From the NCBI GenBank assembly GCA_030433005.1, contig JAUILQ010000002.1, forward strand, positions 1 through 64,000: DNA of 64,000 nt. The letters run 5' to 3'. A program made the position numbers and the translations under genes. Below are positions 1-64,000 of this stretch, in pieces. This DNA comes from Alphaproteobacteria bacterium. GTDB lineage: Bacteria; Pseudomonadota; Alphaproteobacteria; Kiloniellales; DSM-21159. Position 1 is the stretch's first letter, and each line of letters begins with the position of its first letter. The notes below the pieces were generated by a model that saw only the letters and a program-made list of their open reading frames with translations, did no database searches and had not been told where the DNA came from.

Positions 1-555
1 CTCCTGTGCCACGGCGGGCGCGGCCGGCGCAGGCACCGCCTCGACCGGCCGCGGCGCGGCCGCGCCCCAGGCCGAGTCGGCGGGCAGGATCAGGGTCGCC
101 GGGCCCGAGCGGCCGAGCGCCGCCTGCCAGGCGGCCTGCACGTCGGCCGGGATCGCCTCCGCCGAGACGATGCGCCGGACCCACTTCGACATCGGCGCCG
201 CCAGGCTCTCGATGTCGCTGGTCAGCGGCGCGTCGTGGGCCAGGTGGTAGGCCGCATGGTCGCCGACCACGTTGATCATCGGCGTGTGCGCGCGCCGCGC
301 GTTGTGCAGGTTGGCGAGGCCGTTGGCGAGGCCCGGGCCGAGGTGCAGCAGGGTCGCCGCCGGCCGGTCGGCCATGCGCGCGTAGCCGTCGGCGACGCCG
401 GTGACCACGCCCTCGTGCAGCCCGAGCACGCAGCGCAGCGCCGGCTTGCGGTCGAGCGCCGCGACGAAGTGCATCTCCGAGGTGCCGGGATTGGCGACGC
501 AGAGCCCGACCCCCTGGGCGAGCAGCGCGTCGCAGAGCAGATCGGCACCGTTCAT
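1..555 (-). CDS. Thiamine-diphosphate-dependent enzyme, acetolactate synthase large subunit-like (partial)
   Basis: This is the N-terminal 185 codons of a gene that runs off the left edge. The translation begins [16 protein letters not shown] and holds the typical pyrimidine-binding domain of TPP enzymes: NPGTSEMHF near residue 23, then a G-L-H-E-G segment with the Glu expected to activate the cofactor, then a [10 protein letters not shown] turn. A proline/alanine-rich linker starts just before the edge. Relatives act on 2-oxo acids (acetolactate synthase, benzoylformate decarboxylase), so the substrate cannot be named. Two ATG codons lie in tandem (558 and 555). The second is preferred because GGAG sits 7 nt before it. 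It lies downstream of the gamma-glutamyltransferase gene on the same strand, separated by a long inverted repeat, so co-transcription is uncertain. Confidence 0.85.
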
Positions 556-571
556 CATCGTTCTCCAGTCT

Positions 572-649
572 GCGCCGGCCCTCTCCCCCACCCGGCCACC
601 CACGTCAGTATCCTGGAATGGGTGGCCGGGTGGGGGAGAGGGCCGGCGC
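572..649. repeat. Perfect 31-bp inverted repeat with 16-nt loop
   Basis: Arms 572-602 and 619-649 are perfectly complementary and flank a 16-nt spacer. The arms contain the purine/pyrimidine-biased block CTCTCCCCCACCCGG. There is no T-tract. It fills the gap between the gamma-glutamyltransferase stop and the TPP-enzyme start. It could form a very stable RNA hairpin that attenuates the downstream gene, or be one copy of a dispersed intergenic palindrome. No second copy was noticed in this window. Confidence 0.85.
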
Positions 650-664
650 GAGCCCGCCATCGCC

Positions 665-2251
665 TCAGAATCCCAGCGCCATGCCGTCCTTGCGGTGGTC
701 GGAGCCGGCGCGCAGCACGCCGGCGGCGCGGTCGATCCAGATCGCCTGGCCGCCGCCCAGCGGCGTCGGCCGCTCGACGATCGCGTGGCCGCGCCGCGCC
801 AGCTCGGCGATCACCGCCTCGCCGAGCGGCGGCTCGACCTCCAGCTTGCCGTTGAACGCGAAGGCGCGCGGCTCTGCCAGGGCCTCCTGGAGGTCGAGGC
901 CGCGGTCGAGCAGGTTGCTGAGGAACCAGGCATGGCCGGCCGACTGGTAGTGCCCGCCCATGACGCCGAACGGCATGACGGTCTCGCCGTCTCGGCGCAG
1001 CAGCCCGGGGATGATGGTGTGCAGCGGCCGCTTGCGCGGCGCCAGCACGTTGGGATGGCCGTCCTCGAGCCGGAAGGAGGTGCCGCGGCTGTGCAGCAGG
1101 ATGCCGCTGGCCGGGTCGGTCAGGGTCGAGCCGAAGCCGTGGAACAGCGAGTTGATGAAAGAGACGGCGTTGCCCTCGCGGTCGACCGCGCAGAGGTAGA
1201 CCGTGTCGCGGTGCTCCGGCTCGTTCCACAGCGCCGGCCGGCCGGCGCGCGCCCGGTCGATACGGCCGCGCAGGATCGCGGCCGTTTCCTCGGACAGCAG
1301 CTCCGCGACCGGGGTCGGCGCGAAGGCCGGGTCGCAGAGCAGGGCGTCGCGATGGTGGTAGGCGAGCTTGGTCGCCTCGGCGTGCAGGTGCACGCGCTCG
1401 GCAAGGTCGAGCTCGGGGCCGAGGTCGAAGCCCTGCAGCACCGAGAGGATCATCAGCGCCGCCAGGCCCTGGCCGTTCGGCGGGCACTCCAGCACCTCCC
1501 AGCCACGGTAGGCGAGGCCGATCGGCTCGGCGTAGTCGGCGCCGTCGCAGGCCGTCGCGAAGTCCTCCTCGCTGTGCAGGCCGCCCAGGCTCTGCAGGAA
1601 GGCGACGAGGTTGCGCGCGGTCTCGCCGGTGTAGAAGGCCTCGGCGCCGCCGGCCGCGATCTCGGCGAGGCGCGCGGCGAGCAGCGGCTGCCGGTGGCTG
1701 GCGCCGGCACGCGGCGCCTCGCCCTCGGGCAGGAAGACGGCGCGGCTGCCGGGCTGCTCGGCGAGCAGCGGCGCCTCGTTGGCCCAGTCCTGGGCGACGC
1801 GCTGGGTCACCGGATAGCCCTCGCGGGCGTAGCCGATCGCGCGCTCGAGCAGCCGCGCGAAGGGCAGGCGGCCGTGGTCGCGGTGCAGCCTGGTCCAGCC
1901 GGCGACCGCGCCGGGCACGGTGACGCCGTGCGGCGAGATCCGCGGCACCTCGGTCAGGCCCAGGTCGCGCAGCCGGGCCGCGGTCGCCGCCGCCGGCGAG
2001 CGGCCGCTGCCGTTGAGCGCGACGACCTTGCCGCCGCGCGGGGCATAGAGCGCGAAGCAGTCGCCGCCGATGCCGGTCATCGCCGGCTCGACGACGCACT
2101 GCACGGCGCAGGCGGCGATCGCCGCGTCGACGGCGTTGCCGCCGCCGGCCAGGATCTCGAGGCCGGCGGCGGTGGCCAGCGGGTGGGAGGTCGCGATCAT
2201 GGCGTCGCGCGCCATGGCCTGCGGGCGGCCGGGACGGAAGAAGTCGTGCAT
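665..2251 (-). CDS. Gamma-glutamyltransferase family protein (cytoplasmic type)
   Basis: This is a 528-residue Ntn-hydrolase of the gamma-glutamyltransferase (GGT) family. The family cleaves or transfers gamma-glutamyl groups from glutathione and related amides after self-cleaving into two subunits. The autoprocessing site is visible as D-Thr350-V-Y-L, followed by [13 protein letters not shown]. The small-subunit glycine pair expected in the oxyanion region is in VMGGHYQS (about 431-438). The N-terminal region keeps [12 protein letters not shown] and MTGIGGDCF. There is no signal peptide: the protein starts [13 protein letters not shown]. It is therefore probably a cytoplasmic member of the kind found in catabolic clusters rather than the periplasmic glutathione enzyme. 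The neighbouring TPP enzyme on the same strand suggests a shared catabolic role, but the substrate is unknown. Confidence 0.88.
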
Positions 2252-2366
2252 GGGTTTGTGCGGTGTTCCGGAACGGGACGGGCGGGGAGCGCAGACTGGC
2301 GCAAATCCGCGGTCCCGTCGATCCGGGAAAAAGCCTCGCCGTCGGCAGCCGCGGGCCCGGAAACGA

Positions 2367-2406
2367 CGAAGCCGGAGCCGCGCAATGGCGCTGGACTCCG
2401 GCTTCG
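2367..2406 (-). terminator. Hairpin downstream of tRNA-Gly
   Basis: Arms 2367-2377 and 2396-2406 form an 11-bp stem that begins 8 nt past the CCA end of the tRNA on the minus strand. Only a short T-run (three T) follows after three other bases, so this is a weak intrinsic terminator or a processing structure. Confidence 0.5.
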
Positions 2407-2413
2407 GCTCAAT

Positions 2414-2488
2414 TGGAGCGGGCGATGAGATTCGAACTCACGACCCCAACCTTGGCAAGGTTGTGCTCTACCCCTGAGCTACGCCCGC
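2414..2488 (-). tRNA. tRNA-Gly (anticodon GCC)
   Basis: The minus strand folds as a cloverleaf. The acceptor stem is GCGGGCG paired with CGCCCGC. The D-arm is GCTC...GAGC, the anticodon stem encloses TTGCCAA with GCC as anticodon, and the T-arm carries GTTCGAATC. The discriminator base is T (U in the RNA) and CCA is encoded (2414-2416). The gene is single and stands between the GGT gene and the ProX gene. Confidence 0.97.
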
Positions 2489-2663
2489 ATCGGGATAGGC
2501 CGGCGGAGAACGCCGCCGGGGAGCGACGATCTAGCGAGTCCCGCCGGCGAACGCAAGGGCTTTTCCCGCAACTCCCCGCCGATTACGGTCCGGGACCGCG
2601 GAACACGGCCAGTCGCCCCGCGCGACCCGGCCGGCAGGCGATCCGGAAACCGAGGGGGCGACG

Positions 2664-3215
2664 ATGGGCGAGGCGGAGACTCCCGAGATCGAGGCGCGGC
2701 TGGCCGACGGCAGCGCGCCGATGACGCCCGACGCGCTGCTCGCGCGCCTGGCCGAGCTCGGCATCGCCGAATCGACGATCGGCCACCCGCCGGTCTTCAC
2801 CGTGGAGGAGGCCAAGGCGCTGCGCGGCAAGCTGCCCGGCGCCCACGTCAAGAACCTGTTCCTGCGCAACAAGAAGGGCCGCATGTGGCTGCTGTCCTGC
2901 CTGGAGGACCGCGAGATCGACCTCAAGGTCCTGGGCGAGCGGCTCGGCGCCGGGCGGCTGTCGTTCGGCAGCGCCGAGCGGCTGATGCGCCACCTCGGCG
3001 TGCGCCCCGGCTCGGTGACCGCGCTGGCGGTGGTCAACGACCACGGTGGCGAGGTGCAGCTGGTGCTCGACCGGGCGCTCACCGAGATCGACCCGGTCAA
3101 CCTGCACCCGCTGGCCAACGACCGCACGACGGCGCTGAGCCCGGACGGGCTGCTCGCCTTCTGCCGGGCCGCCGGCCACGATCCGGCCTTCCTCGACTTC
3201 CCCCTGGCACCGTGA
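2664..3215 (+). CDS. Prolyl-tRNA editing protein, YbaK/ProX domain
   Basis: This 183-residue protein is of the YbaK/ProX trans-editing family. These proteins hydrolyse tRNA-Pro charged with the wrong amino acid (alanine or cysteine). The family hallmark, a conserved Lys in H-V-K-N-L-F-L-R-N-K, is near residue 60. The rest matches a single YbaK fold: WLLSCLEDREIDLK, then RPGSVTALAVVND, then PLANDRTTALS. Length is usual for stand-alone ProX. The start has a purine-rich GAGGGGGCG upstream. A second in-frame ATG 19 codons on (MTPDALLARLAELG) is closer to where many relatives start, so the true N-terminus is uncertain. Which mischarged tRNA it clears cannot be read from the sequence. Confidence 0.88.
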   Translation: MGEAETPEIEARLADGSAPMTPDALLARLAELGIAESTIGHPPVFTVEEAKALRGKLPGAHVKNLFLRNKKGRMWLLSCLEDREIDLKVLGERLGAGRLSFGSAERLMRHLGVRPGSVTALAVVNDHGGEVQLVLDRALTEIDPVNLHPLANDRTTALSPDGLLAFCRAAGHDPAFLDFPLAP

Positions 3216-3378
3216 CGCGCGCATCGGGGCCGGGCGCTTCCGCTAGGCTTGTCTAAGCTGGCGCGAACCGCCAAATAGAGGGCGGTTTTCCACCCCATCG
3301 ACCCACCCGGCCGCAAGGGCCGGCGTCCCGGACCGCCCTCCGACCCGCGGGCGGGGCAGCGCAGAGCGGAGCAAGACT

Positions 3379-4359
3379 ATGTCCAGCCTGATCGGTCAAG
3401 CCAACCAGCCCGCGAACCAGCCGGGGGCCGACGCGGCCCAGGGCGGGCCCGCCGGCGGTGCCGCGGGCGCCAGCGCGGCGATCAAGGACAGCGACCTGCA
3501 GAACTTCGCCAAGGACGTCATCGAGGCCTCGATGGAGCGCCCGGTGCTGGTCGACTTCTGGGCGACCTGGTGCGGGCCCTGCAAGACCCTGACGCCGCTG
3601 CTCGAGAAGGCAGTGACCGCGACGCGCGGCGCCGTGCGCCTGGTCAAGATCGACATCGACAAGAACCAGACCCTGGCCCAGCAGCTGCGCATCCAGTCGG
3701 TGCCCACGGTCTACGCGTTCTACCAGGGCCAGCCGGTCGACGGCTTCCAGGGCGCGCTGCCGGAGAGCCAGCTGACCTCCTTCATCGACCGCCTGATCGA
3801 GATGAGCGGCGCGCAGCCGGAGGACGGCGGCCAGACCGCCAGCGAGCTGATCAAGGCCGCCGACGTCAAGCTGGCCGAGGGCGCGGCCGAGGAGGCCGAG
3901 GCGCTGTACCTGCAGGCGCTGCAGTCCGACGGCGACAACGCCGCGGCGATCGCCGGCATGCTGCGCGCGCGCATCCAGCTGGGCGACCAGGAGGCGGCGC
4001 GCGAGATGCTCGATTCGCTGGACGACGAGATGCGCGCCAAGCCCGAGCTGGCCGCCGTCGCCACGGCCCTGGAGCTCGGCGGCCACGCCGTCGACAGCGA
4101 GGAGATCGCGAGCCTGCAGGCCAAGGTCGAGCAGGACCCCAAGGACCACGAGGCGCGCTTCCAGCTGGCCCAGGCGCTCTACGCCGGCGGCCGCCAGGAG
4201 GAGGCCGGCGAGCACCTGCTGGAGATCGTCCGGCGCAAGCGCGACTGGAACGACGAGGCGGCGCGCAAGGAGCTGGTCAAGTACTTCGACGCCTGGGGGC
4301 CGACCAGCGAGCTGACGCTCGACTTCCGCCGCCGCCTGTCCTCGATCCTGTTCGCCTGA
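3379..4359 (+). CDS. cnoX: Thioredoxin-TPR chaperone, CnoX/YbbN type
   Basis: This is a 326-residue thioredoxin fold (about 35-145) with WCGPC (Cys65, Cys68), followed by tetratricopeptide-like helices to the C-terminus. That layout is CnoX/YbbN, a cytoplasmic holdase and redox-linked chaperone that guards clients against oxidation and passes them to GroEL or DnaK. Unlike E. coli CnoX, whose site is SXXC, both active-site Cys are present, as is common in alphaproteobacteria, so it may be a true oxidoreductase. The first 30 residues are Gly/Ala/Gln-rich and probably disordered. It leads a run with the LON-domain, Trm112 and DUF971 genes, with a 13-nt gap to the next gene. Confidence 0.9.
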   Translation: MSSLIGQANQPANQPGADAAQGGPAGGAAGASAAIKDSDLQNFAKDVIEASMERPVLVDFWATWCGPCKTLTPLLEKAVTATRGAVRLVKIDIDKNQTLAQQLRIQSVPTVYAFYQGQPVDGFQGALPESQLTSFIDRLIEMSGAQPEDGGQTASELIKAADVKLAEGAAEEAEALYLQALQSDGDNAAAIAGMLRARIQLGDQEAAREMLDSLDDEMRAKPELAAVATALELGGHAVDSEEIASLQAKVEQDPKDHEARFQLAQALYAGGRQEEAGEHLLEIVRRKRDWNDEAARKELVKYFDAWGPTSELTLDFRRRLSSILFA

Positions 4360-4372
4360 GCCGCCCGGTCGC

Positions 4373-5047
4373 ATGAGCCGTTCCTCCTTCGACCCGGCCT
4401 TCGACGAGCTGCCGGCCAGCCTGCCGATCTTCCCCCTCCCGGGGGTGCTGCTGCTGCCGGGCGGGCGCCTGCCGCTCAACGTCTTCGAGCCGCGCTACCT
4501 GGCGATGGTCGAGGACGCGCTGCGCAGCGCGCGGCTGGTCGGCATGGTGCAGCCGAACGAGGAGGCCGACGGCGACGTCGGCGCGCTGCCGGTCTACGGC
4601 ACCGGCTGCGCCGGCCGCATCACGGCGTTCCAGGAGACCGACGACGGCCGCTACCTGATCACGCTCACCGGCCTGATCCGCTTCGACATCCAGGAAGAGC
4701 TGACGACCCTGCGCGGCTACCGCTCGGTGCAGGCCGACTGGAGCCGCTACCGCGCCGACCTGGAGGCCGAGGATCCGCCGGGCATCGACCGCGCGCGCAT
4801 GCTCGAGGCGCTGCGCGCCTACTTCGACGCGACCGGGATCGCCGGCGACTGGGACGCCATCGACGAGACGCCGAACGAGAAGCTGATCACCTCGATCGCC
4901 ATGATCTGCCCCTTCGAGGCCGCCGAGAAGCAGGCCCTGCTCGAGGCGCCGACGCTCGGCGAACGCGCCGAGGCGATGACCGCGATCCTGGAGATGGCCG
5001 CGCTGCGCGGCGACGACGCCCCGGAAGGCGAGACGCCCCGGCACTGA
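4373..5047 (+). CDS. LON peptidase N-terminal (substrate-binding) domain protein
   Basis: This 224-residue protein consists only of the N-terminal substrate-binding domain of Lon, without ATPase or protease parts. The diagnostic start is [15 protein letters not shown] followed by F-E-P-R-Y (residues 18-45). A helical bundle follows towards the end ([22 protein letters not shown]). Such stand-alone proteins are common but their role is not settled; recognition of damaged proteins or an adaptor role is usually proposed. It starts 13 nt after cnoX with a poor ribosome-binding site, so translation is probably coupled. The link to a chaperone gene supports a quality-control role. Confidence 0.9.
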
Positions 5048-5066
5048 AGAGCGGAGGAGAAGAGCC

Positions 5067-5297
5067 ATGAGCGACCGCACGGCGCCGGACGACGGCAAGG
5101 CTGGCGAAGCGACGGCGGCGCGCGGCGGGGTCGACCCGCGGCTGCTTGAGATCCTGGTCTGCCCGATCACCAAGGGCCCCCTCGACTTCGACGCCCGGGC
5201 CCAGGAGCTGATCAGCCGCCAGGCCGGTCTCGCCTACCCGATCCGCGACGGCATCCCGATCATGCTGCCCGACGAGGCGCGCCGGATCGACGAGTAG
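5067..5297 (+). CDS. Trm112 family protein (UPF0434/YcaR)
   Basis: This small protein (76 residues) has the Trm112 core: [14 protein letters not shown] (about 28-41), then [14 protein letters not shown] near the end. Bacterial members are small partners or adaptors of methyltransferases and other enzymes. Only one Cys of the usual zinc set (in VCP) is present, so metal binding is doubtful. GGAGGAG lies just upstream. It is the third gene of the cnoX run. Confidence 0.9.
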
Positions 5298-5328
5298 CTG
5301 CGCGGGCCCAGCGAGCAGGCGGGAAGCC

Positions 5329-5715
5329 ATGAGCGAGTTCGACGTCCAGCACCATCCCACCGAGATCCGCTACATCTCGGCGGACAAGCGCCTCGAGATC
5401 GACTTCGACGACGGCGCGCGCTTCTCGCTGCCCGCCGAGCTGCTGCGCGTCGAGAGCCCCTCGGCCGAGGTCCAGGGCCACGGGCCCGGCCAGAAGCAGA
5501 TCGTCGGCGGCCGGCGCCACGTCGGCATCCTCGAGATCGAGCCGGTCGGCTCTTACGCCGTTAGAATTCGTTTCGACGACCTCCACGACAGCGGGATATA
5601 CTCCTGGGACTACCTCTACAGGCTCGGGGAGGGGCAGGAGGAGCTGTGGGCGGACTACCTGAGGAACCTGGAGGCGCGCGGCCTGTCGCGCGAGCCGCCG
5701 CGGCGCGGCGGCTAG
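5329..5715 (+). CDS. DUF971 / gamma-butyrobetaine hydroxylase-like N-terminal domain protein
   Basis: This 128-residue protein matches DUF971: E-I-R-Y near the start, a middle L-L-R-V-E-S-P-S-A-E-V-Q-G-H-G, then IEPVGSYAVRIRFDD and HDSGIYSWDYLY (about 87-100). The same fold is the N-terminal domain of gamma-butyrobetaine hydroxylase, but here it stands alone, as in many proteobacteria where it is linked to iron-sulfur cluster handling. No metal-site Cys pattern is visible. It follows the Trm112 gene by 31 nt. Confidence 0.88.
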   Translation: MSEFDVQHHPTEIRYISADKRLEIDFDDGARFSLPAELLRVESPSAEVQGHGPGQKQIVGGRRHVGILEIEPVGSYAVRIRFDDLHDSGIYSWDYLYRLGEGQEELWADYLRNLEARGLSREPPRRGG

Positions 5716-5726
5716 ACAGGCTCCTC

Positions 5727-6029
5727 ATGCGCGCGGCGGGAGCCGCGCTTCTGGCCGTGCTGCTCTCGACGGCCGCCGCCCCGGGTGCCCGCGCCGCCGG
5801 CTGCGCCGAGCCGCCGCTGACCGCGCCGCTCTGCGAGACGGCGCTGCAGAGCCGCGGCGACGAGACCGCCGCCCGGCTCCGCCGCGAGAGCTGCCGCTTG
5901 GCCATGCAGTCCTACATCTTCGCCCTCGACCGCTGGGCGCTCTGCGTGCGCAACGAGGCCGAGCTGCGCAAGCTGGAGGCGCGCCGCCGCCTCGACTGCC
6001 TGGCCCACGACGGCTTCAACTGCTCCTGA
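5727..6029 (+). CDS. Small secreted cysteine-containing protein, unknown function
   Basis: This 100-residue protein is not recognised. It begins MRAAGAALLAVLLSTAAAPGARAAG, a clear Sec signal peptide with a likely cut after A-R-A. The mature part is about 76 residues with six Cys (in GCAEP, LCET, SCRL, LCVR, DCLA and NCS). That even number suggests up to three disulfides in the periplasm. Several Arg-rich helical stretches lie between them. The reading frame is open further upstream, but this ATG, 11 nt after the DUF971 stop, gives the signal peptide. Confidence 0.65.
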   Translation: MRAAGAALLAVLLSTAAAPGARAAGCAEPPLTAPLCETALQSRGDETAARLRRESCRLAMQSYIFALDRWALCVRNEAELRKLEARRRLDCLAHDGFNCS

Positions 6030-6208
6030 CGCCCCGGTCATCGGCGGCTCGGGACCGGCGGGCCGGAATCCGTCCGGCGGATGCGTTTGCGACCCCGCCG
6101 CGTCGCCGCCGCGCGAGCAGGCGGCGCCCGCCTTCGCCACCCTGACGGTCGCCGGCCGCGTTTCGGGTGCCCCGGTGCCCGGCGCTGCCGCGGAGGGGGA
6201 GCGCAAGG

Positions 6209-7441
6209 ATGCCCGACAGCCTGACGCCGAGCCTGCTCAAGGAGCCCGACCTGCCGCGCCTGCGCCGCGAGCGTCTGGCCCGGCTGCGCGCCGAGCTGGC
6301 GCGCCGCGAGCTCGCGGCGATCCTGCTCTACGACCCGGTCAACATCCGCTACGCCACCGACAGCCGCAACATGGCCGTCTGGACCCTGCACAACCCCGTG
6401 CGCTACGCCTTCGTCGCGCTCGAGGGGCCGGTGCTGGTCTTCGACTTCCACAACTGCGGCCACCTGTCGGACGGCCTCGAGCTGATCGACGAAGTGCGGC
6501 CGGCGATCAGCTGGTACTGGTTCGGCGCCGGGCCGGAACAGGGCCGCCGGGTGCTCGCCTGGGCCGCCGAGATCGCCGAGCTGGTGCGCCGTCACGGCGG
6601 CGGCAACCGGCGCCTCGCCGTCGACCGGCTCGATCCCGCCGGCACCCGCGCGCTGGAGGCCGAGGGCATCGAGCTGCTCGACGGCCAGGAGCCGATGGAG
6701 ATGGCGCGCCACCTCAAGACCGCCGACGAGGTCGTCGCCATGCGCCACGCCGTCGCGGCCTGCGAGGCCGGGATGGCGGCGATGCGGGCGGCGCTGAAGC
6801 CCGGGATCACCGAGAACCAGCTCTGGTCGATCCTGCACCAGGTCAACATCGCGCGCGGCGGCGAGTGGATCGAGACGCGGCTGCTCGCCTCGGGCCCGCG
6901 CACCAACCCCTGGTTCCAGGAGTGCAGCGACCGGGTCATCGAGGCCGGCGATCTGGTCTCCTTCGACACGGACCTGATCGGCCCCTACGGCCTCTGCGCC
7001 GACATCAGCCGCGCGTTCCTGTGCGGCGCCGACGACGGACGGCGCGCGACCGACGAGCAGCGCACGCTCTTCGCGCTGGCGCGCGAGCAGCTCGAGAGCA
7101 ACATCGCCCTGCTGCAGCCGGGCATGGGCTACCGCGAGTTCGCCGAGCGCTCCTTCCGCCTGCCGGAGGCCTACCTGCCGAACCGCTACTCGGTGATCTT
7201 CCACGGCGTCGGGCTGTGCGACGAGTACCCGGCCTGCGTCTACCTCGAGGACTTCGAGACCGGCGGCTACGACGGGCTGGTCGTGCCCGGCATGACGATC
7301 TGCATGGAATCCTATGTCGGCGCCCGCGGCGGGCGCGAGGGAGTCAAGCTGGAGCAGCAGCTGCTGGTCACCGAGACCGGCCTGGAGCCGCTCTCAAGCT
7401 TCCCCTTCGAGGAAGCGCTGATGCCGAGCCGCTGGCTGTAG
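6209..7441 (+). CDS. M24-family metalloenzyme with DddP (DMSP lyase)-like active site
   Basis: This 410-residue pita-bread (M24) protein resembles Xaa-Pro aminopeptidases and, more closely, DddP, which cleaves dimethylsulfoniopropionate to dimethyl sulfide and acrylate. The six metal ligands are Asp253, Asp255, Asp265, His332, Glu367 and Glu382, and their spacing closely follows DddP as I recall it. Tyr327 and Asp338 lie at -5 and +6 from the metal His, where DddP has its substrate Tyr and catalytic Asp. Long shared blocks include GGEWIETRLLASGPRTNP and H-G-V-G-L-C-D-E. GGAGGGGGA precedes the ATG by 8 nt, which decides the start against an upstream in-frame ATG at 6167. The gene stands alone with no acrylate or DMSP-uptake genes nearby, so an aminopeptidase or other lyase activity remains possible. 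Confidence 0.75.
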   Translation: MPDSLTPSLLKEPDLPRLRRERLARLRAELARRELAAILLYDPVNIRYATDSRNMAVWTLHNPVRYAFVALEGPVLVFDFHNCGHLSDGLELIDEVRPAISWYWFGAGPEQGRRVLAWAAEIAELVRRHGGGNRRLAVDRLDPAGTRALEAEGIELLDGQEPMEMARHLKTADEVVAMRHAVAACEAGMAAMRAALKPGITENQLWSILHQVNIARGGEWIETRLLASGPRTNPWFQECSDRVIEAGDLVSFDTDLIGPYGLCADISRAFLCGADDGRRATDEQRTLFALAREQLESNIALLQPGMGYREFAERSFRLPEAYLPNRYSVIFHGVGLCDEYPACVYLEDFETGGYDGLVVPGMTICMESYVGARGGREGVKLEQQLLVTETGLEPLSSFPFEEALMPSRWL

Positions 7442-7465
7442 GGAACGGAGCCCCCTGCAGCCGCC

Positions 7466-8404
7466 TCACATCATCGAGGCGCCGGCCGGCTTCTCCCCGT
7501 CCTTCCATTCCTCGCCCGACTGCGCGGCGAAGATCGAGGTGTAGCCGCCCGACCAGTCCGGCGGCAGCAGGCAAGGCCGCGGGTCGTGGCGCGCCCAGCG
7601 GGCCGGGCGGCCGCGCAGCAGGGTGCGGTCGTGCCGCGAGACCGAGGGATTCACGGTGTAGGGGAAGGCATCGGCCGAGGCATAGGCGTTGAGCAGCAGC
7701 GGCCGACCGTGCGCCGTCGTCGCCGGCGGCGAGGAGTGCACCGTGCGGCAGTTGTGCACGGTGATCGAGCCGGCCGGGCCGCACAGCGTCACCGCCTTCG
7801 CCTCGTCGAGCGTCGCGGCGTCGGCGTCGGACAGGCAGCCGGTCCAGTGGCCGTCGGCGTCGTACTGGTCGTAGAGCGGGCCCTCGTGGCTGCCCGGCAG
7901 CACGGTCAGCGGCCCGTCGGTCGGCCCGACGTCGTTGAGATAGAGCCCGATGGTCAGCGGGCTGTAGTTGGTGTGCGGGTAGAACTGGATGTCCTGGTGC
8001 CAGCGCACGGCGTTGGCGGCCGGGTTCGACTCGCTCCATTTGAAGTTCAGCTTGGAGTGATGGAAGGTCACGCCGCCGCCCTCCTCGGCGCCGATCAGGT
8101 CGGCTGCGACGTCGGCCAGGACGCCGCTCGCGACCTCCCAGAACAGCGGATCCTGCTCGTCCGGGGTCTTGAGCCGGCGCAGCCGCGGGCTCTCGGCGCC
8201 GTGGCCCGGCGCCAGGTCGAAGACCTCGTCGCTCCTGGCGACGGCCCGGCTGCGCTCCAGGAACTCGGCGACCTTGGCGTGGAGCCGCGCGAGCAGCGCC
8301 TCGTCGATCAGGCGCTCGACCAGCAGGTAGCCGTCGCGATGGTAGGCCGCGACCTGCTCGGGGCTGAGGAGAGTCGGACGGGTCGGGACTTCGACGGCTG
8401 ACAT
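7466..8404 (-). CDS. Phytanoyl-CoA dioxygenase (PhyH) family oxygenase
   Basis: This 312-residue protein is a non-haem Fe(II)/2-oxoglutarate oxygenase of the PhyH family. The iron triad is visible: W-H136-Q-D138 and distal His223 in CRTVHSS. An Arg about 12 residues on (HGRPLLL) would bind 2-oxoglutarate. The substrate is unknown; the family hydroxylates lipids, small metabolites and ectoine-type solutes. The start at 8404 is chosen because GAGG lies about 8 nt upstream, while two earlier in-frame ATGs have no ribosome-binding site. It lies downstream of the UbiH-like gene on the same strand (96-nt gap) and converges on the DddP-like gene with a 24-nt gap. Confidence 0.88.
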   Translation of the reverse strand: MSAVEVPTRPTLLSPEQVAAYHRDGYLLVERLIDEALLARLHAKVAEFLERSRAVARSDEVFDLAPGHGAESPRLRRLKTPDEQDPLFWEVASGVLADVAADLIGAEEGGGVTFHHSKLNFKWSESNPAANAVRWHQDIQFYPHTNYSPLTIGLYLNDVGPTDGPLTVLPGSHEGPLYDQYDADGHWTGCLSDADAATLDEAKAVTLCGPAGSITVHNCRTVHSSPPATTAHGRPLLLNAYASADAFPYTVNPSVSRHDRTLLRGRPARWARHDPRPCLLPPDWSGGYTSIFAAQSGEEWKDGEKPAGASMM

Positions 8405-8500
8405 CGCGGGCACCTCGCTCTGTGACATATCAGCAGTATGCAACCGCCGGCCGGACGGCTGCAAGGGTTGCAGCCGATGGGGTCGCGGCCGATCGGGCCG

Positions 8501-9772
8501 CTAGAGGGGCTCGCCCCTGCACAGCCGCGGCAGCTCGCCGACCAGGCCCATGGCGTGGCGCATGAACAGGCGCTTCAGCGGCACCGCCCGGTTGACCGCC
8601 GCCAGCCCCAGGTCGCGGGCCAGGCGCAGCGGCCCGATGTCGTTGGAGAACAGGCGGTTGAGGCCGTCGGTCACGGCCACCAGCGCGAGGTTGTCGAAGC
8701 GCCGCCAGCGCTGGTAGCGCGCCAGCACCTCGGGCGCGCCGAGGTCGAGGCCCAGGCGACGCGCGTCGACCAGCACCTCGGCGAGGGCGCCGATGTCGCG
8801 CAGGCCGAGGTTGAAGCCCTGGCCGGCGATCGGGTGGATGACGTGCGCGGCGTCGCCGACCAGCGCCAGGCGCTCGCCGACGCTGCTCTGCGCCAGCTGC
8901 AGGCCGAGCGGATAGCGCCAGCGCCGCCCCGAGACCCGGATGCGGCCGAGCGAGTCGCCGAAGCGGCGCTCGATCTCGCGCGAGAAGGCGGCGTCGTCGA
9001 GCGCCATCACGCCCTCGGCGACCGGCCGCCGCTCGGTCCAGACCAGGGAGGAGCGGTGGCTGCCGTCCGGCAAATCGGTCAGCGGCAGCACGGCGAAGGG
9101 CCCGGAGGGCAGGAAGTGCTCGTGCGCGACGTCCTCGTGGTCGAGCTCGTGCAGCAGCGTCGCGACGATGCCGTCCTGCGGGTAGTCCCAGCGGGTCACC
9201 CGGATGCCGGCCGCCTGACGCAGCGGCGAGCCACGGCCGTCACAGCCGGCGATCAGCCGGGCCGCGCGCCGACGGCCGTCGGCGAGCACCAGCGCGGCGC
9301 CGCCGGCCGAGCGCTCGGCATGATCGACGCGCGCCGGCGCCAGCAGCTCGAGATCGGGCAGCTCGGCGGCGCGGCGGTGCAGCGCGCGCCTCAGCACCCG
9401 GTTCTCGACGATCCAGCCCATGGCGTCGCTGCCGATCTGGCCCGCCACCTCGTCGGCGTCGTAGTGCAGGAACAGGCGGCTGGCGGCCTCGGCGACGCGG
9501 CCGTCGGAGACCCGGATGTCGCGGATCGGCGCCGCCTCGTCCCCGACGTGGCGCCAGACGCCGACGCCCTCGAGCAGGCGCCGGGAGCCCAGGGCGATGG
9601 CCGAGGCCCGGCCGTCGAAGGGCTCGCCCAGCACCGTCGCCGGATCCTCGGCGTCGACCACCGTCACCGGCACGCCGGCGCCGGCCAGGGCGCAGCCGAG
9701 CGTCAGGCCGACCAGCCCGCCGCCGGCGATCGCGACCTCCGCCGCTTCCTCGACCTCGCGTTGCTTCCTCAC
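8501..9772 (-). CDS. UbiH/UbiF/COQ6-family FAD-dependent hydroxylase
   Basis: This is a 423-residue flavin monooxygenase of the type that hydroxylates the ubiquinone ring. It shows the dinucleotide-binding motif A-G-G-G-L-V-G-L (about 16-23), the D-G-R-A-S-A-I-A motif (about 53-60), and towards the C-terminus GDAAHVIHPIAGQGFNLGL, which is the FAD ribityl-binding G-D-A motif. The frame is open to 10069, but the start is placed at GTG 9772, with AAGGGA about 9 nt before it and a normal length for the family. Which ring position it hydroxylates cannot be told. It is divergent from glnK. Confidence 0.87.
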   Translation of the reverse strand: MRKQREVEEAAEVAIAGGGLVGLTLGCALAGAGVPVTVVDAEDPATVLGEPFDGRASAIALGSRRLLEGVGVWRHVGDEAAPIRDIRVSDGRVAEAASRLFLHYDADEVAGQIGSDAMGWIVENRVLRRALHRRAAELPDLELLAPARVDHAERSAGGAALVLADGRRRAARLIAGCDGRGSPLRQAAGIRVTRWDYPQDGIVATLLHELDHEDVAHEHFLPSGPFAVLPLTDLPDGSHRSSLVWTERRPVAEGVMALDDAAFSREIERRFGDSLGRIRVSGRRWRYPLGLQLAQSSVGERLALVGDAAHVIHPIAGQGFNLGLRDIGALAEVLVDARRLGLDLGAPEVLARYQRWRRFDNLALVAVTDGLNRLFSNDIGPLRLARDLGLAAVNRAVPLKRLFMRHAMGLVGELPRLCRGEPL

Positions 9773-9870
9773 CGCGCTCGTCCCTTCGCCTCGCTGTCCG
9801 TCGGGCCAACCATCGAAGGCCGAGGCCCCTCTGTCCAGCGCCACCCGGTCGCAGCGGACCACCTGCGCGC

Positions 9871-9896
9871 ATTGCACTGTCCAGAATTTGTGCAAT
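9871..9896. promoter_or_regulatory. Palindromic operator-like site upstream of glnK
   Basis: ATTGCAC (9871-9877) and GTGCAAT (9890-9896) form a perfect 7-bp inverted repeat spaced by 12 nt. It lies in an A/T-rich island and overlaps the -35 box of a sigma-70-like promoter for glnK. The half-site GCAC/GTGC is that of NtrC, but NtrC sites normally have 7 nt between TGCAC and GTGCA, so the regulator is uncertain. Confidence 0.45.
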
Positions 9897-9916
9897 CTCG
9901 CCGATTTGCATATATT
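9888..9916 (+). promoter_or_regulatory. Sigma-70-like promoter upstream of glnK
   Basis: TTGTGC (9888-9893), a 17-nt spacer, then TATATT (9911-9916). This is the most A/T-rich stretch of the 350-nt gap between the divergent hydroxylase gene and glnK. It would give a leader of about 200 nt before glnK. The palindrome at 9871-9896 covers its -35 region. Confidence 0.45.
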
Positions 9917-9930
9917 TTGGGCATTTTTAG

Positions 9931-10461
<531 letters not shown>

Positions 10462-10472
10462 GGAGGGGGTAG

Positions 10473-11816
10473 ATGACTCAGTTGAGAAAGCTCACGGCCG
10501 CCGGCGCCATCGGCTCCGCCGTCCTGCTGGCCGCCGGGCCGGCGCTGGCGCAGGTCGATCCGGAGACCAAGTTCGCGCTCGACACCTTCTCGTTCCTGAT
10601 CTGCGGCGCGCTGGTCATGTGGATGGCCGCCGGCTTCGCGATGCTCGAGTCGGGCCTGGTGCGGACCAAGAACACGGCGTCGATCTGCCTGAAGAACATC
10701 GCGCTCTATTCGATCGCGGGCATCTGCTACTACGTCGTCGGCTACAACCTGATGTACGCCGGCGTCGACGGCGGCTACATCGGCAGCCTGTCGATCTTCT
10801 ACGACGCCAGCGACGCCGAGCTCGCGCTGATCGGCGGCGACGGCGAGCAGCTGCAGGGCGTGATCGACAACGGCTACTCGGTGATGTCCGACTGGTTCTT
10901 CCAGATGGTCTTCGTGGCGACCGCCGCGTCGATCGTCTCGGGCACCCTGGCCGAGCGCATCCGCGTCTGGCCGTTCCTGATCTTCGTCGTCGTGCTGTCG
11001 GCGGTGATCTACCCGATCCAGGGCTCCTGGGTCTGGGGCGGCGGCTGGCTGTCCGAGATGGGCTTCAGCGACTTCGCCGGCTCGACGCTGGTCCACTCGA
11101 CCGGCGGCTGGGCGGCCCTGACCGGCGCCATCATCCTGGGTGCGCGCAAGGGCAAGTACGGCCCCGAGGGCCGGGTCAACCCGATGCCCGGCGCCATCCT
11201 GCCGCTGGCAACGCTGGGCACCTTCGTGCTGTGGCTCGGCTGGTTCGGCTTCAACGGCGGCTCGCAGCTGGCCCTGGGCTCGGCGGCCGACGCGGCGAAC
11301 ATGGCCATCGTCTTCGCCAACACCAACATGGCGGCTGCGGCCGGCGTCGTGGTGGCGATGCTGCTGACCCAGTTCATCTACCGCAAGATCGACCTGACGA
11401 TGGCGCTCAACGGGGCGATCGCCGGCCTGGTGGCGATCACCGCCAACCCGGACGTCCCGGCGGTCTGGTGGGCCATGCTGGTCGGCGGCGTCGGCGGCGC
11501 GCTGGTCGTCTTCGCGGTGCCGCTGATCGACAAGCTGAAGATCGACGACGTGGTCGGCGCCATCTCGGCCCACCTGGTCGCCGGCATCTGGGGCACCTTC
11601 GCGGTCGCCTTCGAGGACGGCAACTTCGTCGAGCAGATCACCGGCATCATCGCCATCGGCCTGTTCGTCTCGATCACCTCGGCCATCGTCTGGCTGGTCC
11701 TGAAGTTCACCATCGGGATCCGCGTCAGCGAGGAGGAAGAGGAACTCGGCCTCGATCGCGCCGAGCTGGGGATGGAGGCCTATCCCGAGTTCGGCACCGG
11801 CTCCGGCCGCCTCTAG
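10473..11816 (+). CDS. amtB: Ammonium transporter AmtB
   Basis: This 447-residue inner-membrane Amt channel has a cleavable signal peptide (L-A-A-G-P-A-L-A-Q, cut near residue 27) and about eleven membrane helices. The twin pore histidines are His208 (STLVHSTGGW) and His367 (ISAHLVAGIWGTF). The gate and recruitment region keeps D-T-F-S-F-L near residue 38. The cytoplasmic tail (about 415-447) is acidic and would meet GlnK. It forms an operon with glnK and is followed 48 nt on by a strong intrinsic terminator. Confidence 0.96.
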   Translation: MTQLRKLTAAGAIGSAVLLAAGPALAQVDPETKFALDTFSFLICGALVMWMAAGFAMLESGLVRTKNTASICLKNIALYSIAGICYYVVGYNLMYAGVDGGYIGSLSIFYDASDAELALIGGDGEQLQGVIDNGYSVMSDWFFQMVFVATAASIVSGTLAERIRVWPFLIFVVVLSAVIYPIQGSWVWGGGWLSEMGFSDFAGSTLVHSTGGWAALTGAIILGARKGKYGPEGRVNPMPGAILPLATLGTFVLWLGWFGFNGGSQLALGSAADAANMAIVFANTNMAAAAGVVVAMLLTQFIYRKIDLTMALNGAIAGLVAITANPDVPAVWWAMLVGGVGGALVVFAVPLIDKLKIDDVVGAISAHLVAGIWGTFAVAFEDGNFVEQITGIIAIGLFVSITSAIVWLVLKFTIGIRVSEEEEELGLDRAELGMEAYPEFGTGSGRL

Positions 11817-11864
11817 AAGGCCCGCAGCCGACCAACCATCAACGGCGATCCTCCGCCAAACTCG

Positions 11865-11899
11865 GCCCGGCAGGCACACCCTGCCGGGCTTTTTTTCTT
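11865..11899 (+). terminator. Intrinsic terminator of glnK-amtB
   Basis: A 10-bp perfect GC stem (11865-11874 with 11880-11889) and 5-nt loop are followed by eight T, C and three T. It lies between amtB and the converging glutathione transferase gene. Confidence 0.92.
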
Positions 11900-11925
11900 T
11901 GCGTCCGGTTCGGGGGGGCCGGCTG

Positions 11926-12546
11926 TCAGCTCAGCGGGATCATGACCTGCTCGGCGAAGGCCGGACGCGCCGCCAGCCGACCGTACCAGGCCTCGAGGCG
12001 CGGCAGCGTGGGGCGCTCGATCGGCATGGCGTACCAGCGATAGGTCGCGCAGCCGACCGGCACGTCGCCGATCGTCAGCGCCTCGCCGACCAGGTAGTCG
12101 CGGCCCTCCAGCGCTTCGTCGAGCAGCACGAAGGCCGCGGTGCAGGCCTCCAGCGCCCGCTCGATCGCGACCACGTCGCGGCGCTCCGGCGGCGTGCGGA
12201 TCAGGCCCCAGAAGGCCGTCGTCATCGGCGGCAGGATGGTCGTGGTCATCCAGTCCATCCACTGGTCGGCGCGCGCCCGCTCGTGCAGCCCGGCCGGCAG
12301 GAAGGGCGCCGAGCCGTAGGCGGCCGCCAAGTAGCGCACGATCGCATTCGACTCCCACAGCGTGAAGTCGCCGTCCTGCAGGGTCGGCACCCGGCGATTC
12401 GGGTTGAGCCGGCGGTAGTCCTCGCCGTCGAGGCCGCCGAACGGGCCGCCGACGTCGAGCCGCTCGTGCGCCAGCCCGAGCTCGCCGATCGTCCACATGA
12501 CCTTCTGCACGTTGATCGAGTTGTTGCGTCCCCAGACCTTCAGCAT
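11926..12546 (-). CDS. Glutathione S-transferase family protein
   Basis: This 206-residue protein has a thioredoxin-like N-domain with NPNRRVPTLQDGDFTLWESNAI (about 48-69; the cis-Pro and E-S pair bind glutathione) and an all-helical C-domain containing D-Y-L-V-G-E-A-L-T-I-G-D-V-P (N-capping box). The first residues MLKVWGRNNSINVQKV place Asn/Ser where bacterial beta- or Tyr-class enzymes have the catalytic residue. The substrate is unknown. The start at 12546 is chosen because GGAG lies just upstream; the longer frame to 12657 adds unrelated Arg/Pro-rich sequence. Confidence 0.9.
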   Translation of the reverse strand: MLKVWGRNNSINVQKVMWTIGELGLAHERLDVGGPFGGLDGEDYRRLNPNRRVPTLQDGDFTLWESNAIVRYLAAAYGSAPFLPAGLHERARADQWMDWMTTTILPPMTTAFWGLIRTPPERRDVVAIERALEACTAAFVLLDEALEGRDYLVGEALTIGDVPVGCATYRWYAMPIERPTLPRLEAWYGRLAARPAFAEQVMIPLS

Positions 12547-12736
12547 CCCGTCTCCTCGCTGGATAGCGGCGCCTCGCCGCCGGGGCGGCCCCCGCGGCCG
12601 CGGATCATCGGCAGGCCCGCCGGGAGCGCGCAAGAGCGATTCCCGCGACGCGGCCATTCGGCTAGGGTGCGCGGCGCCGTCGGCGGCCGCCCTCGCGGCC
12701 GCCGGGACCGGCCTTCGATCAGGGGAGTGGGGAAGG

Positions 12737-13267
12737 ATGACTGGCTGGTGGAAGGCGCCGCTGCCGGCGGCGGCTCTGGCGGCGACTGCTCTTGCCGCGG
12801 CAGCGGCTCACCTGCTGCCGGGCACCGCCCGCGCGGCGGATCCGGCGCTCGTCGAGCGCGGCGCCTATCTGGCGCAGATCATGGATTGCGACGGCTGCCA
12901 CACGCCGGGCGTGATGAGCGGCCAGCCGGACTTCTCGCGGCGTTTGGCCGGCGGGACGGTCGGCTTCCGGGTCGGCGACCTCGGCGTCTTCTGGCCGCCG
13001 AACCTGACCAGCGACCCGGCGACGGGTCTGGGCGCCTGGAGCGCCGAGGAGATCACCGCCGCCCTGCGCACCGGCTTGCGCCCGGACGGCCGCGAGCTGG
13101 CGCCGATCATGCCCTGGCGCTCCTATTCGGCCCTGACGGAGCAGGACATGGCGGCGCTGGTCGCCTATCTGCAGAGCCTGCCGGCCGTCGAGCATCAGGT
13201 GCCCGAGCCCCACGCGGTCGGCGCCGCGGCGCCGCTGCCCTACCTCGACGTCGTCCCGCCGGGCTGA
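12737..13267 (+). CDS. Periplasmic mono-haem cytochrome c
   Basis: This 176-residue protein carries a Sec signal peptide (cut near A-R-A-A-D, residue 34) and one haem site C51-D-G-C54-H55. Met125 in A-P-I-M-P-W is the likely sixth ligand. The spacing and N-L-T-S-D-P-A-T-G-L-G motif resemble c-type subunits of alcohol or aldehyde dehydrogenases and related dehydrogenase electron acceptors. No dehydrogenase gene is adjacent, so its redox partner is unknown. GGAAGG lies directly before the ATG. Confidence 0.88.
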   Translation: MTGWWKAPLPAAALAATALAAAAAHLLPGTARAADPALVERGAYLAQIMDCDGCHTPGVMSGQPDFSRRLAGGTVGFRVGDLGVFWPPNLTSDPATGLGAWSAEEITAALRTGLRPDGRELAPIMPWRSYSALTEQDMAALVAYLQSLPAVEHQVPEPHAVGAAAPLPYLDVVPPG

Positions 13268-13375
13268 GCGGAAGCGGCGGCGGCGAGGGCGGGGGAGAGC
13301 GCGGCGGAAGCTCATGGACTGTACCAACTCTGTTCTCCAAAATATTGGGATTCGCGCATTTCCCGCCGCTACAGC

Positions 13376-13404
13376 TTGCTGCTGCCCGAATCTGCTTCTA
13401 GTAT
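13376..13404 (+). promoter_or_regulatory. Sigma-70-type promoter before the dapC-like gene
   Basis: TTGCTG (13376-13381), exactly 17 nt, then TAGTAT (13399-13404), inside an A/T-rich part of the 264-nt gap after the cytochrome gene. The leader to the aminotransferase ATG would be about 120 nt. Confidence 0.5.
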
Positions 13405-13531
13405 GATTCACGGTTTGTCCCGGGCCGGGAAGTCGACCCGAGACGACCCGGTCGGGCGCCCGTTCCCCAAGCATGAGTCGGGAGGGACAGCGCGACTCAC
13501 CGCGACCGGCGATCAGGAGACAGGCTCGAGG

Positions 13532-14767
13532 ATGGCGACGCAGGCAGAGACCCTTTCCCGTCAGGAGACGAATCGGCCCGACCCGCGGGTCTTCCAGCCC
13601 TTCCTGCGGCTGGCGCGGCTGCTTTCCGGGGTCGAGCCGGGGCGCTCGCCGCTGCCCGACGGCCGGCCGGTCAACATGGCGGTCGGCGACCCGCAGCAGC
13701 CGGCGCCGCCGCTGCTCGCCGAGACCGTCGCGCGCTTTCCCGACGGCTGGTCGAGCTACCCGCCGTTCCGCGGCACCCCGTCCTATCAGCAGGCGACCGT
13801 CGGCTGGCTGCAGCGGCGCTACGGGCTGCCGGCCGGCTTCGTGGAGGGCGAGCGGCATGTCCTGCCGGTCCCGGGCAGCCGCGAGGGGCTGTTCTTCGGC
13901 GCCCTGGCGGCGCTGAGCGCGGGCGCCGCCGAGGGCCGCGACTGCGTGCTGCTGCCGGCGCCGGGCTACCACGTCTACGCCGGCGCCGCGGCGGCGGCCG
14001 GCGCCCGGCCGGTGTTCGTGCCGGCGACGCGCGAGTCCGGCTTCCTGCCCGACTTCGGCGCCCTCGACCCGGCGATCCTGGCCCGCACGGCGATCGCCTT
14101 CGTCTGCGCGCCCTCGAATCCCGAAGGCGCGGCGGCGGACCTTGCGCGCTGGCGCGCGCTGCTGGCGCTGGCCCGACGCCACGGCTTCGTGCTGGCCGCC
14201 GACGAGTGCTACGCCGACCTCTACTACGGGGCGCCGCCGGCCGGCGCCCTGCAGGCCGCGGCCGAGACGGGCGTGCTCGACAACCTGCTGTGCTTCCATT
14301 CGCTGTCGAAGCGCTCCAACGCCGCCGGCCTGCGCTGCGGCTTCGTCGCCGGCGAGGCGGGCCTGGTCGACCGCATCGACGCCTTCTGCCGGGTCGGCGG
14401 CGCCGCGGTCGCCCTGCCGGTGCTCGAGGCCGGGGCGGCGCTGTGGAACGACGACGCCCACGCCGCCGCCAACCGGGCCTTCTACGCCCGGCTGTTCGAG
14501 CGCGCCGAGGCGATTCTGGACGGCCGCTTCGGCTGGACGAAGCCGGACGGCGGCTTCTTCCTGTGGCTCGAGGTCGGCGACGACGAGGCAACCGCTCTCA
14601 GGCTGTGGCGCGAGGCCGGCATCCGCACCCTGCCCGGCAGCTACATGGTCGCCGACGCCGGCTTGCGGCCGAACCCAGCCGCCGGCTTCCTGCGCGCCGC
14701 CCTGGTCCACGACGAGGCGACCGTGGTGCCGACGCTCGAGCGGCTCGTCGCGGTCCTGGACGGCTAG
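13532..14767 (+). CDS. dapC: Class I/II aminotransferase, probable succinyldiaminopimelate transaminase (DapC-type)
   Basis: This 411-residue fold-type I PLP enzyme binds cofactor at Lys260 in H-S-L-S-K-R-S. The substrate and cofactor region shows [10 protein letters not shown] (Asn for PLP O3') and [11 protein letters not shown]. This block set, and the place just before ftsK, match alphaproteobacterial enzymes assigned to the lysine/diaminopimelate pathway (N-succinyl-2-amino-6-oxopimelate to N-succinyl-diaminopimelate). The assignment to dapC is by family resemblance and could be another aminotransferase. The ATG at 13532 follows CGAGG; the frame is open from 13376 but that part overlaps the promoter. 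Confidence 0.78.
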
Positions 14768-14787
14768 CCGGAGAGGCGGGGGACGCG

Positions 14788-17259
<2,472 letters not shown>

Positions 17260-17405
17260 CCGCCGACGTCGCGCCCGCAGCTCCGGGCCGGTGCGGGCAG
17301 GGGGCAGGGCCGCACGCCGCTGCCTTGGACTTGCCTCAATCGACGGGCTGCTTTCCGCGCGACGTTTCCCATATACGGGACTTGTCAGCGAGGAAGCCTC
17401 CAGTG

Positions 17406-18083
17406 ATGAACAGACGCGATTTCCTGCTTGCCGGCGGCCTGCTGCTCGGCGCTCTCGGGATGGCCGACGGCCTGCCCGGCACCGACCGGGCGGCGGCCCA
17501 GACCCTGAGCGAATCGCTGAGCGCCGACGACCGCGCGGCGCTGCAGCGGGTCGAGCAGTACCTCAACGGCATCGACACGATGTACAGCCGCTTCCGCCAG
17601 ACCGCCTCGAACGGCACGGAGGCGACCGGCTTCCTGGCGATCGACCGGCCGGACTACCTGCGCTTCGAGTACGACGCGCCGCACCCGGTGGTGATGATCG
17701 CCGACGGCTACGAGCTGACCTACTACGACCGCGACCTGCAGGAGGCCCGGCAGCTGCCGACCTTCGAGACGCCGCTGTGGTTCCTGCTGCGCGACGAGAT
17801 CACCTTCGGCGACGGCCTCGACGTGCTCTGGGTCAAGCGCGACGAGCGCGTGCTGGTCGTGCGCGTGGCCCAGCAGGGCGAGGCCGACCGCGGCACGGTG
17901 AACCTGGTCTTCTCGCTCAATCCCATGCACTTCCGCGGCTGGGAGATCGTCGACGCGGCCGGCGTCTCGGTGCAGGTCGCCCTGGAGGATCCGCGCTACG
18001 GCGTCGAGCTCGATTCCGACATGTTCGACGAGAAGCAGCTCGAAGGCTTCAGCGGCTCCAGCCACCAGCGCAACAGCCGCTGA
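17406..18083 (+). CDS. lolA: Outer-membrane lipoprotein carrier LolA family, with Tat-type signal
   Basis: This 225-residue protein matches LolA, which ferries lipoproteins through the periplasm: R-V-E-Q-Y-L-N-G-I-D-T-M-Y-S-R-F-R-Q (about 46-63), F-L-A-I-D-R-P-D-Y-L-R-F-E-Y, then Y-E-L-T-Y-Y-D-R-D-L. The N-terminus MNRRDFLLAGGLLLGALG has a twin-arginine pair in N-R-R-D-F-L-L, so export is probably by Tat rather than Sec, which is unusual for LolA. It follows ftsK by 146 nt, a common alphaproteobacterial order. The ATG at 17406 is used; the frame is open upstream without a signal. Confidence 0.87.
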   Translation: MNRRDFLLAGGLLLGALGMADGLPGTDRAAAQTLSESLSADDRAALQRVEQYLNGIDTMYSRFRQTASNGTEATGFLAIDRPDYLRFEYDAPHPVVMIADGYELTYYDRDLQEARQLPTFETPLWFLLRDEITFGDGLDVLWVKRDERVLVVRVAQQGEADRGTVNLVFSLNPMHFRGWEIVDAAGVSVQVALEDPRYGVELDSDMFDEKQLEGFSGSSHQRNSR

Positions 18084-18084
18084 G

Positions 18085-18113
18085 GACCGGGCGCGCCGGC
18101 CGGCGGCCCGGTC
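18085..18113. terminator. Hairpin in the convergent gap between lolA and the desaturase gene
   Basis: GACCGGGC (18085-18092) pairs with GCCCGGTC (18106-18113), and the loop contains a further GC-rich pairing. There is no T-tract. It spans the 28-nt gap and touches the stop codon of the minus-strand gene, so it may act on both converging transcripts. Confidence 0.4.
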
Positions 18114-18942
18114 AGTCGCTTCCGGCTGCGGCGCGCGGCCGCTCCGGCCGGCTGCCGCCCTGGAACGGCCGCAGCAGCAGCCCGACGAAGCCCAGCTCGC
18201 GCCGCCGCTCGACGCCGATCGCCATCTCCGGCCGGCGGGAGATGGCGCTGCGCGTGCCGAACAGCGGATCCCAGAGCGACAGGATCGTGCCGTAGTTCGA
18301 GTCGGTGTCGGCGCGCCGGGCGTGGTGGTGCACCCAGTGGATCGAGGGCGTGATGACGAGGCGCGAGAGCGCGTGCTCCAGGCCCGCCGGCAGCCGCAGG
18401 TTCGAGTGATGGAAGATCGTCGAGAGCAGCACCAGCGTCTCGAACACCAGGACCGAGACGAAGGGGATGCCGAGCAGCACGACGACGCCCGCGCGCGCGG
18501 CCGCCGACAGCAGCACCTCGCCGAAGTGGAAGCGCAGCGCGCTGGTCGTGTCCAGGGTCCGGTCCAGGTGATGGACCTCGTGGAAGCGCCAGAGCAGCGG
18601 CAGCTCGTGGTTGGCGCGATGCCACCAGTAGATCAGCAGGTCGAGCAGCAGCAGGTCGAGCAGCAAGCCGCCGGGGCCGCTCCACCAGGACGGCCGCCAG
18701 TCCAGGGCGTGCTGCGCCGCCCAGGCGGTCAGCGGCAGCACGACCAGCGGCGACAGCAGCAGCGTCGCCGCCCAGAGCCCGCCGTTGCGCAGCAGGCGGT
18801 GCCAGCCGCCGCCCGGCTCGCCGTCGCGCACGGCGGGCGCCGGCGCGGCGGGGCGCCAGCGCTCGGCGGCGAACAGCACCGCCAGCCAGGCCCCGACGAC
18901 GAGGCCCTTGAAGGCCAGCGACTGCTCGAGGAACTGCTCCAT
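18112..18942 (-). CDS. Sterol desaturase / fatty acid hydroxylase family membrane protein
   Basis: This 276-residue di-iron membrane oxygenase has about four membrane helices. The histidine boxes are H-R-A-N-H, H-E-V-H-H, F-H-H-S-N, and H-W-V-H-H-H towards the end, the standard set of the fatty acid hydroxylase superfamily. The substrate (sterol, carotenoid or lipid) is not evident. The start at 18942 (MEQFLEQ) is taken because a membrane helix follows at once; the frame is open to 19038. No strong ribosome-binding site is seen. Confidence 0.88.
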   Translation of the reverse strand: MEQFLEQSLAFKGLVVGAWLAVLFAAERWRPAAPAPAVRDGEPGGGWHRLLRNGGLWAATLLLSPLVVLPLTAWAAQHALDWRPSWWSGPGGLLLDLLLLDLLIYWWHRANHELPLLWRFHEVHHLDRTLDTTSALRFHFGEVLLSAAARAGVVVLLGIPFVSVLVFETLVLLSTIFHHSNLRLPAGLEHALSRLVITPSIHWVHHHARRADTDSNYGTILSLWDPLFGTRSAISRRPEMAIGVERRRELGFVGLLLRPFQGGSRPERPRAAAGSD

Positions 18943-19041
18943 CGCTTGTGAGATGTCAGGCCCCCGCGGCCGGAGCAAGACAACAAGGCGTGACGCCGGC
19001 CGCGGCGGCGCGCGTCGCGACAGTCCGCCGCAGGCCACGGC

Positions 19042-19070
19042 TTGCGGGCGCCCGGGGCAGTGGCTACTTC
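19042..19070 (+). promoter_or_regulatory. Promoter predicting a leaderless transcript
   Basis: TTGCGG (19042-19047), 17 nt, then TACTTC (19065-19070). The start point would fall at about 19077, the A of the ATG of the next gene, which has no ribosome-binding site. Confidence 0.35.
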
Positions 19071-19076
19071 TAGGGC

Positions 19077-19877
19077 ATGGATACCGCCGCCCCCGCCGCC
19101 CGCTTCTTCCAGGGGCCGAAGCCGCTGATCGGCTTGCCGGCCTGCGTCAAGCCGCTGAGCGGCCAGGACTTCCATACCATCGGCGACAAGTACGTGCGTG
19201 CCGTCGCGCTGGCCAGCGAAGGCCTCCCGGTGATGCTGCCCTCGCTCGCCGAGCTGGTCGACCCGCGCGCCGTGATCGAGCGGCTCGACGGCCTGGTGCT
19301 GACCGGCAGTCCCTCGAACGTCCACCCGAGCCGCTACGGCCAGGCGCCGACGCCCGAGCACGAGCCGCACGACGAGGCCCGCGACGCGACGACCCTGCCG
19401 CTGATCGAGGCGGCGCTGGAGGCCGGCCTGCCGCTGTTCGCGATCTGCCGCGGCCACCAGGAGCTCAACGTCGCCCTGGGCGGCACGCTGCACGCCCGGG
19501 TCCACGAGCTCGAGGGGCGCATGGACCACCGCCGGCCGCAGCACGACGAGATGGACGTGCAGTACGGCAAGCGGCACGGCGTGGCGCTCGAGCCCGACGG
19601 CCGGCTGGCGCGCATCGCCGGCCGCGACGAGATCGAGGTCAACTCTCTGCACTGGCAGGCAATCGACCGCCTCGCCCCCGGCCTGACGGTCGAGGGCCGC
19701 GCCGCCGACGGCACGATCGAGGCGGTCAGCGTCGCCGGCGCGCGCGGCTTCGCCCTCAGCGTGCAGTGGCATCCCGAGTACAAGGTGCTCGAGGATCCGG
19801 TCTCGACGGCGATGTTCCGCGCCTTCGGCGCCGCCGCGCGCGAGCGCCTGGGCCGCTTCGCGACCGCCGCCCAGTAG
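19077..19877 (+). CDS. Gamma-glutamyl-gamma-aminobutyrate hydrolase family (class I amidotransferase, peptidase C26)
   Basis: This 266-residue class I glutamine-amidotransferase fold has nucleophile Cys124 in A-I-C-R-G-H-Q-E and His232/Glu234 in V-Q-W-H-P-E-Y. The family includes PuuD, which frees GABA from gamma-glutamyl-GABA in putrescine breakdown, and other gamma-glutamyl hydrolases. No other Puu genes are nearby, so the substrate is open. There is no Shine-Dalgarno sequence; the promoter placement suggests translation of a leaderless mRNA. Confidence 0.88.
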   Translation: MDTAAPAARFFQGPKPLIGLPACVKPLSGQDFHTIGDKYVRAVALASEGLPVMLPSLAELVDPRAVIERLDGLVLTGSPSNVHPSRYGQAPTPEHEPHDEARDATTLPLIEAALEAGLPLFAICRGHQELNVALGGTLHARVHELEGRMDHRRPQHDEMDVQYGKRHGVALEPDGRLARIAGRDEIEVNSLHWQAIDRLAPGLTVEGRAADGTIEAVSVAGARGFALSVQWHPEYKVLEDPVSTAMFRAFGAAARERLGRFATAAQ

Positions 19878-19949
19878 GTCGGCGTCGCGGGACGGAATCT
19901 TCGTGCGGCGGGCTGCCGCAGGGATTGCGCCGCCGCCCGGGTTGCTTAT

Positions 19950-20081
19950 CTCAAGGTAACAAGACGGGACTGCAACGGTCCCGCATCAACGTGGGAGCTA
20001 CCTGGATCCCCTGACAGGTCCCACGCGCTCCTTGGAGCGAGGAACGCCCGGCTGCCCCCCGACCGGGCGTTCCTTTTTTTT
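19950..20081 (+). ncRNA. Candidate structured small RNA with intrinsic terminator
   Basis: The 338-nt gap between the amidotransferase and xthA genes holds a series of stem-loops in the order expected of a small RNA. Stem 1 is CGGGAC/GTCCCG (19965-19970, 19978-19983). Stem 2 is GTGGGA/TCCCAC (19991-19996, 20019-20024), continued by CCTG/CAGG across a 4-nt bulge. Stem 3 is CGCTC/GAGCG with loop CTTG (20026-20039). The terminator stem follows at once. TTATCT at 19946-19951 may be the -10 box, giving an RNA of about 125 nt. No long open frame fits. The family was not recognised: it does not read as 6S, tmRNA, RNase P or SRP RNA. A structured 3' end of the upstream mRNA is the main alternative. 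Confidence 0.6.
20041..20081 (+). terminator. Intrinsic terminator of the candidate small RNA
   Basis: An 11-bp perfect stem GGAACGCCCGG (20041-20051) with its complement (20063-20073) is followed by eight T. The loop is C-rich (CTGCCCCCCGA) and could pair with purine-rich ribosome-binding sites. Confidence 0.93.
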
Positions 20082-20215
20082 GCGCTTTCGCGGCCGCGTC
20101 TCGGCCGGCCCCGGGCTCCGGCGACATCTCGGACCTTCCGGCACCGGGCCCGCGCCGCTAGCCTGCGCCCCCGCGGTCCTTCGGCCGCCAAGCTTCGACC
20201 ATCAGGGGGACCTTC

Positions 20216-21001
20216 GTGCGCATCGCGACCTGGAACGTCAACTCGCTGCGGCAGCGGCTGGACCACCTCGCCCGCTTCGTGCAGGCGCGCGCCCCGGACC
20301 TGATCTGCCTGCAGGAGACCAAGGTCGACGACAGCCTGTTTCCCGCCGAGGAACTCGCCGCGCTCGGCTATCCCCACCAGCAGCGCCGCGGCCAGAAGTC
20401 CTACAACGGCGTCGCCGTGCTCTCGAAGCAGCCCTTCCGCGCCACCGACCACCGCATCTGGTGCGAGCGCGACGACAAGCGCCACGTCAGCGTGGTGACC
20501 GACGGCGACTTCGAGGTGCATTGCTTCTACGTGCCCTCGGGCGGGCCTATTCCGGATCCGGAACGGAACGACAAGTTCGCCCACAAGCTGCAGTTCCTGG
20601 AGGAGATGGCGGCCTGGTCGAAGATCGAGGCGAAGGGCCGCAAGTGCCTGATCCTGGGCGATCTCAACGTCGCGCCGCTGGAGAACGACGTGTGGAACCA
20701 CAAGCGCCTGCTGCGCAGCGTCGGCCACACGCCCGGCGAATCCCAGCGCATCGCGGCGCTGCTGGAGGCGGGCCACCTGACCGACCTCGGCCGCCACTTC
20801 GTTCCGGAACCGGAACCGCTCTACAGCTGGTGGGGCTATCGCTTCCCGCAGTCCTTCGAGAAGAACTACGGCTGGCGGCTGGACCACGCGCTGGCCAGCG
20901 AATCCGCGCTTTCGGCCGTCACCGGGCTGGAGATCTTCAGCGAGAGCCGGACCTGGGAGCGGCCGTCCGACCACGTGCCGGTGATCGTCGACCTGGCCTG
21001 A
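20216..21001 (+). CDS. xthA: Exodeoxyribonuclease III (AP endonuclease)
   Basis: This 261-residue enzyme belongs to the exonuclease III family, which cuts DNA at abasic sites and trims 3' ends in base-excision repair. Family motifs in order: MRIATWNVNSLRQR, C-L-Q-E-T-K (metal Glu), G-D-L-N-V-A-P, W-W-G-Y-R, R-L-D-H-A-L-A, and S-D-H-V-P-V (catalytic His). The start is GTG with CAGGGGGA upstream. The gene follows the small-RNA terminator and probably has its own promoter near TAGCCT (20159-20164). Confidence 0.95.
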   Translation: MRIATWNVNSLRQRLDHLARFVQARAPDLICLQETKVDDSLFPAEELAALGYPHQQRRGQKSYNGVAVLSKQPFRATDHRIWCERDDKRHVSVVTDGDFEVHCFYVPSGGPIPDPERNDKFAHKLQFLEEMAAWSKIEAKGRKCLILGDLNVAPLENDVWNHKRLLRSVGHTPGESQRIAALLEAGHLTDLGRHFVPEPEPLYSWWGYRFPQSFEKNYGWRLDHALASESALSAVTGLEIFSESRTWERPSDHVPVIVDLA

Positions 21002-21056
21002 ACGGCCGGGACGGCCAATCGTTCCGGGATCGGATCATTCCGGAAGACGATCGTTG

Positions 21057-21500
21057 TCAGCCGCGCGCCTCGCGCAGCTGCTCGTTGGTCTTCTCCAGGC
21101 GGTGCGCCAGCACCCGCATGACCTCGATGGCGATCTCGGGGAAGTCGCTGACCATGCGGAAGAACAGGTCCTTGGTGATCTTGAGGGTGACGACCTCGCC
21201 GGTCGCCTGCACCGTCGCGGTGCGCGGGACGTCGATCAGGATGGCGATCTCGCCGACGATGTCGTTGCTGCCGACCGCCGCGACCCTCAGCGGCCCGTCG
21301 GCGGTGTCGATGACCACGTCCGCCTTGCCTTCGATGATGATGTAGGCGGCGTCGCCGGCGTCGCCCTGGCGGCACAGCGCCTGGCCGTCCTTGAAGACCA
21401 TGCGCTGGCTGGCGAAGGCCATCAGCTTGAGACGCGCCGGATCGATGTTGGCGAACAGCGGAATGCGCCGCAACGTCGCCACTTCCTGGTCCAGGCTCAT
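21057..21500 (-). CDS. Stand-alone cyclic nucleotide-binding domain protein
   Basis: This 147-residue protein is essentially one cyclic-nucleotide-binding beta-roll with a short C-terminal helix and no DNA-binding domain. The phosphate-binding cassette is intact: I-V-G-E-I-A-I-L-I-D-V-P-R-T-A-T-V (Glu for ribose, Arg for phosphate), so it should bind cAMP or cGMP. The ATG at 21500 is chosen, with GGAGAGG 5 nt before it; a GTG two codons earlier is also in frame. It is the second gene after the unusual ABC protein (70-nt gap, same strand), which suggests it regulates or reports on that protein. A membrane nucleotide cyclase lies at 34.6 kb. Confidence 0.88.
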   Translation of the reverse strand: MSLDQEVATLRRIPLFANIDPARLKLMAFASQRMVFKDGQALCRQGDAGDAAYIIIEGKADVVIDTADGPLRVAAVGSNDIVGEIAILIDVPRTATVQATGEVVTLKITKDLFFRMVSDFPEIAIEVMRVLAHRLEKTNEQLREARG

Positions 21501-21570
21501 CGGCACCTCTCCTTCGTCACCCGCACTTTCGATCCGGCGACGGAACGATCCGCCGCCCCGTCCCCTCGCC

Positions 21571-24285
21571 TCAGTCTTCGGCGAGCAGCAGCTTCAGGTC
21601 CTCGCTGCGCTCGCTGACCTCGGCGAAGCCGCCCTGGTCGAGCAGCCGCCCGGCGCGCATCACCAGCACCGTGTCGAAGCGCTCGGCCAGGGCCGCGCGC
21701 TCGATCGCCCAGATCACGCCGCGGCCCTCGCAGAGCGCCAGGATGTTGGCGACCAGCCGCGCCCGCGTCGCGCCGTCCATCACCGCCGTCGCCTGGTTGA
21801 TCACCAGAAGGTCCGGCCGCTTGAGCAGCGCGCGCGCGATCGCCGCCTTCTGGCGCTGGGTCGCCGACAGCCGCTTGCCGCCGACGCCGACCTCGAAGTC
21901 CAGCCCGACCGCGCAGACCGAGGGCCTGAGGCCGAGGCTGTCCAGCGTCTCGCGCACCGCCGTGCCGATCGCCTCCTCGGCGCCGGCCTGGCCATAGACC
22001 AGGCGGCCGAACAGCACGTTGTCGAGGATCGAGGCGGCGGCGTTGTAGGTGCCGGCGTCGTAGAACTCGACGGCGCCGGGGTCCTTGGCGCGCACCGCCT
22101 CGGCGATCAGGCGGCGCGCCTCGACGACGCCGGCCGCGAAGGCGTCGTCGACGAGGCCGAGGCGGTGGCGCGCCTCGATGTAGCGGAACGGCAGCGCCTT
22201 GAGCCGGCGCCGGTCCTCGGTCGGCAGCTGGTCGATGCCCCGCTGTTCCGCTCTCGTAACGAGCTGGCGGAACTCGGGCAGGTCGTCGGCGTCGATGAAG
22301 GAGAACTGCTCGAAGAAGGGATGGCCCGGCGGCAGGTCGGCGAAGATCTCGACCATGGTGCGGGCGATCGCCAGACCCTTCTCGCCGAGCAGCGCCGACA
22401 GGCCGGCGCGCTCCAGCGCGTCGCGGACCAGCGCGTTGTCGACCAGCGCCTCGGCGGCGTAGTCGGGCCGTTTCGGCGTGCCGAACAGCAGGTTCTCGGC
22501 GAGCGAGGCGTTGGCGTTGTAGCGCCCGGCGTCGAAGCGCACGACCAGGTCCTCGCGGTCCTGGTCGGCCAGCCGCCGGGCCAGGGCGTCGCGGGCCTCC
22601 AGCAGCCGCTCGGCGACGTCGGGCTGGGCGGCGGGATCGATCGCGCCGTTGAGGCCGAAGCGGTAGACGTCCTCCTCCAGGTCGACGGCCTCGAGAATCT
22701 CCAGGATGCGCGCCAGCAGCTCTTCGGGCCCGGAGCAGCCGGCCGCCTCGTAGTCGGTCCAGTCGGCCTCCAGGTGGAACAGCGAGTTGCCGGCCCGGCG
22801 GCTCTCGGCCAGCTGCGCCTTCCAGCGCTCGAGCGCCTCGGGGTCCTGCTCGGCCTCGCGCAGCGGACGGTGGCGCAGGCCGTAGACCAGATTGTCGCGC
22901 AGGGTCGTGGCGAAGAGGTAGGCGCTGGGATCGACATAGCCGATGCGCCGGCCGAGCAGCGCCTCCGGCATGTCCTGCACGTCCGTGCCGCCGATGCGGA
23001 TCTTGCCGCTGCTCGGCGGGAACAGCCCGGCGACCAGCAGCGTCAGGTGATCCTTGCCGCTGGTGCCGTCGCCGACCAGCGCGACGTGCCGGTCGAGCGG
23101 CAGCTCGAAGGTCACGGCGTCGACGTGGCGCACGTTGTTGTCGTCGATCAGCGACAGGCTCGAGACGGCGACCGCGCCGGCCAGCGCCGCGGCGGCGACC
23201 TCGGGGTCCTGGCGCTCCGGCTCCAGGATGTCGGTCGGCTGGAACTGCTCGATCACCTGGTCGTACTTGATCTGGACGTCGTTGCGCTGCTGCTCCCAGT
23301 TGATCAGGTCGCGGATCGGCCCCGGCAGGTCCTTGTAGGCGGCGATCACCGCGACCAGGGCGCCGATGTCGAGCTGGCCGTAGATCGCCAGCAGGCCGCC
23401 GCCGAGATAGAAGATGAAGGGCGTCAGCTGGCTCAGGAAGTTGTTGAGGAACTTGACGAAGAACTTGCGCTGGTAGATCTCGAAGCGGATGTCGAAGATG
23501 CGCCCGAGGCGGCTGGTCAGCTCGGCGCGCTCGTAGTTCGAGCCGTCGTTGGCGTGGATCTCGACGGCGCCGTCCATGACCTCGCCGATGCGCCCGGCGA
23601 GCTGGCGCGCGGTCAGCTGGCGCTGCTTGCCGAGGCGCAGGATCGGGATGCGCAGGCGCGGGATCAGCAGCGCCTGGATCAGCACGATGCCGCCGGCGAC
23701 CAGGCCGAGCCACAGCGACTGCGACATGATGAAGACCATCGCCGTGATCGCCTGGCCGCCCAGGAAGGCCGGCGTGACGAAGGCGTCGCCGATGAAGCCG
23801 CCGAGCGGCTCCACCTCGTCCTTGATCATGGTCGCGACTTCGGGGCCCTTCATGCGGCGCAGCTGGCCGAGGCGGAAGCGCAGCAGCCGGTCGGCCAGCT
23901 CGTAGCGCAGCCGGCGCAGCATGCGCTCGCCCAGGCGGCCCTTCGAGGTGTTGATGACGAACTTGAAGACGCCGTTGACGCAGACCAGCGCCAGGAACGC
24001 GAAGGACAGGAACAGCAGCGTGTCGACCTGGTCGAGGCGGAAGCCCTCGAACAGCAGCAGCGGCTCGCCGAACAGCGTCTCGCTCAGCGGCAGCTCGATG
24101 CGCCCGTGCACCGTGGTGTCGGCGATCGACTCGAAGCCCTGGCCCTGGATGCCCTCGTTGACGATCTGCTTGGGCAGGTTGAGCGACAGGAAATAGAACG
24201 GCAGCGAGACCAGCACGAGCAGCAGGATCGCCAGCTGGTCGCGCTTGCTGTGGCGCCAGACGTACTTGAAGAGATTCGGCTCCAT
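21571..24285 (-). CDS. Half-ABC transporter with degenerate, interrupted nucleotide-binding domain
   Basis: This 904-residue protein has an exporter-type membrane domain (about 15-345) joined to an ABC domain that is broken and degenerate. The Walker A-like loop is G405-D-G-T-S-G-K-D (Lys411 kept, Asp where Ser/Thr is needed). The Q-loop position reads Y-V-D-P-S. About 300 residues (470-770) then separate it from the signature L-S-A-T-Q (806-810). Walker B is L-L-V-I-N-Q (826-831), with Asn and Gln replacing the magnesium Asp and catalytic Glu. The H-loop His is also absent (A-I-E-R-A). ATP hydrolysis therefore looks impaired. Within the insertion, an 18-residue unit ending in N-L-L-F-G / N-V-L-F-G occurs twice (585-602 and 743-760). 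It is co-directional with the cyclic-nucleotide-binding gene and divergent from a glycosyltransferase gene. Confidence 0.85.
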   Translation of the reverse strand: MEPNLFKYVWRHSKRDQLAILLLVLVSLPFYFLSLNLPKQIVNEGIQGQGFESIADTTVHGRIELPLSETLFGEPLLLFEGFRLDQVDTLLFLSFAFLALVCVNGVFKFVINTSKGRLGERMLRRLRYELADRLLRFRLGQLRRMKGPEVATMIKDEVEPLGGFIGDAFVTPAFLGGQAITAMVFIMSQSLWLGLVAGGIVLIQALLIPRLRIPILRLGKQRQLTARQLAGRIGEVMDGAVEIHANDGSNYERAELTSRLGRIFDIRFEIYQRKFFVKFLNNFLSQLTPFIFYLGGGLLAIYGQLDIGALVAVIAAYKDLPGPIRDLINWEQQRNDVQIKYDQVIEQFQPTDILEPERQDPEVAAAALAGAVAVSSLSLIDDNNVRHVDAVTFELPLDRHVALVGDGTSGKDHLTLLVAGLFPPSSGKIRIGGTDVQDMPEALLGRRIGYVDPSAYLFATTLRDNLVYGLRHRPLREAEQDPEALERWKAQLAESRRAGNSLFHLEADWTDYEAAGCSGPEELLARILEILEAVDLEEDVYRFGLNGAIDPAAQPDVAERLLEARDALARRLADQDREDLVVRFDAGRYNANASLAENLLFGTPKRPDYAAEALVDNALVRDALERAGLSALLGEKGLAIARTMVEIFADLPPGHPFFEQFSFIDADDLPEFRQLVTRAEQRGIDQLPTEDRRRLKALPFRYIEARHRLGLVDDAFAAGVVEARRLIAEAVRAKDPGAVEFYDAGTYNAAASILDNVLFGRLVYGQAGAEEAIGTAVRETLDSLGLRPSVCAVGLDFEVGVGGKRLSATQRQKAAIARALLKRPDLLVINQATAVMDGATRARLVANILALCEGRGVIWAIERAALAERFDTVLVMRAGRLLDQGGFAEVSERSEDLKLLLAED

Positions 24286-24515
24286 CGCCCCCTGCCCGCC
24301 AGAACCGACGACCGCGCCGCGGCGTCGTCTCCGCGGCGGTCCCCTGGCTGCCGGGCGCGAGCTTAGCCCGACGTCGGCGCCACGCCAACTCGCCGGGTGC
24401 CCTGTCGTCGGATGCCGACCCGGCGGGTGCCAACTCCCGCTTTGGCACCGCCTTCGCCTGTGCCATAGTCGGGCCGCAGCAGACGCCGAGGCGGGGTCCG
24501 GGGGGAGTCCAGGCG

Positions 24516-25733
24516 ATGAGGGAAGGCCGCGACGGCGTGCGCATACTCGTCTACAGCCACGACTCCTTCGGCCTGGGCCACCTGCGGCGCTGCCGCGAGA
24601 TCGCGCACGCCCTGGTCGAGGCCGACAGCGACCTCTCGGTCCTGATCCTCTCGGGTTCGCCGATCATCGGCAGCTTCGATTTCCAGAACCGCGTCGACTT
24701 CGTGCGCATACCCGGCGTCATCAAGCTGCGCGACGGCGACTACGTCTCGCTCAAGCTGCCGCTCGACGTCGAGCAGACGCTGGCGCTGCGCGCCTCGATC
24801 ATCAAGCACACCGCCGACATCTTCGACCCCGACCTGCTGCTGGTCGACAAGGAGCCGCTGGGCCTGCGCGGCGAGGTCGCGCCGACGCTGGAGCTGCTGC
24901 GCGCGCGCGGCGTGCCCTGCGTGCTCGGGCTGCGCGACGTCATGGACGACCCCGAGCTGCTGGCCAGCGAGTGGGCGCGCAAGAACGCGCTGCCGGCGCT
25001 CGAGCGCTACTACGACGACATCTGGGTCTACGGCCTGCCGCAGATCTGCGACCCGCTGGAGGGCCTGTCGGTGCCGGCCGGCGTGCGCAAGCGGGTCAGC
25101 TACACCGGCTACCTGCGCCGGGCGATCTCGGAGCACGCCCCCGAGGTCCAGCTCGAGAAGATCAGCGAGCCCTACGTTCTGGTGACGGTCGGCGGCGGCG
25201 GCGACGGCGAGCAGATCGTCGACTGGGTGCTGCGCGCCTACGAGAGCGACCCGCGCATTCCCCATCCGGCGCTGATCGTGCTCGGCCCCTTCATGGGCTC
25301 CGAGCTGCAGAGCGACTTCCTGCGCCGGGTCAACCGCCTGGACAAGGTCGAGGCGATCACCTTCTCGGCCCATCTCGAAAGCCTGATGGCGCGGGCCGTT
25401 GGCGTCGTCGGCATGGGCGGCTACAACACCTTCTGCGAGGTCCTGTCCTTCGACAAGCGGGCGATCATCGTGCCGCGCCAGGAGCCGCGCCGCGAGCAGC
25501 TGATGCGCGCGACCCGCGCCCAGGAGCTCGGCCTGCTGCGCATGCTCGACGACCAGGGCCGGCGCGACCCGCAGGCCATGGCGACGGCGCTGCGCAACCT
25601 GCCGCAGCAGTCGAAGCCCTCGGAGCGGGTCGTGCCCGGGCTGCTCGACGGCCGCAAGTCGGTGGTGCGCCTCGCCCGCCACCGCGTCGCCCAGGGCCGC
25701 CACCGCCCGCTCTCGGCCGCCCAGCTGTCCTGA
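24516..25733 (+). CDS. Glycosyltransferase, MurG-like GT-B fold
   Basis: This 405-residue protein has the N-terminal S-H-D-S-F-G-L-G-H-L-R-R (about 14-25), a glycine-rich acceptor loop of the MurG type. In the C-terminal half are V-T-V-G-G-G-G-D-G, then G-V-V-G-M-G-G-Y-N-T-F-C-E, where GT28-like enzymes bind the UDP-sugar (G-G-x-N-T plus Glu). Sugar and acceptor are unknown. It is a paralogue of the gene at 28187, sharing the G-x-G-H-L-R-R start. It is divergent from the degenerate ABC protein (230-nt gap). A possible promoter (TTGGCA, then CATAGT) lies about 50 nt before the start. A GGGGGG purine run precedes the ATG. Confidence 0.85.
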   Translation: MREGRDGVRILVYSHDSFGLGHLRRCREIAHALVEADSDLSVLILSGSPIIGSFDFQNRVDFVRIPGVIKLRDGDYVSLKLPLDVEQTLALRASIIKHTADIFDPDLLLVDKEPLGLRGEVAPTLELLRARGVPCVLGLRDVMDDPELLASEWARKNALPALERYYDDIWVYGLPQICDPLEGLSVPAGVRKRVSYTGYLRRAISEHAPEVQLEKISEPYVLVTVGGGGDGEQIVDWVLRAYESDPRIPHPALIVLGPFMGSELQSDFLRRVNRLDKVEAITFSAHLESLMARAVGVVGMGGYNTFCEVLSFDKRAIIVPRQEPRREQLMRATRAQELGLLRMLDDQGRRDPQAMATALRNLPQQSKPSERVVPGLLDGRKSVVRLARHRVAQGRHRPLSAAQLS

Positions 25734-25820
25734 GCCGCCTCTCGCTCGCGGCCTCTCCGGCCGGTCCGGCGGCACAACGCGCTTGACGGCGGGAAGAGCG
25801 CCCCGCACACCAGCGACGCC

Positions 25821-27062
25821 ATGCCGCGACTCGCCGTCTTCCTGAAGGGCTACCCGCGCCTGTCCGAGACCTTCATCGCCCAGGAGATCCTGGCGCTGCA
25901 GCGCGCCGGCATCGAGCTGGAGATCGTCTCGCTGCGCCGCCCGACCGATCTGGCGAGCCACCCGGTGCACCGCGAGATCACCGCGCCGCTGCGCTACCTG
26001 CCGGAGTACCTGCACGAGGCGCCGCTCAGGGTGCTGAGCGGCTGGCGCCGGGCCCGCCGCCTGCCCGGCTACCGCGCCGCCCGCCGGCGCTTCCTCGCCG
26101 ACCTGCGCCGCGACCCGACGCGCGGCCGCCTGCGCCGCTTCGGCCAGGCCTGCGTCGCCGCGGCCGAGCTCGGCCCGGAGACCGAGCGGCTCTACGTCCA
26201 CTTCCTGCACACGCCCGGCTCGGTCGCGCGCTATACCGCGCTGCTGCGCGGCCTGCCCTGGGCGGCCTCGGCGCACGCCCGGGACATCTGGACGACGCCC
26301 GAGTGGGAGAAGCGCGAGAAGCTGGCCGAGCTCGACTGGCTGGTCACCTGCACCGCGGTGGGCCGCGACCACCTGGCCGCGCTGGCGCCGGATCCCGGCC
26401 GGGTGTCGCTGCTCTATCACGGGCTCGACCTCTCGCGCTTTCCGCCGCCGCCGGGCCAGCGGCCGGCGCGAGACGGGGCCGACCCGGGCGATCCCGTGCG
26501 TCTGCTCTCGATCGGCCGGGCCGTCGAGAAGAAGGGCTACGACGACCTGCTCGACGCGCTGGCGCGCCTGCCGGAGACCCTGTCCTGGCGGCTCACCCAC
26601 ATCGGCGGCGGCGCGCTCGCCGATACCCTCAAGCGGCGCGCCGAGGCGCTCGGCCTGTCGGGGCGCATTGTGTGGCTGGGCCCGCGCGCCCAGGAGGAGG
26701 TGATCGCGGCCTGCCGCGCCGCCGACCTCTTCGTCCTGGCCTCGCGCGAGGCCGGCGACGGCGACCGCGACGGCCTGCCCAACGTGCTGATGGAGGCCCA
26801 GAGCCAGGGCCTGGCCTGTCTCTCGACGCGCTTTTCGGCGATTCCCGAGCTGATCGTCGAGGGCGAAACCGGCCGCCTGGTGCCGCCGCGCGACCCGGCC
26901 GCGCTCGCCGAGGCGCTGGCCGGCCTGATCGCCGACCCGGCCGAGCGCGCCCGCCTCGGCGCCGCCGGCGCGGCGCGGGTGCGCAAGGCCTTCGACTTCG
27001 AGTCCAACGTCGCCCGCCTGGTCGAGCGGCTGGCGCCGCGTACCCAGATCGCCGCCGATTAG
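25821..27062 (+). CDS. Glycosyltransferase family 4
   Basis: This 413-residue GT-B enzyme has an N-domain beginning F-L-K-G-Y-P-R-L-S-E-T-F-I (about 7-19), typical of exopolysaccharide GT4 transferases. Its C-domain shows the nucleotide-sugar motif (R-L-L-S-I-G-R-A-V-E-K-K-G-Y) and the E-x7-E region G-D-R-D-G-L-P-N-V-L-M-E-A (about 314-326). It probably transfers a sugar from a nucleotide donor to a growing surface glycan or glycolipid on the cytoplasmic side. It is the second glycosyltransferase of the cluster, 87 nt after the first. The ribosome-binding site is poor. Confidence 0.87.
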   Translation: MPRLAVFLKGYPRLSETFIAQEILALQRAGIELEIVSLRRPTDLASHPVHREITAPLRYLPEYLHEAPLRVLSGWRRARRLPGYRAARRRFLADLRRDPTRGRLRRFGQACVAAAELGPETERLYVHFLHTPGSVARYTALLRGLPWAASAHARDIWTTPEWEKREKLAELDWLVTCTAVGRDHLAALAPDPGRVSLLYHGLDLSRFPPPPGQRPARDGADPGDPVRLLSIGRAVEKKGYDDLLDALARLPETLSWRLTHIGGGALADTLKRRAEALGLSGRIVWLGPRAQEEVIAACRAADLFVLASREAGDGDRDGLPNVLMEAQSQGLACLSTRFSAIPELIVEGETGRLVPPRDPAALAEALAGLIADPAERARLGAAGAARVRKAFDFESNVARLVERLAPRTQIAAD

Positions 27063-27086
27063 GTCAGGAGCTCGCCGAGTCCGGCC

Positions 27087-28190
27087 ATGCGCGTCGCCTT
27101 CCACGCCCCGCTCAAGCCGCCCGACGACCCCGTGCCCTCGGGCGACCGCGCCATGGCGCGCCGCCTGCTGCAGGCGCTGCGGCTTGCCGGCCACGAGGTG
27201 ACCCTGGCCAGCCGGCTGCGCAGCCGCGATCCCGCCGGCGATCCGGCCCGCCAGCGGCGCCTGCAGGCGCTCGGCGCCCGGCTCGCCGAGCGCTACTGCA
27301 CGGCGGTCGAGCAGGGCCGCCGGCCGCGGCCCGACCTCTGGTTCACCTACCATCTGTACTACAAGGCGCCGGACTGGATCGGCCCGGCGGTCAGCCGGCG
27401 GCTCGGCATCCCCTACCTGGTCGCCGAGGCCTCGGTCGCGCCGAAGCGGGCCGGCGGCGCCTGGGACCTCGGCTTCCGCGCGACCCTCGAGGCGCTGGAC
27501 CAGGCGGCCGTCGTGCTGCCGATCAATCCGGCGAACATCGCCTGCCTGCCGGACCCCGCCAAGCTGCGGGACCTGCCGCCCTTCCTGGACGCCGCCCCCT
27601 ACCGGACGGCCGTCGCCGCGCGCGCACGCTGGCCGGCGCTCGACTCCGCGCAGCCCTGGATTCTGGCCGTCGGGATGATGCGCCCCGGCGCCAAGCTCGC
27701 CTCCTACCGGCTGCTCGTTGCCGCCCTGGAACGGCTCGCGGGCCAGGCCTGGCAGCTGCTCGTCGTCGGCGACGGCCCGGCGCGCGGCGAGGTCGAGTCG
27801 GCCCTGGCACCGCTCGGAGAACGCGTCGTGCTGGCCGGCGCGCTGGACGACGAGGCCCTCGCCTGCGCCTACGCCAGCGCCGACCTGCTGGCCTGGCCGG
27901 CGATCGACGAGGCCTACGGCATGGCCCTGCTCGAGGCCCAGGCGGCGGGCCGGCCGGTCGTCGCCGGCCACGGCATCGGCGTCTCCGCGGTGGTCGCCGA
28001 CGGCGAGACGGGATTGCTGACCGGTCGCGACGACCCGGCGCTGTTCGCCGCCGACCTGGCCCGACTGCTCGACGATCCGGCGCTGCGCGCCCGACTCGGC
28101 GCGGCAGCCGCCCGGCGCGTAGCGGCGCGCCACGACCTGCCGGCCGCGAGCCGCCGCCTCGACGCGATTCTGCGGGAGCTGGCGGCGTGA
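27087..28190 (+). CDS. Glycosyltransferase family 4
   Basis: This 367-residue GT-B enzyme starts MRVAFHAPLKPPDDPVPSGD, with the N-domain loop (P-S-G-D-R) used for acceptor binding. In the C-domain are I-L-A-V-G-M-M-R-P-G-A-K, L-L-V-V-G-D-G-P, and A-W-P-A-I-D-E-A-Y-G-M-A-L-L-E-A with the GT4 E-x7-E residues. The sugar is unknown. The stop overlaps the GTG of the next transferase by 4 nt, so the two are translationally coupled. Confidence 0.87.
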   Translation: MRVAFHAPLKPPDDPVPSGDRAMARRLLQALRLAGHEVTLASRLRSRDPAGDPARQRRLQALGARLAERYCTAVEQGRRPRPDLWFTYHLYYKAPDWIGPAVSRRLGIPYLVAEASVAPKRAGGAWDLGFRATLEALDQAAVVLPINPANIACLPDPAKLRDLPPFLDAAPYRTAVAARARWPALDSAQPWILAVGMMRPGAKLASYRLLVAALERLAGQAWQLLVVGDGPARGEVESALAPLGERVVLAGALDDEALACAYASADLLAWPAIDEAYGMALLEAQAAGRPVVAGHGIGVSAVVADGETGLLTGRDDPALFAADLARLLDDPALRARLGAAAARRVAARHDLPAASRRLDAILRELAA

Positions 28191-29413
28191 CGGGGGCGCC
28201 GACGGGGAAGGCGAGCGACGGCCTGCTACTCTGGGTCACCCACCTGTTCGGCATCGGCCACCTGCGGCGCGCCGCGGCGATCGCCCTCGCCTGCCGCGCG
28301 CAGGGGCTGCCGGTGACCCTGGTCTCCGGCGGCCGGCCGGTGCCCCGGCTGGCCGAGACCCTGAGCGAGGCCGGCGTCGCCTTCGCGCAGCTGCCGGCCC
28401 TGCACACCCGCGACGGCGACTTCCGCAGCCTGCTCGACGACGCGGGCGCGCCGGCCGGCGAGGCGCTGCTGGCCGAGCGGCGGCGGCGGCTGCTCGCGCT
28501 GCTCGAGGCGCGCCGGCCGGCGGTCGTGATGACCGAGATGTACCCTTTTGGCCGGCGCGTGCTGCGCGCCGAGGCCGAGGCCCTGCTCGCCGCCGCGCAG
28601 GTCGCCTGGCCGCGGCCGGCGCTGCTCGCCTCGGTGCGCGACCTGCTGGTCGCCAAGCCGGCCGAGCGCCAGCGCTGGATGCTGGACGCTGCGGCGCCCT
28701 TCGACGAGATCCTGGTGCATGGCGACCCGACGCTGCTCGCCTTCGAGGAGAGCTTCGCCTTCGTCGAAGAGCTGGGCGACCGGCTGCGCTACACCGGCTA
28801 CGTCGTGACGCGGCCGGACCCGGAGGCCGCCGGGGCCGAGCCGGAGGCGGGCCGCGACGAGGTGCTGGTCTCGGCCGGCGGCGGCGCTTTCGGCCTGCGG
28901 CTTCTGGAGACCGCCCTGGCCGCCCGGGCGCTCTGTCCGCGGCTCGGCGCGCTGCGCTGGCGCCTGCTGCTCGGCCCCAACCTGCCGGCCGCGGCGGGCG
29001 AGCGGCTGCGCGCCGCGGCCGACGCCGGAGGGGCGGCGGGCGTGGTCGTCGAGGCAGCCCGGCCGGACTTCCCGGCCCTGCTCGGGCGATGCCGCTTGTC
29101 GATCAGCCAGGCCGGCGTCAACACCCTGCTCGAGGCTCTGGCCGCCGGCGCGCGCAGCCTCGTCGTGCCCTACGCCGAGGCCGGCGAGACCGAACAGGCG
29201 ACGCGCGCCGCCCGTTTCGCCGCGCGCGGCTGGCTGTCGGTGCTCGACGAGGCGGCGCTGTCGCCGGCGCGCCTCGCCGAGGCCGCAGAGGCCGCGGCGG
29301 CGCGGGCGCGACCGGGCGTCGCGATGAATCTCGACGGCGCGCGCCACTCGGCCGAGATCGTGGCGCAGAGGACTGCTATAGTGCGCCGCGCTGCTGGCAG
29401 GGAGGAAGGATGA
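28187..29413 (+). CDS. Glycosyltransferase, MurG-like GT-B fold
   Basis: This 408-residue protein is paralogous to the gene at 24516. It opens L-L-W-V-T-H-L-F-G-I-G-H-L-R-R-A-A-A-I, and later has VLVSAGGGAFG and L-S-I-S-Q-A-G-V-N-T-L-L-E-A, the donor-binding G-x-N-T plus Glu. The start is GTG at 28187, overlapping the previous stop (GTGA) with GGGAG 8 nt upstream. Its stop overlaps the next ATG (ATGA). The chain of overlaps shows these genes are made together. Sugar and acceptor are unknown. Confidence 0.85.
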   Translation: MTGAPTGKASDGLLLWVTHLFGIGHLRRAAAIALACRAQGLPVTLVSGGRPVPRLAETLSEAGVAFAQLPALHTRDGDFRSLLDDAGAPAGEALLAERRRRLLALLEARRPAVVMTEMYPFGRRVLRAEAEALLAAAQVAWPRPALLASVRDLLVAKPAERQRWMLDAAAPFDEILVHGDPTLLAFEESFAFVEELGDRLRYTGYVVTRPDPEAAGAEPEAGRDEVLVSAGGGAFGLRLLETALAARALCPRLGALRWRLLLGPNLPAAAGERLRAAADAGGAAGVVVEAARPDFPALLGRCRLSISQAGVNTLLEALAAGARSLVVPYAEAGETEQATRAARFAARGWLSVLDEAALSPARLAEAAEAAAARARPGVAMNLDGARHSAEIVAQRTAIVRRAAGREEG

Positions 29414-29961
29414 GCGCGGCGGTGACCGACTTCTACCGCTACCCGCCGAACCGACTGGTCGGCGACTACCTGCGCTCCGGCGTGGGCGTCGCCTTTGGAT
29501 TGGCCGTGCTGCTCGCCGCCGATTCGGTGACCTGGGTGATGGCGCTGATCTTCGGCGGCCTCGCCCTCGCCTTCTCGGCCTTCGGCCTGCGCACGGTGCG
29601 CCAGCACCTGACCGAGGTCGCGGTCAACGACGAGGGCATCTACACGCGCAGCGTCACCGGCGCCCGTGCCCTGCCCTGGGACCAGCTCACCGCGCTGCGC
29701 CTGCGCTACTTCGGCAGCCACCGCCAGCGCAAGAGCCGCAGCGGCGGCTTCCTCGAGCTGACGCTGCAGGGTCCGGAGCAGCGCCTGAAGCTGGAGTCCT
29801 CGATCGCCGGCTTCCGCGACATCGCCTGGTGGTCGGCGCGCGCCGCGCGGCAGAACGGGCTGTCGATCGACCCGACGACCGCCGGCAACCTGCTGGCCAT
29901 CGGCATCGACGCGGACAGCGAGACGCCGCGGCCGGTCAGCGACCCCGATTTCGAGATCTGA
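29410..29961 (+). CDS. Membrane-anchored PH-like domain protein
   Basis: This 183-residue protein has two membrane segments (about 24-62), then a soluble beta-rich part (V-N-D-E-G-I-Y-T-R-S-V-T-G-A-R-A-L-P-W-D-Q-L) that reads like a bacterial pleckstrin-homology domain. No enzyme motif is present. It starts at an ATG overlapping the stop of the MurG-like transferase, behind GGGAGGAAGG, so it belongs to the glycosyltransferase operon. It could be a scaffold for glycan synthesis, but this is inference. A TATAGT at 29377-29382 may be an internal promoter. Confidence 0.6.
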   Translation: MSAAVTDFYRYPPNRLVGDYLRSGVGVAFGLAVLLAADSVTWVMALIFGGLALAFSAFGLRTVRQHLTEVAVNDEGIYTRSVTGARALPWDQLTALRLRYFGSHRQRKSRSGGFLELTLQGPEQRLKLESSIAGFRDIAWWSARAARQNGLSIDPTTAGNLLAIGIDADSETPRPVSDPDFEI

Positions 29962-29972
29962 GCGGGGATGCG

Positions 29973-31874
<1,902 letters not shown>

Positions 31875-31886
31875 GGGGTACGCGGG

Positions 31887-32885
31887 ATGCTGGCCTATAC
31901 CCTGCGCCGCCTGCTCATGATGGTGCCGACGCTGCTGGTGATCTCCTTCATCATCTTCGTCATCATCCAGCTGCCGCCGGGCGACTACCTGGAGACCTAC
32001 ATCGCCGAGCTGCAGGCCCAGGGCGAGGCCGTCGACCCGGCGAAGATCGAGTTCCTGCGCCAGCAGTACGGCCTCGACAAGCCCTTCCTCGAGCAGTACT
32101 TCCTCTGGGTCTGGGGGCTCGTGCAGGGCGACCTGGGCTACTCCTTCGAGTACCGCCTGCCGGTCTCGGACGTCGTCGGCGACCGCCTGCTGCTGACCGT
32201 CGTGGTCGCCACCGCCTCGATCGTCTTCACCTACCTCGTCGCCTTCCCGATCGGCGTCTACACCGCGGTCAGGCAGTACTCGCTGGGCGACTACACGCTG
32301 TCCTTCATCGGGCTGCTCGGCTTGGCGACGCCGAACTTCCTGCTCGGCCTGATCCTGCTGCACCTCGCCTACGAGTGGTTCGGCACCTCGATCGGCGGGC
32401 TCATGGATCCCGAGTACATCAACCAGCCCTGGTCTCTCGCCAAGGTCGGCTCCGTGCTCGCGCATCTCTGGGTGCCGGTCGTGGTGATCGGCACGGCCGG
32501 GACGGCGGCGATGATCCGCCGGCTGCGCGCCAACCTGCTCGACGAGCTGGAGAAGCAGTACGTCGTCACCGCGCGGGCCAAGGGCGTCCCGCCGGTGCGC
32601 CTGCTGTTCAAGTACCCGCTGCGCCTGGCCATCAACCCCTTCATCGCCGACATCGGCAACCTGCTGCCGCAGGTGATCTCCGGCGCGGCCGTGATCTCGG
32701 TCGTGCTCGACCTCAACACCACCGGGCAGATGCTGGTCACCGCCCTGCAGAGTCAGGACATGTACCTCGCCGGCTCCTTCCTGATGTTCCAGTCGATGCT
32801 GGTCGTCGTCGGCGTCTATCTCTCCGACATCGCGCTGGCCGCGCTCGACCCGCGCATCCGCCTGACCGGGGGAGCGACGAAATGA
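31887..32885 (+). CDS. ABC transporter permease, DppB/OppB type
   Basis: This 332-residue inner-membrane permease has the family N-terminus (MLAYTLRRLLMMVPTLLV) and six membrane helices. The EAA coupling loop is L-R-A-N-L-L-D-E-L-E-K-Q-Y-V-V-T-A-R-A-K-G (about 213-233), which contacts the ATPase. GAGGGG lies 8 nt before the ATG. It follows the fused ATPase by 12 nt and overlaps the next permease by 4 nt (ATGA). Confidence 0.93.
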   Translation: MLAYTLRRLLMMVPTLLVISFIIFVIIQLPPGDYLETYIAELQAQGEAVDPAKIEFLRQQYGLDKPFLEQYFLWVWGLVQGDLGYSFEYRLPVSDVVGDRLLLTVVVATASIVFTYLVAFPIGVYTAVRQYSLGDYTLSFIGLLGLATPNFLLGLILLHLAYEWFGTSIGGLMDPEYINQPWSLAKVGSVLAHLWVPVVVIGTAGTAAMIRRLRANLLDELEKQYVVTARAKGVPPVRLLFKYPLRLAINPFIADIGNLLPQVISGAAVISVVLDLNTTGQMLVTALQSQDMYLAGSFLMFQSMLVVVGVYLSDIALAALDPRIRLTGGATK

Positions 32886-34084
32886 GCGACGGGATCGAGC
32901 GCGGCGACCGCCGCTCCCCGGAAGCGGATCCGCGCGCGCCGCTGCCGCACTGGGTCGACGAGGCGCCCTTCGACCCGCACGAGAGCGACGCCATGTCGCC
33001 CGAGCAGGAGCGCTACTACCTCGCCAACCAGTGGACCATCATGTGGTGGAAGTTCCGGCGCCACCGCCTGGCCATGGTCTCGCTCGGCGTGCTGCTGTTC
33101 TTCTACAGCTTCGTGCTGTTCGCCGAGGTGCAGGCGCCCTACGAGCTGCACAGCCGCCACACCGGCTTCATCTACGCGCCGCCGCAGGCCTTGCACCTGT
33201 TCCACGAGGGCGAGTTGGTCGGGCCCTTCGTCTACGGCTACGACCAAGAGCTCGACATGGAGACGCTGCGCCGCGTCTACACCTCGAACCCCGACAAGGT
33301 GCAGCCGCTGCGCTTCCTCTGCTCGGGCGACCCCTACGAGTTCTGGGGCTTGTTCGAGGCCGACTTCCACCTGTTCTGCCCGGCCGAGGGCGGCGAGGTC
33401 TTCCTGCTCGGCACGGACCGCCTGGGCCGCGACGTGCTGAGCCGGATCATCTACGGGGCGCGCATCTCGCTGACCATCGGGCTGATCGGCATCGCGCTGG
33501 CGCTCGTGCTCGGCATCGTCATCGGCGGCCTCGCCGGCTACTACGGCGGCTGGGTCGACAACGTCGTGCAGCGCTCGATCGAGATCATCCGCTCGTTTCC
33601 GGAGATCCCGCTGTTCATGACGCTCTCGGCGATCCTGCCGGTGACCTGGTCGCCGATCGGCGTGTTCTTCGGCCTGACCATCATCCTGGCCTTCCTGGAG
33701 TGGCCCGGGCTGGCGCGCGCCGTGCGCTCGAAGCTGTTCTCGCTGCGCGAGGAGGACTTCACCACGGCGGCGCAGCTGATGGGCGCCAGGCCGGCGCGGA
33801 TCATCGGCCGCCACCTGCTGCCCAGCTTCACCAGCCACCTGATCGCCTCGGCGACGCTGTCGATCCCGACGATCATCCTGGCCGAGACGGCGCTGTCCTT
33901 CCTCGGCCTCGGCCTGCGTCCGCCGGTAACCTCCTGGGGCGTGCTGCTGACCGAGGCGCAGTCGAGCTCGGTCATCAACGTCTATCCCTGGCTGCTGCTG
34001 CCAGGGGTGCCGGTCGTGCTGGTCGTACTCGCCTTCAATTTCCTCGGCGACGGATTGCGCGACGCGGCGGACCCCTACAAGTAA
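32882..34084 (+). CDS. ABC transporter permease, DppC/OppC type, with extended periplasmic loop
   Basis: This 400-residue permease has an N-terminal soluble tail of about 55 residues, a first helix (M-V-S-L-G-V-L-L-F-F-Y-S-F), then an unusually long loop of about 100 residues containing two Cys (L-C-S-G-D and L-F-C-P-A). The standard core T-D-R-L-G-R-D-V-L-S-R follows, with the EAA loop D-F-T-T-A-A-Q-L-M-G-A-R. It pairs with the DppB-type permease. The long loop suggests a special mode of substrate or binding-protein contact. Peptides or other bulky solutes are likely cargo. Confidence 0.92.
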   Translation: MSDGIERGDRRSPEADPRAPLPHWVDEAPFDPHESDAMSPEQERYYLANQWTIMWWKFRRHRLAMVSLGVLLFFYSFVLFAEVQAPYELHSRHTGFIYAPPQALHLFHEGELVGPFVYGYDQELDMETLRRVYTSNPDKVQPLRFLCSGDPYEFWGLFEADFHLFCPAEGGEVFLLGTDRLGRDVLSRIIYGARISLTIGLIGIALALVLGIVIGGLAGYYGGWVDNVVQRSIEIIRSFPEIPLFMTLSAILPVTWSPIGVFFGLTIILAFLEWPGLARAVRSKLFSLREEDFTTAAQLMGARPARIIGRHLLPSFTSHLIASATLSIPTIILAETALSFLGLGLRPPVTSWGVLLTEAQSSSVINVYPWLLLPGVPVVLVVLAFNFLGDGLRDAADPYK

Positions 34085-34114
34085 GAGAGACCCGTTCCCG
34101 AAGGATCGCCCGCG

Positions 34115-34600
34115 ATGCAGCCGCCGCTCCTGGCCAAGCTCGAGATCGAGTTGCGCCGCTTCCGCGACAAGGAGTTCCAACGCGCGACGCTGGCCGCCTG
34201 CCTGCTCATCGCCGAGGCCGACGGCGCGATCGACCCGGCCGAGGAGGCCTCGATCCGCAGCGCCTTCGACCGCCTGCCGATCCTGCGCGAGCTCGATGCC
34301 GACAAGGCGCTGGCGCTGTTCGAGCAGTACCGCGCGCTGCTCGCCGATCCGCTCGAGGGACCGCGCGCACGCCGGGTGCTCTACCGCAAGGTCGAACGCT
34401 TCCAGGGCCGCTACAAGCACGCCCGCACGCTGCTGCGCGCCGCCTACCTGGTGCTCGGCGCCGACGGCGTCGACCACCCCGACGAGATCCGCGAGTTCAA
34501 GCGGCTGTGCGGCCTGCTCGGCCTGGAGCCGCGCCTGGTGATCGGCGAGGAGCAGGGCCGCAACGGCGTCCCGCCGGCCGACATCCGGCCCTCAGGCTAG
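34115..34600 (+). CDS. TerB-like (tellurite resistance B / DjlA N-terminal) domain protein
   Basis: This 161-residue all-helical protein has the acidic metal-binding repeats of TerB: A-E-A-D-G-A-I-D-P-A-E (about 31-41), and later L-G-A-D-G-V-D-H-P-D-E (about 115-125). TerB-like proteins are cytoplasmic adaptors in stress and membrane systems. No other ter gene is present. Its stop overlaps the stop of the converging cyclase gene by 9 nt. Confidence 0.8.
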   Translation: MQPPLLAKLEIELRRFRDKEFQRATLAACLLIAEADGAIDPAEEASIRSAFDRLPILRELDADKALALFEQYRALLADPLEGPRARRVLYRKVERFQGRYKHARTLLRAAYLVLGADGVDHPDEIREFKRLCGLLGLEPRLVIGEEQGRNGVPPADIRPSG

Positions 34601-35998
34601 TCGCACCAGGTCGAGCGGCTGGCCGACGCCCTCGACCGTCTCGCCGGGCAGCGCCTCGTGGGCCGGCCGCGGCTCGAAGCCCTGGCGGCAGGCGAGCGCG
34701 TAGGCCTCGGCGCTGGCCAGGGCCAGGCTGCCCGCCCGCTTGTTGTGCTTCTCCAGCTTGGCCGAGAGGTTGACGGCGTCGCCGATCACGGTGATCTCCA
34801 GGCGGTTGTCGGTGCCGACGGCGCCGAACAGCACCGGCCCGGTCGCCAGCGCCCCGTTGACCCGCGGCGCCGGCTTGCCGGCGGCCTCGCGCTCGGCGCG
34901 CCAGCGCTCGGCCGCCTCGATCACCGCCTCGAGGGCCCGCAGCGCCTCGGCGGCGTAGGCCTCGTTGCGCTGCGCCGCGCCGAAAGAGGCCATGATGCCG
35001 TCGCCCAGGTATTTGTCGATCGAGCCGCCGTGGGCCTGGACGATCGGCACGACCCGGGCCTGGTACTCGCCGAGAATCGCCAGCACCGCCTGCGGCGACT
35101 CGCTTTCGGCCAGGCGGGTGAAGCCGCGCAGGTCGAAGTTGAGGATCGCCGCGTCGCAGATCTCGGCGCTGCCGGCCTCGATGGCGCGCTCGGCGCCCTT
35201 GATGCGCTGGGCGACCTGCGGCGCGAAGAAGCGCGACAGCTCCTGGGCGGCGATGCCCTCGCTGACCGACCGGATCAGCAGGTTGCGGCCGCGGGTCAGC
35301 GCGACGCCGAGCACGATGGCGACGACCAGGATCGAGATGACCTTGTCGAACTCGGCGCCGAGCAGGATGGCGTTGGAGGTCAGGTACTCGACGTAGTTGC
35401 GCGTGATCATCGAGTCGGCCGGGTTCGAGAAGACCACGTAGCCGACCATCGCCAGCCAGCCCGCGGCGGCGACGAGACCGGACCAGACGACGAAGCGCGC
35501 GTCGAAGCGCAGGGCCCTCAGCGCGATGAAGATGAAGACGTAGAGCAGCGTCGGCGCCTTCAGGTAGAACGACGGCGGCTGGCCGTACTGCAGGTGGAAC
35601 GACCAGATCAGCGCCATCAGCAGCGCCATGTCGAGGACCGACGAGAGCGCCACAGTCCAGGCCGGCAGCCGGCCGAGGTAGGACCAGGCGATGCGGACCA
35701 CGGTCAGCAGCAGGTAGACGCCGAGCGCGATCGGCACCGGCTCGAGCCCGACGCCGCCCAGCCCGGTATCCTCGAGGTCGCCCCCCCGTGGCGCCGTCTT
35801 GGGCGCGATCAGGTAGAGCGCGCCGAACAGCACGACGATCGAGAGCTGCAGCCAGCCGATCAGCCGTTCGGTCTGGTCCTCCTGCTCCTGGATCGCGTCG
35901 CGCACGCGCTGCGGCAAGCGCAGGGGCACGTCGCTGCGACGCAGCAGGCGGGCCCGCCAGGGCCTCGGCTCGCGAGGAGTGATGTCGCTGGCGACCAC
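34592..35998 (-). CDS. Membrane class III adenylate/guanylate cyclase
   Basis: This 468-residue protein has six predicted membrane helices (about 47-66, 88-109, 114-134, 149-164, 170-190, 218-236) and a C-terminal class III cyclase domain. Metal aspartates are Asp289 (N-F-D-L-R-G-F-T) and Asp333 (L-G-D-G-I-M-A-S-F). The transition-state Asn is Asn410, but the usual Arg four residues on is Lys414 (V-N-L-S-A-K-L-E). Activity is still plausible. The start is GTG 35998 behind GGGAGG. It could supply cAMP or cGMP to the binding protein at 21057. Confidence 0.88.
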   Translation of the reverse strand: MVASDITPREPRPWRARLLRRSDVPLRLPQRVRDAIQEQEDQTERLIGWLQLSIVVLFGALYLIAPKTAPRGGDLEDTGLGGVGLEPVPIALGVYLLLTVVRIAWSYLGRLPAWTVALSSVLDMALLMALIWSFHLQYGQPPSFYLKAPTLLYVFIFIALRALRFDARFVVWSGLVAAAGWLAMVGYVVFSNPADSMITRNYVEYLTSNAILLGAEFDKVISILVVAIVLGVALTRGRNLLIRSVSEGIAAQELSRFFAPQVAQRIKGAERAIEAGSAEICDAAILNFDLRGFTRLAESESPQAVLAILGEYQARVVPIVQAHGGSIDKYLGDGIMASFGAAQRNEAYAAEALRALEAVIEAAERWRAEREAAGKPAPRVNGALATGPVLFGAVGTDNRLEITVIGDAVNLSAKLEKHNKRAGSLALASAEAYALACRQGFEPRPAHEALPGETVEGVGQPLDLVRLA

Positions 35999-36159
35999 CG
36001 CTTCGGCCTCCCGTCCCGCGGCCCTGTGGCCGCGCCTGCCAGTCTAGGGCGCCTCGCCCGGACGTTGCACGGCCTCAAGATGGCCCGGGTGCCGGACACG
36101 CGGGCATCAGAAGGCCGTGACCGGGCGGCGAGGTCCTCCCCGGGGAGCGCGGCGGCGGA

Positions 36160-37008
36160 TCAGCGCCGCCGCTCGAGCCAGAGGCTGGTCTCGAAGGCGC
36201 CTTCCGGCAGCGGCAGGTGCCCGGCGACGCCGGCGGCGACCCGCTCGGCCAGCCGCGTCGCCGCCCAGCGGCTCGACCAGAGCAACGCCCAGTCGCCGCT
36301 CTCGAGCAGCGGCGGCAGGACCTGCTGCTCGTTGTAGCCGCGCCAGTCCCAGCTCTCCGGATAGTCGTCGGGCAGGAAGATGTCGTGGACCTGCAGCAGG
36401 CAGCCGACCGGCAGGCGCGGCAGCACCCGCCCGAAGAACAGGTCGACGTCGCTGCCCGGAACCAGCAGATGGCTGGAATCGATCGAGACGGCGTCGCCGG
36501 CCGCCAGCCCTTCGAAGGGCGCCGGGCCGGTTTCCTGCAGCAGGCGGCGGTGCAGCGTGATCGGCAGCGCTGCGACGTCCGCCCGCGGCGCCGGGTCGAT
36601 CGCCGTCAGCGCCAGGTCGAAGCCGCCGTCCTGCGCGGCGCGGCGAAAGAAGCGGGTCGAGTGGCCGGAGCCGACCTCAACCAGGCGGGCCGGCCGGCGT
36701 TCGCGCAGCAGCGCGTAGGCGGCGGCAGCGTCCAGGCGCGGGAACCAGCTCTGGCGCCAGCGCGGCGCCGGCGGCGGCTCGGCGCCGATGGCGAGCAGCG
36801 CGCCGGCATGGCGCTCCATCGCCTCCAGGAGCGCGAGGAAGGCCGGCTCGGCGGCGCGGAAGCGCTCGGCCAGCTCGGGATAGGCGGTGTCGCGGACCCG
36901 CGCCGGCCAGCGGCCGGCATAGCGATGCGGCAGGAAGAAGCCGCGCCGGGCGGTGCCGAGCAGGGTCGGCAGGCCGAGCGCCAGGCGCCGGCGCCAGGCA
37001 CGGGTCAC
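36160..37008 (-). CDS. Class I SAM-dependent methyltransferase-like protein
   Basis: This 282-residue protein has the SAM-binding motif L-V-E-V-G-S-G-H-S-T-R-F-F (about 109-121) and A-I-D-P-A-P as the acidic loop that holds the ribose. D-A-V-S-I-D-S-S-H-L and L-L-Q-V-H-D-I-F are the later family motifs (Methyltransf_24 type), often found in glycan or cell-surface gene regions. The acceptor is unknown. The start is GTG at 37008 with a weak ribosome-binding site. It lies 43 nt after the metallo-hydrolase gene on the same strand. Confidence 0.8.
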   Translation of the reverse strand: MTRAWRRRLALGLPTLLGTARRGFFLPHRYAGRWPARVRDTAYPELAERFRAAEPAFLALLEAMERHAGALLAIGAEPPPAPRWRQSWFPRLDAAAAYALLRERRPARLVEVGSGHSTRFFRRAAQDGGFDLALTAIDPAPRADVAALPITLHRRLLQETGPAPFEGLAAGDAVSIDSSHLLVPGSDVDLFFGRVLPRLPVGCLLQVHDIFLPDDYPESWDWRGYNEQQVLPPLLESGDWALLWSSRWAATRLAERVAAGVAGHLPLPEGAFETSLWLERRR

Positions 37009-37051
37009 CGTTTCGGATCCGGAACGGCGACGAGAGGCTGGTCGAGCAGGC

Positions 37052-37891
37052 TCACGGCGAGAGGGTCATGCCCTCGCGCGCCACGACCGTGCCCGGCCGC
37101 GCCGCCTCCGCGGCCTCGGCGACGGCGTCCATGAAGCCGTCGTCGTGCGAGGGGTCGTGATGGAAGATCGCGAGCCGGGCGCCGGCGGCCTCGGCGAGGC
37201 GCACGCCCTCCTCCCAGGTCGAGTGGCCCCAGCCGCGGTAGCGCGGATACTCGGCGTCGGTGTAGCTGGAATCGTAGATGACCAGATCGGCACCCTCGAT
37301 CAGCCCGAGGACGGTCGCGTCGAGCTCGCCTTCGCGGTGCTCGGTGTCGGTGACGTAGCAGATCGCCCGGCCGTCGTACTCGACCCGGTAGCCGCAGGCC
37401 CCGTTGGGGTGGTTGAGCGCGGCGGTCTTCAGGGTCACCCCGGGGCGCGGGGTCAGGGTCTGGCCGCAGTCGAAGTCGACGAAGCTGCAGTCCGCGGCGA
37501 AGATCGTCGGCGGCACCGGGAACAGCGGCGCCGACATGAACTTGCAGAGCACGTGGTGCAGCTCGAGGCCCGGCTCCAGGTGACCGGCGTGCAGGCGGAT
37601 GCGGTTGCGCTTGTCGAACAGCGGCCCGAAGAAGGGCACGCCGGCGATGTGGTCGATGTGCGTGTGGGTCAGGAAGATGTCGAAGTCGAGCCCGTCGGGC
37701 CCGCAGTCCTTGGCCAGCTTCTGGCCGAGCGGCCGCAGTCCGGTGCCGGCGTCGAAGATCAGCAGCTGTCCGCCGCAGCGCACCTCCAGACAGGAGGTGT
37801 TGCCGCCGTAGCGGCTGTAGTCCGGGCCCGGGCAGGCGATCGAGCCGCGGACCCCCCAGAAGGTGACGGAGAAATCGTCTGTGCCGCTCAC
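37052..37891 (-). CDS. Metallo-beta-lactamase-fold hydrolase
   Basis: This 279-residue MBL-fold enzyme has zinc residues H76-T-H-I-D80-H81, with further ligands expected in A-L-N-H-P, D-S-S-Y-T-D and I-F-H-H-D-P-S-H-D-D. The opening F-W-G-V-R-G-S-I-A-C-P-G-P and Y-G-G-N-T-S-C-L-E-V are typical of the group often labelled PDE- or RNase Z-like, acting on phosphodiesters or cyclic nucleotides. The reaction is not certain. The start is GTG 37891 behind GGGGAC. It heads a pair with the methyltransferase gene. Confidence 0.85.
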   Translation of the reverse strand: MSGTDDFSVTFWGVRGSIACPGPDYSRYGGNTSCLEVRCGGQLLIFDAGTGLRPLGQKLAKDCGPDGLDFDIFLTHTHIDHIAGVPFFGPLFDKRNRIRLHAGHLEPGLELHHVLCKFMSAPLFPVPPTIFAADCSFVDFDCGQTLTPRPGVTLKTAALNHPNGACGYRVEYDGRAICYVTDTEHREGELDATVLGLIEGADLVIYDSSYTDAEYPRYRGWGHSTWEEGVRLAEAAGARLAIFHHDPSHDDGFMDAVAEAAEAARPGTVVAREGMTLSP

Positions 37892-37960
37892 CGGCCGTCC
37901 CCGGTCTGTGACATGACGTTTCCTATGTAGGCGGTGGGCGGCGGCGGGCCAAGCAAGGGG

Positions 37961-38656
37961 TCAGGGGACCAGGCGGTAGCCGCCCGGCTCGGTGACCAGG
38001 ATCCGGGCGCTGGAGGGATCGCTCTCGATCTTCTGGCGCAGCCTGTAGACGTGGGTCTCGAGCGTGTGGGTCGTGACCCCGGCGTTGTAGCCCCAGACCT
38101 CGCCGAGCAGCGTGTCGCGGCCGATCGCGCGGTCGCCGGCGCGGTAGAGGTACTTGAGGATCGCCGTCTCCTTCTCGGTAAGATGCACCTTCTGCCCGTT
38201 CTCGCCGTGCTGCAGCAGCTTGGCCGCCGGGCGGAAGGTGTAGGGGCCGATCGAGAAGACCGCATCCTCGCTCTGCTCGTGCTGGCGCAGCTGGGCGCGC
38301 AGTCGGGCCAGCAGCACGCCGAGCTTGAAGGGCTTGGTGACGTAGTCGTTGGCGCCGGCGTCGAGGCCGAGGATCTGGTCGGAATCGCCGTCCATCGCGG
38401 TCAGCATGACGATCGGCGACTTGACGCCGTTGCGGCGCAGCAGCCGGCAGACCTCCCGGCCGTCGAGATCGGGCAGGCCGACGTCGAGCAGGATGGCGTC
38501 GTAGTGATCGGCCTTGGCGAGGTCGAGGGCCCGGCAGCCGTTCTCGGCCTGGGTCGCGGAGAACTCCTCGTGCAGCTGCAGCTGCTCGGCGAGCGACTGG
38601 CGCAGGCTGTCGTCGTCGTCGACGATCAGGATCTTTCTGGCAACCGGTGTCCGCAT
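37961..38656 (-). CDS. OmpR-family response regulator (orphan)
   Basis: This 231-residue two-domain regulator has a receiver domain with acidic pocket D-D-D-D (13-16), phospho-acceptor Asp58, Thr86 and Lys108, then a winged-helix DNA-binding domain (about 135-231, ending H-V-Y-R-L-R-Q-K-I-E and E-P-G-G-Y-R-L). No histidine kinase gene is near, so its partner lies elsewhere. Target genes are unknown. Confidence 0.9.
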   Translation of the reverse strand: MRTPVARKILIVDDDDSLRQSLAEQLQLHEEFSATQAENGCRALDLAKADHYDAILLDVGLPDLDGREVCRLLRRNGVKSPIVMLTAMDGDSDQILGLDAGANDYVTKPFKLGVLLARLRAQLRQHEQSEDAVFSIGPYTFRPAAKLLQHGENGQKVHLTEKETAILKYLYRAGDRAIGRDTLLGEVWGYNAGVTTHTLETHVYRLRQKIESDPSSARILVTEPGGYRLVP

Positions 38657-38717
38657 GGTCAGCTCGGCACTCCTCGGTCCGCCTTCGCCCGACCGGCCGT
38701 GCGAGACCGGGCCAGAC

Positions 38718-39590
38718 TCAGGAAATCGTCCCGTTTTGCGCTAGATAGCATAGGGACCGGTGGAGCGCATGGTCCTTTTCGCCGAGCGCGTCGACCGCAC
38801 TGAAGTGGTGACGGCCGGGCAGCGGCACCACCATGGCGCGGTTGCCGCGGGCCTCCCAGCCGGCCAGGAATTCGTCCTGCTGCTGAATGAACTCCTCGGG
38901 CTCCTCCTCGCCGACCGCCAGGATCATCGGCGGTCCCGCCTCGGGGATCAGCGCCTGCGGGCTGCAGGAGGCGACGGCTGCGTTGTCGAGCTGCAGCACC
39001 TCCTGCTGGTAGGACAGGCGGATCGGCTCGAGCTGGTACAGCCCGGAGACGGCGCAGGCGCCGCGCAGCATGTCGCGCGGCAGGTCGTGGCGCGACCAGT
39101 CGCAGACCGCGGCCATGGCGGCCAGGTGGCCGCCGGCGGAATGGCCGGCGACGACGATGCCCTCGCGGTCGAAGCCGAGCTCCTCGGCGTTCTCGTAGAG
39201 CCAGGCCAGGGCGCCCTCGACCTCGGCGACCATCTGCGGGATCCGCGCCGCCGGCGCCAGGGTGTAGTTGATCGAGGCGTAGGCGATCCCGGCTTCCTGG
39301 AAGACCGGCGCGAAGGAGGAATAGTCTCCCTTGTCGAGCGACTGCCAGTAGCCGCCGTGCACGAAGGCGACGAGCGGCGCGTCGGCCTGCCCCGCGGGGA
39401 AGAAGTCGAGCGTCTGCATCGGCTTGGCACCGTAGGGCAGGTCGAGCCGGCAATCGGCCTGGGCGCGCACGCGGCGGCTTTCCTCGGCCCAGCGGGCGAA
39501 GTATTCGACATGCTCGGGCGTGCGCGCCCGCAGATTGATCTGCCGGTCGAGCGCGGCCTTGTCGTATGCGCGCCAAAGCGTCTCGCTCAT
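38718..39590 (-). CDS. Alpha/beta hydrolase, arylformamidase-like
   Basis: This 290-residue esterase fold has the oxyanion motif H-G-G-Y-W (78-82) and nucleophile Ser151 in A-G-H-S-A-G-G-H. The catalytic His is in P-G-R-H-H-F. The acid is probably a Glu in A-V-G-E-E-E-P-E-E-F. The N-terminal pattern resembles kynurenine formamidase and carbamate or ester hydrolases of this group. The substrate is unproven. The ATG at 39590 is used because the spacing from GGGAGG is correct; another ATG three codons up is too close to it. Confidence 0.83.
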   Translation of the reverse strand: MSETLWRAYDKAALDRQINLRARTPEHVEYFARWAEESRRVRAQADCRLDLPYGAKPMQTLDFFPAGQADAPLVAFVHGGYWQSLDKGDYSSFAPVFQEAGIAYASINYTLAPAARIPQMVAEVEGALAWLYENAEELGFDREGIVVAGHSAGGHLAAMAAVCDWSRHDLPRDMLRGACAVSGLYQLEPIRLSYQQEVLQLDNAAVASCSPQALIPEAGPPMILAVGEEEPEEFIQQQDEFLAGWEARGNRAMVVPLPGRHHFSAVDALGEKDHALHRSLCYLAQNGTIS

Positions 39591-39700
39591 GGGCCTCATG
39601 CCTCCCTTGCGTTGCCGGCCGGTGTGGCTGCCCCATGTATAGGCAGCGGGAGTCAGCAAAGAAAGACCGAGCGGCCGTTCGCGTGCGGCCACGGGAAGCG

Positions 39701-40765
39701 ATGGATCAGAGAACAGCCCCCCTCATGACTGGCGCGGAAGCGGCCCGCCCGGTCCAGCAGGCCCTTGCCGCCCTGCGCAGCGGCGACGCCGTCGTGATCG
39801 AGGCGCCGGGCGGCCCGCTGCTGGCGGCCTCGCCGGAATGCCTCGACGAGGCCGACCTTGCGCGCCTGCGCGAGGCCGCCGGCGGCGAGAGCCTGAGCCT
39901 GGTCAGCGCGGCCCGCCAGCGCCGCGACGACGTCTCGGCGCTCGTCGTCGGCGATGCCGATCTGGCGCAGATCCAGGCGCTCGCCGACCCGACGCGCGCG
40001 GCGGCGCCGCCGCCCTCGATGGCCAGCAGCCCGATGTCGCTGGACGAGGCGGGCGTCGCGCTCAAGCTCTGCAAGCTGGCCCACCTGATGCCGGTCGCCC
40101 TGCTCGCGCGGGCGCGCGACGGCATTCCCTGGCGCGTCACGCCGGCCCAGGTGGCGGCCTATGCCGACTGGGTCGACAGCGAGCTGGTGCGCGTCGCCGA
40201 GGCCCGCGTGCCGCTGGCGCTGTCGGAGAACACGCGGATCGTCGCATTCCGGCCGCGCGACGGCGGCCGCGAGCACCTGGCCGTGCTGGTCGGTGCGCCG
40301 GAAGCCGAGACCGCGCCCCTGGTCCGCATTCATTCCGAGTGCTTCACCGGCGACCTGCTCGGCTCGCTGCGCTGCGACTGCGGCGACCAGCTGCGCGGCG
40401 CGCTCGCCGCGATGAACGAGGCCGGCGCGGGGATCCTGCTGTACCTCGCCCAGGAGGGCCGGGGCATCGGACTGGTCAACAAGCTGCGCGCCTACAGCCT
40501 GCAGGATCGCGGCGCCGACACGCTCGAGGCCAACGAGGCCCTGGGCTTCGACGGCGACGAGCGGACCTATCGGCCGGCGGCGGCGATGCTGCGCGCGCTC
40601 GAGGTCCGGCGCGTGCGCCTGCTGACCAACAACCCCGAGAAGCTCGAGGCGCTGGCGGCCGCCGGCGTCGAGGTCGTCGAGCGGGTCGCCCACAGCTTCC
40701 CCTCGAACGGCCACAACGAGAGCTACCTGACGACCAAGGCGGAGCGCTTCGGGCACCTCTTCTGA
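39701..40765 (+). CDS. ribA: GTP cyclohydrolase II
   Basis: This 354-residue enzyme opens the riboflavin pathway, turning GTP into a diamino-pyrimidinone phosphate. The zinc triad is Cys214, Cys225 and Cys227 (S-E-C-F-T-G-D-L-L-G-S-L-R-C-D-C). E-G-R-G-I-G-L and L-T-N-N-P-E-K follow as expected. The first 175 residues resemble a shortened, degenerate dihydroxybutanone-phosphate synthase domain without its usual acidic active-site motif, as often seen in Rhodospirillales. The ATG at 39701 has a close GGGAAG; ATG 39725 is an alternative without a site. Confidence 0.9.
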   Translation: MDQRTAPLMTGAEAARPVQQALAALRSGDAVVIEAPGGPLLAASPECLDEADLARLREAAGGESLSLVSAARQRRDDVSALVVGDADLAQIQALADPTRAAAPPPSMASSPMSLDEAGVALKLCKLAHLMPVALLARARDGIPWRVTPAQVAAYADWVDSELVRVAEARVPLALSENTRIVAFRPRDGGREHLAVLVGAPEAETAPLVRIHSECFTGDLLGSLRCDCGDQLRGALAAMNEAGAGILLYLAQEGRGIGLVNKLRAYSLQDRGADTLEANEALGFDGDERTYRPAAAMLRALEVRRVRLLTNNPEKLEALAAAGVEVVERVAHSFPSNGHNESYLTTKAERFGHLF

Positions 40766-40883
40766 CGCCGCCGCCCGGCGTCGAGACGGCGCATCCGGCA
40801 GCCCGGCAGTTTCTGCCCGGCAAGGCCGTGCCGCCGGGCCGGCGGCGAACCTGCAAGTCCTTGAAGGGACACGCCTTCCCGAC

Positions 40884-40899
40884 TGGCATCGCGCTTGCT
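40884..40899 (+). promoter_or_regulatory. Consensus sigma-54 promoter
   Basis: TGGCATCGCGCTTGCT has GG at 40885-40886 and GC at 40897-40898 with exactly ten bases between, matching TGGCAY-N5-TTGCW fully. Transcription would begin near 40910, only about 4 nt before the first ATG of the next gene. Confidence 0.7.
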
Positions 40900-40913
40900 A
40901 CCCAGGACGGGCA

Positions 40914-42083
40914 ATGTCACGCGCCGCCGACATCGACCCCTTCATCCGCCCGCCGCTGCAAGCCGAGCAGCGCGAGCGCCTGCGCGCCGAGGGCGCGATG
41001 GGACCGGCGGACCGCGAGCTGAGCTTCGACCAGTTCCTCGACGCCATCAACCCGCTGCACCACATTCCGGTCGTCGGCACGCTCTACCGCGCGGTCACCG
41101 GCGACCAGCTCGACAGTTCGGCCTCGGTCGTCGGCTCGGTGATCTACGGCGGGCCGATCGGCCTGGTCGCCGGCCTCGTCGATTCCGTGGTTCAGCACGC
41201 CAGCGGCCGCGACATCGGCGGACTGGCCCTGGCCGTGCTCAACGGCGAGAGCATCACCGCGCCGGTGGACATGGCCGCGGGTGCGGCCACGACGGCCGCA
41301 GGCCAGGTCGCGTCGGCCGCCGGGTCTGCCGCCGGGTCTGCCGCCGGGTCCGCCGCCGGAAGCGCCCTCGCGGCTGCCGCGGAGACGGCCGTGGAGACGG
41401 CCGGCGCCGGTGCCGGTCTGGCGGCCCGGGCGCTCGCCGACGCGGGCGACGGGTCCGCTGCCGCCACCCTGCCGGACCGGGCGGCACCCGGGGGCGGCGG
41501 ACCGGCGGCCGCCACGGCAACGGCGCCGAGCGCCGCAGGCGGCGGCTCCGCCATGCTGCAGGGCGACGATGCCCTCGCCGCGCTGGCCGCCGACCTGCGC
41601 GCCGCCGTCGCCGGCCAGCAGCCCTCCGGCCAGCAGCTTTCCGGCCAGCAGCTTTCCGGCCAGCAGCTTTCCGGCCAGCAGCCGGGCGCACGGCAGCCGG
41701 CCGCGGCGCCCGCGCCGGAGGCCGCGGCCCGGGCCCCGCAGACGGTCTCGGCGCCGCCGCCGCCGTCGAGCTTCATGCCGCTCGCCGCCAACGCCTTCGC
41801 CGGGCCGGAGCTCGCGCAGCGGGTCAACACCGAGCACGTCCAGGGCGCGCGCATCGAGGGCCGGGCGCCGACCCGCCAGGCCGGCCTCTACCCGGCCAGC
41901 CTGAGCCGCGCCTACGAGCGCACCGCGTCGGCCGAGGCCGGCGACGAGGCGCCGGGCCCCGGCCTGGCGCCCGATCCCCGCTTCGCCGCGAGCGCGTCGC
42001 CGAGCGGCAGCTTCACCGAGCGCATGATGGAGGCGCTCAGCAAGTACGAGGCCCTGGACCAGGGCGGCAGCGCGCTCAACTGA
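40914..42083 (+). CDS. Low-complexity protein with conserved alphaproteobacterial N-terminal domain, unknown function
   Basis: This protein has 389 residues from the first ATG. A conserved head (about 36-105, L-S-F-D-Q-F-L-D-A-I-N-P-L-H-H-I-P-V-V-G, then glycine-rich hydrophobic V-V-G-S-V-I-Y-G-G-P-I-G-L-V) is followed by a long Ala/Gly/Pro/Gln-rich disordered tail with two tandem repeats. The extreme C-terminus is ordered again (F-T-E-R-M-M-E-A-L-S-K-Y-E-A-L). No signal peptide is seen. A sigma-54 promoter lies directly upstream, a class often used for flagellar or nitrogen genes. From that promoter the first ATG would be nearly leaderless. The in-frame ATG at 40998, with GAGG 7 nt before it, may be the real start (361 residues). 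Confidence 0.7.
   Translation: MSRAADIDPFIRPPLQAEQRERLRAEGAMGPADRELSFDQFLDAINPLHHIPVVGTLYRAVTGDQLDSSASVVGSVIYGGPIGLVAGLVDSVVQHASGRDIGGLALAVLNGESITAPVDMAAGAATTAAGQVASAAGSAAGSAAGSAAGSALAAAAETAVETAGAGAGLAARALADAGDGSAAATLPDRAAPGGGGPAAATATAPSAAGGGSAMLQGDDALAALAADLRAAVAGQQPSGQQLSGQQLSGQQLSGQQPGARQPAAAPAPEAAARAPQTVSAPPPPSSFMPLAANAFAGPELAQRVNTEHVQGARIEGRAPTRQAGLYPASLSRAYERTASAEAGDEAPGPGLAPDPRFAASASPSGSFTERMMEALSKYEALDQGGSALN
41316..41351 (+). repeat. Tandem repeat, 3 x 12 nt, in coding sequence
   Basis: Three adjacent copies of GCCGCCGGGTCT (last one ending TCC) encode repeated A-A-G-S in the disordered tail of the gene at 40914. A fourth partial copy follows. Confidence 0.9.
41613..41687 (+). repeat. 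Tandem repeat, 5 x 15 nt, in coding sequence
   Basis: Copies of GGCCAGCAGCTTTCC: copies 2-4 are identical, copy 1 has CCC for TTT, copy 5 ends CCGGGC. They encode G-Q-Q-L/P-S. Near-identity of the copies suggests recent slippage. Confidence 0.92.
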
Positions 42084-42099
42084 GGCCGGGCCGGGAGAC

Positions 42100-42129
42100 T
42101 TGGCCTGAGCGGGCCCGGCGCGCTATAGC
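42100..42129 (+). promoter_or_regulatory. Promoter predicting a leaderless L,D-transpeptidase transcript
   Basis: TTGGCC (42100-42105), 18 nt, then TATAGC (42124-42129). The start point would be at or next to the ATG at 42136, which has no ribosome-binding site. Confidence 0.4.
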
Positions 42130-42135
42130 CGGGCC

Positions 42136-42657
42136 ATGGACCTGATCGTCGAAGCCGCGGGCGACGCCTGGCGGGCCCGCTGGGGCACGCAGGAGCTGCG
42201 CTGCGCGGTCGGCCGCGGCGGCTTGGTCGCCGCCGCCGAGAAGCGCGAGGGCGACGGCGCCACGCCGGTCGGCCGCTGGCCGATGCGCCGCCTGCTGTAC
42301 AGGCCGGACCGGGAGCGCGGCGCGCTCGGCCGCCTGACCGCCCGGGCGATCGCCCGTCACGACGGCTGGTGCGACGATCCCGGCCACGCCGCCTACAACC
42401 AGCCGGTCACCCTGCCCTTCGCCGCAAGCCACGAACGCCTGTGGCGCGACGACGCGCTCTACGACCTCGTCGTCGTGCTCGGGCACAACGACGACCCCCC
42501 GATTCCCGGGCGCGGCAGTGCGATCTTCCTGCACTGCGCCCGACCCGACTGGAGCCCGACCGAGGGCTGCGTCGCCCTGCAGCCCGACGCCCTGCGCGCG
42601 CTGCTCGCGGAGGCGGGCCCCGGCGACGCCGTGCGCGTCGTGGGCCCGGAGGGCTAA
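42136..42657 (+). CDS. L,D-transpeptidase (YkuD) catalytic-domain protein
   Basis: This 173-residue protein is a bare YkuD domain with His133 (F-L-H-C-A), then T142-E-G-C145-V-A-L. The nucleophile Cys145 forms 3-3 or lipoprotein-type cross-links with peptidoglycan. There is no signal peptide or LysM domain, so it is either exported by an unseen route or acts in the cytoplasm, as with many short alphaproteobacterial members. The A-x-x-K-R-E-G-D-G-A-T-P-V-G-R-W-P motif is typical. It converges on the YggS gene. Confidence 0.85.
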   Translation: MDLIVEAAGDAWRARWGTQELRCAVGRGGLVAAAEKREGDGATPVGRWPMRRLLYRPDRERGALGRLTARAIARHDGWCDDPGHAAYNQPVTLPFAASHERLWRDDALYDLVVVLGHNDDPPIPGRGSAIFLHCARPDWSPTEGCVALQPDALRALLAEAGPGDAVRVVGPEG

Positions 42658-42696
42658 GGTCGCCGCCAAGGTTGGAGCAGATTCGGACGGCCTTAC

Positions 42697-42714
42697 GGAT
42701 CGCGTGAGCGATCC
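42697..42714. terminator. Perfect hairpin in convergent gap
   Basis: GGATCGC (42697-42703), loop GTGA, GCGATCC (42708-42714). It lies between the L,D-transpeptidase gene and the converging YggS gene. There is no T-tract, so if it ends transcription it needs Rho or acts as a 3' protecting structure. Confidence 0.45.
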
Positions 42715-42731
42715 CCTGTGGTCACCGCAGG

Positions 42732-43421
42732 CTAGGGCCTGTCGCGGCGGCCGAAGATCGCGCTGCCGACCCGGACGTGGGTGGCGCCGAGCTGCACGGC
42801 CGCCTCGTAGTCGCCGCTCATGCCCATCGACAGCCCGTCCAGGCCGCAGTCGGCGGCGAGCTGGCGCAGCAGGCCGAAGTGCGGAGCCGGCGCGTCGTCG
42901 AGCGGCGGAATGCACATCAGGCCGGCCAGCGGCAGGCCGAGCTCGTCGCGGCAGAGTCGCACGAAGTCGGCGGTGTCGGCCGGCGCGACGCCGGCCTTCT
43001 GCGGCTCCTCGCCGGTATTGACCTGGACGAAGCAGCGCGGCCGGCGGCCCTGGCGCTCCATCTCGCGGGCCAGCGCCCGCGCCAGCTTCTCGCGGTCGAC
43101 GCTCTGGATCACGTCGAACAGCGCCACGGCGTCGGCGGTCTTGTTCGACTGCAGCGGCCCGATCAGGTGCAGCTCGAGCTCCCGGTGACGCGCGCGCAGC
43201 GCCGGGAACTTCGCCTGCGCCTCCTGGACGCGGTTTTCGCCGAACACCCGCTGTCCGGCGGCCAGCGCGGCCTCGACGGCCTCGGCTCCGAAGGTCTTGG
43301 AGACCGCGACCAGCGTGACCTCCCCGGCCTCGCGCCCGACGTCGGTCGCGGCGCGCTCGATGCGGCGGCGCACCTCGTCGAGGTTCCGGGCGATCTCGTC
43401 CGGCGGAAGGGGCTCGCTCAT
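42732..43421 (-). CDS. YggS-family pyridoxal phosphate homeostasis protein
   Basis: This 229-residue alanine-racemase-like barrel carries PLP on Lys42 (V-A-V-S-K-T-F). F-G-E-N-R-V-Q-E-A and M-G-M-S-G-D-Y-E-A-A are family signatures. YggS/PLPBP proteins balance free PLP and have no known catalysis. It lies 10 nt after the second sulfotransferase and is the last gene of that operon, which may be chance, since yggS sits in many contexts. Confidence 0.93.
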   Translation of the reverse strand: MSEPLPPDEIARNLDEVRRRIERAATDVGREAGEVTLVAVSKTFGAEAVEAALAAGQRVFGENRVQEAQAKFPALRARHRELELHLIGPLQSNKTADAVALFDVIQSVDREKLARALAREMERQGRRPRCFVQVNTGEEPQKAGVAPADTADFVRLCRDELGLPLAGLMCIPPLDDAPAPHFGLLRQLAADCGLDGLSMGMSGDYEAAVQLGATHVRVGSAIFGRRDRP

Positions 43422-43431
43422 GCCGGGACTC

Positions 43432-44337
43432 TCATGCCTGGGTTCCTGCTGACGCGGAGGTCGCCTGCCGGGGCGGCAGCGGCAGCGCGCCCTCGACCGG
43501 CCGGTCGTGTTCGTCGAGATAGCCGAAGCGGCGCATGCCCTCGCGGCAGCCCTCGATCAGGCGGTCGCGCTGGGCCGGCGAGTAGAGGCTGCGCCAGCCG
43601 CCGGCCCGTCCGGCCCGGAAGAAGCGCTCGGCGTTGGGCGAGCGCTCGACGAAGCCGCTCCGCTCCTCCTGGCGCCGCAGCTCCTTGAAGGAGCAGAAGC
43701 GCAGCGCGCGCTCGAAGCGCTGCGGGTTCGGCGGCAGGCCGAGCCAGCGCACCAGCCCGCCGAAGCCGCCGCGCGGATCGGCCAGCAGGTCCTCGTAGCG
43801 CAGGAAGTGGCAGTTCAGGCCGGGCGCGTCGAGCCAGCTCGCGGCGTGCTCCTGCCAGCTGCCCAGGTAGACGAAGGTCAGGCGGTCGTGGCGCGGGATG
43901 TGGTTGTTCGGGTCGCCGAGGTAGTCGATCGCGGTGTCGAGATCGATCCCGAAGTGGTCGGCGTAGGACGGCGCGACGTCGAGCGGGTTGCGCAGCACGT
44001 AGACGGCGCCGCCGGTCACCGTCGGCTCGACGGTCGGCGAGCCCTTGAGCACGGCGATCTTGCTGTGCGTCTTGCACAGCACGGTGCCCGGCCGGGAGGC
44101 GGCGATCATGCGCTGGGCCTGCGGGCGCAGGCGGTTGACCTCGTCGTCGTCGATCTCGTCGTAGGAGCGCCCGGTCAGGGTCTCGTACTCGCCGACCCGC
44201 TGGTCGCTGACGGCGAAGCGGTTGAGCTCGTTGATCTCCAGGGGGCCGGGCTGGTTGGCGAAGAGGTTCGCCAGGAAGGCGCGCACCCAGGTGTTGCCCG
44301 ACTTCGGGTAGGAGGCGAGCCAGAGCAGCCCGGACAC
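43432..44337 (-). CDS. PAPS-dependent sulfotransferase
   Basis: This 301-residue cytosolic-type sulfotransferase has the 5'-phosphosulfate loop Y-P-K-S-G-N-T-W (10-17), K-T-H-S (89-92), with His the likely catalytic base, and the 3'-phosphate motif R-N-P-L-D-V-A-P-S (116-124). It moves sulfate from PAPS to a hydroxyl or amine acceptor, which is unknown. The start is GTG 44337, 16 nt after its paralogue. Both belong to the operon led by the JmjC/cupin oxygenase. Confidence 0.88.
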   Translation of the reverse strand: MSGLLWLASYPKSGNTWVRAFLANLFANQPGPLEINELNRFAVSDQRVGEYETLTGRSYDEIDDDEVNRLRPQAQRMIAASRPGTVLCKTHSKIAVLKGSPTVEPTVTGGAVYVLRNPLDVAPSYADHFGIDLDTAIDYLGDPNNHIPRHDRLTFVYLGSWQEHAASWLDAPGLNCHFLRYEDLLADPRGGFGGLVRWLGLPPNPQRFERALRFCSFKELRRQEERSGFVERSPNAERFFRAGRAGGWRSLYSPAQRDRLIEGCREGMRRFGYLDEHDRPVEGALPLPPRQATSASAGTQA

Positions 44338-44353
44338 GGCGTCGCGCTCCGCC

Positions 44354-45325
44354 TCAGAGCACCGGCCGGCCGTCGGCGTCGAGATAGCCGAAGCGGCGCA
44401 TGGCGGGGCCGTGGGCTTCGATCAGCCGGGCCCGCTGGGCCTCGTCGAGCGCCTCGAAGCCCTTGCCGATCTTGCCGACGCGGAAGAAGCGCTCGGCCTG
44501 CTCCGAGCGCTCGAGGAACTGGTAGCGGTCCTCCTGACGGCGCGCCTCGTCGAAGGAGGAGAAGCGCACCGCGCGCTCGATCCGCCCGGCGTCCTCGGTG
44601 ACCCCGAGATGGCGCACGACCTGGCCGAAGACCTCGAGCGGCCGGCGCAGCATGTCCTCGTAGCGCAGGACGAGCGGCTTCAGCGGCCGGGCGTCGGCCC
44701 ACTTCGTGACGTGGCTGCTCCAGTCGCCGATGCGCTGGCCGATCGTGCGCTCGCCGTCGCCCTGCAGCTCGCTGCCCGGCGAGCAGAGCGAGGCGACGGC
44801 GTCGTCGAGGCTCAGCGCGTAGTGGTCGGCGACCGAGACCGCCACGTCGAAGGGGTTGCGCACCAGGTAGAGCGTCGCACGGGTCGCCGGCACCGTGATG
44901 CTCGGGATGCCGGCCTCGATGTAGAGCGCGCTGTGCGTCTTGACCAGGATGAGGTCGGGGCCCTGGGCCGACAGCAGCCGGTGCGCCCGCGGCCGCAGCC
45001 GATGCACCGTCGCCAGGTCGAGCGCGCCGGCCGGTCGGCCGCTCAGCCTGACGTAGGGCTCGGCGATCATGTCGCCGAAGGTCAGCTTGTGGATCTGGTT
45101 GATCGGAAAGGGTTCCTCGCGGTCGAGCAGGTAGTTTGCCAGGAACAGCCGCAGCCAGGTGTTGCCCGACTTCGGGTAGGAGGCGAGCCAGACCAGCGTC
45201 GGCCGGGCCGGCGGCAGCTGCCCCGGGGCCGCGGCACGCTGGGCGATCGTCGGAGCGGGGGCTGCGGCGGGCCCGCCGGACGCCGGGCCGGCGAGGCCGC
45301 CCTTCGCTGTCGGAAGCGTCGCCAT
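44354..45325 (-). CDS. PAPS-dependent sulfotransferase
   Basis: This 323-residue paralogue of the next gene has an Ala/Pro-rich N-terminal tail of about 42 residues, then Y-P-K-S-G-N-T-W (50-57), K-T-H-S (129-132) and R-N-P-F-D-V-A-V-S (156-164). All catalytic motifs are intact. It begins 4 nt after the oxygenase stop with a weak ribosome-binding site, so translation is probably coupled. Two linked sulfotransferases suggest two acceptors, two sites on one acceptor, or a heterodimer. Confidence 0.88.
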   Translation of the reverse strand: MATLPTAKGGLAGPASGGPAAAPAPTIAQRAAAPGQLPPARPTLVWLASYPKSGNTWLRLFLANYLLDREEPFPINQIHKLTFGDMIAEPYVRLSGRPAGALDLATVHRLRPRAHRLLSAQGPDLILVKTHSALYIEAGIPSITVPATRATLYLVRNPFDVAVSVADHYALSLDDAVASLCSPGSELQGDGERTIGQRIGDWSSHVTKWADARPLKPLVLRYEDMLRRPLEVFGQVVRHLGVTEDAGRIERAVRFSSFDEARRQEDRYQFLERSEQAERFFRVGKIGKGFEALDEAQRARLIEAHGPAMRRFGYLDADGRPVL

Positions 45326-45329
45326 GGGC

Positions 45330-46598
45330 TCAGACCGGCTCGATCAGGCCGCGCTGGATCAGGGCCTTCAGGGCCGTCTCCAGCTCCGCCGGCCGATGCC
45401 CGGCGAAGGCCGCCTCCAGGTCGCTCAGCGCGAACAGCTCGACCTGCCGGGCCCAGCGTTCGAGCGCCGCCGCCGGCTCGCCCGCCGCCGCCTCGCCGGC
45501 CGCCGCCTCGGGCTCGCCCGCCGCCAGGGCGGCGCGGCGCAGCCGGAAGCGCTGGTTGGGCCGGCGCTGCGGCAGGTCGTAGACGGCGAACTGCTCGAAG
45601 GCCTTGGCCTTGAGGAACTGGCGCATGGTCTCGGCCTGCTGCGGCTGCCGGACGATCTCGCGCAGCTGGTCGGCGACCTGGCCGAGCTGGCGGGCCAGCG
45701 CCTCGGGCTCGTCGAAGTGCGCGAGCGGCGCCCGGAAGCCCGAGATCTTCGGCAGGTCGCGGACCAGCAGGTTGACGAAGTCCTGGACCAGGAAGTGGCA
45801 GGCGCCGTAGCCGATGTGCACCGAGGCGTCGGTCTCGGCGAGCGCCTGATGATAGAAGCCGGGCGGCAGGTAGAGCAGGTCGCCCGGCTCCAGCGTGACC
45901 TCGAGCAGCAGCGGGCCCTTGCGCTTAGCCGCCTCTTCAGGCGAGACGCTCTGGCTGTCGAAGCCGGGGATGCGCGCCGGATTCTCCTCGCGGTTGGCGA
46001 AGACCTGCCAGGTCTTGCGGCCGACGACCTGCAGGGCGAAGACGTTCTGCGTGTCGAAGTGGACGTTGTAGCCCTGGACCTTGTGCCACGAGGCGAAGAG
46101 GCTGACCGAGACCGGGGCGCCGACCGCCGAGGCCAGGGCCGCCGACGTCGCCCGCACGCCCGGCAGCAGCGTATCGATGTAGTTCAGCACCACGGTCGCG
46201 CCGCGCGCGATCAGCTCCTGCACTCGCGCGGTATCGGGCCTGAGGCTGCGGCGCCCCTCGCGGTCGATGCCCTCGTAGCAGTAGGCCTGCGGCGCGAGCG
46301 TCCGGCCGCCGAGCGCGAGCTCGAGGGAAGAGTCGCTCCACAGCGAGGTCATCTCCAGGAGCTGGTTGATCTGCTCCCAGGTGACGCTGCGGCCGGGCTT
46401 GTCGAGCGCCGAGCCGGCGGCGGGGACGTGCAGGGGCGTGCGGCCATAGGTGTCGGCCAGAAAGGCGGCAGGATCGAGCGGCGCGATCAGCTCGCGAAAG
46501 CTCAACGGGGTTGCCTGCTCGGCCGCGGCGTGCGTCTCCGCGGCTGCGCCGGGCGCACCGGCGGCGGCGGCTGACTTGGCAAGACCGGCTGAGCTCAA
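45330..46598 (-). CDS. JmjC/cupin-type Fe(II)/2-oxoglutarate oxygenase (cupin_4 family)
   Basis: This 422-residue protein has its iron triad in a double-stranded beta-helix: H180-F-D182 and H250 (G-F-Y-H-Q). It also has L-E-P-G-D-L-L-Y-L-P-P-G before the last His. This is the layout of ribosomal oxygenases such as YcfD/RoxA and related protein hydroxylases. The target is unknown. A C-terminal helical region with an Ala/Glu/Gly repeat (about 350-368) follows. The start is TTG 46598 with GGGAG 7 nt upstream; no ATG or GTG fits better. It heads the operon with two sulfotransferases and YggS. Confidence 0.85.
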   Translation of the reverse strand: MSSAGLAKSAAAAGAPGAAAETHAAAEQATPLSFRELIAPLDPAAFLADTYGRTPLHVPAAGSALDKPGRSVTWEQINQLLEMTSLWSDSSLELALGGRTLAPQAYCYEGIDREGRRSLRPDTARVQELIARGATVVLNYIDTLLPGVRATSAALASAVGAPVSVSLFASWHKVQGYNVHFDTQNVFALQVVGRKTWQVFANREENPARIPGFDSQSVSPEEAAKRKGPLLLEVTLEPGDLLYLPPGFYHQALAETDASVHIGYGACHFLVQDFVNLLVRDLPKISGFRAPLAHFDEPEALARQLGQVADQLREIVRQPQQAETMRQFLKAKAFEQFAVYDLPQRRPNQRFRLRRAALAAGEPEAAAGEAAAGEPAAALERWARQVELFALSDLEAAFAGHRPAELETALKALIQRGLIEPV

Positions 46599-46769
46599 GG
46601 CGGCGCTCCCAGGAGAGACCGGGAGGGAACGGCGGCGTCTCGCTCCCGCCCGGCGGCGGCAAGACTACTCAGTGCCCCCCGCGAACGCAAACCGCGCGAC
46701 CGCCTCGCGCCCGCCCGTGGCGGGGCTGCGTCGGCGCGCCGCAGGAGGGGCACGACGAGACGCACAAAC

Positions 46770-46801
46770 GGAAAAGGGGAGCAGCCGAAGCTGCTCCCCT
46801 T
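46770..46801 (-). terminator. Intrinsic terminator of the porin gene
   Basis: AGGGGAGCAGC (46775-46785) pairs with its complement (46790-46800) around the stable loop CGAA (TTCG on the transcript). Four T then follow on the minus strand. It lies 26 nt after the porin stop. Confidence 0.88.
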
Positions 46802-46826
46802 CCCGTAACAGGTACCGGGTATCGGC

Positions 46827-47921
46827 TTAGAAGCGCAGCTTGAACGCGCCGATCACCGCCCAGGTCTCGGACTCGGAACCGGTGTCCGCGTCGAGGTTCT
46901 GGTAGGAGACCGAGCCGACAGCCGTCACGCCCGGGCCGAGGGCGTAGCTGGCCGCGCCCTCGTAGGCCTGGTACTCGGTGTCGCCGGCAGCGGCGGAAGC
47001 GTCGGCCTCACCGTTGAAGTAGGTGAAGGACACGCCCCACGGGCCGGTCTCGTACGACACGCCGACGTCGAAGCCACGGCCGGTGTTGGCGCCCATGTCG
47101 TCGGTGTTGGCGTAGGAGCCGCCGATCGTGAAGCCGGCGTAGCCGAGGTTGATGCCGGCCGACCACAGCGACGGGTCGCTGCCCGCGGCCGACTCGTCGT
47201 CCGCCCAGTCGTAACGGCCGGAGACCGCGACGTCGAAGCCGTTGAAGGACTCGACGAAGTTGGCGCCCAGCGAGAAGCCGTCACGGTAGGAGACGGTGGT
47301 CTCGTCGACCTGGGCGTTGGAGTCCTCGTTGGGATCCGGCAGGTACGACGCGCCGAACTGGAAGCCCGAGAAGCGCGGGGTGAAGTAGGTCAGCTTCTCG
47401 GCCTTGTCGGCGGCGTCCAGCTCCAGATAGGTCGAGCCGAGCGGGGCGTCGAAGAAGGCGGCGCCGGCGAAGCCGCCGGCCTGCGGCAGGAAGCCGGTCA
47501 GGATCGAGGTCGAGTTGACGCCCAGCCCGACGTTCGGGGCGGCGTAGGTCATCAGGTAGCCGGCCGAGTTCTCGGAGCCGATGTTGAAGCGGCCGAACGA
47601 GCCCTCGACGAACAGGAACGACTCGTCGATCTGGTCGGCGGCGTTGCTGTTGCCTTCCAGCGCGATGTTGACGCCGAAGCTCAGTCCGTTGTCGAGCGTG
47701 GTCTGGGCGAGGAAGTGGACCTCGCTGTTCGACTTGACGTCGAAGCCGTCGAAGGCGTCGCTGCCCGAGCCGACGTTGGTGTCGCTGCGGGCGTAGCCGA
47801 CGAACTGCTGCATGTAGCCGCCGAGCCCGAGCTCCAGCTGGGCCTGGGCGGGGGACGCGGCGAGCGCGCCGGCGGCCAGGGCGGTGGCAAGCGCCGTGGT
47901 GGTGAACAGGAACCGTTTCAT
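46827..47921 (-). CDS. Outer-membrane porin
   Basis: This 364-residue trimeric-porin family protein (Porin_4 type) has a Sec signal peptide (A-A-S-P-A-Q-A-Q, cut near 27), many alternating aromatic/polar beta-strands, acidic and glycine-rich loops, and the C-terminal Phe (F-K-L-R-F) needed for BAM insertion. It probably forms a general diffusion channel. GGAGGGG before the ATG and a perfect terminator suggest high expression. Its lower Arg content and regular codon choice compared with neighbours also fit an abundant protein. Confidence 0.92.
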   Translation of the reverse strand: MKRFLFTTTALATALAAGALAASPAQAQLELGLGGYMQQFVGYARSDTNVGSGSDAFDGFDVKSNSEVHFLAQTTLDNGLSFGVNIALEGNSNAADQIDESFLFVEGSFGRFNIGSENSAGYLMTYAAPNVGLGVNSTSILTGFLPQAGGFAGAAFFDAPLGSTYLELDAADKAEKLTYFTPRFSGFQFGASYLPDPNEDSNAQVDETTVSYRDGFSLGANFVESFNGFDVAVSGRYDWADDESAAGSDPSLWSAGINLGYAGFTIGGSYANTDDMGANTGRGFDVGVSYETGPWGVSFTYFNGEADASAAAGDTEYQAYEGAASYALGPGVTAVGSVSYQNLDADTGSESETWAVIGAFKLRF

Positions 47922-48050
47922 GAGCCCAACCCCTCCTCGTCAGTGTAAGGAAGACCTGGGCGGGTTGATGCTGCCCCTTCTGGGTTTCGGATTGCGCCGA
48001 GCTGGTCCCGGTCGGATGAAGCGATCGACACGCCGCGATCTGTGACGCCG

Positions 48051-48080
48051 CTATCTTCCTCCAGTACCGCGCGCCGTCAA
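48051..48080 (-). promoter_or_regulatory. Promoter candidate for the porin gene
   Basis: On the minus strand, TTGACG (48080-48075), 18 nt, then AGATAG (48056-48051). It would give a leader of about 120 nt. It lies in the 501-nt gap between the divergent porin and DUF3576 genes; apart from the two promoters I see no gene or conserved RNA there. Confidence 0.4.
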
Positions 48081-48293
48081 TCGGGCGGCGCGGCCCGTGC
48101 GACGATCTTCGCCCGCTGTAGCTCTTCCGCAACAGCGAAGGACGCCAAGGCGCGTCCTGCCTTCGCCCGAGGCCGCTCATGTTGCAGCGCAACGGGATAG
48201 GGCGGGCCAGGCGACGGCGCCGGCCGGCAAGCGCCCCCGGAAAATGGCCGACGGAGCGCTCCGGAGGCCGCGCGCCGCGCCGGCCCTGCCAGC

Positions 48294-48323
48294 TTGACGC
48301 GTCGACGGACCCCATGGTCTATC
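48294..48323 (+). promoter_or_regulatory. Promoter candidate for the DUF3576 lipoprotein gene
   Basis: TTGACG (48294-48299), 18 nt, then TCTATC (48318-48323), about 100 nt before the ATG. The -35 box is near-consensus; the -10 box is weaker, and TATCAT two bases on is an alternative with 20-nt spacing. Confidence 0.45.
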
Positions 48324-48422
48324 ATCTTTCCGCCGTCGGCCGGGCGCGCCGCCGGTCAAGCCCCTGCGCCCGCTGCGAGGAGCAGCTTTCCTTTCCGGTT
48401 CTCGAGAAGAGACAGCCCGCGC

Positions 48423-49037
48423 ATGCCCGTCACCAGGCCCGTCACCCGGTCCGTCATCCCCTCCCCGCTCGGCCCCGACCTGACGCCGCGACCCCGGTCG
48501 CGTGCCAGGTCCCTGCTCGGCGCCGGCGCCGCCCTGATGCTGCTCGCCGGTCTGGCGGCCTGCTCGGCGGCCGATTCCGACACGGCCTACCCGCGCAGCA
48601 AGCCGGGCGGCGGCGGCGCCACCTACCAGGAGAGCGACAGCCTGTTCGGCCCCGGCGGCCTGAACCTCTTCGGCGGCGGCGACGCCGCCGAGCAGCCGGG
48701 CAGCGGCGGCACCGGGATCGGCGTGAACGCCTTCCTCTGGCGCGCCTCGCTCGACACGCTCTCGTTCATGCCGCTGGCCTCCGCCGATCCCTTCGGCGGC
48801 GTCATCATCACGGAGTGGTACACGCCGGACGAGACGACCCGCGAGCGCTTCAAGGTGAACATCTTCATCCTCGGGCGCGAGCTGCGCGCGGACGGCGTGC
48901 GCGCCTCGGTGTTCCGCCAGGTGCGCGACGAGACCGGTGCCTGGACCGACGCGCCGAGCAGCGAGGAGTCGAACACCGAGATCGAGGACGCGATCCTGAC
49001 CCGGGCCCGCCAGCTGCGCATCGCCCAGGCGGGCTGA
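48423..49037 (+). CDS. DUF3576 family lipoprotein
   Basis: This 204-residue protein has a basic N-terminus of about 30 residues, then a lipoprotein signal ending L-A-G-L-A-A-C (lipid-modified Cys near residue 47). The mature part has a Gly-rich linker, then the DUF3576 domain: N-A-F-L-W-R-A-S-L-D-T-L-S-F-M-P-L, then G-V-I-I-T-E-W-Y. Such proteins occur beside leuS and lptE throughout Rhodospirillales and Rickettsiales, hinting at an envelope role, but no function is known. The frame is open to 48294; the ATG at 48423 gives the signal. Confidence 0.85.
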   Translation: MPVTRPVTRSVIPSPLGPDLTPRPRSRARSLLGAGAALMLLAGLAACSAADSDTAYPRSKPGGGGATYQESDSLFGPGGLNLFGGGDAAEQPGSGGTGIGVNAFLWRASLDTLSFMPLASADPFGGVIITEWYTPDETTRERFKVNIFILGRELRADGVRASVFRQVRDETGAWTDAPSSEESNTEIEDAILTRARQLRIAQAG

Positions 49038-49151
49038 CGCGCGCGCGGCGGCGGGCGACACGGCGTCACCGGCGGCGGCCCGGCGGCAGCGGGCGCAATC
49101 GGGCCAGGCGCAGCGCCCGGCGGGGTGGCCGCCGACAGCTAGAGGACTTCC

Positions 49152-51716
49152 ATGAGTCGTTACGATCCGAAGGTCAGCGAGCCGAAGTGGCAGGCCGCCT
49201 GGGACGCAGCGGGCTGCTTCCAGGTCGAAGCCGACCGCGGGCGCCCGAAGTACTACGTCCTCGAGATGTTCCCCTATCCCTCCGGGCGCATCCACATGGG
49301 CCACGTCCGCAACTACACGATCGGCGACGTGATCGCGCGCTACAAGCGCGCCCGCGGCTTCAACGTGCTGCACCCGATGGGCTGGGACGCCTTCGGCCTG
49401 CCCGCCGAGAACGCAGCGATCGAGCGAGGCACCCACCCGGCCGCCTGGACCTACGCGAACATCGACGCGATGCGCGAGCAGCTGAAGTCGATGGGCCTGT
49501 CGATCGACTGGAGCCGCGAGGTCGCGACCTGCCATCCCGACTACTACCGGCACCAGCAGCGGCTGTTCCTGCAGTTCCTCGAGGCCGGCCTCGTCTACCG
49601 CAAGGAATCCTGGGTCAACTGGGACCCGGTCGACCACACGGTGCTGGCGAACGAACAGGTGATCGACGGCTGCGGCTGGCGCTCGGGGGCGCCGATCGAG
49701 CGGCGCAAGCTGTCGCAGTGGTTCTTCCGGATCACGGCCTTCGCCGACGAGCTGGCCGACGCGCTCGACGGCATGGAGGGCTGGCCGGAGAAGGTCCGCC
49801 TGATGCAGCGCAAGTGGATCGGCCGCTCCGAGGGCGCCCGCGTGTTCTTCGAGATCGACGGCCGCGAGGATCGCCTGGAGGTCTTCACGACCCGGCCCGA
49901 CACGCTGTTCGGCGCCTCCTTCTGCGCGCTCTCGCCGCATCACCCCTTGACCGCCGAGCTCGCCGCCGGCGACGCGCGCCTGCGCGACTTCGTCGCCGAG
50001 TGCGATCGCCTGGGCACCAGCGAGGAGACCATCGAGCGGGCCGAGAAGCAGGGCTACGACACCGGCCTGCGCGTGCGCCATCCCTTCGTGCCCGGCCAGA
50101 CGCTGCCGCTCTACGTCGCCAACTTCGTCCTGTACGAGTACGGCTCCGGCGCGATCTTCGGCTGTCCCGCGCACGACCAGCGCGACCTCGACTTCGCCCG
50201 CAAGTACGACCTGCCGGTGCGCCCGGTGGTCCTGCCGAAGGGTCGCGAGGCCGCCGGCTTCGAGGTCGGAGACGAGGCCTTCGTCGAGGACGGCGTGCTG
50301 ATCAACTCGGCGTTCCTGGACGGCCTGCCGGTGGCCGAGGCCAAGCGCGCGGCGATCGAGGCGCTGGAGACGCGCGACGCCGGCAAGGGCACGGTGCAGT
50401 ACCGACTGCACGACTGGGGCGTCTCGCGCCAGCGCTACTGGGGCTGCCCGATTCCGGTGATTCACTGCCCGAGCTGCGGCGCCGTGCCGGTGCCGGCCGC
50501 GGACCTGCCGGTGACGCTGCCCGAGGAGGTCGACTTCTCGCAGCCCGGCAACCCGCTGTCGCGCCAGGCCGAGTGGAAGGCGGTCGCCTGCCCGGCCTGC
50601 GGCGGCGCCGCCGAGCGCGACACCGATACCATGGACACCTTCGTCGATTCCTCCTGGTACTTCGCGCGTTTCTGCTCACCGCAGTTCGACGAGGCCCCGC
50701 TTGACCCCGCGCAGCTCGACTACTGGATGCCGGTCGACCAGTACATCGGCGGCATCGAGCACGCGATCCTGCACCTGCTCTACTCGCGCTTCTTCACCCG
50801 GGGGCTGAAGCAGTTCGGCTACACCCGCGAGGCTGAGCCCTTCGCCGCGCTGTTCACCCAGGGCATGATCGGGCACGAGACCTACCGCGGTCCCGACGGG
50901 CGCTGGCTGTCGCCGGACGAGGTCGAGAAGGCCGCCGACGGCACCGTGACGACCCGCGACGGCGGCCCGGTCACGCTCGGGCGCGTCGAGAAGATGAGCA
51001 AGTCGAAGCGCAACACCGTCGACCCCGAGATGATCATCGGCAGCTACGGAGCCGACACGGCGCGCTGGTTCATGCTGTCCGACAGCCCGCCCGACCGCGA
51101 CATGGAGTGGACGGAGTCGGGGATCGAGGGGGCGTGGCGCTTCGTCCAGCGTCTGTTCCGGATCGTCAACGACGCGGCGCCCGAGCTGCCGCCAGCCGGC
51201 GCGGCGATGCCCACCGCCTTCGGGCCGGAGGCCTTCGCGCTGCGGCGTCAGGCCCACAAGGCCATCGAGCAGGTCGGCCGCGACATCGAGGGCTTCGGCT
51301 TCAACAAGGCGGTCGCCCGGCTGTACGAGCTGGCCAACGCACTCGGCGGCTTCCGCGCCCAGGACGAAGGCGACCGCTGGGCGCTGCGCGAAGCCTGCGA
51401 GGCGCTGACCCGCCTCGCCTCGCCGATGGTGCCGCACCTGGCCGAAGAACTCTGGCGGACGCTGGGTCACGACGGCCTGCTCGCCGACCAGGCCTGGCCG
51501 GTCGCCGACGCCGCCCTGACGGTCGACGAGAGCGTGACCATCGCGGTCCAGGTCAACGGCAAGCTGCGGGCGCGCCTCGACGTGGCGCGCGATCTCGACG
51601 AAGCCAGCGTGCGCGCCGCCGCCCTGGCCGAGGAGTCCGTGATGAAGCATCTCGACGGCAAGGCGCCGCGCAAGGTCATCGTCGTGCCGAACCGCGTGGT
51701 GAACATCGTTGCCTAG
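49152..51716 (+). CDS. leuS: Leucyl-tRNA synthetase
   Basis: This 854-residue class Ia synthetase charges tRNA-Leu. It has H-M-G-H (48-51, the HIGH motif), an editing domain (about 220-410), a zinc ribbon with C-P-S-C-G and C-P-A-C-G, and K-M-S-K-S (614-618). Length and domain order are those of the bacterial enzyme. GAGGA lies 6 nt before the ATG. It overlaps lptE by 8 nt, an order kept in most proteobacteria. Confidence 0.98.
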
Positions 51717-52281
51717 GCGCCGCCAGCCGGCCGCGGCGGCCGCCGTCCCGCGCCGACGGCTGCTGCGCGGCTTGGGGGCGGGGCTGCTGCTGACGGCGCC
51801 GGTCCTGGCCGGCTGCGGGCTGCAGCCGCTCTACGGCCGCAAGCGCAGCGGCGGCTCGACGCTGGGCGAGCTCCAGACGATCCGGATCCTGCCGATCGGC
51901 GACCGGCCGGGGCAGATGCTGCACAACGCCCTGCGCAACGAGATGAACCCGCGCGGCCAGCCCCTCGACCCGCGCTATGCGCTCGACGTCGAGCTGGTCG
52001 TCAGCAAGGAGGAGATCGGCGTCCGCAAGGACGAGACCGCGACCCGCGCCAACCTCAGGCTCGAGGCGAACTACACGCTGACCCGCCTGGAGGACGAGGT
52101 GCGGATGACCTACGGCACCGCGAAGTCGATCGTCTCCTACAACATCGTCGATTCCGAGTTCGGCACCTACGCCGCCGAGGAGGACGCGCAGGAGCGCGGC
52201 ATCCTGCAGCTCGCGCAGCAGATGCGCCTCCGGCTGGCGGCCTACTTCGAACGCCTGGTCGGCGGCGCCGCCTCGCCCTGA
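51709..52281 (+). CDS. lptE: LPS-assembly lipoprotein LptE
   Basis: This 190-residue lipoprotein begins at a TTG that overlaps the last codons of leuS. The N-terminus is Arg-rich, then [11 protein letters not shown] gives the lipobox (Cys near residue 36), followed by G-L-Q-P-L-Y-G, the LptE hallmark. It plugs LptD at the outer membrane for lipopolysaccharide insertion. The place between leuS and holA confirms the call. Confidence 0.9.
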
Positions 52282-52369
52282 CAGCGCCCCGGACGGCGCA
52301 GGGACGGCACAGGGCCGTCCGCTCGCGTCGTTGCCGCCCGCCCCTCGCCGCGTCCCGGAGACTCCACCG

Positions 52370-53428
52370 ATGCAGGTCAAGCCCCAGCAGGCCGACGCGC
52401 TGCTCAAGGCGCCGCCGGCCGCGCTGCGTGCGATCCTGCTCTACGGGCCCGACGGCGGCCTGGTGCGCGAACGGGCGAAGGCCGCGCGCACGGCGGTGCT
52501 CGGCAGCGCCGACGACCCCTTTCGCCTGACCGAGCTGACCGGAGCGGATCTCAAGGACGATCCGACGCGCCTCGCCGACGAGGCCGCCGCCCTCGCCTTC
52601 ACCGGCGGCCGTCGCGTGGTCGCGCTGCGCGACCTCTCGGAGACCCAGCACCGGCTGGTCCAGGACTTCCTGGCCAGCCTTCCGGGCGAGGCGCTGGTCG
52701 TGCTCGAGGCCGGCGACCTGCCGCGCCGCGCGGCGCTGGTCAAGGCCTTCGAGGCGGCCGGCCCGGAGGCCGCGGCCGTCGCCTGCTACCGCGACGAGGC
52801 ACGCGACCTGGGACGGGTCATCGAGGAGAGCCTGGGCGCGGCCGGCCTCGCCGTGACCCCCGACGCCCGGGCCTACCTGGCCGCCAACCTCGGCGGCGAC
52901 CGCCTGCTGACGCGTCGCGAGCTGGAAAAGCTGAGCCTCTACAAGGGCGTGACCGGAAGCGATCGCGCCGGCGGCGACCGCGTCGAGCTCGAGGACGCCA
53001 TGGCGGTGGTCGGCGACAGCGCCGCGATGGGTCTGGACGATCTGGCCCTCTCGGTCGCCGCCGGCGATCTTCCCGGTCTCGACCGCGCACTCAAGCGCAG
53101 CCTGCAGGAAGGCGCCACCGCGGTCGGGCTGCTGCGCGCCGTGGCCCGGCACTTCCAGCGGCTCCATCTGGCCGTCGGCCTCGCTGCCGAGAGCGGCGAC
53201 GCCGATGCCGCGCTGAAGCGGCTCCGCCCGCCGGTGTTCTGGAAGCAGAGCGCCGCCTTCAAGGCCCAGATGCGGCTCTGGCCGCCGCGGTCCCTGGCCG
53301 CCGCGCTCGCCCGGCTGCTCGAGGCCGAGGCCGACTGCAAGCGCACCGGCTTTCCCGACGAGGCGCTGAGCGCGCGGCTGCTGTTCGAGCTGGCGCGCCA
53401 AGCCGCGGCGCGGCGTCGCCCGCGCTGA
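52370..53428 (+). CDS. holA: DNA polymerase III subunit delta
   Basis: This 352-residue clamp-loader subunit opens the beta sliding clamp. It shows A-I-L-L-Y-G-P-D-G-G-L-V-R-E-R near residue 21, E-L-T-G-A-D-L-K-D-D-P, F-T-G-G-R-R-V-V, and N-L-G-G-D-R-L-L-T-R-R-E-L-E-K-L. The C-terminal third is helical. GGAG lies 9 nt before the ATG at 52370; an in-frame ATG 13 codons earlier has no site. It converges on parB with a 36-nt gap. Confidence 0.93.
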   Translation: MQVKPQQADALLKAPPAALRAILLYGPDGGLVRERAKAARTAVLGSADDPFRLTELTGADLKDDPTRLADEAAALAFTGGRRVVALRDLSETQHRLVQDFLASLPGEALVVLEAGDLPRRAALVKAFEAAGPEAAAVACYRDEARDLGRVIEESLGAAGLAVTPDARAYLAANLGGDRLLTRRELEKLSLYKGVTGSDRAGGDRVELEDAMAVVGDSAAMGLDDLALSVAAGDLPGLDRALKRSLQEGATAVGLLRAVARHFQRLHLAVGLAAESGDADAALKRLRPPVFWKQSAAFKAQMRLWPPRSLAAALARLLEAEADCKRTGFPDEALSARLLFELARQAAARRRPR

Positions 53429-53464
53429 CTCGCGCGCGGGCCCGCCGTCCGGCCCCGCGCCGGA

Positions 53465-54364
53465 TCAGCCGAACTGGACCGCCTTGTTCAGACGCTTCAG
53501 CACGTCGTCGAGCTGGTCGAGATTGTCGTAGTGGATGGTGACGGTGCCGCGCTCGCCGTCCTTGAGGTCGATCGAGACCTTGAGCCCCAGGACCTGCGCG
53601 AGATCGCGTTCGATCGCCAGCGTGTCGGCGTCCTTGGCCGGACGCTCCGCGCGCACCCGGCTGGGCCGCGGCGTCTTGGCGGCCTCGGCGGCAAGCCGCT
53701 CGGTCTCGCGTACCGACAGGCCGCGCGAGAGGACCTGCTTCGCCAGGGCCTCGGGCTCGCGCGCCGAGAGCAGCGCCCGTGCATGACCGGCTGTCAGGTT
53801 GCGGGCCCGCAGCTCTTCCTTGACGGGCTCCGGGAGATTGAGCAGCCGCAGGGTGTTGGCGATGTGCGGCCGGCTCTTGCCGATCAGCCGGGCGAGGTCG
53901 TCCTGGCTGTGGCCGAACTCGTCGATCAGCCGGCGGTAGCCCTCCGCCTCCTCGACCGCGTCGAGGTCCTGGCGCTGGACGTTCTCGACCAGCGCCGCTT
54001 CCAGGGCCTGGGAGTCGTCGAGGTCGCGGATGACGACCGGCACCTGATGCAGCTGGGCACGCTGGGCGGCACGCCAGCGCCGCTCGCCGGCGATGATCTC
54101 GTAGTCGTTGGCCCGCTCGGGATGGCGCCGCACCAGGATCGGCTGCAGCAGGCCCTGCTCCCTGATCGATTCCGCGAGGCTGTCGAGGGCCTCCTCCGAG
54201 AAGGTCCGGCGCGGCTGCACCCGGCTGGTGTGGAGGCGCTCGATCGGCACTTCCTTGGCGGAGCGCATGCGGTCGAGCGAGGCGTAGTCCTCGCCGTCCT
54301 CGCCGAGAAGGGCCGCGAGGCCGCGGCCGAGATTGCTGCGGCGGGGGGAGTCGCTGTCTGTCAT
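53465..54364 (-). CDS. parB: Chromosome partitioning protein ParB
   Basis: This 299-residue CTP-dependent clamp loads at parS and spreads. It has the short N-terminal ParA-activating tail (R-S-N-L-G-R-G-L-A-A-L-L-G), the CTPase motif G-E-R-R-W-R-A-A, a helix-turn-helix (about 135-190), and a C-terminal dimer domain. It ends the mnmG-rsmG-parA-parB run, 73 nt after parA. Two parS sites lie within about 3.6 kb. Confidence 0.97.
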   Translation of the reverse strand: MTDSDSPRRSNLGRGLAALLGEDGEDYASLDRMRSAKEVPIERLHTSRVQPRRTFSEEALDSLAESIREQGLLQPILVRRHPERANDYEIIAGERRWRAAQRAQLHQVPVVIRDLDDSQALEAALVENVQRQDLDAVEEAEGYRRLIDEFGHSQDDLARLIGKSRPHIANTLRLLNLPEPVKEELRARNLTAGHARALLSAREPEALAKQVLSRGLSVRETERLAAEAAKTPRPSRVRAERPAKDADTLAIERDLAQVLGLKVSIDLKDGERGTVTIHYDNLDQLDDVLKRLNKAVQFG

Positions 54365-54437
54365 GGCAGGGCCTGGGGGTGCCTGTTGGTCGGAAGCCGG
54401 CCCGCATCCGGGCCGGCCGAAGGCCGCGATCGGCCGC

Positions 54438-55298
54438 TCAGGAGGCGATCGCGGTCAGGGGCGGCGGCGTCTCCTCGCGGCGCAGCAGCTCCCGGGCCAG
54501 GCGGATATAGGCCTGAGCGCCGGCGCAGCGGAAGTCGTAGAGCAGCACCGGCTTGCCGTGGGAAGGCGCCTCGGAGATCCGGACGTTGCGCGGGATCATG
54601 GTGTCGTAGACCCGGGCGCCGAGGTAGTCGCGCACATCCTTCGCGACCATGTCGCACAAGTTGTTGCGCTTGTCGTACATGGTCAACACTACCCCTTGAA
54701 TCCGCAGCTCGGGATTGAGGGCTCGGCGCACCCGCTCGATCGTGCGCAGCAGGTGGCTCAGGCCTTCGAGCGCGTAGAACTCCGCCTGCAGCGGCACCAG
54801 GACGGCATGGGCCGCGACCATCGCGTTGAGGGTCAGCAGGCCGAGCGCCGGCGGGCAGTCGATCAGGATGTAGTCCCACTGGCGGGCGTCGTCGCCGAGG
54901 CTCTCGCGCAGCCGGCTCTCGCGGGCGAGCTCGCCGACCAGCTCGATCTCGGCCCCGGAGAGATCGACCGAAGCCGGGACGATCTGCAGGTGCGGGACCG
55001 GGCTCTCGACCACGCAGTCGGCCAGTGCCTTCTCGCCCATCAGCAGATCGTAGACCGTGGTCCGACGCCGCTCGGGATCCAGACCCAGACCGGTGCTGGC
55101 ATTGCCCTGGGGATCGAGGTCGATGATCAGGACCTCTTTGCCGCAGGCCGCCAGGGCGGTTGCCAGGTTGATCGTCGTCGTGGTCTTGCCGACCCCGCCC
55201 TTCTGGTTGGCCACCGCCAGGATCCGGCCCGCCCGGCTCGGGGCGAGCGCGCGCGGGAGCGGGGTGGGTCCGTCGGCCTTGACCGGCTCAGGGATCAT
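54438..55298 (-). CDS. parA: Chromosome partitioning ATPase ParA
   Basis: This 286-residue deviant Walker ATPase has N-Q-K-G-G-V-G-K-T-T-T-T near residue 31, D-L-D-P-Q-G-N-A, and D-C-P-P-A-L-G. It binds DNA non-specifically in the ATP state and moves ParB-parS complexes. The ATG overlaps the stop of rsmG by 4 nt. The first 25 residues are a proline-rich extension. Confidence 0.97.
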   Translation of the reverse strand: MIPEPVKADGPTPLPRALAPSRAGRILAVANQKGGVGKTTTTINLATALAACGKEVLIIDLDPQGNASTGLGLDPERRRTTVYDLLMGEKALADCVVESPVPHLQIVPASVDLSGAEIELVGELARESRLRESLGDDARQWDYILIDCPPALGLLTLNAMVAAHAVLVPLQAEFYALEGLSHLLRTIERVRRALNPELRIQGVVLTMYDKRNNLCDMVAKDVRDYLGARVYDTMIPRNVRISEAPSHGKPVLLYDFRCAGAQAYIRLARELLRREETPPPLTAIAS

Positions 55299-55972
55299 TT
55301 CCAGGGTCCTCGGATGCGGAGAATGCGAGCCTCGGGCTCGGTGCGGCTGGCCAGCAGCTCGCAACGATCCTGCACCTCGCGCGGGAGTCGGGTCAATTCG
55401 CCTTGCGCGTCGCGACCCTTGTGGAAAAGGCAGACGGCGTGCGCAAGGAGATGGGGAGCGGCCCAGGACAGGAGCTGCGCCGCCGGCGCCAGCGCACGGG
55501 CGGTGACGACGTCGGCCGCGAGCGGCGGCAATACCTCGATCCGGCAGTTGTGGATCATCGCCGGCGCGCCGGTCCGTCGGACCACCTCGCGGAGAAAGCT
55601 GGCCTTCTTGCGGTCCGATTCGACGAGATGCACCTGGCCGGCCCCGGCGATCGCCAGGACCAGGCCCGGGAAGCCGGCGCCGCTGCCGAGATCGAGGATC
55701 ACCGGGCGGCGCTCCGCCTCGCCCCGCGCGGACGGCTCGGGGTCGGTGGCCTGGCCCTCGCCCCGGATCAGCGGCAGGAGCTGAAGCGAGTCGAGCATGT
55801 GGCGGCGCCAGAGGTCGTCGAGCGTGCTGCGCGCGACGAGATTGATCGCGCCCGACCAGCGCCGCAGCGTTGCGGCATAGTCCTCGAGGGCGCGCTGCGT
55901 TTCACGTGAAACAGGGATGAGGGCGGCCAGCGCCTCGGCCGAGGCCGGCCCGGCGCCCTCTGCGCCGGTCAG
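55295..55972 (-). CDS. rsmG: 16S rRNA (guanine-N7) methyltransferase RsmG, probable CTG start
   Basis: This 225-residue enzyme methylates G527 of 16S rRNA. It has R-R-H-M-L-D-S, the SAM motif [13 protein letters not shown], and V-T-A-R-A-L-A-P. No ATG, GTG or TTG exists in frame before the conserved N-terminal helix. The best start is CTG at 55972, which overlaps the mnmG stop as CTGA and has AGGGAG 8 nt upstream. A perfect parS site lies within codons 21-25. The gap between motifs holds a longer loop than in E. coli ([11 protein letters not shown]). Confidence 0.9.
55899..55912. promoter_or_regulatory. parS: parS centromere site (ParB-binding palindrome)
   Basis: GTTTCACGTGAAAC is a perfect 14-bp palindrome equal to the core parS consensus. 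It is embedded in the 5' coding part of rsmG, about 600 nt before parA. Confidence 0.93.
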
Positions 55973-57846
55973 GGCCGGTCTCCCTGCCCCGCAGCCGGAC
56001 GCTTCACGTGGCGCAGCAGGGTCAGCACCGCCGCCGGCGAGACGCCGGGCAGCCGCGCCGCAGCCCCCAGGCTCGCCGGCCGGCTTTCCGCCAGGCGCTG
56101 GGCCGCCTCGCGCGAGAGGCCCGGGACCGCTCGGTAGTCGAGCCCTTCCGGCAGCCGCAGCGCCTCGTCGCGCCGATAGGCCTCGACATCGGCGTCCTGC
56201 CGCGCAAGATAGCCGGCGTAGCGCGCGTCGATCTCGAGCTGCTCGGCGATGGCCGGCGGCACCGCGGCCAGCTCGGGCCAGATCCGCGACAGCCGGGCCC
56301 AGTCGGCCTCGGGGTAGCGCAAGAGCTCGAGCACGTTGCGGCGGCGGCCGTCGCGGTTGATCGCCAAGCCCTCCCGGACCAGCGAATCCGGGGTGGCGCT
56401 CAGTCCGTCGGCGAGGCGCCGCGCCTCGTCGAGGGCGGCGCGCTTCGCGGCAAAGGCCCGGGCCCGCCGCGTTCCGACGCACCCCAAGGCGGTTCCGAGC
56501 GGAGTCAGGCGCTGGTCGGCGTTGTCGGCGCGTAGCCGCAGTCGATACTCCGCCCGGCTGGTCAGCATCCGATAGGGCTCCGCCACGCCGCGCGTCGTAA
56601 GGTCGTCGACGAGGACCCCGATGTAGGCATCGGCCCGATCGGGCCGGAACCGCACCTCGCGCCCCGACAGCGCCAGCGCGGCGTTGAGGCCCGCGACCAG
56701 GCCCTGCGCCGCGGCCTCCTCGTACCCCGTGGTACCGTTGATCTGGCCCGCGAGATAGAGGCCCGGCAGGCGCCGGCACTCCAGATCCGCACTCAGCTCC
56801 CGCGGATCGATGAAGTCATACTCGATGGCATAGCCCGGCTGAAGCAGGCGGGCGCCGGCGAGGCCCGGGATGGTGTCGAGCAGCGCACGCTGGACATCCT
56901 CGGGCAACGAGGTCGAGATGCCGTTCGGATAGACCGTGGGATCGTCGAGGCCCTCGGGCTCGAGGAAGATCTGATGCCGCTCGCGCTCCGCGAAGCGTAC
57001 GACCTTGTCCTCGATCGAGGGGCAGTAGCGCGGCCCGACCGACTCGATGGCACCGCCGTACATCGCGCTGCGATGCAGGTTCTCGCGGATCAGCGCGTGG
57101 CCAGCCGGCCCCGTGTAGGTCACGCCACACTCGACCTGCGGCGTGGTGATCCGCTCCGTCAGGGTCGAAAAGGGTTCCGGCGGCTCGTCGCCGGGCTGCA
57201 GATCGACGGCTGTCCAGTCGATCGTCCGGCCGTCGAGCCGGGGCGGCGTCCCGGTCTTCAGGCGCCCCAGGGCGAAGCCGAGGCGCTGCAGAGTCTCGCC
57301 CAGCGCAACCGCCGGCGCCTCGCCGACCCGGCCGGCCGGTCGCTGCCGCTCGCCCAGATGGATGACCCCGCGCAGGAAGGTGCCGGTGGTCAGGACCACT
57401 GCGCCGGACCGCCGCTCGGTGCCGTCGGCCAGACGCACGCCGCGGCAGCGCCCCTCGGCGTCGACCAGCAGGTCGTCGACCGCACCGCTCTCGATCGTCA
57501 GCCCCTCCTGTTCGGCCAGCAGCGCCGCGATGGCCTCCCGGTAGAGCCGTCGGTCGGCCTGCGCCCGCGGGCCGCGCACCGCCGGTCCCTTGCTGCGATT
57601 GAGCAGTCGGAAATGGATGCCGGCGCGGTCGGCCGCCTGGCCCATGAGACCGTCGAGCGCGTCGATCTCGCGCACCAGGTGACCCTTGCCGAGGCCGCCG
57701 ATCGCCGGGTTGCAGGACATCACGCCGATCGTGTCGATGCGATGCGTCAGCAGAAGCGTGCGGGCGCCGAGGCGCGCAGCCGCCGCGGCCGCTTCGCAGC
57801 CGGCATGGCCGCCTCCAACCACGATCACGTCCCATAGCGCCGTCAT
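55969..57846 (-). CDS. mnmG: tRNA uridine-5-carboxymethylaminomethyl modification enzyme MnmG (GidA)
   Basis: This 625-residue FAD protein works with MnmE to modify the wobble U of several tRNAs. It has [14 protein letters not shown] (FAD loop), [13 protein letters not shown] (catalytic Cys), and the C-terminal MnmE-binding helices. The ATG at 57846 is used; the frame is open to 57930 across the parS site. The gap from mnmE is 114 nt and the stop overlaps the rsmG start. Confidence 0.97.
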
Positions 57847-57936
57847 GGCGGGAAGATGCGAGGATCCGCGGGGGCGGTCAAGGTCGCGCAAGGCGCCGCG
57901 CCCAGCGCCCCGCCCCTCGCCCGGCCCCACGCCCGC

Positions 57937-57950
57937 GTTTCACGTGAAAC
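57937..57950. promoter_or_regulatory. parS: parS centromere site (second copy)
   Basis: A second perfect GTTTCACGTGAAAC, in the intergenic space between mnmE and mnmG, about 2 kb from the first copy. Both lie on the parA side of parB. Confidence 0.93.
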
Positions 57951-57960
57951 GGCGCGCCGC

Positions 57961-59397
57961 TCACTTCCCGATACAGAACTCGCCGAAGATCCGGTCGAGG
58001 AGGCGTTCGACGTCGAAGCGCCCGACCAGGCGTCCCAGCGCAGCCCGGGCGCGGCGCAGATCCTCGGCCGCCAGACCGGGCTCCGGCGCCGCCAGCGCCT
58101 CGGCCAGGCAGCCGGCGCAGTCCGCCAGGGCGGCCCGGTGCCGCTCGCGGCTGAACAGGCCCTCGTTCGGCGCACCCCAGAGCTGCCCGAGCCGTTCCGC
58201 CAGCCGGGCCTCCAGCCCGCCGAGACCCTGCCCCGTGACGGCGGAGACGACGACCCCGCCACGCCCCGCCACGGCGACCCGACCCGGGTCCGTCCGGTCG
58301 CCCTTCGTGATCACCGGGATGCAGCGGTCGTCCACCAGATCTAGCGTTATCGGGTCGACTGCCGGCCATATATCGCCGTCAAACAAGGCAAGCACCAAGT
58401 CGGCAGCGGCCGCACGCGCACGCGCCCGACGCATACCCTCGCGCTCCACCGGATCCCGCGGATCGTCGCGCAGTCCCGCGGTGTCGAGCAGCGTCACCGG
58501 CAAGCCGCCGAGCTCCAGCCGGACCTCGACGACGTCGCGCGTGGTGCCGGCGACCTCGTGGACGATCGCCACCTCGCGCCGTGCCAGCGCATTGAGCAGG
58601 CTCGACTTGCCCGCGTTCGGGGCGCCGACGAGCGCCACCTCGAAGCCCTGACGCAGCCGCTCGCCGAGCGAGACCTCGGCGACCGCCGCCTCGAGCTCGC
58701 CTTGCAGCCCGGCGATCTGTCGCCGGCAAAGCTGCCAGAGATCCGCCGGCAACTCCTCGTCGGCGAAGTCGATCGTCGCCTCGACGCGCGCCGAAACCTG
58801 CAGCAGCGTTTCCTCCCAGCCGCCGAGCCGGGCCGACAGGGCGCCCCGGCTCCCCGCCAGGGCCTGGCGCCTCTGGGTCTCGGTCTCGGCGGCGACGAGG
58901 TCCGCGACCGCCTCGGCCTCCAGCAGGTCGATTCGCCCCGACTCGAAGGCGCGCCGCGTGAACTCGCCCGGCTCGGCCGGGCGGAAGCCCGGCAGCGCGG
59001 AGAGCGCGCCGAGCAGCCCGCGGAGCACCGCCGGCCCGCCGTGGACCTGCAGCTCCGCCATGTCTTCGCCGGTGTAGCTCGCCGCGGCCTGCCGGGCGCC
59101 GGCCTTCGGGCCGGCGGCCGCCGACGGCAGCCAAACGACTACCGCGTCGTCGAGCGTGCCGCCCTGGGCATCGACCAGCCGGCGCCGGGAGAAGCGCCGC
59201 GGCGGCGGGCGACGCCCCCCGGTGAGGCGGTCGAGGGCCTCGCCGCTCCCCGGTCCCGAGAGCCGGATCACGGCGATGGCCGCGCGCCCCGGCGCCGTCG
59301 AGAGCGCGAAGATGCCGTCGCGTCGTCCCGCGCCGCCGGCCGGCCCGGCCGGCCCCCCCGGCTCAGTCAGCGGCGGCCTCGCGCGGTGCGGCGCCAT
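57961..59397 (-). CDS. mnmE: tRNA modification GTPase MnmE
   Basis: This 478-residue protein is a little longer than usual because of a Pro/Gly-rich N-terminus. The folate-binding N-domain, helical domain and inserted G-domain are clear: G-A-P-N-A-G-K-S-S (P-loop), E-V-A-G-T-T-R-D (switch I), D-T-A-G-L-R. The C-terminal F-C-I-G-K carries the catalytic Cys. The ATG overlaps the end of the nitroreductase gene by 35 nt, and no later start exists before the conserved region. Confidence 0.96.
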   Translation of the reverse strand: MAPHRARPPLTEPGGPAGPAGGAGRRDGIFALSTAPGRAAIAVIRLSGPGSGEALDRLTGGRRPPPRRFSRRRLVDAQGGTLDDAVVVWLPSAAAGPKAGARQAAASYTGEDMAELQVHGGPAVLRGLLGALSALPGFRPAEPGEFTRRAFESGRIDLLEAEAVADLVAAETETQRRQALAGSRGALSARLGGWEETLLQVSARVEATIDFADEELPADLWQLCRRQIAGLQGELEAAVAEVSLGERLRQGFEVALVGAPNAGKSSLLNALARREVAIVHEVAGTTRDVVEVRLELGGLPVTLLDTAGLRDDPRDPVEREGMRRARARAAAADLVLALFDGDIWPAVDPITLDLVDDRCIPVITKGDRTDPGRVAVAGRGGVVVSAVTGQGLGGLEARLAERLGQLWGAPNEGLFSRERHRAALADCAGCLAEALAAPEPGLAAEDLRRARAALGRLVGRFDVERLLDRIFGEFCIGK

Positions 59398-59959
59398 CCC
59401 AGGGCCTCAGGAAGTCCGCGGCCGCCGGCCGTCGCTTGGCCGGCTGCTCCTCGCTCGGCGTGCCGACGAAGACGAAGCCGACCATCTCGTCCTTCGGCTG
59501 CAGCCCGAAAGCCGCCTTGACATAGGGGTCGTGCGCGTTCGGGCCGGTCAGCTGGATCGCGCCGTAGCCCTTGGCATGCAGCGCGATGAGCATGTTCTGG
59601 ACGGCCGCCCCGGTCGAGATGATCTGCTCGACCGGGGGCACCTTGGGATGGTCCTCGCGGACCTCCGCCCAGACCGCGATGACCAGGGGGCTGCGCAGCG
59701 CCTTGGCCGCGGCCTCCTCGATCGCGGCCTCGCTCGCCCCGGGCTCGCGCCGACGCAGCGCCTCGCCGAACAGCGCCGCCAGACGCTGCAGGCCCTCGCC
59801 GCGGATCACGGCGAAGCGCCAGGGCCGGATCGCCCCGTGGTCGGGTGCGGTGACCGCCGCGGCCAGCACCTCCTCGAGCTCGGCGTCGGAGGGCACCGGC
59901 TCGCCGAGCAGCCGCGCCGACACCGAGCGGCGCGACAGAATCGCCTCCAAAGCTTCCAA
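59363..59959 (-). CDS. Nitroreductase family protein, YdjA-like
   Basis: This 198-residue FMN-dependent NAD(P)H oxidoreductase of the small YdjA group has L-S-R-R-S-V-S-A-R near the start, A-P-D-H-G-A-I-R-P-W-R-F-A-V-I (about 35-49), and V-G-F-V-F-V-G-T-P near the end, all FMN-contact regions. The natural substrate is unknown. The start is taken as TTG 59959, which has AAGGAG 7 nt before it. GTG 59968, overlapping the stop of the previous gene, is also in frame but sits on the ribosome-binding site itself. Confidence 0.87.
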   Translation of the reverse strand: MEALEAILSRRSVSARLLGEPVPSDAELEEVLAAAVTAPDHGAIRPWRFAVIRGEGLQRLAALFGEALRRREPGASEAAIEEAAAKALRSPLVIAVWAEVREDHPKVPPVEQIISTGAAVQNMLIALHAKGYGAIQLTGPNAHDPYVKAAFGLQPKDEMVGFVFVGTPSEEQPAKRRPAAADFLRPWDGAAPREAAAD

Positions 59960-59964
59960 AGATC

Positions 59965-60207
59965 TCACTCCTTGCGGCCGCCGCCGGCCATCTGACTCCA
60001 GAACAGCTTCTGCAGCTGCTCCCAGTTCTGGATCGTCGCCGGCAGCCAGGTCCTGAACAGCGTCTCCGGGTCCATCGCCTGGAGGTTCGCCTTCATCTGC
60101 TTCTCGATCTCCGCCATCATCGCGGCCTGCATCGGGGCCACGTCCGGCAGGCCGAGGAAGGCCCGCGCCTCCTCCGGCGTGCAGTCGATGTCGATCGTCA
60201 CCTTCAT
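59965..60207 (-). CDS. DUF6489 family small protein
   Basis: This 80-residue protein starts MKVTIDIDCTPEEARAFLGL and ends with a helical W-E-Q-L-Q-K-L-F-W-S-Q-M-A. It matches the small DUF6489 group found in Rhodospirillales and relatives; the function is unknown. It is acidic at the front and amphipathic towards the end, and the pattern E-I-E-K-Q-M-K-A-N-L suggests a coiled coil. It heads the nitroreductase-mnmE group. The frame is open to 60426, but only this part is conserved. Confidence 0.8.
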   Translation of the reverse strand: MKVTIDIDCTPEEARAFLGLPDVAPMQAAMMAEIEKQMKANLQAMDPETLFRTWLPATIQNWEQLQKLFWSQMAGGGRKE

Positions 60208-60276
60208 CGCCCCCTCCCTGCCGCAGCGCGGCCGGCGGTTGTGCGGCCGGCGGTTGTGTCCGGCTGCCTCGACCTT

Positions 60277-60306
60277 CATATAGGCGGAAGCGAGGGGCCG
60301 GTCCAA
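60277..60306 (-). promoter_or_regulatory. Promoter for the DUF6489-nitroreductase-mnmE operon
   Basis: On the minus strand, TTGGAC (60306-60301), 18 nt, then TATATG (60282-60277). The leader to the DUF6489 start would be about 65 nt. The divergent gene at 60398 shares this gap. Confidence 0.55.
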
Positions 60307-60397
60307 GGCCGCCGGCTCGAACGACCCGCCGAAGGCCGCCTCGCCGCCCCCGCGGCGCCGCGCCGTCCGGAGTCGAGACGAAATGGGGTGAGACGAG

Positions 60398-62488
<2,091 letters not shown>

Positions 62489-62658
62489 ACCCTCGACGCC
62501 CGCGACCGACCCCCGCGACCGACGGCCGCGACCGCCGGCGCAGCGCCCTGCGGCGATCCGGATGACGGCGGCCTCCGCCGCCGCTAGGCTCCGGCTGCGC
62601 CCGACCCGTCCCCGCGCCGTCGATCCGGCGCTCTCGGCCACCCTACTCGGAGGACCCC

Positions 62659-63360
62659 ATGGCATCCCTGACGATCCAAGCGAGCGACGGCAGCGGCAGC
62701 TTCGGCGGCTATCTCGCCCTGCCGGCCAAGACCCCGGCGCCGGCGATCCTGGTCATCCAGGAGATCTTCGGCGTCAACAAGGTCATGCGCGATCTCTGCG
62801 ACTCCTATGCCGCGCAGGGTTACGTCGCCTTCTCCCCCGACCTCTTCTGGCGCATCGAGCCGGGCGTCGACATCACCGACAAGACCGAGGCCGAGTGGCA
62901 ACAGGCCTTCGGCTACATGCAGAAGTTCGACGTCGACAAGGGCGTCGCGGATCTCAAGGCCGCACTCGCCGCCCTGCGCGGCCACGAGGCCGGCACCGGC
63001 AAGGTCGGGACGGTCGGCTACTGCCTGGGCGGGAAGCTCGCCTTCATGATGGCGACCCGCTCGGACGCCGACTGCAACGTCAGCTACTACGGCGTCGGTC
63101 TCGTCGACTTCATTCCCGAGGTCTCGCGGATCACCCGCCCGCTGCTGGTCCACGTGGCGCGCGAGGACGGCTTCGTGCCGAAGGACCAGCAGGACAAGCT
63201 GGCCGAGGCCGTGGCCGGCCATCCCGCGGTCACCCATCACCTCTACGAGGGCGTCGACCACGCCTTCGCGCGCGAGGGCGGCGAGCACTACGACGCCGCC
63301 GCCGCCGAGACCGCGAACCAGCGGACCATGGAGTTCTTCGCCAGGCACCTCGGCGCCTGA
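62659..63360 (+). CDS. Dienelactone hydrolase family protein
   Basis: This 233-residue alpha/beta hydrolase uses the Cys-type triad of dienelactone hydrolase: Cys122 (G-Y-C-L-G-G), Asp170 (R-E-D-G-F-V-P) and His201 (D-H-A-F-A-R). Q-E-I-F-G-V-N is the usual oxyanion and substrate Glu region. In chlorocatechol routes it opens the lactone ring, but here no aromatic pathway genes are present, so the substrate is open. GGAGGA precedes the ATG. Confidence 0.92.
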   Translation: MASLTIQASDGSGSFGGYLALPAKTPAPAILVIQEIFGVNKVMRDLCDSYAAQGYVAFSPDLFWRIEPGVDITDKTEAEWQQAFGYMQKFDVDKGVADLKAALAALRGHEAGTGKVGTVGYCLGGKLAFMMATRSDADCNVSYYGVGLVDFIPEVSRITRPLLVHVAREDGFVPKDQQDKLAEAVAGHPAVTHHLYEGVDHAFAREGGEHYDAAAAETANQRTMEFFARHLGA

Positions 63361-63394
63361 GCCCGCAAACACGAACCAAGAAGGAGACAGCCCC

Positions 63395-64000
63395 ATGCCC
63401 CACGCCATCCGCTTCCATGAGACCGGCGGCCCCGAGGTCCTGCGCTGGGAGGAGGTCGAGGTCGGCAAGCCCGGCGCCGGCCAGATCCGCCTGCGCCAGA
63501 CCGCCGTCGGCCTCAACTACATCGACACCTACCACCGCACGGGCCTCTACCCGATGCCGCTGCCCAGCGGCATCGGCCTCGAGGCGGCGGCCGTGGTCGA
63601 GGAGGTCGGCGAGGGCGTCAGCGACCTCAAGGCCGGTGACCGCGTCGCCTACGCCAGCGCGCCGATCGGCGCCTATGCCGAGGCCCGCCTGATGCCGGCG
63701 GACCGCGTGGTCAAGCTGCCCGACCAGGTCACCGACGAGACCGCGGCGGCGATGATGCTGCAGGGCATGACGGTGCAGTACCTGATGCGCCGCACCCACC
63801 GCTGCCAGAGCGGCGAGACGGTCCTCTTCCACGCCGCCGCCGGCGGCGTCGGGCTGATCGCCTGCCAGTGGCTGAAGTCACTCGGAGTCACCGTGATCGG
63901 CACGGTCGGCAGCGAGGAGAAGGCCGAGCTCGCCAAGGCCCACGGCTGCACCCACACGATCAACTACCGCACGGAGAACTTCGTCGAGAAGGTCAAGGAG
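63395..64000 (+). CDS. NADPH:quinone oxidoreductase (zeta-crystallin type), partial
   Basis: The first 202 codons of a medium-chain reductase cut by the right edge. F-H-E-T-G-G-P-E-V-L opens it, then G-L-N-Y-I-D-T-Y-H-R-T-G, G-I-G-L-E-A-A-A, and the NADPH-binding A-A-A-G-G-V-G-L-I-A-C-Q-W. No zinc-binding Cys cluster is seen, which fits quinone reductases of the QorA type. AAGGAG lies before the ATG, 34 nt after the hydrolase gene, so the two are probably co-transcribed. Confidence 0.92.
   Translation, partial: MPHAIRFHETGGPEVLRWEEVEVGKPGAGQIRLRQTAVGLNYIDTYHRTGLYPMPLPSGIGLEAAAVVEEVGEGVSDLKAGDRVAYASAPIGAYAEARLMPADRVVKLPDQVTDETAAAMMLQGMTVQYLMRRTHRCQSGETVLFHAAAGGVGLIACQWLKSLGVTVIGTVGSEEKAELAKAHGCTHTINYRTENFVEKVKE

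Follow-up and report, generated by a model that had tools for sequence, protein, structure and literature searches.

An ABC exporter fold that lost its ATPase motifs, linked to a cyclic-nucleotide-binding protein in alphaproteobacterial glycosyltransferase loci

What can an ABC exporter do once the residues for ATP hydrolysis are gone and a cyclic-nucleotide-binding protein is encoded next to it? This question is raised by two neighbouring minus-strand genes in the window, the whole 64,000-nucleotide stretch of alphaproteobacterial DNA analysed here, which named relatives place close to Rhodovibrionaceae/Kiloniellales. The larger gene (21571..24285, minus strand; 904 amino acids, in the following called pseudo-ABC) encodes an exporter-type membrane domain (TMD) and a catalytically dead, expanded nucleotide-binding domain (NBD). 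The second gene (21057..21506, minus strand) lies 64 bases downstream and encodes a stand-alone cyclic-nucleotide-binding domain (CNBD) of 149 amino acids. Both reading frames and the exporter-like membrane domain had been recognized in an earlier inspection of the letters alone (the sequence-only reading), and Pfam agrees, with matches to ABC_membrane (40.9 bits) and, as two separated stretches, to ABC_tran (51.6 bits). The AlphaFold model of the whole pseudo-ABC protein reached a pLDDT of 86.9 and a pTM of 0.81, and its nearest PDB structures found by Foldseek were P-gp, MsbA, PCAT1, TM287/288 and TmrAB (E-values down to 4.6e-17). By these three lines (Pfam above cut-off, AlphaFold, Foldseek), pseudo-ABC has the type IV (MsbA-like) ABC exporter fold, sharing the six-helix TMD, the coupling loops and the NBD fold with half-transporters of the MsbA/PglK/PCAT type (Pfam/NCBIfam, structure). 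A channel domain of the kind present in cyclic-nucleotide-gated cation channels was not found in pseudo-ABC with Pfam or Foldseek, the membrane domain being ABC_membrane. In the genomes that carry it, the protein is labelled no more specifically than “ABC transporter ATP-binding protein”.

The sequence-only reading had reported changes in four ATPase motifs, each of which holds for this gene. In the first half of the pseudo-NBD (residues 366-480; 22846..23190, minus strand), Walker A reads GDGTSGKD and ends in K-D (residues 405-412; window 23050-23073), and the Q-loop, YVDPSAY, lacks its Gln; the coupling-side motif TLRDNLVYG follows at residues 461-469. The second half (residues 796-890; 21616..21900, minus strand) contains LLVINQ at the position of Walker B (window 21793-21810) and an H-loop, AIERAAL, without the His (residue 862). 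It also carries LSATQ instead of the signature LSGGQ, a loss that had been overlooked. The combination of GKD, N-Q and LSATQ with neither Q nor H is not the motif set of an ATP-driven pump and, judged from its sequence, pseudo-ABC cannot be an ordinary one.

We then asked whether these substitutions are fixed across the family. Among 186 homologous sequences, a set that includes duplicates as some were fetched twice, none had the complete motif set. LSGGQ was absent from all 186, and Walker A Lys with Ser/Thr, Walker B Asp, the catalytic Glu and the H-loop His never occurred together; the most canonical members keep four of seven diagnostic features. A count over 133 sequences gave Glu or Asp right after the Walker A Lys in 117, Asn in place of the Walker B Asp in 106 and an H-loop His in only 19. 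Of 18 sequences of a canonical half-exporter from the same genomes, 16 passed a simple motif screen; at least one of the 18 is cut short by the end of its contig. Pseudo-ABC was matched at E ≤ 1e-60 in 131 of 385 sampled genomes of the class Alphaproteobacteria, about a third. Full-length homologues with 55-84% identity were present in most genomes of the order, and nearly all close relatives have a fixed length of 902-905 amino acids. Because of this fixed length and the recurrence of the losses in all 186 homologues, the motif loss goes beyond chance. The motif comparison thus confirmed that the losses are family-wide, more general than the sequence-only reading could see, and no local drift. 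Pseudogene-like decay of an ordinary transporter would account for single motif positions that differ between lineages, but it is at odds with a reading frame that stays open and constant in length throughout an order and outside it, with the strong constraint on the TMD and with the lack of any homologue with intact motifs. Ordinary drift is ruled out, for all practical purposes, by the family-wide fixation together with the inverted conservation described below.

The loss of hydrolysis leaves room for ATP to be bound and to act together with a cyclic nucleotide in a ligand-gated switch, similar to CFTR or SUR. Binding without hydrolysis is conceivable because the Walker A Lys persists in 115 of the 186 sequences; the Walker A Gly residues are likewise retained in many members, and AlphaFold predicts the P-loop fold with high confidence. 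However, Ser/Thr has been exchanged for Asp/Glu at the Mg/phosphate position, the remaining 71 sequences, including those of Sinorhizobium meliloti and Rhizobium leguminosarum, have lost the Lys, and the A-loop position shows no conserved aromatic residue across the family. We therefore consider an ATP-bound switch rather unlikely.

Well-known heterodimeric exporters such as TM287/288 and BmrCD have one degenerate site, and pseudo-ABC could be such a degenerate half, paired with an ATP-hydrolysing half-transporter encoded elsewhere in the genome. A canonical half-transporter adjoins pseudo-ABC in a few lineages (L153, L154 and L159), but no conserved half-transporter neighbour was found around it in 33 loci and 20 longer stretches, in which the neighbourhood is otherwise conserved. 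In such a pair, moreover, the working site depends on an intact LSGGQ contributed by the degenerate half, and Walker A is wholly absent from many members, including more distant ones. With LSGGQ in no member and no conserved partner gene, we rejected this explanation as quite improbable.

In 24 pseudo-ABC sequences, mean identity was 79% in the TMD and 55% in the NBD core (ratio 1.44), whereas the canonical exporter of related genomes showed 61% and 72%, respectively (ratio 0.85; 17 sequences). The pattern of pseudo-ABC is the inverse of that of the canonical exporter, with the TMD far above the NBD. The TMD (residues 1-348; 23242..24285, minus strand) is the best-conserved part and contains the near-invariant stretches KDEVEPLGGFIGDAF (residues 155-169) and AAYKDLPGPIRDL (residues 315-327). 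Across 46 diverse sequences, conservation was highest in intracellular loop 1 with the start of TM3 (residues 113-136 and 147-168) and in TM6 (residues 318-348), and among the lowest in the ATP-site segments. Cytoplasmic loops are better conserved than the outer halves of the transmembrane helices. Two motifs, KDEVEP-x-GGF and KDLxxP, persist from the window as far as Sinorhizobium and Azospirillum, and roseobacters have them in altered form.

The two halves of the pseudo-NBD are separated by about 300 residues between the Q-loop and the signature region, which the sequence-only reading had missed. The insert proper (residues 481-725; 22111..22845, minus strand) holds a repeat, YNANASLAENLLFG (residues ~561-640; window 22366-22605), and the conserved stretch MVEIFADLPPGHPFFEQFSFI. 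A second copy of the repeat, YNAAASILDNVLFG (residues 726-795; 21901..22110, minus strand), leads into the signature region. The segments 545-660 and 690-815 are mutually homologous (hhalign P 5.6e-14) around the motif Y-N-x-x-A-S-L-x-[ED]-N-[LI]-L-F-G. Exporters have this motif behind their Q-loop, and its counterpart in the window is TLRDNLVYG; the stretch of residues 430-560 around the latter (repeat 1) matched repeat 3 only weakly (P 0.03). We claim two clear repeat copies plus a third related stretch. By the repeat homology and the motif loss, the NBD has multiplied its helical side, which faces the membrane, and its catalytic side has decayed. In ABC exporters, this helical region touches the TMD at its coupling helices. 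The repeat insert, the higher conservation of the TMD than of the NBD, the CNBD partner and the lack of a functional ATPase motif set in every member separate pseudo-ABC from the MsbA/PglK/PCAT exporters.

The next gene had been described as encoding nothing but a cyclic-nucleotide-binding domain with its phosphate cassette, and cNMP_binding (PF00027, 66.4 bits) is indeed its sole Pfam domain. The cassette, VGEIAILIDVPRTATV (window 21210-21257), follows the pattern G-E-x(8)-R. Among 169 CNBD sequences, Gly85 was present in 168, Glu86 in 153 (Asp in 12, as in some fused roseobacter CNBDs) and Arg95 in 167. The PRTAT cassette is compatible with predicted cAMP or cGMP binding. The fold and the cassette are shared with CRP/FNR regulators, which differ by their DNA-binding domain. 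We rejected a function of the CNBD protein as a transcription factor of this type, since its 149 amino acids contain no HTH and PF00027 is the only domain. Some records annotate the CNBD gene as a Crp/Fnr regulator.

The association of the two genes is close to universal. The CNBD gene lies adjacent, downstream and on the same strand in all 24 close relatives and in about 129 of 133 loci overall; of the latter, 103 were called directly and 26 showed an overlap only because the comparison used stop-to-stop frames, L120 among them being uncertain. It is also present next to pseudo-ABC in all 33 named loci that extend 9 kb or more to either side. An adjacent CNBD was lacking in L125, L109/L132, L134, L156 and the very divergent L151/L185. 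In another group of genomes (L145-L150, L155, L158 and L160), the C-terminus of pseudo-ABC runs in frame into the CNBD, giving proteins of 1018-1133 amino acids, and C-terminal fusions also occur in Azospirillum, Ruegeria and Sulfitobacter. Mapped on the TMD tree, the fusion label required three changes, two of which are forced by well-supported branches; the apparent exception L182 turned out to be a truncated locus. The fusion occurs in at least two lineages.

Divergent to the pair lies a plus-strand operon, which the sequence-only reading had proposed as a possible client. It begins with a GT28-like glycosyltransferase family gene (24516..25733), followed by two GT4 glycosyltransferase genes (25821..27062, EpsE-like, and 27087..28190), a second GT28-like gene (28187..29413, exact start uncertain) and a gene for a small membrane/PH-domain (bPH_6) protein (29410..29961, start inferred). 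A double-NBD ABC ATPase of the Opp/Dpp type whose motifs are intact (29973..31874, start inferred) precedes an Opp-type permease (BPD_transp_1, 31887..32885); a second permease, read in a different frame, ends near 34081. On the minus strand, an adenylate/guanylate cyclase-like protein (PF00211, 34592..35998) is a possible source of cyclic nucleotide. The link to this operon is real and conserved. Within the 33 named loci, the first GT28-like gene was found in 32, the two GT4 genes in 30 and 31, the second GT28-like gene in 32 and the Opp-type ATPase in 31. When 20 further genomes were read 20 kb outward, 18 had the entire divergent operon, often accompanied by a histidine phosphatase and a polysaccharide deacetylase. 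A nucleotide cyclase occurred within 20 kb in 10 of these 20 and is not near pseudo-ABC in every genome. Rhizobium and Sinorhizobium have the genes all in one direction, in the order cyclase, (lyase), Opp ATPase, SBP, two permeases, GT, GT4, GT, pseudo-ABC and CNBD. A literature search for the R. etli names redA/redB returned no relevant paper.

The Sinorhizobium arrangement leads to a locus with a phenotype. The S. meliloti phazolicin-protecting polysaccharide (PPP) cluster spans smb21252-smb21271 and is induced under Myxococcus predation; by Tn-seq, nine genes of the stretch protect against phazolicin, and the cyclase gene cyaA also scored (PMC10128002, PMC10315480). Resistance needs the cluster, is lost in mutants and is attributed to a polysaccharide (PMC10128002). 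The S. meliloti pSymB record has a sulfotransferase gene (SMb21249 in PMC5498481) and, behind the Opp permeases, a gene for a GT family protein (smb21265 in PMC10128002). Counting the genes between these two anchors gave smb21269-smb21270 as the approximate position of the pseudo-ABC and CNBD genes, which falls within the PPP cluster. The Sinorhizobium pair would therefore belong to the PPP locus by gene order and annotation, not by locus tags. Its operon and the PPP cluster share the order cyclase, Opp importer, glycosyltransferases, pseudo-ABC and CNBD, and the window holds a gene set of the PPP type, arranged divergently where that of Sinorhizobium is co-directional. The excerpts of PMC10128002 and PMC10315480 do not discuss the pseudo-ABC and CNBD genes or the ATPase loss. 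An early guess that the S. meliloti pseudo-ABC is SMb20813 was dropped, as the literature gave only unrelated mentions.

Relatives of the TMD also exist on their own. In six genomes examined, we found stand-alone TMDs without an NBD (about 394-457 amino acids; in the best cases 42-44% identical to the TMD of P0001), encoded in operons with a CopI-like cupredoxin, the CopA-type multicopper oxidase and CopB for copper resistance. They form one clade on the tree (100/100) with long branches. This supports the idea that the TMD lineage of pseudo-ABC needs no ATPase of its own.

Taken together, we favour, with a probability of about 0.5, that the gene pair is a cNMP-controlled gate or scaffold for surface-glycan assembly that works independently of ATP hydrolysis. 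The exporter-fold protein would have given up ATP hydrolysis for good in favour of control by a CNBD subunit, encoded separately or fused to its C-terminus. The linked cyclase, or another one, would make cAMP or cGMP, which would bind the CNBD. In a putative complex of the two proteins, the CNBD would then act on the pseudo-NBD, whose multiplied helical/coupling motif may still dock on the coupling loops of the TMD, and the state of the TMD would change as a result. The TMD would serve the adjoining surface-glycan cluster, either as a scramblase-like gate for a lipid-linked sugar intermediate or as a membrane platform for the glycosyltransferases. The earlier suggestion of a sensor, channel or scaffold switched by cAMP or cGMP appears well motivated in this light.

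The gate idea draws on the lack of another obvious glycan translocase in the conserved core and on the existence of the NBD-less sisters. In its most specific form, alphaproteobacterial polysaccharide loci would encode cyclic-nucleotide-gated scramblases or gates for lipid-linked glycans that work without ATP hydrolysis, the copper-operon sisters having discarded the NBD; we offer this tentatively. The platform idea is its main rival. In that case, the protein would be purely a scaffold or sensor in the membrane: the TMD would move nothing, and the complex would anchor the CNBD there and allosterically switch the glycosyltransferases or the Opp-type transporter, as SUR does with Kir6. The dead ATPase, the better conservation of cytoplasmic loops than of outer helix halves, the CNBD linkage and the strict synteny with glycosyltransferases are all consistent with it. 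The copper-operon relatives, however, keep the TMD alone, with neither NBD nor CNBD, in a context of periplasmic copper handling, which suggests that the TMD itself acts across the membrane. We regard a pure scaffold as possible but doubtful.

Eukaryotic ABC proteins used as a regulator or channel are exemplified by SUR1/2, which regulate Kir6 channels, and by CFTR. They share with pseudo-ABC an exporter fold turned non-pump and one or more degenerate nucleotide sites, but they continue to bind ATP, at sites that are wholly or partly intact, and have unrelated regulators, whereas pseudo-ABC has lost all sites and has a CNBD attached. HetC of Nostoc, the best-known exporter with a CNBD, likewise combines an exporter fold with a cNMP-type domain. 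Its N-terminal CNBD is required in vivo and binds ppGpp, not cAMP; the protein also carries a C39 peptidase, and the catalytic Glu of its ATPase is indispensable (PMC10986499). HetC shows that such a domain may have a ligand other than cAMP or cGMP. In contrast to HetC, with its essential ATPase, pseudo-ABC has a dead one, and its CNBD is separate or C-terminal. No description of such a pseudo-ABC/CNBD pair was found in the literature searched. If the proposed mechanism is true, a bacterial ABC exporter fold was turned into a device controlled by a second messenger, and the pair suggests a possible purpose for the nucleotide cyclase in these operons. Genetics for this system are ready in S. 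meliloti and R. leguminosarum, and the known phenotype is a polysaccharide barrier against an antimicrobial peptide.

Downstream of the gene for the stand-alone cyclic-nucleotide-binding domain (CNBD) lies an exodeoxyribonuclease III-like gene (Exo_endo_phos; window 20216-21001) in convergent orientation. This convergent neighbour is conserved in 25 of the 33 named loci with at least 9 kb on both sides of the gene encoding the pseudo-ABC protein, an exporter-fold protein with degenerate ATPase motifs. In the lineages L153, L154 and L159, the pseudo-ABC gene is adjoined by a canonical-looking ABC half-transporter of 648 to 751 amino acids.

Near the nucleotide cyclase gene of the window we found a metallo-beta-lactamase-fold gene (window 37052-37891), which also occurs in many related loci; the Sinorhizobium cluster likewise contains a gene of this fold. 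For the Opp-type importer of the cluster (window 29973-34081), no recognisable substrate-binding protein gene was found in the window, and the same holds for several Kiloniellales. In Rhizobium and other lineages, a substrate-binding protein gene sits between the Opp ATPase and permease genes.

The pseudo-ABC copy of Rhodovibrio sodomensis (L049) possesses K-S, the Walker B Asp and the H-loop His, and lacks the catalytic Glu and LSGGQ. Three very divergent members of 863 to 880 amino acids (L151, L185 and L186) retain the repeat region of the degenerate nucleotide-binding domain (pseudo-NBD), their transmembrane domain (TMD) is strongly diverged, and no CNBD was detected for them. A Methylobacterium plasmid record yielded a partial match of a similar kind. 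Close kin of the pseudo-ABC TMD are ABC_membrane proteins without an NBD (L235-L240; for example L239:5516-6727 and L236:5829-7010); in copI-copA-copB copper-resistance operons, their gene comes fourth.
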